Shown: positions 1 to 37,353 of the stretch, one piece after another | How the letters are laid out: each line of letters starts with the position of its first letter | Numbering within the stretch: the stretch's first letter is position 1 | NCBI GenBank assembly: GCA_025464325.1 | Contig: JAODGH010000028.1 | Span: 1 to 37,353, forward strand | Direction: 5' to 3' | DNA length: 37,353 nt | Source of the DNA: Methanosarcinales archaeon | GTDB lineage: Archaea; Halobacteriota; Syntropharchaeia; Alkanophagales; Methanospirareceae | Notes under the pieces: model-generated | Databases searched by the model: none | What the model was told of the DNA's origin: nothing | What the model saw: the letters and a program-made list of their open reading frames with translations, nothing else | Translations under genes and position numbers: made by a program

Positions 1-152
1 CCATGTTATCATGTCGGTGTAAAATAAACGGTATTTATGATAGTGGCACTACTTATAGCTGTCCTACGCAAAAGTCGATAATACCCGGTGAGGCTTTTTT
101 GTTACTTAACTTCTAATTACGACGTGCCAAAAATTATCAATTGCTGACTGAA

Positions 153-1058
153 TCACCATCCACGTACCTGCATCATCTCTGTCTCCTGCAGTGCGTTCAC
201 CTCTACGCCTTTCATCGGCATGCCCAGCCCTCTCGATATCTCTGCCAGTTGCTTTGGATCGTCATAGCAGTTAACTGCCTGTACAATCGCAGAAGCCATC
301 CGTGACGGATTCTCAGATTTGAATATCCCGGATCCCACGAAGACACCATCTGCACCGAGTCGCATCATGAGTGCGGCATCAGCAGGTGTCGCAATACCAC
401 CCGCAGCGAAGTTGACCACCGGTAGCCGCTGCAGTCCTGCAGTCTCATGTACCAGCTCATACGATACCTTCAGCTCCTTCGCCACATCTCGCAGTTCCTC
501 CTCGGTCTTGCCTTTCAGCGATCGTATCTCGCCCATGATCAATTTCATATGCCGAACCGCTTCCTTGACATCGCCCGTACCCGCTTCTCCTTTTGTCCTT
601 ATCATCGCCGCACCCTCTTCTATACGTCGCAGTGCCTCGCCCAGATCGCGAGCACCACAGACGAACGGTACGGTGAATTTACGCTTATCCACATGATGCG
701 TATCCACGGGTGTCAGAACCTCCGATTCATCCACCATATCAACACCAAGAGCTTCCAGTATCTCCGCCTCCACAAAATGACCTATCCGGCATTTCGCCAT
801 TACCGGTATGGTAACCGCATCCATTATCTCCGTGATAACCGCGGGGTCTGCCATTCGTGCCACCCCTCCCGCTCTCCTTATGTCCGCAGGTACGGCATGT
901 AATGCCATCACCGCAATAGCACCCGCCTCCTCAGCTATTACCGCCTGCTCTGCGTTCGTAACATCCATAATGACCCCTCCCTTCTGCATCGACGCAAATC
1001 CACGTTTCAAAAGCTCTGTTCCACGCCTGAGATTCCCGATCATTATTCTATCCTCCAT
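153..1058 (-). CDS. pdxS: Pyridoxal 5'-phosphate synthase lyase subunit PdxS
   Basis: 301 aa; [49 protein letters not shown] and [33 protein letters not shown] are diagnostic PdxS/SNZ blocks. Confidence 0.97.
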
Positions 1059-1118
1059 ATCCTCTCACCTCACCATTAAAGTATAGCTACGAGATAAAAA
1101 TTGTTCCAGAATTGGAAC

Positions 1119-1382
1119 CTAAGGAGCGAACATGGAACTTATCTTCTCCACGTTCTTCGTCTTCGCAAATATCGTGACCAGGTCGTGTGGTTTAATTACT
1201 GTATCGCCCTTTGGCAGTATTATATCACCATCACGCTCTATTGCCACTATTATCCCATCTTTTAGGCGCAATTTGGAGATCTTCTTCCCCACTACCTTGG
1301 ATTTATCTGATACGGCAATCTCAAATATCTCAGCTTTACCGCCACTTACCGGCAGGAAATCCCTTATTCGGGGTCGTTTCAC
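1119..1382 (-). CDS. TrkA C-terminal (RCK_C) domain; C-terminal part of a split or frameshifted TrkA
   Basis: 87 aa RCK_C-like (KAEIFEIAVSDKSKVVGKKISKLRLKDGIIVAIERDGDIILPKGDTVIKPHDLVTIFA); opens at a GTG overlapping the upstream TrkA-N ORF in another frame. Confidence 0.75.
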   Translation of the reverse strand: MKRPRIRDFLPVSGGKAEIFEIAVSDKSKVVGKKISKLRLKDGIIVAIERDGDIILPKGDTVIKPHDLVTIFAKTKNVEKISSMFAP

Positions 1383-1791
1383 AGAGAAAGAGGTGACTGG
1401 CGACCGTCATGTCTGGATTCTCATACATATGTATGCCCGCCTCTTTGAACATCTCTACATGCTCTTCCTGGTTCACCACCGCGACTGTCTTCTTGGTACC
1501 CATACCCTTCGCCGTTAATGCCATCATCAGGTTTGCGGCATCATCCGATGTCGTGGCTATAAGCGCGTGTGCCCTGTGCGCTTCCGCCTGTTCTAATGTC
1601 GATCGCTCTGTTGCATCTCCCACTATCGTCAGTACGTCGTACTTCGCTGCTATCTCACGGCATCGCTTCTCATCCTGGTCTATCACCACCACGTCGTTCT
1701 TCTCCTGCGTCGCCAGCTTCACCAGGTTCTTACCGATTCCGCCTAACCCCACTATTATCAGATACATCGATCTTGATTTACTGCCACTCAC
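1336..1791 (-). CDS. trkA: TrkA N-terminal (RCK_N, NAD-binding) domain; N-terminal part of a split or frameshifted TrkA
   Basis: MYLIIVGLGGIGKNLVKLATQEKNDVVVIDQDEKRCREIAAKYDVLTIVGDATERSTLEQA Rossmann block; the last ~16 residues read out of frame over the downstream RCK_C ORF. Confidence 0.85.
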   Translation of the reverse strand: MSGSKSRSMYLIIVGLGGIGKNLVKLATQEKNDVVVIDQDEKRCREIAAKYDVLTIVGDATERSTLEQAEAHRAHALIATTSDDAANLMMALTAKGMGTKKTVAVVNQEEHVEMFKEAGIHMYENPDMTVASHLFLCETTPNKGFPAGKWR

Positions 1792-1934
1792 TAAAAATAA
1801 TTGCCACTTGCATAAATATTGCTTCTTTCATTAGCACGCGCTAAGCATTTGACAGTCTCTGTCGCGTTTCACTTACTGGTGCGAACCTGGAATTCTCAGA
1901 GGAACTTGAACGTGTGACTCGACAAAGCCGCTAC

Positions 1935-2744
1935 CTAAGATGATGCGGTGTTACGGTTATTCAGTCCCAACCGACGATTACAGTTCCTTTTGATTTCAGA
2001 GACCACATCCTCAAAAGTGCTTCTCTCTGCCACTATATCGGCGGATATACCGGCTTCAGCTATCGTTTTAGCGGTCAGATCACCAATAGCAGTGACTTTT
2101 GCGGTTCTTAATAGCGCGGTTATATCCTCCTCCAGCCGGAATTTCGATGCGAGCTCGCGGAAGTACTTAAAGGTCAGTGAGCTGGTGAAGATGATATAAT
2201 CAGGTTGATACTCGATGAGCTCGACGAATCGCCTCCTCTGTGATTCGGTCTCGATTAATCGTGGCTCGTAAACTGCTATATCCACCACATACGCACCTCT
2301 GGTCCGAAGGAACTCGGTGAGTTGTTTGCCACCGGCGGCACTACGCAGTAATACTATTTTGGCAGCGGTAGCGGCACGGGGCGTCAGCAGTTCCATAAGT
2401 CCTTTCGCACTGTATTCCTCGGGCATTAATGAGACATCAACACCTCGTTTTTGTAGCTCATCGCGTGTCGTTGGTCCGATAGCGCATACCTCCACGGCAG
2501 ATAACTTAGCCTTCAGATCAAATCCGGCATCGTCACAGATGCGGAATGTCTTCTGCACACCGTTCAGGCTGGTGAAAACGACTATATCTACATTACTTGC
2601 AAACGCTTTCTCTATCTCTTCTACCGCATCTTTACGCGTTACCAGCTGAAATACCGGGAAACCGAAGAAATCGAAGTTGTACCTCGCTGCTATCTCTTTC
2701 GCTCGGGTAACCATGTTCTCTGGTCTGAAAGCGGCTATCTTCAT
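1935..2744 (-). CDS. hemD: Uroporphyrinogen-III synthase
   Basis: 269 aa; VVFTSLNGVQKTF, CAIGPTTRDELQKRGV, IIFTSSLTFKYF and TAIGDLTAKTIAEAGI fit the HemD pattern. Confidence 0.88.
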   Translation of the reverse strand: MKIAAFRPENMVTRAKEIAARYNFDFFGFPVFQLVTRKDAVEEIEKAFASNVDIVVFTSLNGVQKTFRICDDAGFDLKAKLSAVEVCAIGPTTRDELQKRGVDVSLMPEEYSAKGLMELLTPRAATAAKIVLLRSAAGGKQLTEFLRTRGAYVVDIAVYEPRLIETESQRRRFVELIEYQPDYIIFTSSLTFKYFRELASKFRLEEDITALLRTAKVTAIGDLTAKTIAEAGISADIVAERSTFEDVVSEIKRNCNRRLGLNNRNTASS

Positions 2745-2777
2745 CTCAAGATTAGAAGGATTGAGGTCATAAAAAAA

Positions 2778-4802
2778 TTACATTCGACGGGCTTCTTCCT
2801 TCAGCTTCGATGCTCGTCTGGACCCAACACCCGGCACTTGCTTCAGAGCTGTTAGATCCGCCCTTGCAACTGCTTCGGCTGTTCTGAACCCCGCGGAATA
2901 TAAATTACGGGCGATCACTCTGCCAACGCCTCTTATCGCTACCAGGCTGAGCAATTCTGACCTGACTCCGTGCTTTATCCGCTCTTTCAACTCTGCCATT
3001 CTTTTATACACTGTATCGGCACCGAGATATCGTGCTATACGTGTGGCAGCATAGCAGAGCCACTCCAGTGCGTAGAGGTTGGTGTGTATCTCGCCTGGAT
3101 AGATGCCGAATTTCGTCTTCAACTCAGGATAGCTCATCTCGTCTATCCATGCATGCGCTACGATAGCTGTTCCGAGTGCATAACCACAGGCGTACACCAT
3201 ATCAATATTATCCGTGAGGTTCATTGCGATGGTTTGCGCATCTTTTACGTTCAGCGGTGTCACTTCCTCACACCCGCACAGTATCATCAGGAGGTCGAAA
3301 TCGTTCATCTCACGTCCTGATTCAAGTTTTTCTATGCCAGATTTCAGGCTCAGGGCAGACCCGATGGAGAGGTACAACCTGGAAGATAGTTTACCAAAAT
3401 CAGTTGCACTTACGTACACTTTTTTACCCGCGCTCTTTTGCGTTATCAAGCCATCATCCTCCAGTTCATCCAGAATATCGCTCAGTTCTTCCTTTAACGC
3501 TTCGACACGCGCACGATTCTGAAACGCAAAGAATGTACGATCGATGAACTCTTCTATCTCTTCTATGGTGTGTGCACCGGCAACTATGGTGGCAAGTATC
3601 TGGTCCATCATGTCCCCGTTCGAGAAGCGCGATTCTATCCGTTCAAGTTCACCATTTATGTATACATGCTCTATCTCGTCACGTTCCGCCTCGTTACGCG
3701 CTACTATTACTCCCAGACCGTAATCGTCATACTCCGGTCTGCCCGCCCGTCCAAATACCTGTTTTACCCAGCTTACCGGCATCGGCTCAATGCCACGACC
3801 GGGTGTAAAGAACCTATAATTCCGGATCAGTACCATCCGGGCTGGTAGCGATACACCCATAGCGAGCGTGGGTGTGCAACATATCACCTTCAGCCGATGT
3901 GCGAGAAAACTCTCTTCCAGCAAACGCCTCTGCTCCGGATGCAGCCATGAGTTATGGTATGCTACGCCATGTCGTACCATCTCAGCGAGATCATCAACAC
4001 CGATATCAACCCGTTCTGCGAGTTCGTCCAGGTACGGATCGCTATAGTCAATGCGTTTCGCCAGCTTACGAGCGAAAGAAGCAGCTCCGCGTTTCGTATT
4101 CACAAACACGAGTACCTGCGCGCCATTTCTCACCTCATCCAGCACACGTTTTATGGTTGTGCTATCACTCGATGCAACGAGGATATCCTCCTTCAGTGGT
4201 ACAGGACGCCAGCTGGATTGTACGATATCTGCCCGTAACCAGCATGCGAAATCATCTGCATTGGGTATCGTTGCAGAGAGTGCGATGATTCGTGCAGAGG
4301 GGTTGAAACTGAGGAACCGTGCTATTGCCCCTTCCAGCCGTGGTCCCCGCTTCTCATCCCCTATCACGTGTATCTCATCCAGAATAAGAACGGTGATCCT
4401 ATCCAACCATGAGGGTTTCAATCTCGTGAGTGAATCGAGCTTCTCCAGGGTGAGTATGATTATATCATTATTTGCCAGATATCTGGAGCTACTCTCGTAA
4501 TCGCCGGTTGATATACCTATCTTGAGAGCGGTGTATCGCTCTTTAAAAGTGCGATATTTCTCATATGCCAGCGCAACCAGCGGTACAACATAGAGGCACT
4601 TGCCCGATGCCGTGATTATGGATTCTAACATGACCAGTTCTGCCAGCAACGTCTTACCACTGGCTGTAGGTGTGGCGATAACGAAATTCCTGTCGGTATC
4701 GAGCAGTCCCGCGCGTATCGCATCCACCTGCGGCGGGTATAACTCGAGATCAGCCATGAAGACGCTTAAGTCTCGCCAGAGCTTTAAATCTGATAACCTC
4801 AT
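2778..4802 (-). CDS. hel308: ATP-dependent DNA helicase Hel308 (Ski2-like)
   Basis: 674 aa; ELYPPQVDAIRAGLL Q-motif, ATPTASGKTLLAE Walker A, LILDEIHVIGD, ALSATIPN, QVFGRAGRPEYD and a C-terminal HhH (GVGRVIARNLYSAGF...VPGVGSRRASKL). Confidence 0.95.
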   Translation of the reverse strand: MRLSDLKLWRDLSVFMADLELYPPQVDAIRAGLLDTDRNFVIATPTASGKTLLAELVMLESIITASGKCLYVVPLVALAYEKYRTFKERYTALKIGISTGDYESSSRYLANNDIIILTLEKLDSLTRLKPSWLDRITVLILDEIHVIGDEKRGPRLEGAIARFLSFNPSARIIALSATIPNADDFACWLRADIVQSSWRPVPLKEDILVASSDSTTIKRVLDEVRNGAQVLVFVNTKRGAASFARKLAKRIDYSDPYLDELAERVDIGVDDLAEMVRHGVAYHNSWLHPEQRRLLEESFLAHRLKVICCTPTLAMGVSLPARMVLIRNYRFFTPGRGIEPMPVSWVKQVFGRAGRPEYDDYGLGVIVARNEAERDEIEHVYINGELERIESRFSNGDMMDQILATIVAGAHTIEEIEEFIDRTFFAFQNRARVEALKEELSDILDELEDDGLITQKSAGKKVYVSATDFGKLSSRLYLSIGSALSLKSGIEKLESGREMNDFDLLMILCGCEEVTPLNVKDAQTIAMNLTDNIDMVYACGYALGTAIVAHAWIDEMSYPELKTKFGIYPGEIHTNLYALEWLCYAATRIARYLGADTVYKRMAELKERIKHGVRSELLSLVAIRGVGRVIARNLYSAGFRTAEAVARADLTALKQVPGVGSRRASKLKEEARRM

Positions 4803-4853
4803 TATTCTATCTTGTTATAAATTATACGAATATAGCATAAAGAGAGGATAGCG

Positions 4854-5144
4854 ATGGTGAAGAAGCATAAGAAGGGGAAGAAGGGGAAAGTAACGAAATC
4901 GGCGGGCAGGTTTGGTGTACGATATGGCAGAAAGATACGGAAGATGGTGGCTGATATTGAGGAACAGACCAGAGCGGCACATAAATGCCCGAGATGTGGT
5001 CGAAACTCGGTCAGACGTAAGGGTACCGGTATATGGCATTGTTCAAGATGTGGCTATACTTTCGCGGGTGGTACGTACATACCGCAAACACCGGCGGGTA
5101 TAGCAATTGAGAGAGCGATAAAGCGAGAAGCGGGAGGTGAATGA
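4854..5144 (+). CDS. rpl37ae: 50S ribosomal protein L37Ae
   Basis: 96 aa; [38 protein letters not shown] zinc ribbon. Confidence 0.96.
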
Positions 5145-5151
5145 TCGATTT

Positions 5152-5292
5152 ATGGGCTACTATTGTTTGAGATGCAAGCGAGTTGTGGAGTTGAAGAGCG
5201 ATTATCAGGGCATACGTTGCCCATACTGTGGCTATCGCGCACTGAGGAAGGAGAGATCCTCTGTGATGGTGAAGAAACTAAAAGCTGTTTGA
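5152..5292 (+). CDS. rpoP: DNA-directed RNA polymerase subunit P (RpoP/Rpb12)
   Basis: Manual translation [46 protein letters not shown], 46 aa; Cx2C...Cx2C and synteny rpl37ae-rpoP-pcc1; absent from the supplied ORF track. Confidence 0.93.
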
Positions 5293-5308
5293 GCGTATAC
5301 AGAAACGG

Positions 5309-5545
5309 ATGGAGATCGAATTTGAAGTGCGCGGTACCGGACTTGATATCATATACAGGGCTTTAAGAGTGGAAGGACCCGTAGCGCTGAGGAACGGGCG
5401 GTTGTACATGCGGTTCGAATGTGACGAGGCAGAAATTACGCGGCTACGGGCGATGGTGAACACATGGCTACGATTACTTAAGATCGCATCAGAGATGGTG
5501 GAGATCTCAAAGGGATGCAATTCAATCAATAAAATCAATAAATAA
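5309..5545 (+). CDS. pcc1: KEOPS complex subunit Pcc1
   Basis: 78 aa; small protein directly after rpoP, with MEIEFEVRGTGLDIIYRAL...LRAMVNTWLRLLKIASEM pattern. Confidence 0.8.
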   Translation: MEIEFEVRGTGLDIIYRALRVEGPVALRNGRLYMRFECDEAEITRLRAMVNTWLRLLKIASEMVEISKGCNSINKINK

Positions 5546-5569
5546 TATCATGGTGATATGATATAGTAT

Positions 5570-5642
5570 GCCGCCGTAACTCAGTTGGTAGAGTGCCCGG
5601 CTGTTAACCGGATAGTCACAGGTTCGAGTCCTGTCGGCGGCG
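5570..5642 (+). tRNA. tRNA-Asn (GTT)
   Basis: 73 nt cloverleaf: acceptor GCCGCCG/CGGCGGC, D-arm CTCAGTTGGTAGAG, anticodon loop CTGTTAA, T-arm ACAGGTTCGAGTCCTGT. Confidence 0.95.
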
Positions 5643-6380
5643 TCTCTTATAACCACTATAAATCAAATTCACCAGCTCTCTGAAATCAATCTTACCCGTG
5701 TAAAGGGCACTGCCTATCACCACCCCGCAGGCACCCGTTTCTGCTATCTTTATCACATCTTCGACAGTGGTCACACCCCCGGAGACGATCACGGGTAACG
5801 TTGCATAGCTGATGAACTCCTCGATAACCGTGATATTTATACCCCGCATCAACCCTTCTACGTCTATGTTCGTGAAGAGTATACTGCCAGCACCCATATC
5901 CGCCGCTTTCGCCGCTGCTTCTCTCAATCCCATGTCGGTTACTTCACGCCAGCCATCTATCGCGACCTTACCATGCCGCACGTCCAGTGCAATCATCACC
6001 CTATCGGGCGAGAACTCATCCACAATTCGCTCTATAAGCTGTGGTGACCTGAATATTGCCGTGCCGAATATCACACGATCAACACCGAGCAGAAGCAATC
6101 GCGTAGCGGATTCATAGGTTCTGATCCCGCCACCCACCTGGATCTTTGCACGGCTATTCACACGTTCTATTATATCCCTGATGATCGTGAAATTATCACT
6201 ATAGCGAAAAGCGGCATCAAGGTCTATTATATGCAAGCGCGATGCACCCATATTAAGCCATTCAAGAGCAATTGACGCGGGGTTACCGGCAGAGAATATC
6301 ACGGCATTCCGATCGCCCTGTTGTAATTGCACACATCTGCCACCTTTCAGGTCTATTGCAGGAATGACCTCGAATTCCAT
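5616..6380 (-). CDS. hisA: Phosphoribosylformimino-5-aminoimidazole carboxamide ribotide isomerase HisA
   Basis: 254 aa; EVIPAIDLKGGRCVQLQQGD, IQVGGGIRT, ALDVRHGKVAIDGW, VIVSGGVTTVEDV; 3' end overlaps the tRNA-Asn gene. Confidence 0.95.
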   Translation of the reverse strand: MEFEVIPAIDLKGGRCVQLQQGDRNAVIFSAGNPASIALEWLNMGASRLHIIDLDAAFRYSDNFTIIRDIIERVNSRAKIQVGGGIRTYESATRLLLLGVDRVIFGTAIFRSPQLIERIVDEFSPDRVMIALDVRHGKVAIDGWREVTDMGLREAAAKAADMGAGSILFTNIDVEGLMRGINITVIEEFISYATLPVIVSGGVTTVEDVIKIAETGACGVVIGSALYTGKIDFRELVNLIYSGYKRRRRQDSNL

Positions 6381-6439
6381 TTGTAGAGAGATAAATGGTC
6401 TGTCTTTTTATAAATGTTGCAATAAATTAGGAATTGTAA

Positions 6440-7447
6440 ATGAAGGGGGAAGAGCTATTCCATGCGGAGGTGCAGCGTTTCAACAGCCGATTGTTTGAGC
6501 TAATTGAGGAGCGAACGCGTAGTTGTAACAATAAGATACTCTCTGATGCGTTGAATTATATAAGGGAAACCGGAGGCAAACGACTCCGCCCTATAATATG
6601 CCTGCTTGCCGCAGAGGCAGTAGGAGGATCACGTGATAAAGCACTCTCCACCGCTATTGCCATTGAACTATTACACAATGCCACACTTGTTCATGATGAT
6701 ATCATAGATGATAATGCGATAAGACGACGGAATCTCTCCAATCCCGCCAGGTTTGGTGCGAAGAATGCAGTACTGATGGGTGATCTTCTACTTGGCTTCT
6801 CGTGCGAGATGCTGGCGGAATGTGGAGAACCTGAAGTGGTGAGAGTGGTAATGAGAGCCCTCTCGGACATAGCTCTCGGGCAGTACAGAGAATTCACGCT
6901 CCGATTACGTGCGCTCGATGAGGTTACAGAACGTGCGTACATGGAGGTTGCGGAAATGAAAACTGCTTCCGCTTTCATGGCGAGTGCGGAGGCGGGCGCT
7001 ATACTTGGCTGTGGTGGTGAAGTAGAAATAGAGAACCTCCGGAATTATGGTAAGAACCTCGGGGTGGCATTCCAGATACAGGATGACATACTCGATATAT
7101 GCGGCGATTCCGCGAAGACGGGTAAGCCCATCGGGCTGGATATAAGGAACCGGGAACGAACTATCCTTGTGATTCACGCACTGAAACATGCCAGTTGTGC
7201 GGATAGAGCATACATAGAAGATATAATGACGGGTAAAATAGAAGCGGCAGATATAGAACGGGTCAGGGAGATAATGGTCAGTACGAACTCGATAAAATAT
7301 GCCATCACACTGTCTAAGGATCTGTTATTGGATGCTAAAGCCAACTTAGAATGCCTTGAAGATTCCGATGCGAAATACAAACTGCAGTTAATTGCGGATT
7401 CCGTGGCGGTGCGGATAAAAGATCAGATGCTCGATGCGTACGTATGA
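6440..7447 (+). CDS. Polyprenyl synthetase (geranylgeranyl/farnesyl diphosphate synthase family)
   Basis: 335 aa; GGKRLRP, LVHDDIIDDNAIRR (first Asp-rich motif), FQIQDDILDICGD (second). Confidence 0.94.
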   Translation: MKGEELFHAEVQRFNSRLFELIEERTRSCNNKILSDALNYIRETGGKRLRPIICLLAAEAVGGSRDKALSTAIAIELLHNATLVHDDIIDDNAIRRRNLSNPARFGAKNAVLMGDLLLGFSCEMLAECGEPEVVRVVMRALSDIALGQYREFTLRLRALDEVTERAYMEVAEMKTASAFMASAEAGAILGCGGEVEIENLRNYGKNLGVAFQIQDDILDICGDSAKTGKPIGLDIRNRERTILVIHALKHASCADRAYIEDIMTGKIEAADIERVREIMVSTNSIKYAITLSKDLLLDAKANLECLEDSDAKYKLQLIADSVAVRIKDQMLDAYV

Positions 7448-7456
7448 GCCCGAATC

Positions 7457-8539
7457 ATGAGCCATGAGTTGATACTCGCGGGTAAGTTCGTCTATGGTAG
7501 TGCATTCGAGGACAGAGCCGGTTACATTGTCACAGAAGGCGACAGGATAAAAGAGATCGGCACAGATAGTGCGGTGGATAGTGCGATAGAAGGCTACATT
7601 ATCCCTTCGTTCGTCAATGCGCACACACATATCGGCGATTCCATTGCGAAAGAGCCGCTTCTTTTACCACTGGAACAGTTAGTGGGTCCGGGTGGGTTAA
7701 AAGAGCGGTTACTTGCTCAGACACCGAACGAAGTACAGATAGAGGGAATGAGAGGAACAATCGAGGATATGGCGGGTTGTGGCATACAGTTGTTCTGTGA
7801 TTTTCGTGAGGGTGGACTCGTGGGTGTAAACATGCTGAAGACCGCACTGGACAGCAATACGAGGTTGAAAGTGAAGATACTTGGTCGACCTGTTGCAGAA
7901 GACGATACCGACATTGAAGACCTGATCGAGTCTGTAGATGGATTCGGAATAAGCAGTACCGCAGATTGCGACAGGGACGCACTCGTTGAGATAGTCGCAG
8001 TGGCACGTAGCAGGGGTAAGATGTTCGCTATTCATGCGGGCGAACGCGATACGGGTGATATAGAGGATGCAATAGAGCTTGAACCTGATTTCATAGTACA
8101 TCTGACGAAAGCGTCACGAAGGCACTTCAGGAAGATGCATGACCGGGGCATCAATGCCGTTATCTGTCTCAGATCCAACCTGGTAACGGGCATGGGTGTA
8201 CCACCGGTGCAGCAGATGCTCGAATCTGATTTGATCGTAGGTAGCGGTACTGATAACGTAATGCTGAACTCACCGGATATATTCAGGGAGATGGAGTTCA
8301 TATCGAAGCTACTTCGGATTGACGAACACGAGGTATTGAGGATGTGTACGTGGAACTCTGCGAAAGTACTCGGAGCGGCAGATACGGGTATTATAGAAGA
8401 GGGTAAGAAGGCGAATCTGCTGGTCATACGTGCCGATACACCGAATATGAGTCACATAACGAACTGGATAAAAGGTATAGTACGAAGGGCTACACGGGCA
8501 GATATCGGTGCTATCGTGTACGAAGGGAAACTGGTGCGA

Positions 8540-8560
<21 letters not shown>
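7457..8560 (+). CDS. Amidohydrolase family protein (cyclic-imidine/nucleobase deaminase-like)
   Basis: 367 aa; metal-binding [34 protein letters not shown]. Confidence 0.85.
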
Positions 8561-9796
<1,236 letters not shown>

Positions 9797-9882
9797 AGAA
9801 GGATGGATGACATATCAAGTATAAAAAGGTTTTTATTTTGCTATGATTTACGAAGATGTAGGAGTGAGAGAAGGGTGGAACG

Positions 9883-10257
9883 ATGATAGTGAAAGAGGTG
9901 GTGGATGAGAGTATTTTAACGCTTGTAGAGGCGAAGGAGCTGCTTAAAGGTCTCGTTGTGACGATGAAAGAGCCAGAGAGTGAAATAGAATCAGAAGAGG
10001 AAGAGGAGGTGAGATATGAGCAGAGGAAGGCGCTTGAACACACAACAAAATTCGCCAGGCTCAACATAGAGGATGCAAGAGCGCTCATGAATGAATTATT
10101 GAATTTAGAGAAGATGAATAAGAAGATCGCCGTACAGATCGTTAATTTGATGCCGGGCAGTAAGAACGAAGTGAGAGCGATATATGCAAAGGAGAATTTT
10201 ACGCTTTCCGAAGACGACATAGAGACGATACTTGACTGTGTAGCGAAATACAGGTAG
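9883..10257 (+). CDS. rpoF: DNA-directed RNA polymerase subunit F (RpoF/Rpb4-like)
   Basis: 124 aa; size, composition and synteny immediately upstream of DUF655. Confidence 0.83.
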   Translation: MIVKEVVDESILTLVEAKELLKGLVVTMKEPESEIESEEEEEVRYEQRKALEHTTKFARLNIEDARALMNELLNLEKMNKKIAVQIVNLMPGSKNEVRAIYAKENFTLSEDDIETILDCVAKYR

Positions 10258-10283
10258 GCTGAGGTTAATTTATCCAGATAGAA

Positions 10284-10883
10284 GTGAGAGAAGGGATGAG
10301 AGATAAGCGGGGGCGGGCGGGTAGGCAAGATAAGAAACGGGAGACCTATGCACGTGTCCTCGATTATCTACCCTATGGGCATCCTGATGATACTCGCCCG
10401 GTATACCAGAAGAAGCCACTTGTACAGGCGATAGGTGAAGAGCGGTTTGTTCTCATGGAACTTTCGCCAAAGAAGGACAAAATCCCATCGGTCCATGAGC
10501 GTGTGTACATAGGCGAGGGCGAGCGTGAAGTGATAGACCATGTAGTGAAGAAGCTGAAGTATGAGGATCTGACACAGACCGCGAAGGTGGAGTTACGATA
10601 CGTAATTGAGGAGATAGTGAAGGCAAATGAGGCACGATTCATAAACGTGTTCAATGATGCGAGACCAATCACCACCCGGCTACACACACTTGACCTCTTC
10701 CCCGGTATAGGCAAGAAACTGATGTGGGCGATACTGGAGGAGAGGAAGAAGGGTAGATTCACGAGTTTTGATGACCTTACAAAGCGAGTCAAGGGGCTTT
10801 ATCACCCTGAGAAGATAATTGCGAAACGAATAGAGGATGAGATAAAGAACGAGCACATAAAGTATCGCATTTTTACTGCTTGA
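10284..10883 (+). CDS. DUF655 family protein (HhH/OB-like)
   Basis: 199 aa; YARVLDYLPYGHPDD...VQAIGEERFVLMEL...LHTLDLFPGIGKKLMWAILEER; follows rpoF. Confidence 0.88.
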   Translation: MREGMRDKRGRAGRQDKKRETYARVLDYLPYGHPDDTRPVYQKKPLVQAIGEERFVLMELSPKKDKIPSVHERVYIGEGEREVIDHVVKKLKYEDLTQTAKVELRYVIEEIVKANEARFINVFNDARPITTRLHTLDLFPGIGKKLMWAILEERKKGRFTSFDDLTKRVKGLYHPEKIIAKRIEDEIKNEHIKYRIFTA

Positions 10884-11205
10884 GTAATTTTCCAAAACTC
10901 CACCTTACCCCACTTTTCTTACTCACGCTCCATAGTGCATGATAGCAATTAAATGCAGACGTAGTGAATACCATCGACCGTAACCCGCGCTATGGTCGTG
11001 GCACGTCGTTATCTGCGTTAAATACGTTCTTTATTACGGCGTAATGCCTCTCACCAGGCGCTCTCTTAAGGTTTATGCTCTCTTATTCTGCAGTTTATCT
11101 CGTTGTCCGTTTCATCTTGGCGTTTGCAGGTGCACCGATAACATTTATCCCGAGCCGATGCGGTTGTTGTTTCAATACATACTTTTGCATACTCCTCATT
11201 GATTG
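10873..11205 (-). pseudogene. Degenerate transposase C-terminal remnant
   Basis: Manual minus-strand translation in one frame with three internal stops: ...MQKYVLKQQPHRLGINVIGAPANAKMKRTTR*TAE*ESINLKRAPGERHYAVIKNVFNADNDVPRP*RGLRSMVFTTSAFNCYHALWSVSKKSGVRWSFGKLLKQ*; the KRAPGERHYAVIKNVFNAD...AFNCYH block resembles DDE transposase C-termini. Confidence 0.6.
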
Positions 11206-11440
11206 CATAATGGATTAACGACCGCATGATGCTTATATGCTGCTAATAGCTTATAATACTCTCTATTTTGCGATCGAATGGTTTTTACTGGAAATTTGGT
11301 TGTTGTTTCAAAGGAGTATTCTGGAAAATCTCTTATGGAAAAACATCTGATGATAAAAAGCAAATATCTGTCATTAGCTTCATTCACCGGTAATACCCAT
11401 ATAATAATAAATGCACATCCGTATCTATGTTGCTATCGTA

Positions 11441-12454
11441 ATGAAAGCAGTGGCACTGTTATCCGGAGGACTGGATTCGATACTGGCGTTAAAACTGATC
11501 CTTGAACAGGGAATAGATATGGTGGCGCTGTATCTCCAGCTACCTTTTATCGAAGGTAAAAATAAAAGTAGAAGTAGAAGTAGTAGAAGTAGAAACAGAA
11601 ATGGGAGTGAGGATTATGCCAGTGCCACTGCTGAGAGACTGAATATACCGCTGATACGACTGGTTGCGGGTGATGAATACATGCAGATTTTACGCAATCC
11701 GAAATATGGCTATGGGTCCGGTATGAACCCATGTATAGACTGTCACATCTATATGCTACGCAAAGCGAAGCTGGTTGCGGAAACGCTGGGTGCTTATTTC
11801 ATCGTTACCGGCGATGTTCTTGGCGAACGTCCAATGAGCCAGTACAGGCGTGCACTGGCACTGGAAGATGAAGAAGCGGGCGTTACAGGTAAGGTTCTGC
11901 GACCGTTATCCGCGAAATTGTTACCGAAAACGATCCCGGAACGCGAGGGGTGGGTGGATCGCCGCAAACTACTTGCAATTGCAGGTAAGAGCCGAAAGCC
12001 CCAGATCGCCCTTGCGAAACGATATAATCTGAGCTATCCAGGCCCGTCTGGCGGATGCCTGCTGACATATCGCGAGTTCGCAGCCAGAGTGCGTGATATG
12101 CTGGTACATAATGAGCCATTGACGAAGAACGCGGTGAAACTGCTGAAATTGGGCAGACATTTCAGGTTCGGACATTCAAAGATAATAGTTGGCAGGAACC
12201 AGGCTGAGAACGAAATGCTGATGCAGTTACGAGAACCGGGGGATTACATCTTCGAGGTGCAGGGTTATAGCGGTCCGGTAACGCTCTTAAGAGGTGTGAA
12301 GAATAGCGATGCTGTAAACTTCGCGTCAAGACTGACGGTGAGATATTCTGACGCGGATACAGAGGCAGTGGTGGAATACCGGGATGGTAAGCCAAGGGGT
12401 AAGATCACTGCTCAGACCCTGACAGACCCGGATATCGCGCGTTTCCGGGTGTAG
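11441..12454 (+). CDS. PP-loop ATPase of the TrmU/MnmA-like tRNA 2-thiolation superfamily
   Basis: ORF opens at 11411 but the domain starts at the in-frame ATG 11441: MKAVALLSGGLDSILALKLILEQGIDMVALYLQLPF; CIDCHIYMLRKA and PGPSGGCLLT. Confidence 0.78.
   Translation: MKAVALLSGGLDSILALKLILEQGIDMVALYLQLPFIEGKNKSRSRSSRSRNRNGSEDYASATAERLNIPLIRLVAGDEYMQILRNPKYGYGSGMNPCIDCHIYMLRKAKLVAETLGAYFIVTGDVLGERPMSQYRRALALEDEEAGVTGKVLRPLSAKLLPKTIPEREGWVDRRKLLAIAGKSRKPQIALAKRYNLSYPGPSGGCLLTYREFAARVRDMLVHNEPLTKNAVKLLKLGRHFRFGHSKIIVGRNQAENEMLMQLREPGDYIFEVQGYSGPVTLLRGVKNSDAVNFASRLTVRYSDADTEAVVEYRDGKPRGKITAQTLTDPDIARFRV
11558..11601 (+). repeat. In-frame AGTAGA-type hexanucleotide repeat encoding KSRSRSSRSRNRN
   Basis: aaaagtagaagtagaagtagtagaagtagaaacagaaat inside the PP-loop CDS. 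Confidence 0.85.
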
Positions 12455-12506
12455 CGAAGTGCGGTAAGCGCAGTATTTATATATTGCCTGTCGTGATTAA
12501 CAAAAT

Positions 12507-13739
12507 ATGGCTACAATAGCGGAGAAGATACTGGAAGGCGAGACCGGTGAGATCGTAGAACGAGAAGTTGATTACATAATGGTGAATGATATAACAGGTG
12601 TACCGGCATTTGAGGTTCTCGACGAGCTCGGAGAAGAGCCGAAACGAGAGAAGATCGTTGTTGTACAGGATCATTATGTACCGAACAAGGATATTGCCTC
12701 TGCAGAGCAGGCGAAAGCGCTGCGTAACTATGCTCGGAGATACCGCATTCCCCACTATTATGAGATCGGTAGGGGTGGTATCTGCCATCAGGTAATGATA
12801 GAGGAGGGTTTTGTGGCACCGGGCAGGTTGATAATAGGTGCCGATTCTCATACCTGTTCCTATGGCGCTTTTGGTGCATTCTCAACCGGTGTGGGCTCTA
12901 CCGAGGCGGGTGCGGCAATGGCTACCGGCAGGTTATGGTTCAAAGTCCCGGCGACCCAGAAGTTCGTGGTGAACGGCGATCTTCGGAAATATGTCATGGG
13001 TAAGGACATAATTCTGCATATCATCGGGGACATAGGTGTGTCGGGCTCGTTATACATGGCGCAGGAGTACTACGGCTCGACAATAGATAATTTGAGCCTC
13101 ACGGATCGCATAACAATGGCGAATATGGCGGTCGAAGCAGGTGCAAAGGCGGGTATAGTACCGCCCGATGAAACCGTTTTCTCGTTCCTGCGTAATCGTG
13201 TCCGGGGTAATTATAAACCGGTTTATGCAGACGAAGATGCGGAATATGAGGCTATATTTGAGTATGACGCAGCGGAGATAGTTCCTACAGTTGCAAAGCC
13301 GTTCTCACCAGCCAATATCGCACCCGCGAGTGAACTGGATAATGTCCTTATAGACCAGGCGTATCTGGGCTCATGTACAAACGGCAGGATCGAAGATTTA
13401 AGAGTTGCTGCCGCTCTGTTAAACGGCAAGAAGGTTAATCCCGATGTGCGGATGATTGTGGTGCCCGCGAGTGAGCGGGTATTGAAGCAAGCGCTCGACG
13501 AGGGGTTGGTACGCATATTCGTGGATGCGGGTGCATTTATATGCGGTGCCACTTGTGGTGCATGCCTGGGTGGCTACATGGGTGTACTGGCAAAAGGTGA
13601 GCGATGCATAAGCACAACGAATCGTAACTTTGTTGGCAGGATGGGGCACAAGGACTCGGAGGTCTATCTCGCGAATCCCGCAGTAGTCGCCGCTTCCGCT
13701 ATCACCGGGCGAATAACCGACCCTTCGGACCTGGACTGA
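12507..13739 (+). CDS. leuC: 3-isopropylmalate dehydratase / homoaconitase large subunit (LeuC/HacA family)
   Basis: 410 aa; EIGRGGICHQVMIEEGFVAPGRLIIGADSHTCSYGAFGAFSTGVGSTE, YLGSCTNGRIEDL, CGATCGACLGGYMGVL, STTNRNFVGRMGH. Confidence 0.95.
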   Translation: MATIAEKILEGETGEIVEREVDYIMVNDITGVPAFEVLDELGEEPKREKIVVVQDHYVPNKDIASAEQAKALRNYARRYRIPHYYEIGRGGICHQVMIEEGFVAPGRLIIGADSHTCSYGAFGAFSTGVGSTEAGAAMATGRLWFKVPATQKFVVNGDLRKYVMGKDIILHIIGDIGVSGSLYMAQEYYGSTIDNLSLTDRITMANMAVEAGAKAGIVPPDETVFSFLRNRVRGNYKPVYADEDAEYEAIFEYDAAEIVPTVAKPFSPANIAPASELDNVLIDQAYLGSCTNGRIEDLRVAAALLNGKKVNPDVRMIVVPASERVLKQALDEGLVRIFVDAGAFICGATCGACLGGYMGVLAKGERCISTTNRNFVGRMGHKDSEVYLANPAVVAASAITGRITDPSDLD

Positions 13740-13742
13740 CTT

Positions 13743-13788
13743 AGTGACTGAGGCTGACTGAGTGGCTGAGTGGCTGAGTGGCTGACTG
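13743..13788. repeat. Short tandem repeat (GAGTGGCT)3 within a CTGA-rich tract
   Basis: gtgactgaggctgactgagtggctgagtggctgagtggctgactg between convergent leuC and MBL-fold genes. Confidence 0.9.
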
Positions 13789-13792
13789 CCCA

Positions 13793-14443
13793 TCACAAAT
13801 AAAACCGTTTTATGTACTCATAATTGCTCTCTATAGCAGCCCTGCCTCTTATAATGTTACCGTGACCGGGTAGTAGCAGCTCGGTATTTAACATCGAGAT
13901 TCTGTGTATGGAATCTCTTAGATCAGCTTCACGCCCAAAAGGCAGGTCGGTCCTTCCAATGCCATGATCGAATATAAGATCACCGGTTATCAGGAACCTC
14001 TCATCAGGCGAGTAAATGCAGATGCTATCTGGCGAATGACCCGGCGTATGCAGTATCCTCAATTCGCGATCACTACTCAGCTTCAATGTATCTCGTATAT
14101 CCATATCTGCATGGAACTCATGCCTGAAGGACATACCGAAGAACCGTGAAGATTCTTCTATCATCACATTACGATACTGTGATTGCGAGATGTGTAAAGC
14201 GATTTTAGCGTTGTACGCCTCTTTCATTGCAATAATTGCATCGTAATGGTCTGGATGGAGGTGTGTGACCGCTATGACATCAATCCTGTCGATCCTGTCA
14301 TCCTCCAGCTCCCGGAATCGCAGCTCAAGATAAGCACGCAGTCCCGGATCTATCAAAACCGAGATATCGCCCTTTATCAGGTATGTATTCGCATCGAACG
14401 GTCCCTTCTCCCTGTACCAGTATAGATTATCCAGAATTCTCAT
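13793..14443 (-). CDS. MBL-fold metallo-hydrolase
   Basis: 216 aa; VTHLHPDHYDA (HxHxDH), HTPGHSPDSICIY, LITGDLIFDHGIGRTDLPFG, LLPGHG. Confidence 0.94.
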   Translation of the reverse strand: MRILDNLYWYREKGPFDANTYLIKGDISVLIDPGLRAYLELRFRELEDDRIDRIDVIAVTHLHPDHYDAIIAMKEAYNAKIALHISQSQYRNVMIEESSRFFGMSFRHEFHADMDIRDTLKLSSDRELRILHTPGHSPDSICIYSPDERFLITGDLIFDHGIGRTDLPFGREADLRDSIHRISMLNTELLLPGHGNIIRGRAAIESNYEYIKRFYL

Positions 14444-14453
14444 GGCTCATCGT

Positions 14454-15044
14454 TTAATTGCTGATAAGTAATGGCAAAAGTGTGATGAGAAGTGATTCGA
14501 TAATAGCAGCAGCGAGAAGCAGCGGTAGTATAAGTATGAAATATACCCGCAATCCCCTCTTCAATTCTAATAACAAATGCCGCTCATTACTATGCCGAAA
14601 CAGTTCCCTGCCTAATTTCAGACCGATGGCGGTGGATAGCAGGAAAGCGGGTATCTCAAATATACCGTGTGGGATGATAGCGATAAGGATATACAAGCCC
14701 TGTCTTTGAGCGAACCAGCCGATGATACCACCATTGACGAACGCGGAGAAGATCGGGAATATGCCCGCAAACGGTCCCAGCAGAATATCCAGGAAGCAGG
14801 TGAGGCTGTTATTAAGGAATATGACGAAGAAGAACAGCAGGAATGATACCCACGCGGGGTACGAACCGCTAATGCTTTTCATGTTCTTGCTCAGTTCCTC
14901 TATCCAGCTAAGAGCCACGTTGAATAGCTCATTGAAGTACCCGAAGTAACCGATAACGCCAGAAACGAGGAATATAATGAGGACTGCAAAGACATAAAAC
15001 CTTAGAGAATGCAGATATGCACGTAGCGAAATTTCGTCTTCCAT
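14454..15044 (-). CDS. SpoIIM-like (stage II sporulation protein M family) integral membrane protein
   Basis: 196 aa, multiple TM segments; FFVIFLNNSLTCFLDILLGPFAGIFPIFSAFVNGGIIG...IPHGIFEIPAFLLSTAIGLKLG. Confidence 0.88.
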   Translation of the reverse strand: MEDEISLRAYLHSLRFYVFAVLIIFLVSGVIGYFGYFNELFNVALSWIEELSKNMKSISGSYPAWVSFLLFFFVIFLNNSLTCFLDILLGPFAGIFPIFSAFVNGGIIGWFAQRQGLYILIAIIPHGIFEIPAFLLSTAIGLKLGRELFRHSNERHLLLELKRGLRVYFILILPLLLAAAIIESLLITLLPLLISN

Positions 15045-15231
15045 CTCTGTACTACTTCTCCTCCCTTAGAGATAGCATTTGATATTATATTATCTTTTTT
15101 TTTCAGGTTTACGGTTTCTACCCGTCCCCTGTCGCAGAACGAATACCGGGGCAAGAAGTTCGAATCATATTTATTGGAATAGCAGCTTGTTATAATTGGT
15201 TTTAGATGGCAGAGCGATATAAGGCAGGTAG

Positions 15232-16569
15232 ATGTGGAGAAGGATAGTTTTATGTGGCGTTGTGTTGTTCATGCTGGTGCTTAGCTGCGCCACACTTGAG
15301 ACCAATGGCAGTGATGTCGTAAAGGACAATGCACCTGTGGTGTACGTTATACGTATAGAAGGTACGATAACAGAAGGTACGGCGATGGACGTACTTGACG
15401 GGCTGACAGAGGCTGAGGAAACGAACGCCGAAGCTGTTCTGCTTGAGATCGACACTCCGGGAGGACTGGTCAGTTCAACACTGAAGATAACGGAACGCAT
15501 AATGAATACGAAGGTGCCGGTCATCACGTATGTGACACCGAGAGGCGCGATAGCAGCCTCAGCCGGTTCATTCGTGCTCGTATCTGGCGATATAGCCGCT
15601 ATGACACCGGGTACAACAACCGGGGCGGCGATGCCGGTATCAATAGGAGTAAGCGGCAGGCACCCGGCAGATAACAAGACGGTGAAATTCTTTGCCGGGC
15701 ACATAGCGAGTATAGCAAATTCGACCGGTAAGAACGCGACACAGGCGAAACTGTTCGTCACAAAGAACGCGGTATTGAACGCGAACGATGCTCTAAAGCG
15801 GGGTATAATAGATGTAATAGCGAATACCGGGCATGATCTTATGACGAAACTGGACGGTAGAATCGTGGAGAAGGATGGCGAGAATGTAACCCTGAACACA
15901 AGATTCGCATCACTGCACTACAGGCGACCGACCACCCGTTCATATCTCTTGAAAGTGCTGAGTAATCCACAGGTAGCGATAATTCTCCTCATCGTTGGCT
16001 TGTATGGTCTTATATTCGGATTCATGTCGCCCGGTACATATGCTCCGGAGATGATAGGCGCCATATGTTTGATATTATCGCTATACGGTATGGGGCTATT
16101 CTCGGTGAATATGTTCGGTGTACTTCTGATAATAATCGCGGTAATTCTATTCATCGCCGAGGCGTTGACACCAACGTATGGTATACTCACCGCCGGCGCT
16201 ATCGCATGTCTGATAATAGGCGCACTGATATTACCAAAGGAGCCATTACTATTCGATACTCGCTGGTTCCATGGTTTCACAGTCACTGTTCTGGGTATCG
16301 CAGTTGCATCGGCTGTATTCTTCATCTTCGCCATCGGAGCTGTACTGCGAGTACGGAAGAGCCGTCCGAAGGTAGGAGGAGAAGAGCTGATCGGGCAGGT
16401 GACGAAAGCATTAACGGATATAACCGAAGATGGCGGTATGGTGAAACTACATGGAGAACTGTGGAATGCACGAACGAGTACGAATACGGAGCGTATAGAA
16501 CAAGGTACGAAGGTGGAAGTTGTGTCACGAGAAGGGTTGACATTGATCGTCAAGAAGAAGAGCGAGTAA
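15232..16569 (+). CDS. NfeD-family membrane serine protease (ClpP-class N-terminal domain)
   Basis: 445 aa; signal peptide, VVYVIRIEGTITEGTAMDVLDGLTEAEE, LLEIDTPGGLVSST, TPRGAIAASAGSFVLVSGDIAAMTPGTTTGAA, C-terminal TM plus OB-like NfeD domain. Confidence 0.93.
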   Translation: MWRRIVLCGVVLFMLVLSCATLETNGSDVVKDNAPVVYVIRIEGTITEGTAMDVLDGLTEAEETNAEAVLLEIDTPGGLVSSTLKITERIMNTKVPVITYVTPRGAIAASAGSFVLVSGDIAAMTPGTTTGAAMPVSIGVSGRHPADNKTVKFFAGHIASIANSTGKNATQAKLFVTKNAVLNANDALKRGIIDVIANTGHDLMTKLDGRIVEKDGENVTLNTRFASLHYRRPTTRSYLLKVLSNPQVAIILLIVGLYGLIFGFMSPGTYAPEMIGAICLILSLYGMGLFSVNMFGVLLIIIAVILFIAEALTPTYGILTAGAIACLIIGALILPKEPLLFDTRWFHGFTVTVLGIAVASAVFFIFAIGAVLRVRKSRPKVGGEELIGQVTKALTDITEDGGMVKLHGELWNARTSTNTERIEQGTKVEVVSREGLTLIVKKKSE

Positions 16570-16645
16570 GCTATTGGATGTTCAATATACCGGCTGAAAT
16601 AGCATTCGTTTATATAGGATCGGTGTAAATAACTAAAAGATAGAC

Positions 16646-17290
16646 ATGATAGCACCAATGCCACTTGTTGCCTTTGGATTCGGGTTATTGAGCGTGTTAT
16701 CGCCCTGTATTCTGCCAGTAATTCCGCTTATTGCTGCATATTCAACCAAATCGAGCAAACTGGTACCGGTGATGATGGGGATAGGACTCTCCATATCATT
16801 TGCAATGATGGGCATATTTGCATCTGCTTTTGGCTCGGTATTTCAGCACTACAGGTTAATGCTGCAGGTTGCTGGTGGTGTTCTGATCATATTCCTCGGC
16901 TTATGCATGATGTTCAGCGGATTGGAACGTAAGATAGGGTCGTTGATACCTGCGAAGGGGTTTACCGGGCGGATACACATGGACGAAACTGGTAAGGCAG
17001 GTGGCTTAATGCTCGGGCTATCGCTTGGTATTGTGTGGACACCATGTATAGGATCCATACTTGGGGCGATACTCACGATGGTTGCTGTTGAGGGAGACAT
17101 ACTGTATGGAGCATTTCTGCTCGTTATCTATTCGCTGGGCCTGGTACTGCCCTTGCTTGCCATTGCGTATACCACACGGTTCACATTGAAACCGTTTGTC
17201 CGGTACAGTATGAAAATAAGGACCGTTTCCGGGTTCATACTTGTAATAGTGGGTTCGTATTTCCTGTACAGTGCGGCATACGCATTTTGA
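16646..17290 (+). CDS. ccdA: Cytochrome c biogenesis protein CcdA/DsbD-like transmembrane protein
   Basis: 214 aa; FGLLSVLSPCILPVIPLI and SLGIVWTPCIGSILGAIL paired Cys motifs, six predicted TM segments. Confidence 0.92.
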   Translation: MIAPMPLVAFGFGLLSVLSPCILPVIPLIAAYSTKSSKLVPVMMGIGLSISFAMMGIFASAFGSVFQHYRLMLQVAGGVLIIFLGLCMMFSGLERKIGSLIPAKGFTGRIHMDETGKAGGLMLGLSLGIVWTPCIGSILGAILTMVAVEGDILYGAFLLVIYSLGLVLPLLAIAYTTRFTLKPFVRYSMKIRTVSGFILVIVGSYFLYSAAYAF

Positions 17291-17403
17291 ATGGGTTGTA
17301 TCTGGTAAAGCGATTTTTGCGCTGCCATACCCCGCTCACTTTACAGATCGCGTTTTAGAAAAGATGGCTCAAACACGATAATTTACATCATAACAACTGA
17401 AGG

Positions 17404-17411
17404 TTTATATA
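17404..17411 (+). promoter_or_regulatory. TATA box upstream of the TRAM-domain gene
   Basis: TTTATATA ~26 nt upstream of the putative transcript start near 17433. Confidence 0.55.
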
Positions 17412-17419
17412 CACCGCAC

Positions 17420-17453
17420 TCCTATTAGGAGATGATACCAGACTGGTGGTATC
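17420..17453 (+). promoter_or_regulatory. Palindrome TCCTA-t-TAGGA followed by 5' leader hairpin GATACCA-gactgg-TGGTATC
   Basis: Perfect inverted repeats at 17420-17430 and 17434-17453, upstream of a strong GGAGGT ribosome-binding site. Confidence 0.6.
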
Positions 17454-17475
17454 GGTTAAAAAGGAGGTTTTAGGT

Positions 17476-17691
17476 ATGGAATATAGGGAAAGAAGGGGAC
17501 CGATCTCCCCTGTAAACGTAGGCGACGTCTATGACGTGAAGATAGAAGATGTTGGAAGAGAAGGCGACGGTATAGCACGAGTAGAAGGATTCGTCGTGTT
17601 TGTACCAAACACGAAGAAAGGGGATAACGTAAAGGTACGAATATCTAAAGTGTCAAGGCGTGTAGGATTTGGGGAAGTAGTATCGGAATAA
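17476..17691 (+). CDS. TRAM-domain protein (archaeal cold-shock/RNA-chaperone type)
   Basis: In-frame ATG 17476 after GGAGG: MEYRERRGPISPVNVGDVYDVKIEDVGREGDGIARVEGFVVFVPNTKKGDNVKVRISKVSRRVGFGEVVSE; supplied ORF starts at 17446. Confidence 0.93.
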   Translation: MEYRERRGPISPVNVGDVYDVKIEDVGREGDGIARVEGFVVFVPNTKKGDNVKVRISKVSRRVGFGEVVSE

Positions 17692-17716
17692 AAGAGTTCG
17701 GTTACGCTTCTGTTTT

Positions 17717-17762
17717 CATCCTTTTATTTTTTATTTTGTTTTTATTTTTATTATTTATTATT
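17717..17762 (+). terminator. T-rich archaeal-type terminator downstream of the TRAM gene
   Basis: tcatccttttattttttattttgtttttatttttattatttattatt immediately after the gene. Confidence 0.6.
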
Positions 17763-17803
17763 ACGTACAAATGTGGGTTCGGTTACGCCTACTGAAACCT
17801 GTT

Positions 17804-19015
17804 TTATCGCCGGTAAGCCTCAGCTATAATTCTTGAGACGTATTTCGCCAGTGCCACGATGGTCAGTATGGGTGGAGCGCCCGGAACCGCGGGCAATACC
17901 GATGCATCTGCAACGTATAACCCGCTCACTTCGGTCTCAAGATAACGGTCAACAGCGATACCGATCCTCGCGGTACCGCCCGGATGTGCACCCCTCAGCG
18001 GGGTAGCCACAAGCGATGAAGGATGAACACCCGCTTCTGTCAGAATGGCACCCGCAACAGAGGCACCTTCTGACAGATGCATCGCGTCACGGTTTGTTAT
18101 ACCCTTCTCCACTTTATCCGCTCCCGCCACAGTGCCTACCGCTTCGTCCTTTATCTTAACCATAAGTCCGAGGATGTCGCGTGGTGAGACATCAAACCCT
18201 TTTTTCGCTATTGCATCCACGAGATGACGTGAAAAATGGGGATAAATCATAAAATCATCAAATTTTATAGCTGCATTCATGGTTATCTCCTCGTTGAACC
18301 CAATCCCTTTGAGAACGCCACCTATCGTTAAGAAGGTATCAACGAATAACGAATTTGATGTTTCGGGTAACCCGAGCCTTCTCAACAGCAGAGGTGTCTC
18401 TAAAGCGCCGGCAGAAAGAACCACGGTATCATCGGTAAATACCTTATCGCCGCTTCTAACACCCATCACCTCGCCACCTTTTACCATCACCTCTTCAACC
18501 TGCATACCCGTGATTATCCTCGCACCATCATCCTTAGCCGCCTCGATAAAGCGCAAAGCACTCCATTTTGCGCCCGCGGGACAGCCAAAAGTGCATCGTC
18601 CGTCAGATCGGCATTTTTCGGTATTTATAAACTTTGGCATACGCTCCACCACGAAACCAAGCGCCTCAGCCGCAGCTACAATCTTGCCTGTGCCATAACC
18701 CGTAAAAGCGTCGGGTAGAACAGTGACACCGAGCTCATGCTCCGTTTCTTCTAAATATCGGCTCAGGTTGACCCCTTTTTGATTCAACTCCTCTTCCAGA
18801 CACCGCACCCCGTTGCCTGCGGAGACCACCGTCGTACCACCCAGACAGATGGTTCGCATGACTTTCACTTCAGAATCGGTATTCGCGTAGCATCTAAACG
18901 CATCTTTCTCCGCTACTTCTGGTCCTTTCTCTATCAGAGTTACCCTGATGCCCTCCTCAGCCAGTTCCCTGGCTACCGTTGCACCTCCCGCACCAGAGCC
19001 CACAACTATTACCAT
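17804..19015 (-). CDS. GMC-type FAD-dependent oxidoreductase
   Basis: MVIVVGSGAGGATVARELAEEGIRVTLIEKG, CTFGCPAGAKWSALRFIEAA, VVLSAGALETPLLLRRLGL, HPGGTARIG, LYVADASVLPAVPGAPPILTIVALA; start trimmed from ORF 17804..19120 because its N-terminus overlaps the livF-like CDS. Confidence 0.9.
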   Translation of the reverse strand: MVIVVGSGAGGATVARELAEEGIRVTLIEKGPEVAEKDAFRCYANTDSEVKVMRTICLGGTTVVSAGNGVRCLEEELNQKGVNLSRYLEETEHELGVTVLPDAFTGYGTGKIVAAAEALGFVVERMPKFINTEKCRSDGRCTFGCPAGAKWSALRFIEAAKDDGARIITGMQVEEVMVKGGEVMGVRSGDKVFTDDTVVLSAGALETPLLLRRLGLPETSNSLFVDTFLTIGGVLKGIGFNEEITMNAAIKFDDFMIYPHFSRHLVDAIAKKGFDVSPRDILGLMVKIKDEAVGTVAGADKVEKGITNRDAMHLSEGASVAGAILTEAGVHPSSLVATPLRGAHPGGTARIGIAVDRYLETEVSGLYVADASVLPAVPGAPPILTIVALAKYVSRIIAEAYRR

Positions 19016-19022
19016 CTCAAAT

Positions 19023-19721
19023 TTACCCGCCAAGATACAGCCGTTTGACCTCTTCGTTCTCGAGTAACCGCTTAGCTTCGCCTTCAAATCGCTTCTTACC
19101 CGTCTCCAGGACATAACCACGGTGACTCACGGATAACGCCATCTTCGCGTTTTGCTCCACGACCAGCAGAGATGTACCCAGTTCATTGATCTCCACGATC
19201 TTATTGAAGAGCACATCCCGCAGTTTAGGTGAAAGCCCGCTTGAGGGTTCATCGAGTAATAGCAACGCGGGCATGAGGATCAGTGCCCTGCCCACCGCTA
19301 CCATCTTCTGCTCACCACCGCTCATGGTACCCACTTTCTGCGTACGTTTGTTCTTCAGTTCCGGGAAGATTGTAAACACCTCCTCAAGCCCCTCTTCGAA
19401 CCTGTCACGCTGTATGAACGCGCCCATCTCCAGATTCTCCAGAACGGTTAGTGAGGGAAATACGTTCCTCTCCTGTGGCACATATCCCATTCCCGCCTGT
19501 ACTATCCTGTCGGTTCTCAATCGTGAAATGTCCTTATCTCTAAACATTATTTTACCACTTCTCAACTTCACGAGCCCGAAGATCGTCTTCATTAATGTGG
19601 ATTTGCCCGAACCATTCGGACCTATTATGGTGACTATCTCGTCTTTGCCAACCTCGATCGATACACCTTTGATTATGTCCACGTCCGTATAGCCAGAAAC
19701 CACATCTATCAGTTTCAGCAT
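19023..19721 (-). CDS. livF: Branched-chain amino acid-type ABC transporter ATP-binding protein (LivF-like)
   Basis: 232 aa; GPNGSGKSTLMKTIFGL, GYVPQERNVFPSLTVLENLEMGAF, MSGGEQKMVAVGRALILMPALLLLDEPSSGLSP. Confidence 0.94.
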   Translation of the reverse strand: MLKLIDVVSGYTDVDIIKGVSIEVGKDEIVTIIGPNGSGKSTLMKTIFGLVKLRSGKIMFRDKDISRLRTDRIVQAGMGYVPQERNVFPSLTVLENLEMGAFIQRDRFEEGLEEVFTIFPELKNKRTQKVGTMSGGEQKMVAVGRALILMPALLLLDEPSSGLSPKLRDVLFNKIVEINELGTSLLVVEQNAKMALSVSHRGYVLETGKKRFEGEAKRLLENEEVKRLYLGG

Positions 19722-19774
19722 CTCACGCCTGTTAGTTAGATTGGCTACAATAAGAAAAGAAATGAAATGAAGTG

Positions 19775-19807
19775 AAAAAAAGAAAAAAAGGAGAAATGCA
19801 ATTCTCC
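19775..19807 (-). terminator. Stem-loop plus U-tract terminator
   Basis: Minus strand reads GGAGAA-ttgcat-TTCTCC followed by TTTTTTTCTTTTTTT. Confidence 0.65.
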
Positions 19808-19884
19808 ATTACTACACCTTTCTTTGTTAGCGGTTTGGTTATATCTTATGCTATGTTTAGCATAACATCCCGGATGTCAGTAAC

Positions 19885-20097
19885 TTACTCACTCTTCTGG
19901 AGCTTCTCTAAAACATCCGTAGCATATTCTATAACCGTCTGGGACATAGCAGTATTCAGAATATCCCGGATAGCCGGGATCCCTTTCTCGCCATACGACG
20001 CTAAAGTGTCAATTATCTCTATCTTCCTTTTGACCGGTGTCTCATGCATACTTGCCATGCCTTCTATTTTCAATTTGTGTATCTCTTCTTCAGACAT
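19885..20097 (-). CDS. Small hypothetical protein, possibly HEAT-repeat-like
   Basis: 70 aa: MSEEEIHKLKIEGMASMHETPVKRKIEIIDTLASYGEKGIPAIRDILNTAMSQTVIEYATDVLEKLQKSE. Confidence 0.65.
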   Translation of the reverse strand: MSEEEIHKLKIEGMASMHETPVKRKIEIIDTLASYGEKGIPAIRDILNTAMSQTVIEYATDVLEKLQKSE

Positions 20098-20185
20098 TCT
20101 TGCTACCTCTTTACCTATTTTGCCTCCATAATAGATAGGTGATAGTACTATAAGTGAGTTTCGTTTCCCCCTCCCGGGATGGGGA

Positions 20186-20659
20186 TTAACGAATGATCTC
20201 GCGAAGTGGTATACATTCTATCATCTCCAGGCTGTCCTCATGTTCTTGCTCGACTCGCTTCGTAGCCACGACCTTATATTTCCGCTGTGCCCTGCTACCC
20301 TTTCGGATCAATATGCCCTCAGAGTGCATACTTGCAAGATAGGTCGATAATGTACTGAGTCGAATACTCACACCATATACCTCCTCATATATTCGCTTCA
20401 ACTCTGAAGAAGTGAACCAGTCTTTGGGCGCCTTACTATCATAACGTAGAAAGGACTCCAATCTATCCTTTATTGTAAGGTCTTCACTTTCGATATCGTA
20501 AGGATCAATCGAAGGAGAGGGTATATTTTCCTCCAGGAACCGCATAATGCTCTTTATAGTGGCAGATTTAAACCCTTCGCTCATCAAATCACCCTCACGT
20601 TCTATAGAGGTCTTCACTCCTTCCTCGTCAGTCACTTCCACTCGGACCTTAAATACCAT
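20186..20659 (-). CDS. Hypothetical protein with winged-helix-like C-terminal region
   Basis: Start trimmed to the ATG at 20659 (ORF opens at 20917), supported by a minus-strand TTTATATA about 50 nt upstream; WFTSSELKRIYEEVYGVSIRLSTLSTYLASMHSEGILIRKGSRAQRKYKVV looks like a wHTH. Confidence 0.65.
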   Translation of the reverse strand: MVFKVRVEVTDEEGVKTSIEREGDLMSEGFKSATIKSIMRFLEENIPSPSIDPYDIESEDLTIKDRLESFLRYDSKAPKDWFTSSELKRIYEEVYGVSIRLSTLSTYLASMHSEGILIRKGSRAQRKYKVVATKRVEQEHEDSLEMIECIPLREIIR

Positions 20660-20841
20660 TTCGCTGTTCACGTGTTCAGTGAATGTATGAATGTTGTTTC
20701 GAGGGTGTATATAAAGGGTATGGTACATGAAGTACGGACACATAGATTTCCACTGGAGTGAATAGAAGAAGAATGAAGAATAGCAAAATTTTACAATGAA
20801 TAAATTAAAAAAGAGAAGAAGATAAACCGGAGGGCTAAGAA

Positions 20842-22044
20842 TTGACAGAGAAGAAGGACTATTATGAGATTTTAGGGGTTGATAGGAACGCGTCGGAACA
20901 GGAGATAAAGCGCGCATATCGCCGATTGGCGAAGAAGTATCATCCCGACCTGAATAAGAACGATAAAGGTGCGGAAGAGAAATTTAAGGAGATATCAGAG
21001 GCGTATGAGGTCCTCTCCGATCCCGAGAAGCGCGCGAACTACGACAGGTTTGGGCACGCGGGTGTTGACTTTGGTCCCGGTGGTTTCGACTGGTCTAAGT
21101 TCACACGGTACAGTGATATAGAGGATATCTTCGGTGACTTCTTTAAAGATCTCTTCGGCTTTGGGTTCGGCAGAAGTGGCCACGGTAGCATTTTTGATGA
21201 TTTGTTTCATAACGCGGGAGAGAGGTATCCCGAACGGGGGCGGGATATAGTATATGACATAGAGATAGAGCTCGAAGATGCGGCAAAAGGCATCGAGAAG
21301 GAGATAGAAGTAAAGAAGGCGGAGACCTGTCCCGACTGCAGGGGTACCGGTGCTTCGAGAGGTGGTTTGAAGACCTGCCCTGCGTGTGGTGGTACCGGTC
21401 AGATAAAACGGGTGCAGAGACGGGGTTTTGCTCAGTTCGTCTCTATCACTACCTGTCCGCAATGCGGGGGCAGGGGGAAAGTGGTTGAGAATCCATGCAG
21501 TACCTGTAATGGAAGCGGGAGGATAGGTGTGAATAAGCGGCTGTCGGTGCGGATACCCCCGGGAGTGGATAACGGTAGCAGACTGCGGATACCGGGTGAA
21601 GGCGAAGCGGGCGAGTGGGGCGGTCCTCCCGGTGATCTATACCTGATTATACATGTAAAAGAGCATGAAATATTCAAACGAGACGGTAGTGACCTGTATT
21701 GTGATCTGCCGGTACGGTTTGCGCAGGTGGCGCTGGGTGACGAAGTGAAGGTGCCGACCATATATGGCGAAGAAGTGAAGCTTAAGATCCCGCCTGGTAC
21801 ACAGTCGGGAACAGTATTCCGATTCAAGAACATGGGCATGCCGGATCTGAGAGGGCACGGACGCGGCAGCCTGATGGTGCGCGTGAATGTAGTGACACCG
21901 AAGAAGCTGAGCAAGAGGCAGGAGGACCTGCTCAGGGAGTTTGATAAGGAGGAGGTGGAGGATAAATACCACGTCAAGAAGTACAGTTCCGAGCATCGCT
22001 ATCCACTCTGGCACAGGAAGAAAGCTCAGAAGAATAAGCCATAA
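20842..22044 (+). CDS. dnaJ: Chaperone protein DnaJ
   Basis: 400 aa; TTG start after [39 protein letters not shown], four CxxCxGxG motifs ([32 protein letters not shown]). Confidence 0.97.
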
Positions 22045-22062
22045 AAGAATAAGCCATTTAGG

Positions 22063-22073
22063 TTTATATAAAA
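22063..22073 (+). promoter_or_regulatory. TATA-like promoter element upstream of infB
   Basis: tttatataaaa ~45 nt upstream of the infB ATG. Confidence 0.45.
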
Positions 22074-22116
22074 GAGAAAGAGATAATAAAATAGCAAAAG
22101 ATGCGAGGGGGAAGTC

Positions 22117-23883
22117 ATGGAAGGACCAATAAGGACACCGATTCTCTCTGTACTGGGACACATAGACCATGGGAAGACAACGTTACTGGATAATATCCGG
22201 GGTACGGCAGTTGCAGCGAAGGAAGCGGGCGGTGTAACACAGCATATAGGTGCTACTGAGATACCGATAGAAGTAATAAAGAAGATTTGTGAACCTCTGA
22301 AGCGAGATTGGACCGGGATTGTGGTCCCCGGATTGCTGTTTATTGACACACCGGGGCATTATGCGTTTGCTTCATTGCGTAAGCGAGGTAGTGCCCTGGC
22401 TGATGTTGCGGTAGTTGTAGTGGACGTGATGGAGGGTTTTCAACCCCAGACTTACGAATCTCTGAGTATTTTGCGGTTATTAAAGACCCCGTTTGTGGTT
22501 GCTCTGAATAAGATAGATCGAATAAAGGGCTGGCAATCTTCGCGCAAACCGTTCATCCTGAATTACAGGACACAGCCAGAGTTCGCAGCACGGGAGCTGG
22601 ATACGAGGATATACGAGATAGTGAGTGATTTATATGATAAGGGTTTCTCTGCGGATCGGTATGATCGTATCAGTGATTTTTCAAAGACGGTGAGCATAGT
22701 ACCGGTGAGCGCTAAGACCGGTGAGGGAATAGCCGATCTGCTGCTGGTCCTTATAGGTCTTGCGCAGAAGTATTTTGAGCGTAGCCTCAGGCTGCATCTG
22801 GATGGTCCGGGTGTTGGTACGATACTGGAGAAGAAGGAGGAGAAGGGGCTCGGTACCACGCTCGATGTCATACTCTATGATGGTACACTGAGCGTAGGCG
22901 AGACGATAGTTGTGGGAAGTGCGACGGAAGAGCCGATAGTGACGAAGGTGAGGGCGTTATTGAAGCCACGAGCGCTTCAGGAGATACGGGTCGAGCACAG
23001 GTTCAGACGGGTAAAGTCTGTCTGTGCTGCAGCGGGTGTGAAGATAGTCGCATCCGGTATAGAGGATGCTCTGCCGGGCTCTCGTGTACGGGCGGTTCTA
23101 CCCGAAGAGGATTTGTCACGCGTTATTGATGAGGTGAAGACCGAGATAGAAGAGATGAAGCTGGATACCGTGCCCGAGGGTATAATTATAAAAGCAGACA
23201 CGATGGGCTCTCTGGAAGCTCTCGCTATTGAACTGCGGAATGCAAAGATAGACCAGATAAAGAAAGCAGAAGTGGGTAATATCTCAAAACGAGACGTTGT
23301 GGATGCCACTACGGTCAAGGACCGCTATTTGAGAGCCATTCTGGGCTTCAACGTTGATGTTTTGCCGGATGCCCGGGAATTAGCCATGCAGAATGATATC
23401 CCCATCTTTGTGGACGAGGTCATTTACAGGGTAATAGAGGACTACGAGAACTGGATAAAAGCAGAGAGGGAGCGTGAGCGTCGGGAGAAGATGGAGAAGA
23501 TACCAACACCGGCGAAGATGAAAGTACTGCCCGGGTGCGTGTTCAGGCAGAGCAAACCCGCGATATTTGGAATCGAGGTGCTCTGTGGTAAGATAAAGAC
23601 GGGTGTGGAGCTGATAACAGCAGATGGTCGTAAGATAGGCAGTATAAATGAGATACAGAACAGAGGCGAGAGCATACCGGATGCAGAAGCGGGTATGCAG
23701 GTAGCGATATCGATGAAGAAACCCATCTTTGGGCGGCATATAAAAGAGAACGATATTTTATATGTGGATGTGAAGGAAGAAGATGAAGCGAACCTGCGGG
23801 GCTTGCTTGAACCGGCGGAGGAGGAGTTACTGAAGGAATTGCGTGAGTTAAAGAGGAGGAATAAGGATGCAGGTTGTGATTAG
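22117..23883 (+). CDS. infB: Translation initiation factor IF-2 (aIF5B)
   Basis: 588 aa; RTPILSVLGHIDHGKTTLLDNIRGTAVAAKEAGGVTQHIGATEIP, FIDTPGHYAFASLRKRGSALADVAVVVVD, NKIDRI. Confidence 0.97.
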   Translation: MEGPIRTPILSVLGHIDHGKTTLLDNIRGTAVAAKEAGGVTQHIGATEIPIEVIKKICEPLKRDWTGIVVPGLLFIDTPGHYAFASLRKRGSALADVAVVVVDVMEGFQPQTYESLSILRLLKTPFVVALNKIDRIKGWQSSRKPFILNYRTQPEFAARELDTRIYEIVSDLYDKGFSADRYDRISDFSKTVSIVPVSAKTGEGIADLLLVLIGLAQKYFERSLRLHLDGPGVGTILEKKEEKGLGTTLDVILYDGTLSVGETIVVGSATEEPIVTKVRALLKPRALQEIRVEHRFRRVKSVCAAAGVKIVASGIEDALPGSRVRAVLPEEDLSRVIDEVKTEIEEMKLDTVPEGIIIKADTMGSLEALAIELRNAKIDQIKKAEVGNISKRDVVDATTVKDRYLRAILGFNVDVLPDARELAMQNDIPIFVDEVIYRVIEDYENWIKAERERERREKMEKIPTPAKMKVLPGCVFRQSKPAIFGIEVLCGKIKTGVELITADGRKIGSINEIQNRGESIPDAEAGMQVAISMKKPIFGRHIKENDILYVDVKEEDEANLRGLLEPAEEELLKELRELKRRNKDAGCD

Positions 23884-24268
23884 CGACCCTAAGACTGGAA
23901 AGAGCTACAAGCTGGAAGGAAAGGATGCAGAAGTGAGAGCTTTATTTGTGGGTAAGAAGATAGGCGAGCTCGTGGATGGAGATATAATCGGGCTGAGTGG
24001 CTATATGCTGGAGATACGCGGGGGTTCAGATCAGGATGGTGTGCCAATGCGCGCGGATGTACCGGGTGCAGGCAGGAAACGAATCCTTATAGCGTCACCT
24101 CCGGGTTATAGACCCCGGGAGAAGGGCAAGAGACGGCGTAAATACGTACGTGGTAACGAAATATCGACTGATATAGCACAGATAAACGTGAAGGTGAGGA
24201 TGTACGGTCACCAGCCGTTAGAGAAGATATTTGGTAAAGCGGAAGAGGAGGCGCAGAACACCAGCTAA
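23867..24268 (+). CDS. rps6e: 30S ribosomal protein S6e
   Basis: 133 aa; MQVVISDPKTGKSYKLEGKDAEVRALFVGKKIGELVDGDIIGLSGYMLEIRGGSDQDGVPMRADVPG. Confidence 0.97.
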   Translation: MQVVISDPKTGKSYKLEGKDAEVRALFVGKKIGELVDGDIIGLSGYMLEIRGGSDQDGVPMRADVPGAGRKRILIASPPGYRPREKGKRRRKYVRGNEISTDIAQINVKVRMYGHQPLEKIFGKAEEEAQNTS

Positions 24269-24333
24269 AACCGCTTTGCTTTTTAAGGTTATATATTCGT
24301 CAGATACAGTTAATTAAAGAGAAGTGAGATAAG

Positions 24334-24855
24334 ATGGGACTGAAACCAGGTCGCGCTTACACGCGGATATCAGGACCGGCGTATGTGCGAAGGGAATATA
24401 TGGGAGGAGTGCCAGGTAGCAAGATAACGATATTCGATATGGGTAACCCCAGACGGGAATATCCGGTTTCTGTATCTCTGGTGATCAAGGAAGCGGTGCA
24501 GATAAGACATAATGCACTGGAAGCAGCGCGGATATTCGCTAACAGGTATCTTGTAAAGAACGTTGGCAGGAATAACTACTACCTGAAGATCAGAGTGTAC
24601 CCGCACCATGTACTCAGGGAGAACAAAATAGCTTCCGGCGCGGGTGCCGATCGTGTATCGAGCGGTATGCGGCACGCTTTTGGTAAGGCGATAGGAACAG
24701 CCGCGCGAGTGAAGGCGGGACAGCGGGTGATGAGTGTCTGGATAGATGAGACGAATTTCAAGGCGGCGAAGGAGGCTCTGAGAAGGGCGGGCTATAAATT
24801 CCCGTCGCCTACACGGATAGTCATAGATAAGGGCGCTGAGCTGGTAACCGCATAA
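24334..24855 (+). CDS. rpl10e: 50S ribosomal protein L10e (L16 family)
   Basis: 173 aa; [75 protein letters not shown]. Confidence 0.96.
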
Positions 24856-24881
24856 CCGGGTAGCCCCTTCTCCAACCGGAA

Positions 24882-25940
24882 ATGGTGGTTATGATTAAAT
24901 CGATCTTGCCATTTGTGGCAATAGCTTTATTCCTTATTGCGCTGGTAGCACGCAAACGTCATAACGAGCCTTTTTCTTGCTTTTCCGCAGCTGCTGGCTG
25001 GCTGTTCTTCGCAGGTTACTGCTATTTCGCTGCCGCTGATTTTATCGCACGCAGTGAGTACTTTGATGGTGGTATGGCGTTTGTATTCCTCGTCTTTGCG
25101 GTTATCGTCGCGGTTCTGATCCTTATAACGAGAAATGATGCCCTCTTATTGCTGTTCAGCACAGATATGAACTTCAAAGACGAGCTGGAGAAGGGTATAA
25201 TACCAGTCGAACTTAAAGAAGCTTTTAGTGCACGGAAGCTACACATACCGAAAAGAGTCAGGGTATTGAGGAGGAACGAATGGCGACTGGTGACCGGAAT
25301 ACCGCGTGATTACATTGCAATTGCAGCACCAAATGGCAGACGATTGGATATCTATAAGGATCGCAGGGTGATGGACATCCTCTTTATGGTGACAAAGGTG
25401 GCACTTATCAGCGCGGTATTATATTTCCCGTTCGCAGTACTGCCCGCCCCTGGCGATGCGATCATATCCTGCACCGCCAGGCTGACCACAATACTTGTGA
25501 ACCTCTCTGGCAGTAGTGTCTATCTGGTACCGCCATCCTATATCTACACTACAAGTAGCGCCTTCCGTGCGGCATACAATCCTATCGAGATTGTGCTCGC
25601 ATGTACTGCGATACAGAGTATGGTACTATTCGCCGGACTGATATTCAGCGTAGACGCGCAGTTGAGCCGTAAGATAAAGGCGTTTATGGTCTCTGTACCG
25701 GTTATCTACGGTCTGAATCTCATAAGAAACACTTTCGTGTGTGTGGCGTACTACGGGCAGTGGTTCGGTTCGCCCGCTACCAGCTTCATGGTGGCGCATG
25801 GCGAGATTGCGCGGGTGGGTGTGCTGATCTCCCTGATCATCATTGCATACATGGTATTCACAATACTACCGGAGGCGCTGGATCTTGTAGAGGACTCCGT
25901 TCGTTTGATCTACAACTTCCTGCTCAGGCGAGAGTCATAA
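24882..25940 (+). CDS. artA: Archaeosortase A-like transmembrane transpeptidase
   Basis: 352 aa polytopic membrane protein with the Cys/Arg/His arrangement: VLACTAIQSMVLFAGL, VPVIYGLNLIRNTFVCVAYYGQWF, SFMVAHGEIARVGVL. Confidence 0.9.
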   Translation: MVVMIKSILPFVAIALFLIALVARKRHNEPFSCFSAAAGWLFFAGYCYFAAADFIARSEYFDGGMAFVFLVFAVIVAVLILITRNDALLLLFSTDMNFKDELEKGIIPVELKEAFSARKLHIPKRVRVLRRNEWRLVTGIPRDYIAIAAPNGRRLDIYKDRRVMDILFMVTKVALISAVLYFPFAVLPAPGDAIISCTARLTTILVNLSGSSVYLVPPSYIYTTSSAFRAAYNPIEIVLACTAIQSMVLFAGLIFSVDAQLSRKIKAFMVSVPVIYGLNLIRNTFVCVAYYGQWFGSPATSFMVAHGEIARVGVLISLIIIAYMVFTILPEALDLVEDSVRLIYNFLLRRES

Positions 25941-26300
25941 CGTTGTTATCCGCTCAATCCGCATCAAAGGATATTTCATATCTTCATCATAACTTATCCG
26001 CGCGTGCACCTCAACGCGTTCGTAAGTCACCACCACCATAACATCCAGCATCTCGCCATTCAGCTCGCAGTATTTGAACTGATTCGCATTAGCCCGCAAC
26101 TTCTCCCGGTCTATTCTTACCTTCACGTGATTCACCCATGGCTGGAGTGAAACGCTCTTCTCTATCGCTGCCTCCAGTTTGCTCGCTGTTTCCATACTCA
26201 CCGGCGTACCCATGAACTGATGATACAGCGCGCCTAATTTGATACCAGCCTCAAATAATGCACGATCTCTACTTGTTATTCCGTCCTGATCGGTCATCAA
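25935..26300 (-). CDS. mptD: Archaeal dihydroneopterin aldolase MptD (DUF381 family)
   Basis: 121 aa; [26 protein letters not shown]...[20 protein letters not shown]...[15 protein letters not shown]. Confidence 0.87.
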
Positions 26301-26380
26301 TGAATAATATTGCGTTATTATTTATTTTTATTGAGCTAAAACAGTTATCAGTTATAATAGAGAATAGAGGTGAACAGACA

Positions 26381-26530
26381 ATGGCGCGTTTTCCAGAGGC
26401 GGAGGCACGGTTATTCCGCGTAAAGATATGCATGGACTGTAAAGCGAGGAATGCACTCAGGGCAACGAGGTGCCGCAAATGTAACTCCAAGAACCTGAGA
26501 ATGAAAGCCAGGCACAAGGGCGGGCGATAA
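26381..26530 (+). CDS. rpl40e: 50S ribosomal protein L40e
   Basis: 49 aa from in-frame ATG 26381: [49 protein letters not shown]; supplied ORF over-extended to 26258. Confidence 0.95.
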
Positions 26531-26637
26531 ATTCGCCATGATGCCTGCTGCGGGCAGCCGCGAGCGGGAGTTAATTATGGTCGCCCAAAACTTTTTATAT
26601 GAGCACGAGCTCTGGATAGTACAGGAGGTGATAACAA

Positions 26638-27255
26638 GTGTTGAGTTTCGGTGAGAAGGTAAAAGGTTTTCTATTCAGCCCCTCTGAGACTTTCGACAGT
26701 ACCAGAGGAGACACTCTTGGCGATGCTTTCAGGTATTATGTGGTCATTCTATTGATATTCGGATTGCTTTTAGCCGTTATGGTGGGAGTAGCGTTCTCGC
26801 TCTTCAGAATGTTTTTGGGTCCAATTATGCATCCAGCGGTCGAAACGTTTTGGGGACCACTGTTCGCAGCAGGTGTTTTTATCCTGATACTCGTCGGTGG
26901 TATACTTGACGCGTTTATCTGTGGACTCTGGCTTCATATCTGGATATACCTCGTTGGTGGTAGAAATGGTGTAGTACAGACGTTAAAAGCAGTGATGTGC
27001 GGTGCAACGCCGGTTTTACTATTCGGCTGGATCCCGCTGTTAGGTATCGTCGCTTCAATATGGTCGCTAATTGTGATGATCATCGGTGTCAGGCAGCTTC
27101 ACGATATATCTACGGGAAAGGCAGTTATCGCGATAATCATTGCGATTGTGATCCCCATGATCATCTTCAGGGCTTTAATGACCATACTTCTTGGTCCTTT
27201 AATGCCGATGCCAATGACCGGACCAATGACCGGACACTGGGTATATAACCCTTAA
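26638..27255 (+). CDS. Yip1-domain-like integral membrane protein
   Basis: 205 aa; KGFLFSPSETFDSTRGDTLGDAFRYYVVILLIFG, repeated TM segments, IWIYLVGGRNGVVQTLKAVMCGATPVLLFGWIPLLG. Confidence 0.82.
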   Translation: MLSFGEKVKGFLFSPSETFDSTRGDTLGDAFRYYVVILLIFGLLLAVMVGVAFSLFRMFLGPIMHPAVETFWGPLFAAGVFILILVGGILDAFICGLWLHIWIYLVGGRNGVVQTLKAVMCGATPVLLFGWIPLLGIVASIWSLIVMIIGVRQLHDISTGKAVIAIIIAIVIPMIIFRALMTILLGPLMPMPMTGPMTGHWVYNP

Positions 27256-27306
27256 CTACCCCACAAGGCATATTTTTTTGTTTTTTTCTCCCTCTCTTTC
27301 TCTGAG

Positions 27307-28491
27307 TTACTCTTTATTCTTACGTGCTTTGGCTTTATATACCTCTCGCTGCACTATGTATCGCATTATCTCATTCGTACCCGCGGGTATCATCGACAGA
27401 CGTGCCATCCTGAACGCCCATTCCACAGGATATTCTGACAGCCCTCTGCCACCCATTATCTGTAGCGTATTATGTGCAGCCTCGTAAAACGCTTCAGAAG
27501 CAAGTAGTTTTGACATCGCTGACTCCTTCTCCGCGCTATATCCTGCATCTAACAGTCTCGTGGTATGATAGACCATCAATCTCGCAGCCTCAAGTTTCGT
27601 TACCATGTCGGCGACTTTGAAATTCACCGCTTCAAAACGGCTTATCGTGGTACCAAACTGCTCTCGTTGCATGGAATAGTCCAGTGCGAGCTCAATTATG
27701 GGTCTCGCCTCGCCTATGAGCATTGCGGCATACAGCACCCGCTCTATAGCGAGCTCAGCAAATAATATCCGGGCGCCTTCGTTCAGTCCGCCGAGGATGT
27801 TCTCCTTCGGAACACACAAACCGTCAAACTTCAGATGCGAGTTGACCGTGCCGGGAAAGCCACCCAGTAGTTTGTAGTCCTCAAGTACAATTACACCGGG
27901 CTGTTCCACGATATACGCGCTCATTCCTCGCGCAGGCTCAACTTCTGTATTTGTCAGTGCCCATACTATGATTATATCCGCTTTACTGCCGTTGGTTATG
28001 TTCCTCTTCTCACCATTCAGCACATAAGAATCGCCGTTTGGATCCGCTCGCGTTTTGATCCGCATAACGTCACTACCCGCCTCGGGCTCGGTTATCGCAA
28101 TTGCTCCTGTCTTCGCGCCGGTTCGCATTGCATCCAGAAACCTGTCCTTCTGCTCCTCTGTTCCGAATCTGGCTATGGTTGCATAAACGTATGAGGAGGT
28201 GGAATGTATCCATGCAAGCGGTACACAGGCGGCACCGAGCTCTTCCGCCAGTATCGCTTCACATGTCAGACTGCCCATTCCGCCATATTCTGACGGTAAT
28301 ACCGGTGCCAATAAACCCGCTTCGCCGAGCTCCTTATACAGTGCACGGGGATAATAATCACGTTCGTATATGTCACGCTCCACACCCTTTGCATCGGTTC
28401 TCAACAGGAAATCACGTAGTTCTGCCCGATATTTGCTCTCCTCTGTGGAGAATAGAAGTTCATCTTCCATGGTTATTATTAAATAGCCCAC
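27307..28491 (-). CDS. Acyl-CoA dehydrogenase
   Basis: 394 aa; AITEPEAGSDVMRIKTRA, YVLNGEKRNITNGSKADIIIVWA, REQFGTTISRFEAVNFKVADM, QIMGGRGLSEYPVEWAFRMARLSMIPAGTNEIMR. Confidence 0.95.
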   Translation of the reverse strand: MGYLIITMEDELLFSTEESKYRAELRDFLLRTDAKGVERDIYERDYYPRALYKELGEAGLLAPVLPSEYGGMGSLTCEAILAEELGAACVPLAWIHSTSSYVYATIARFGTEEQKDRFLDAMRTGAKTGAIAITEPEAGSDVMRIKTRADPNGDSYVLNGEKRNITNGSKADIIIVWALTNTEVEPARGMSAYIVEQPGVIVLEDYKLLGGFPGTVNSHLKFDGLCVPKENILGGLNEGARILFAELAIERVLYAAMLIGEARPIIELALDYSMQREQFGTTISRFEAVNFKVADMVTKLEAARLMVYHTTRLLDAGYSAEKESAMSKLLASEAFYEAAHNTLQIMGGRGLSEYPVEWAFRMARLSMIPAGTNEIMRYIVQREVYKAKARKNKE

Positions 28492-28514
28492 ATTTTTTTA
28501 TTTCATTCATTCAG

Positions 28515-29153
28515 ATGTATATGGAGCCCGGCAAACTGGTGATAGCTATTTCTCTGTTAGGTATCGGTATTTTGTACGGTATATCAATAATGGTAAACCC
28601 GCCCTATGTATCGCTGGGTTCGATCGCTGATCATAATAATGAACTGGTAAAGACAAAAGGGCTCGTCACCGCGTTGAGACGTTCGAGTGGCGGTAATACG
28701 ATACTGGAAATAACAGCAGACGGCACAGAGCTGCCGGTGTTTGTTCATTCCACAGCCGCCGATAATCTGGACCTGAGATATGGTGATGAGATCGAATTAG
28801 AAGGCAGAGTACAACAGTACGGTGGCAATTACGTGATTACAACCACGGGCGATAGTATCAGACCGATAAATTCCCGTAGCAGCATCTATTTCGTTACAGA
28901 GGTGGCTGAGCATCCGGATGCATACAAAGGCAGGCGTATAAGAGTTCTGGGCACTGTCAGCAGGGTTTACAGGAATGTTTTCTATCTCGACCAGATGCGC
29001 GTAGTAGCAGCAGCAGAAACGGAGCACATACCGCGTATAGAGAAGGGCGATCGGGTCATAGCTGACGGTGTTTTTGTTTACAACAAGGGTGATCTGCGGT
29101 ACGAATTGAAGCTCATCGCTTTATCTTACCCTCAAACCATCCAATACTCGTGA
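28515..29153 (+). CDS. Membrane-anchored protein with two OB-fold-like domains
   Basis: In-frame ATG 28515; N-terminal TM (LVIAISLLGIGILYGISIMV) then two beta-rich repeats (VKTKGLVTALRR...YGDEIELEGRVQQYGGNYVI; RIRVLGTVSRVYRNVFYL...KGDRVIADGVFVYNKGDLRYEL). Confidence 0.7.
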   Translation: MYMEPGKLVIAISLLGIGILYGISIMVNPPYVSLGSIADHNNELVKTKGLVTALRRSSGGNTILEITADGTELPVFVHSTAADNLDLRYGDEIELEGRVQQYGGNYVITTTGDSIRPINSRSSIYFVTEVAEHPDAYKGRRIRVLGTVSRVYRNVFYLDQMRVVAAAETEHIPRIEKGDRVIADGVFVYNKGDLRYELKLIALSYPQTIQYS

Positions 29154-29559
29154 CCTCTGTAGCGTTGAACGCGGGAACAAACGGTTTTATGTCCAACAGC
29201 GGCGTACCATCGATTGCATCTATACCCCGGACCCGCAGTACATTACCGCGCCTGCTCAATAGTCGTACGACTGACAATCCTATCGGGTTCGGTCTATGTG
29301 GCGACCGTGTGGCAAACAAGCCATGCGGCTCGGTATCCCATGGTGTGCGCACGAGTAGAGAGTATGAATGCGATTTATGCAACCAGTACAATATAATAAT
29401 GTGTGAGAATCCTTCTATATCCTTCAGTCCTTCTACATACGGCTTAAAGATTTCTATCTCAGCGATCAATTCAGATCTACTTGTCTGGCGCGGGCATTCG
29501 TTGAGGTGCTTATAAGGGCTGTGGATCACCCCTATGGACGTCAGTTTCATCTCCCTCAT
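29113..29559 (-). CDS. trmO: tRNA (N6-threonylcarbamoyladenosine37-N6)-methyltransferase TrmO / TsaA-like
   Basis: 148 aa; SIGVIHSPYKHLNECPRQ, GLKDIEGFSHIIILYWLHKS, PWDTEPHGLFATRSPHRPNPIGLSVVRLL, IDAIDGTPLLDIKPFVPAF. Confidence 0.95.
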   Translation of the reverse strand: MREMKLTSIGVIHSPYKHLNECPRQTSRSELIAEIEIFKPYVEGLKDIEGFSHIIILYWLHKSHSYSLLVRTPWDTEPHGLFATRSPHRPNPIGLSVVRLLSRRGNVLRVRGIDAIDGTPLLDIKPFVPAFNATEVTSIGWFEGKIKR

Positions 29560-29773
29560 CTGACTGTCTTATAAGCTCCAGCGCTTTATAAAGGCTCTCG
29601 TTTACCCCTTCCATACGATTCGCAGCTTCCATTATCGCATCATATACCCTGCTATCAACCCCTTTTGCCGTCTCCGCCCAGCGTTTAAACTCGCGTTCAT
29701 GCTCCTCATTATGCGCCTGCCAGTGCACAAGTAATATCTTCAACTTTGCCAGTGTTTCCTCTTTCGTAGTCAT
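29510..29773 (-). CDS. Small conserved hypothetical protein with HWxxHNxxHxxEFxxWA motif
   Basis: 87 aa: MTTKEETLAKLKILLVHWQAHNEEHEREFKRWAETAKGVDSRVYDAIMEAANRMEGVNESLYKALELIRQ. Confidence 0.75.
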   Translation of the reverse strand: MTTKEETLAKLKILLVHWQAHNEEHEREFKRWAETAKGVDSRVYDAIMEAANRMEGVNESLYKALELIRQSDEGDETDVHRGDPQPL

Positions 29774-29784
29774 TCTCTTTAATA

Positions 29785-30597
29785 TTATACTATCATTTTA
29801 AATGCGATATATGCCATTAAAGCAATAAATATGTAACGCAGATAGGTTGCAGGGAGCCTGTGCGCTGCCGTTGCACCAATATAAGCAGTGAGAACGGCAG
29901 GCAGCATCAGACAACCCCATATTGCAAAATTCACATAGCCGACCGAGAACGGTGGTAACCCTGCAACAGAAAGTCCAGTTACTGAGTACGAAAATGCGCC
30001 CGCGATGCTCATGAATGTCATTACTAAGAGAGATGTACCGATCGCGTGATGCATGTCAAATTTCAACAGCAGCGTGAGTACCGGTACGATTATGATGCCA
30101 CCGCCGATGCCCAGCATACCACCCACGATACCGGTTACGAATCCAAGCGGTAACAGCATCCACAGTTCAGATTCGGGCATTGTCCCTGAGTCGGGATTGT
30201 CCGGCAGTTTTGATACCATCATCCGAAATGCGGCAATTGCAACAATGAGACCGAATATCTGCCTTAAAATAGTTTCATTCATGAATTTAACGGTGAATAC
30301 CGCGCCAGTAGCGGCGCCGAACGCGCCAGATATGCCCATTATTATGCCCGGTCTCCACCATACCATGTCCTTTCTCCTGTGAGCGTTCATACCGCTCAGC
30401 GCGGTGGTGAACACAACGAGGAGGTTGGTACCAAACGCGAGTTTTATGGCGATCTGCCCCGGGATACCAAGCGCCGTGAGTACGAAGAATGTCACGGGCA
30501 CCATAATTGTACTTCCACCTATGCCAAGCAGACCACTGGCAAACCCCACTCCTGCACCTGTTAAGACCAGAATTACCATGGCAATCTGTAGTTCCAT
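29785..30597 (-). CDS. TauE/SafE family sulfite/anion exporter
   Basis: 270 aa; GFASGLLGIGGSTIMVPVTFFVLTALGIPGQIAIKLAFGTNLLVV and GFVTGIVGGMLGIGGGIIIVPVLTLLLKFDMHHAIGTSLLVM duplicated motif. Confidence 0.94.
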   Translation of the reverse strand: MELQIAMVILVLTGAGVGFASGLLGIGGSTIMVPVTFFVLTALGIPGQIAIKLAFGTNLLVVFTTALSGMNAHRRKDMVWWRPGIIMGISGAFGAATGAVFTVKFMNETILRQIFGLIVAIAAFRMMVSKLPDNPDSGTMPESELWMLLPLGFVTGIVGGMLGIGGGIIIVPVLTLLLKFDMHHAIGTSLLVMTFMSIAGAFSYSVTGLSVAGLPPFSVGYVNFAIWGCLMLPAVLTAYIGATAAHRLPATYLRYIFIALMAYIAFKMIV

Positions 30598-30752
30598 ACT
30601 TCGTTCCTAACATAGGACTCACAGCTAAAAGATGGGTATGATGAAGGACACAAACGATGAAAATGGTTCAGTAGAATATTAAACGCCAGATTATGGAGTG
30701 TAATTATGCCATTACTCACGCTGACCAGATAAAACTAAGAGGTGCATTATAC

Positions 30753-32795
30753 TCAAACCAACAGGCTTCTTCGTTCCGTTCGCACTATCTCCTGCACCCG
30801 TTCGGATGTCAGATCTGCAATCGGATAGTAATTCCCACCCGAATACGACGCGATCTCACGGCAGTAACCGAGCTGCATCTGGATGAACGAACTGCTGACC
30901 ACCTCTGTATCTATCACAATCGTATGAATGCCCTTAACGCGCGCGTATTCGGAGATAGCACGTATCTCAGCCTTTATATCCGCCATTCCTCGGCTGACGT
31001 TCGCTCTACCATCTGATAATAAAACCAGTACCGGTATTACACTCTCGTTTCGCGCCTGTTCTGCAGTTAGCATGTTTATAGCTGTCTCAAGTCCTGCAGC
31101 CAATGGTGTCCGTCCACCGGTCGGGAGTTCTTTCAGGCTCTTGTATGCTAAATCCACACTTGAACACAGTGGTAGCAGGACATCTGCACGGTTACCCCTG
31201 AACGCCACCAGCCCCACTTTATCACGCTGCTGATAAGCATCGAGCAACAGAGAAAATACAGCGCCTTTCGCACTCGTCATCCGCTGTTCCGCACCCATAG
31301 AGCCAGATGCATCGACCACAAACATCGTTGCGGTAGATACCCTGCACATGCGTACTTTCTCGCGAATATCCTCACCCCGTATCACAACTGCCAGATTGGA
31401 ACCCGCTGCTGCCTTGCGACTCTTCTGATATGGTGCGGCAGCTCTGATAGTGGCATCGAACGCGATATCCATAATAGGACCGCCATTCTTTGGGTACCGG
31501 TGACGCAGGTATCTACCCCTGTGCGTAGAGAGTGCAGGTGTTCTTCTCCCTGTACCACTGCGATAACTTCTGCTCCTGTCCATTTTATCATGTCTTACCG
31601 TTTTCGCATCTATCGGCTTACCTATCTCAAATACTCGCTCGTTCTCTGCATCTCTCGTCGTATCGTCTGGTAATGCACCGTTCTGGCTCGTGCCTTCGCC
31701 CATATCTGTCCCCGACTCGCTTCTATGCTCATGCCTGTGCTTATGCTCCTGCTCCTGCTTCAGCTCCTGTATCGTCTCCTCAAGTTTATTCATCTCCAGA
31801 ATGGGAGATTCAAACGGTTTTCTCCGCATCCTGTGCGGTAGTGCGAGTTCTATCGCCTCTTTTATGTCTTCGAGGCCGACTTCCTTCCTGTTATCGAACG
31901 CTGCAATCGCTTTCGCTGTCCTGTTAATCACAATCTCCGCCCTGTGTGTTCCCACACCGAATTTAATGCACGTCTCAGCCGCCAGCTCCAGTAGATCATC
32001 GCTTATCTCCACCTCACTCAGTATCCGTTTCGCATGCACGATCCTGTCCCGCAATTCCTCCTGTTCTGTCCTATATCTATCCCTGAACTCTTCCGGATCC
32101 TTCTCAAAGCTCTCCACCTGCTTCACTATCTCCACACGCTTCGTTGCATCATCTATACTCTCAACATTCGCTTGCAGTCCGAACCGGTCAAGTAACTGAG
32201 GTCTGAGCTCACCCTCTTCGGGGTTCATCGTACCCACAAGAATAAATCTGGCGGGGTGCGAGACCGATACACCCTCACGTTCCACAACATTAATCGACAT
32301 TGCCGCTGAATCCAGAATAACATCGGCAACGTGATCGTCCAGGAGATTCACCTCATCAATATACAGTATGCCGCGATTCGCAGCCGCGAGTATACCGGGC
32401 TCTAACGCCTTTATTCCCTCCTTTATCGCTCGTTCCACATCTATTGAACCCACTACCCGGTCCTCTGTCGCACCAAGAGGAAGGTCCACAACCCACATAC
32501 GTCTACGTTCTATCTCTAACTCGTCACCATTCGTCCGCCTGGCATAGCACAGATCGCACATCTCCCGTTCATCATACGGGTTACAATTGAACGGACAGCC
32601 CTTCACCACATCTATCTCGGGCAGTAGTTCCGCAAGTGCACGTACAGCGGTGGACTTAGCCGTACCTTTCTCACCTCTTATCAGCACCCCACCTATACGC
32701 GGATTGATGGCATTGAGTATGAGCGCCCTCTTCATCCGCTCCTGTCCCACGATAGCGGTGAATGGTAATATCTCACGTCTTATATGGTGTGTCAT
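30753..32795 (-). CDS. Magnesium/cobalt chelatase-like AAA-VWA fusion (ChlI-ChlD)
   Basis: 680 aa; [118 protein letters not shown]. Confidence 0.94.
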
Positions 32796-32956
32796 TTAAG
32801 AAGATATATACATTTTATAATATTATAAACTTGCGATATCGAGTATCCAGAACCGTCTTCATATTTGAGGTATATCGCAATATTTTGCACCGGTTAATAA
32901 ATTACATACGGGCGCATGAAAAAATCGGTTATAGAGCGAATAAACAGGTGGTTCCC

Positions 32957-33086
32957 GATGTCATATAATCCTGAAGCATGATGTCATATAATCCTGAGGG
33001 TGGACATGGTGCGCCGTTAGAAGTGAGATATACGGATTCAGAGTACTCTCAACCCCGAAGTCATATAATATGGATTATATGTCACG
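32957..33086 (+). repeat. Intergenic repeats: GATGTCATATAATCCTGA x2 (32957-32974, 32980-32997) plus variant GAAGTCATATAATATGGATTATATGTC containing an inverted repeat
   Basis: Two identical 18-mers 23 nt apart, and a third TCATATAAT copy at 33061 forming CATATAAT-atgg-ATTATATG. Confidence 0.85.
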
Positions 33087-33088
33087 AG

Positions 33089-33655
<567 letters not shown>

Positions 33656-33668
33656 TTATGATTTAGTG

Positions 33669-34007
33669 ATGATAATCGCGGAAATAACTGTTATTCCCAT
33701 TGGTACGTGTACGCCGGGCGTCAGTAAATATGTAGCAGGAGCAGTGGCGGAATTACGGAATATGGGGTTGAATCCCCGGCTCACCGCTATGGGCACTATA
33801 TTCGAGACGGATAATTTAGACGTGGTATTGAAGGCATTTAAAGTCGTACATGAATCCGTGTTTGCACGGGGTGCAATGCGCGTTGTTACAAGTTTGCGGA
33901 TAGATGAGAGGCGTGACAAAGAAGCGAGTGCCGACCAGAAGGTAAGATCGGTCTATTCGCAACTCAACGCGATCAGTCGAGATAATTCTGGAAGTACAGC
34001 TCGGTAA
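33669..34007 (+). CDS. MTH1187/DUF77-family thiamine-binding-like protein
   Basis: In-frame ATG 33669: MIIAEITVIPIGTCTPGVSKYVAGAVAELRNMGLNPRLTAMGTIFETDNLDVVLKAFKVVHESVFARGAMRVVTSLRIDERRDK. Confidence 0.9.
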   Translation: MIIAEITVIPIGTCTPGVSKYVAGAVAELRNMGLNPRLTAMGTIFETDNLDVVLKAFKVVHESVFARGAMRVVTSLRIDERRDKEASADQKVRSVYSQLNAISRDNSGSTAR

Positions 34008-35553
34008 CGAACTTCTCCATGAAATCCTGCTCCTCTTCCAGCTTTATATGTTCTATCTGCTTCGCCACTTCTTCCGCATCCTTTCGCTTGCGTCTTGAGA
34101 TCAGAGCCTGTCTGGCGCCTTCCAGCGCGGCGTTGCCTACTTTCTTCATCCGTTCACGCGCAATTGGTGGCAGCAGACCTATGCGAATCGCATTCTCCGT
34201 CTTCGTGAAATTGACGAACCCGCCCGCAAGGTATATCGTATCGATATCATCAAAATCAATGCCATATTTATCGAGTAACACCCTTATACCGACCGCGACA
34301 GCGGTTTTGGCAAGATTCAGCTGGTCTATGTCGGTCTCCAGCAGCTTGATGTCCCTGGTCAGTCGTAACTCCTTTTCATCGCCCCGGAACTTACCCCGTC
34401 CATCAATTATTCTATGCTCCAGTAACTCCGCCAGGGCATCTATCAGACCAGACCCACAGATACCAACCGGAGGGGCACCGCCTATCGTCTCATATTCTAC
34501 TTTACCATCTGCACCTATTCGCACCTCCTTTATCGCACCCTCTACACCGCCTGTACCACATGAGATACTGGCACCTTCAAATGCAGGTCCCGCCGCCGCG
34601 GAGGTTGCAATCAGTCTTTCCCGATTACCAAGCACCATCTCGGTGTTCGTTCCAACATCTATCGCCATACAGATCTCTCTTCCAATATACATCTCAGTCG
34701 CCAGTACCACCGCCAGTGCATCGGCACCAACGAAACTGCCTATCAGTGGCAGTCCATAAACCCGCGCCTCTGTATTCATTGCGAGCTTTAACTCCCGCGC
34801 CATTTTCAATACCGGTTCTGTACTCTCGGGCTCGTAGGGCGCCTTACCCAGTGACTGAACAGGCAGGTCGAAGAAGAGATTACGCATCACTGGATTGCCA
34901 ACCGCCACCAGCTCATAGACTGCTTCATTCCTGCCATCGGTCATAGAAGCGATCATATCATTAACCGCGGTTCTCACCTCATTTACCAGTATCTCCTGCC
35001 CGGTCTTCGCAAATTCTATCCTTGAAATCACGTTATTACCGTATTTCGTCTGCGGATTCTCACGAGAACTCTTTCTGACCACTGCCCCCGTTTCCAGGTC
35101 TATCAGATAGCTGGCAAGCGTTGTGGTACCGATATCAAGAGCCACACCGTACAACGCACCGGTATAATCACCGATGTACGAAGAGTTGTAAAATACACGA
35201 TCTGCTTCGCGATGTACAAAAGGCTCTATCGGTATCCACCTGTACTCACCCGATTCCAGGACGTAATATACTCGCTCAGGTACGTTGACGTATATCGGCT
35301 CCTCAGTTTTCAATATCCGGGCCTGACATGCAAGCCGCTGATCTTTGCCCCGGATAAACTTCTTCTCCGCTTCCGTCGGTTCAGATAATGCACCCGGTGG
35401 GGCTTTAACTTCTACCAGACACTGACCACATTTGCCATCGCCACCACAGGATGCATCTATCGGTATACCCAGCTCCTGCAGATACGATAATAACGTTCGA
35501 CCCGCAACGAGTTCTGCCTCATGTGTCTGTCCATCTCTAAAGGTGATCTTCAT
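33973..35553 (-). CDS. Reductive activator of corrinoid protein, RACo/RamA-like (N-terminal [2Fe-2S] plus ASKHA, DUF4445 family)
   Basis: 526 aa; IDASCGGDGKCGQCLVEV...RLACQARI 2Fe-2S ligands; ALDIGTTTLASYLIDLETG, NPQTKYGNNVISRIEFA, AIDVGTNTEMVLG, GPAFEGASISCGTGGVEGAI, PVGICGSGLIDALAELL. Confidence 0.92.
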   Translation of the reverse strand: MKITFRDGQTHEAELVAGRTLLSYLQELGIPIDASCGGDGKCGQCLVEVKAPPGALSEPTEAEKKFIRGKDQRLACQARILKTEEPIYVNVPERVYYVLESGEYRWIPIEPFVHREADRVFYNSSYIGDYTGALYGVALDIGTTTLASYLIDLETGAVVRKSSRENPQTKYGNNVISRIEFAKTGQEILVNEVRTAVNDMIASMTDGRNEAVYELVAVGNPVMRNLFFDLPVQSLGKAPYEPESTEPVLKMARELKLAMNTEARVYGLPLIGSFVGADALAVVLATEMYIGREICMAIDVGTNTEMVLGNRERLIATSAAAGPAFEGASISCGTGGVEGAIKEVRIGADGKVEYETIGGAPPVGICGSGLIDALAELLEHRIIDGRGKFRGDEKELRLTRDIKLLETDIDQLNLAKTAVAVGIRVLLDKYGIDFDDIDTIYLAGGFVNFTKTENAIRIGLLPPIARERMKKVGNAALEGARQALISRRKRKDAEEVAKQIEHIKLEEEQDFMEKFVTELYFQNYLD

Positions 35554-36050
35554 TTAACGGAATAACCGAGCCTGGCACACAGTTCTCGTCGTTCCTTCTT
35601 CTCCTCTGCCGTCTCTATTCGCTCCACTGCTGTGCCATCAACCACACCAAGCACCGCACGACCCAGCTCTGTCTCCGCTACAATCACTTCCAGCGGGTTT
35701 GCTGATGCCACATAGATATTGGCAACTGCGGGATGCGATTTCAAAACACCAAGAACATTTATAGGAAATGCGTTATCAAGCACAATAAAAAATGTGTGAG
35801 AAGCCCCTATTCGGAGGCAATTCTCACTTGCTAACCGCTCCAAATCTTCGTCATTACCCGTAACGCGAGTCAATTTCGGTGCCGCTTCATTCATGGCAAC
35901 CGCGCATTTCAGCCCGGGTACAGCGGTCAATAGAGCTCTGAAGATATCGTCGCAGGCGAAGATAGAGAAATTACCCTGACCTATGATCACCTGCTTCCCG
36001 TCCGGGTTCCTGACCTCTATCCGCTCTATCTTCACCACTTTGTCATTCAC
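35550..36050 (-). CDS. Adenosine-specific kinase-like protein (DUF355 family)
   Basis: 166 aa; IIGQGNFSIFACDDIFRALLTAVPGLKCAVAMNEAAPKLTRVTGNDEDLERLASENCLRIGASHTFFIVLDNAFPINVLGVLKSHPAVANIYVASANPLEVIVAETELGRAVLGVVDG. Confidence 0.88.
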   Translation of the reverse strand: MNDKVVKIERIEVRNPDGKQVIIGQGNFSIFACDDIFRALLTAVPGLKCAVAMNEAAPKLTRVTGNDEDLERLASENCLRIGASHTFFIVLDNAFPINVLGVLKSHPAVANIYVASANPLEVIVAETELGRAVLGVVDGTAVERIETAEEKKERRELCARLGYSVK

Positions 36051-36057
36051 TTTACGA

Positions 36058-36294
36058 CTATTCCGCCATGCTTATTGCGCCCTGCTCGCACACATCCACG
36101 CAAACTTCGCATTCGGTACATTCCTCTGCGTTTATCACCGCGTGCTGTTCTCGACCATGCGGGGCGCTGCTCGGATCCGACTCCTCGACCAGACTTATCG
36201 CCTCTACCGGGCATTCCTCCACACACATGCTCGTTCCTTTCTCTTTCCTTCCTTTACAGCCATCACACTTATCCAGATCTACTACTGCTGGCAT
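36058..36294 (-). CDS. 2x[4Fe-4S]-type ferredoxin with long first-motif loop
   Basis: MPAVVDLDKCDGCKGRKEKGTSMCVEECPVEAISLVEE...INAEECTECEVCVDVCEQGAISMAE; start trimmed from 36369. Confidence 0.88.
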   Translation of the reverse strand: MPAVVDLDKCDGCKGRKEKGTSMCVEECPVEAISLVEESDPSSAPHGREQHAVINAEECTECEVCVDVCEQGAISMAE

Positions 36295-36541
36295 TTCTCT
36301 ATCACACTCCTTAGACACTTCTCTGTACTCATCATATATAAAAGTTGCTGTTTTTCTGCTGTGTTGCATGGTTGAGCCTTATCTACCACGCTTTGCTTCT
36401 GTGGTAAGTCCGCAGGATAATAACCAGATGTAAGCCACTGCTTCCTGATCAGGGATGCATTGAAAAGTATAGAGAAAAATATTAAAGTGAGACTCATATA
36501 CCTTATGCAGGTAGAGGAAGAGTGCAGGGAGGGTATAACAA

Positions 36542-36625
36542 GCGGGGGTTGCTGAGTTAGGAAAAGGCGCAGGGCTTAGGACCCTGTCTCGTAGGAGTGC
36601 GCGTGTTCAAATCACGCCCCCCGCA
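36542..36625 (+). tRNA. tRNA-Leu (TAG)
   Basis: 84 nt; acceptor GCGGGGG/CCCCCGC + A, anticodon arm AGGG-CTTAGGA-CCCT, long variable arm TCTCGTAGGAG, T-arm GCGTGTTCAAATCACGC. Confidence 0.95.
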
Positions 36626-36852
36626 TAAGGTTATAGGCGGTTTTATCCATGAGCATTTGCCGGGGCACTTCTTTTTTAACGTATGATTAATAATAGATGG
36701 TAGTATGATTTGTAGTGGAGAGCGTGGCGGTGTTGAGATTTTCTTTCGAGACCGTGTGGGCAACAGAGTGGCTATCTATGATGTGGCTATGTATTATTTA
36801 TATCATTTATATCCGGATACGGTTCATGCCGGGTGTTGGAGGCGGTAGCAGG

Positions 36853-37329
36853 ATGAAAGAACGAGACGGGATAGATGAACTCGTGAAGTATTTACGCGAC
36901 AGTAAGGAGAAGCTAATGATGTGTGGCGAGTTCTGTAACCGCATAAAGCTCGGTGATAAGCGATTGATCGATTGGGCAGTTGCGATAGCGTCAGGACTTG
37001 GTGCGCATGTGGCGGCAACCGGCAATACGGTGGTAGAACTGAAGAGACGAGGTATCGCCACCCGAAAGATGTGGGCTGCGGAGGTCATATACTACCTGCA
37101 ACATGACCGATGGCAGGAAGGTCTGGACCTGGTTGCGAGACCTGATGTGGTTATAATGCTTGGCTACAACATGGATATGCTACGTGCGATTGTTAAAGCA
37201 TTGAATACAGCGGGTATAGAAACGGTCGTACTTGATAACGTGGCAGTGGACGAGGCGACGTACTCACTATCCCGGCTCTCTTTAGCTGAGTGGGAGAATA
37301 CACTGGAGATGATTGTAAATATGTTATAA
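36853..37329 (+). CDS. cdhB: CO dehydrogenase/acetyl-CoA synthase epsilon subunit-like (CdhB)
   Basis: From ATG 36853: KEKLMMCGEFCN...DWAVAIASGLGAHVAATGNTVVELKRRGI...RPDVVIMLGYNMDMLRAIVKALNTAGIETVVLDNVAVDEATYSLSRLSLAEWENTLEMIVNML matches the CdhB layout (VIILGH..., ID...P.AT.S..NLS). Confidence 0.75.
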   Translation: MKERDGIDELVKYLRDSKEKLMMCGEFCNRIKLGDKRLIDWAVAIASGLGAHVAATGNTVVELKRRGIATRKMWAAEVIYYLQHDRWQEGLDLVARPDVVIMLGYNMDMLRAIVKALNTAGIETVVLDNVAVDEATYSLSRLSLAEWENTLEMIVNML

Positions 37330-37353
37330 CTTTAACCCTGCCGGGTGCATCTC

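Follow-up and report, generated by a model that had tools for sequence, protein, structure and literature searches.

Towards the end of the window, the 37,353-nucleotide stretch of DNA analyzed here (positions 1-37353 of 45,001 on its contig, from a 94%-complete MAG of 1.42 Mb), lies a gene for a putative RACo-type reductive activator, and the locus raises the question of which corrinoid protein this activator serves. In RACo, a donor reduces a [2Fe-2S] cluster, and the binding and hydrolysis of ATP in an ASKHA domain drive the corrinoid from Co(II) to Co(I). A sequence-only reading of the window had joined the activator to a ferredoxin and a DUF355 protein, in a module for reactivating the CdhDE corrinoid protein of CODH/ACS. 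Our comparison points away from CODH/ACS and suggests as client an orphan corrinoid protein, which most of the ANME-1 genomes examined encode.

The activator and its neighborhood

Among named records, the close relatives of the activator (66-88% identity) come from Methanophagales/ANME-1 MAGs, or from Methanosarcinales-titled MAGs that group with them, and on this basis we have taken the genome of the window (G000) to be ANME-1 (Methanophagales). Distant relatives were found in a plasmid collection, at no more than 38% identity among the matches listed. G000 was read through family searches and selected stretches, and was compared within a set of 36 genomes of the same family, which are incomplete MAGs and of which 27 contain the short activator; a wider set of 59 related genomes was used for the search with PF02574. 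The features around the activator are as follows:

30753..32795, minus strand: fused ChlI-ChlD type AAA+/VWA protein, "putative cobaltochelatase" (TIGR02442, 786 bits against a cut-off of 779)
33671..34007, plus strand: gene of the Thiamine_BP family (PF01910), running toward the activator gene and overlapping its 3' end by 35 nt
33973..35553, minus strand: RACo-type reductive activator, 526 aa (Pfam, invariant cysteines, PDB sequence matches, AlphaFold2 and Foldseek)
35550..36050, minus strand: DUF355/PF04008 "adenosine-specific kinase" family protein, 166 aa (Pfam; PDB 2D16, E = 1e-65)
36058..36294, minus strand: ferredoxin, ~78 aa when read from the conserved start, with two 4Fe-4S motifs (Pfam Fer4 families)
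36542..36625, plus strand: tRNA-Leu with a TAG anticodon (Rfam, ARAGORN)
36853..37329, plus strand: divergent CdhB-like (ACDS epsilon) protein, 158 aa, ATG at 36853 (TIGR00315, 3CF4)

Much of what the sequence-only reading had described here is real. The three minus-strand genes were confirmed with Pfam, and the CdhB-like gene on the opposite strand with TIGR00315 and 3CF4, albeit as a divergent protein scoring below cut-off. The 4-nt overlap of the DUF355 and activator genes (ATGA) is present and is kept in two other genomes, that is, in all three that have this gene pair. The ferredoxin start at 36294 is also borne out: the listed ORF runs from 36058 to 36369, but in the two relatives G001 and G003 the sequence ahead of the equivalent region contains a stop codon and encodes unrelated residues, and the shorter form is therefore preferred. 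The tRNA-Leu gene, which was absent from that reading, stands between the minus-strand cluster and the CdhB-like gene. On the other side, the Thiamine_BP-family gene adjoins the activator in four genomes of the genus. The "putative cobaltochelatase" lies ~1.2 kb from the activator, in the same order in G001 by synteny, and a link of this neighbor to B12 is possible.

Sequence, domains, and predicted fold all support the identification of the 33973-35553 product as an ATP-dependent reductive activator of the RACo type, as had been proposed. It has an N-terminal plant-type [2Fe-2S] domain, a RACo middle region, and a C-terminal ASKHA domain, with Pfam scores far over cut-off for each (Fer2 48.9 bits, Raco_middle 156.7, RACo_C_ter 259), and the cluster ligands Cys36, 42, 45, and 76 are invariant in 21 sequences. 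The nearest solved sequences are 3ZYY and 4C1N, which are also the best Foldseek matches (E = 1.9e-47) of an AlphaFold2 model with a mean pLDDT of 85.9. Both represent RACo/AcsV, the CoFeSP activator of Carboxydothermus hydrogenoformans, which has the same plant-type [2Fe-2S], middle, and ASKHA domains but is 631 rather than 526 aa long. Residue 129 of our activator aligns to AcsV position 204, so the missing ~75 aa fall between the Fe-S and middle domains. The best NCBIfam match was AcsV (NF040756), at 350 bits where the cut-off is 800, and the RamA model (TIGR04270) gave 175.6 bits where the cut-off is 500. RamA, which activates methylamine corrinoid proteins in methanogens, has the middle and ASKHA domains in common with the activator and resembles it in its type of client (MtbC-like), but it carries a C-terminal 4Fe-4S ferredoxin domain where the activator has an N-terminal [2Fe-2S] domain instead; a search of the activator gave no Fer4 match, and it has only three cysteines beyond the [2Fe-2S] set. 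Unlike RACo/AcsV, the ANME-1 activator is not linked to cdh or acs genes and falls in a separate clade, and it is best read as a lineage-specific (ANME-1) RACo with a probable client other than CODH/ACS.

A corrinoid protein as companion of the activator

Within 5 kb of the activator, across the 27 ANME-1 loci, the commonest gene family was an MtbC/MetH-like corrinoid protein (11 loci), followed by DUF166 (nine loci), with each of the remaining families at five loci or fewer. In nine of these 11 loci, the corrinoid gene lies within 200 bp of the activator, always head-to-head and 40-67 bp apart, and G011 adds a tenth such pair, formed with a partial second copy of the activator. The head-to-head pairs come from 10 ANME-1 genomes in five genera (g3, g5, g6, g7, and g10), while in g14 the corrinoid gene is within 4 kb. 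The two genes are also adjacent in the outgroup families f2 (G036 and G037), f5 (G040 and G042), and f17 (G056). This adjacency across five ANME-1 genera and the three outgroup families suggests that the linkage is old and was later broken in other ANME-1 genera, including that of the window.

The corrinoid protein is ~210 aa long and consists of a B12-binding cap and domain, with a DxHxxG motif that is invariant in 17 sequences. Its orthologue in the genome of the window (G000:C57:1692-2321) is 68% identical to the G015 protein used as the query and matches PF02310 (91.6 bits) and PF02607 (31.5 bits); the gene is flanked by PspA/PspAA and ABCE1-like genes, and this gene order is shared by four genomes of the genus. 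Both activator and corrinoid gene were present in 26 of the 36 genomes, the activator alone in one, the corrinoid gene alone in two, and neither in seven (Fisher P = 3e-5). With a null that allows for MAG incompleteness, under which chance alone would leave any universal gene missing from about five genomes, and with linked genera counted as one locus, P becomes ~0.013 (2e-5 if they are treated as unlinked). We therefore down-weighted co-occurrence as strong evidence, and it is gene order that carries the argument.

From the domains, the predicted fold, this gene order, and the fact that the genome encodes both proteins, we infer that the activator probably reactivates the orphan MtbC/MetH-type methyl carrier encoded on C57 as its main client. 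A low-potential donor would pass an electron to the [2Fe-2S] domain, and the ASKHA domain would spend ATP to drive it onto the inactive Co(II) corrinoid of this small DxHxxG protein to give active Co(I). A counterpoint is that G000 carries the two genes on separate contigs, and that 16 of the 27 genomes showed no corrinoid gene in the vicinity of the main activator copy, with some of these contigs ending close by.

One activator may also serve several corrinoid proteins. In its fullest form, this would be a general-purpose activator: the sole RACo of the genome would draw electrons from the adjacent ferredoxin and reactivate CdhDE and perhaps MtrA as well as the MtbC-like protein. We consider this rather unlikely, if worth keeping in view. 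The activator is the sole RACo_C_ter gene found in G000, yet CdhD, CdhE, and the MtbC-like protein are all encoded there, and the long RACo gene of G056 adjoins both the MtbC-like gene and cdhE/cdhD. On the other hand, the CODH-linked activators of this phylum group by themselves in the tree (support 100/99), and the ANME-1 clade (95/98) does not include them. Linkage to cdhD/cdhE or acsC/acsD was seen at six outgroup loci, and in four outgroup genomes longer activators (622-645 aa) sit with cdhE, cdhD, and CooC-like genes. Five ANME-1 MAGs with CdhD and CdhE also had no detected activator, some of which incompleteness could explain.

CODH/ACS and the three-gene cluster

A dedicated module of ferredoxin, DUF355 protein, and RACo for the CdhDE corrinoid protein, signaled by the neighboring CdhB, is an unlikely reading of the locus. 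In its favor, the RACo of Carboxydothermus, the nearest solved structure, acts on CoFeSP, and the activator matches AcsV better than RamA (350 against 176 bits), but the former score is well short of the AcsV cut-off. The protein encoded at 36853-37329 scored 39.4 bits against TIGR00315, below the curated cut-off of 101.2, and matched the Methanosarcina barkeri ACDS epsilon subunit (3CF4, E = 1.3e-8), and is thus a divergent relative of CdhB. Its gene adjoins the activator in G000 only, among the genomes examined, and even there with the tRNA gene in between; it is a neighbor of the activator and a candidate member of the system at most. The earlier reading had suggested looking for further cdh genes on the contig past 37353; none was recognized up to its end at 45001, nor any cdhA beyond the CdhB-like gene; by inspection, this remainder encodes hypothetical proteins, a HetF/NTPase-like protein, a CorA-like transporter, and a restriction-type helicase. 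With this result and an adjacency unique to G000, we rejected the link to CODH/ACS through the neighboring CdhB.

The genome does encode two CdhC-type proteins (C14 and C28), CdhE (C21), and CdhD (C16), and to that extent the proposal stands. Each of these genes is on its own contig, and their scatter means that missing clustering in G000 is not decisive. Conservation, however, lends no support to CdhDE as the target: none of the 27 orthologous ANME-1 activators had cdhD or cdhE within 7 kb, and across the 36 genomes the co-occurrence of the activator with CdhE (Fisher P = 0.33) and CdhD (P = 1.0) was unremarkable.

The three-gene cluster itself had been expected to be conserved together. It is kept in three of the 27 activator-bearing ANME-1 genomes (G000, G001, and G003), all of one genus, and a conserved ferredoxin-DUF355-RACo operon was rejected. 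The coupling of DUF355 to the activator is real and confined to this sub-lineage, so that a general role of DUF355 in activation is unlikely and a local accessory role is possible; the protein would be a co-transcribed passenger or an accessory there. Its assignment to PF04008 is clear (186.5 bits, cut-off 25), but the family name "adenosine-specific kinase" is unsafe as evidence of a kinase, because AMP formation was not seen with the Thermotoga member, and one from Thermus was reported to cleave ADP as an ADPase (PMC10248530). The adjacent ferredoxin may be the electron donor of the activator in the sub-lineage, and we regard both proteins as sub-lineage additions with candidate roles.

Possible uses of the putative methyl carrier

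No dedicated methyltransferase was recognized beside the corrinoid gene in the ANME-1 loci that we read, which makes it probable that the protein serves biosynthesis as a shared methyl carrier; methionine synthesis is a plausible use. There is a precedent in Phaeobacter, where mutant fitness led to the inference that a RamA-like DUF4445 protein reactivates a split methionine synthase with an MtbC-like B12 part (PMC5764234). There too, a stand-alone MtbC-like B12 protein works alongside a ferredoxin and a DUF4445 activator, but the system differs in having PF02574, pterin-binding partners, and DUF1638, whereas PF02574 was found in none of the 59 relatives of G000. Given this precedent, methionine synthesis is a reasonable candidate, which we put forward tentatively.

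The genome-wide searches for methyltransferases covered PF02574, MtrH, URO-D, PF01717, and PF00809. A split MetH as the client complex was rejected on the PF02574 result. G000 has one MtrH, and no URO-D gene of the MtaA/MtbA type was found in it, which removes an MtaA-type partner. A MetE-type synthase was considered as well: PF01717, which may miss MesC, had no match in G000 and is rare in ANME-1, being absent from most of the genomes, but the model was also silent in the Methanosarcina acetivorans control, whose MesC has been proposed as a synthase, and this negative says little. As for a PF00809 partner, the family gave a weak match in G000 to a 521-aa frame at C56, and the same frame weakly matches the CdhD model. 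Separately, an amidohydrolase found beside some corrinoid genes was considered as an SAH/MTA deaminase, which would point to the methionine cycle, and was set aside because its scores were below the cut-offs.

A comparative study of ANME genomes states that it is unknown which corrinoid donates the methyl group of methionine in methanogens (PMC9012536), and the activator-corrinoid pair is a testable candidate for this role in ANME-1. More speculatively, ANME-1 could possess a methyl shuttle in which the stand-alone MtbC-like protein and its own short RACo pass methyl groups from reverse methanogenesis to biosynthesis (e.g., of methionine), without a known substrate-specific methyltransferase, while the DUF355 protein and ferredoxin were added in one sub-lineage, where they would tune ATP-driven activation; as a whole, this scheme is rather unlikely, and we offer it as a working idea.

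It is very unlikely that the MtbC-like protein and the activator serve methylotrophy on dimethylamine or a similar substrate, as a published ANME-1 "mtb" survey would have it, for although a dimethylamine corrinoid protein gene has been reported in ANME-1 (PMC10134854) and accessory modules with their own PF00809 methyltransferase occur in G008, G035, G011, G021, and G022, the C57 orthologue scored 152.9 bits against the dimethylamine MtbC model (NF041607, cut-off 350), the genome has no detected MtaA/MtbA-type gene, and the ANME-1 loci read have no recognized substrate methyltransferase beside the corrinoid gene. The orphan corrinoid protein has probably been labeled as the dimethylamine type and taken to indicate methylotrophy.

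The MtbC-like corrinoid protein on contig C57

The corrinoid protein proposed as the main client of the activator, a RACo-type reductive activator, is encoded in a single row of genes in the source ANME-1 genome (G000, locus L117), and this row is common to four genomes of the genus.

G000:C57:703-4105, all same strand: PspA, PspA-associated protein, MtbC-like corrinoid protein, ABCE1-like ATPase

The MtbC-like protein itself (G000:C57:1692-2321) falls far short of the score required for MtbC, and none of the genes adjoining its own was recognised as a substrate methyltransferase. An ANME-1 ‘mtb’ gene has been taken as methylotrophy (PMC10134854), and this is probably the same orphan gene.

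Activator neighbours and second RACo copies

window 30753-32795: ‘putative cobaltochelatase’ of the fused ChlI-ChlD type, separated from the activator by 1.2 kb

The gene order of ChlI-ChlD and activator matches in G001, a relative of the same genus, and the two may form a B12-related grouping. In nine ANME-1 loci (L058, L062, L063, L066, L067, L068, L071, L072 and L073) the activator has a DUF166 gene no more than 5 kb away, and in four of them the two genes directly adjoin. A second RACo, accompanied by an MtbC-like gene and a PF00809 methyltransferase gene of its own, is present in part of the ANME-1 genomes (L149, L136, L150, L151, L153), and some of these second activator frames contain in-frame stops.

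Further genes in and beside the window

G000:C40:39190-41409 (locus L046 6191-8410): large HetF-like protein, also similar to the NTPase region of a TPR protein; directly beyond the window, its sequence containing runs of N
window 8540-9796: adenosylhomocysteinase
window 24882-25940: archaeosortase A (TIGR04125, 181 bits)

Adenosylhomocysteinase, which converts SAH to homocysteine and adenosine, shares the window with the activator but lies 24 kb off, and the archaeosortase gene adjoins translation genes.
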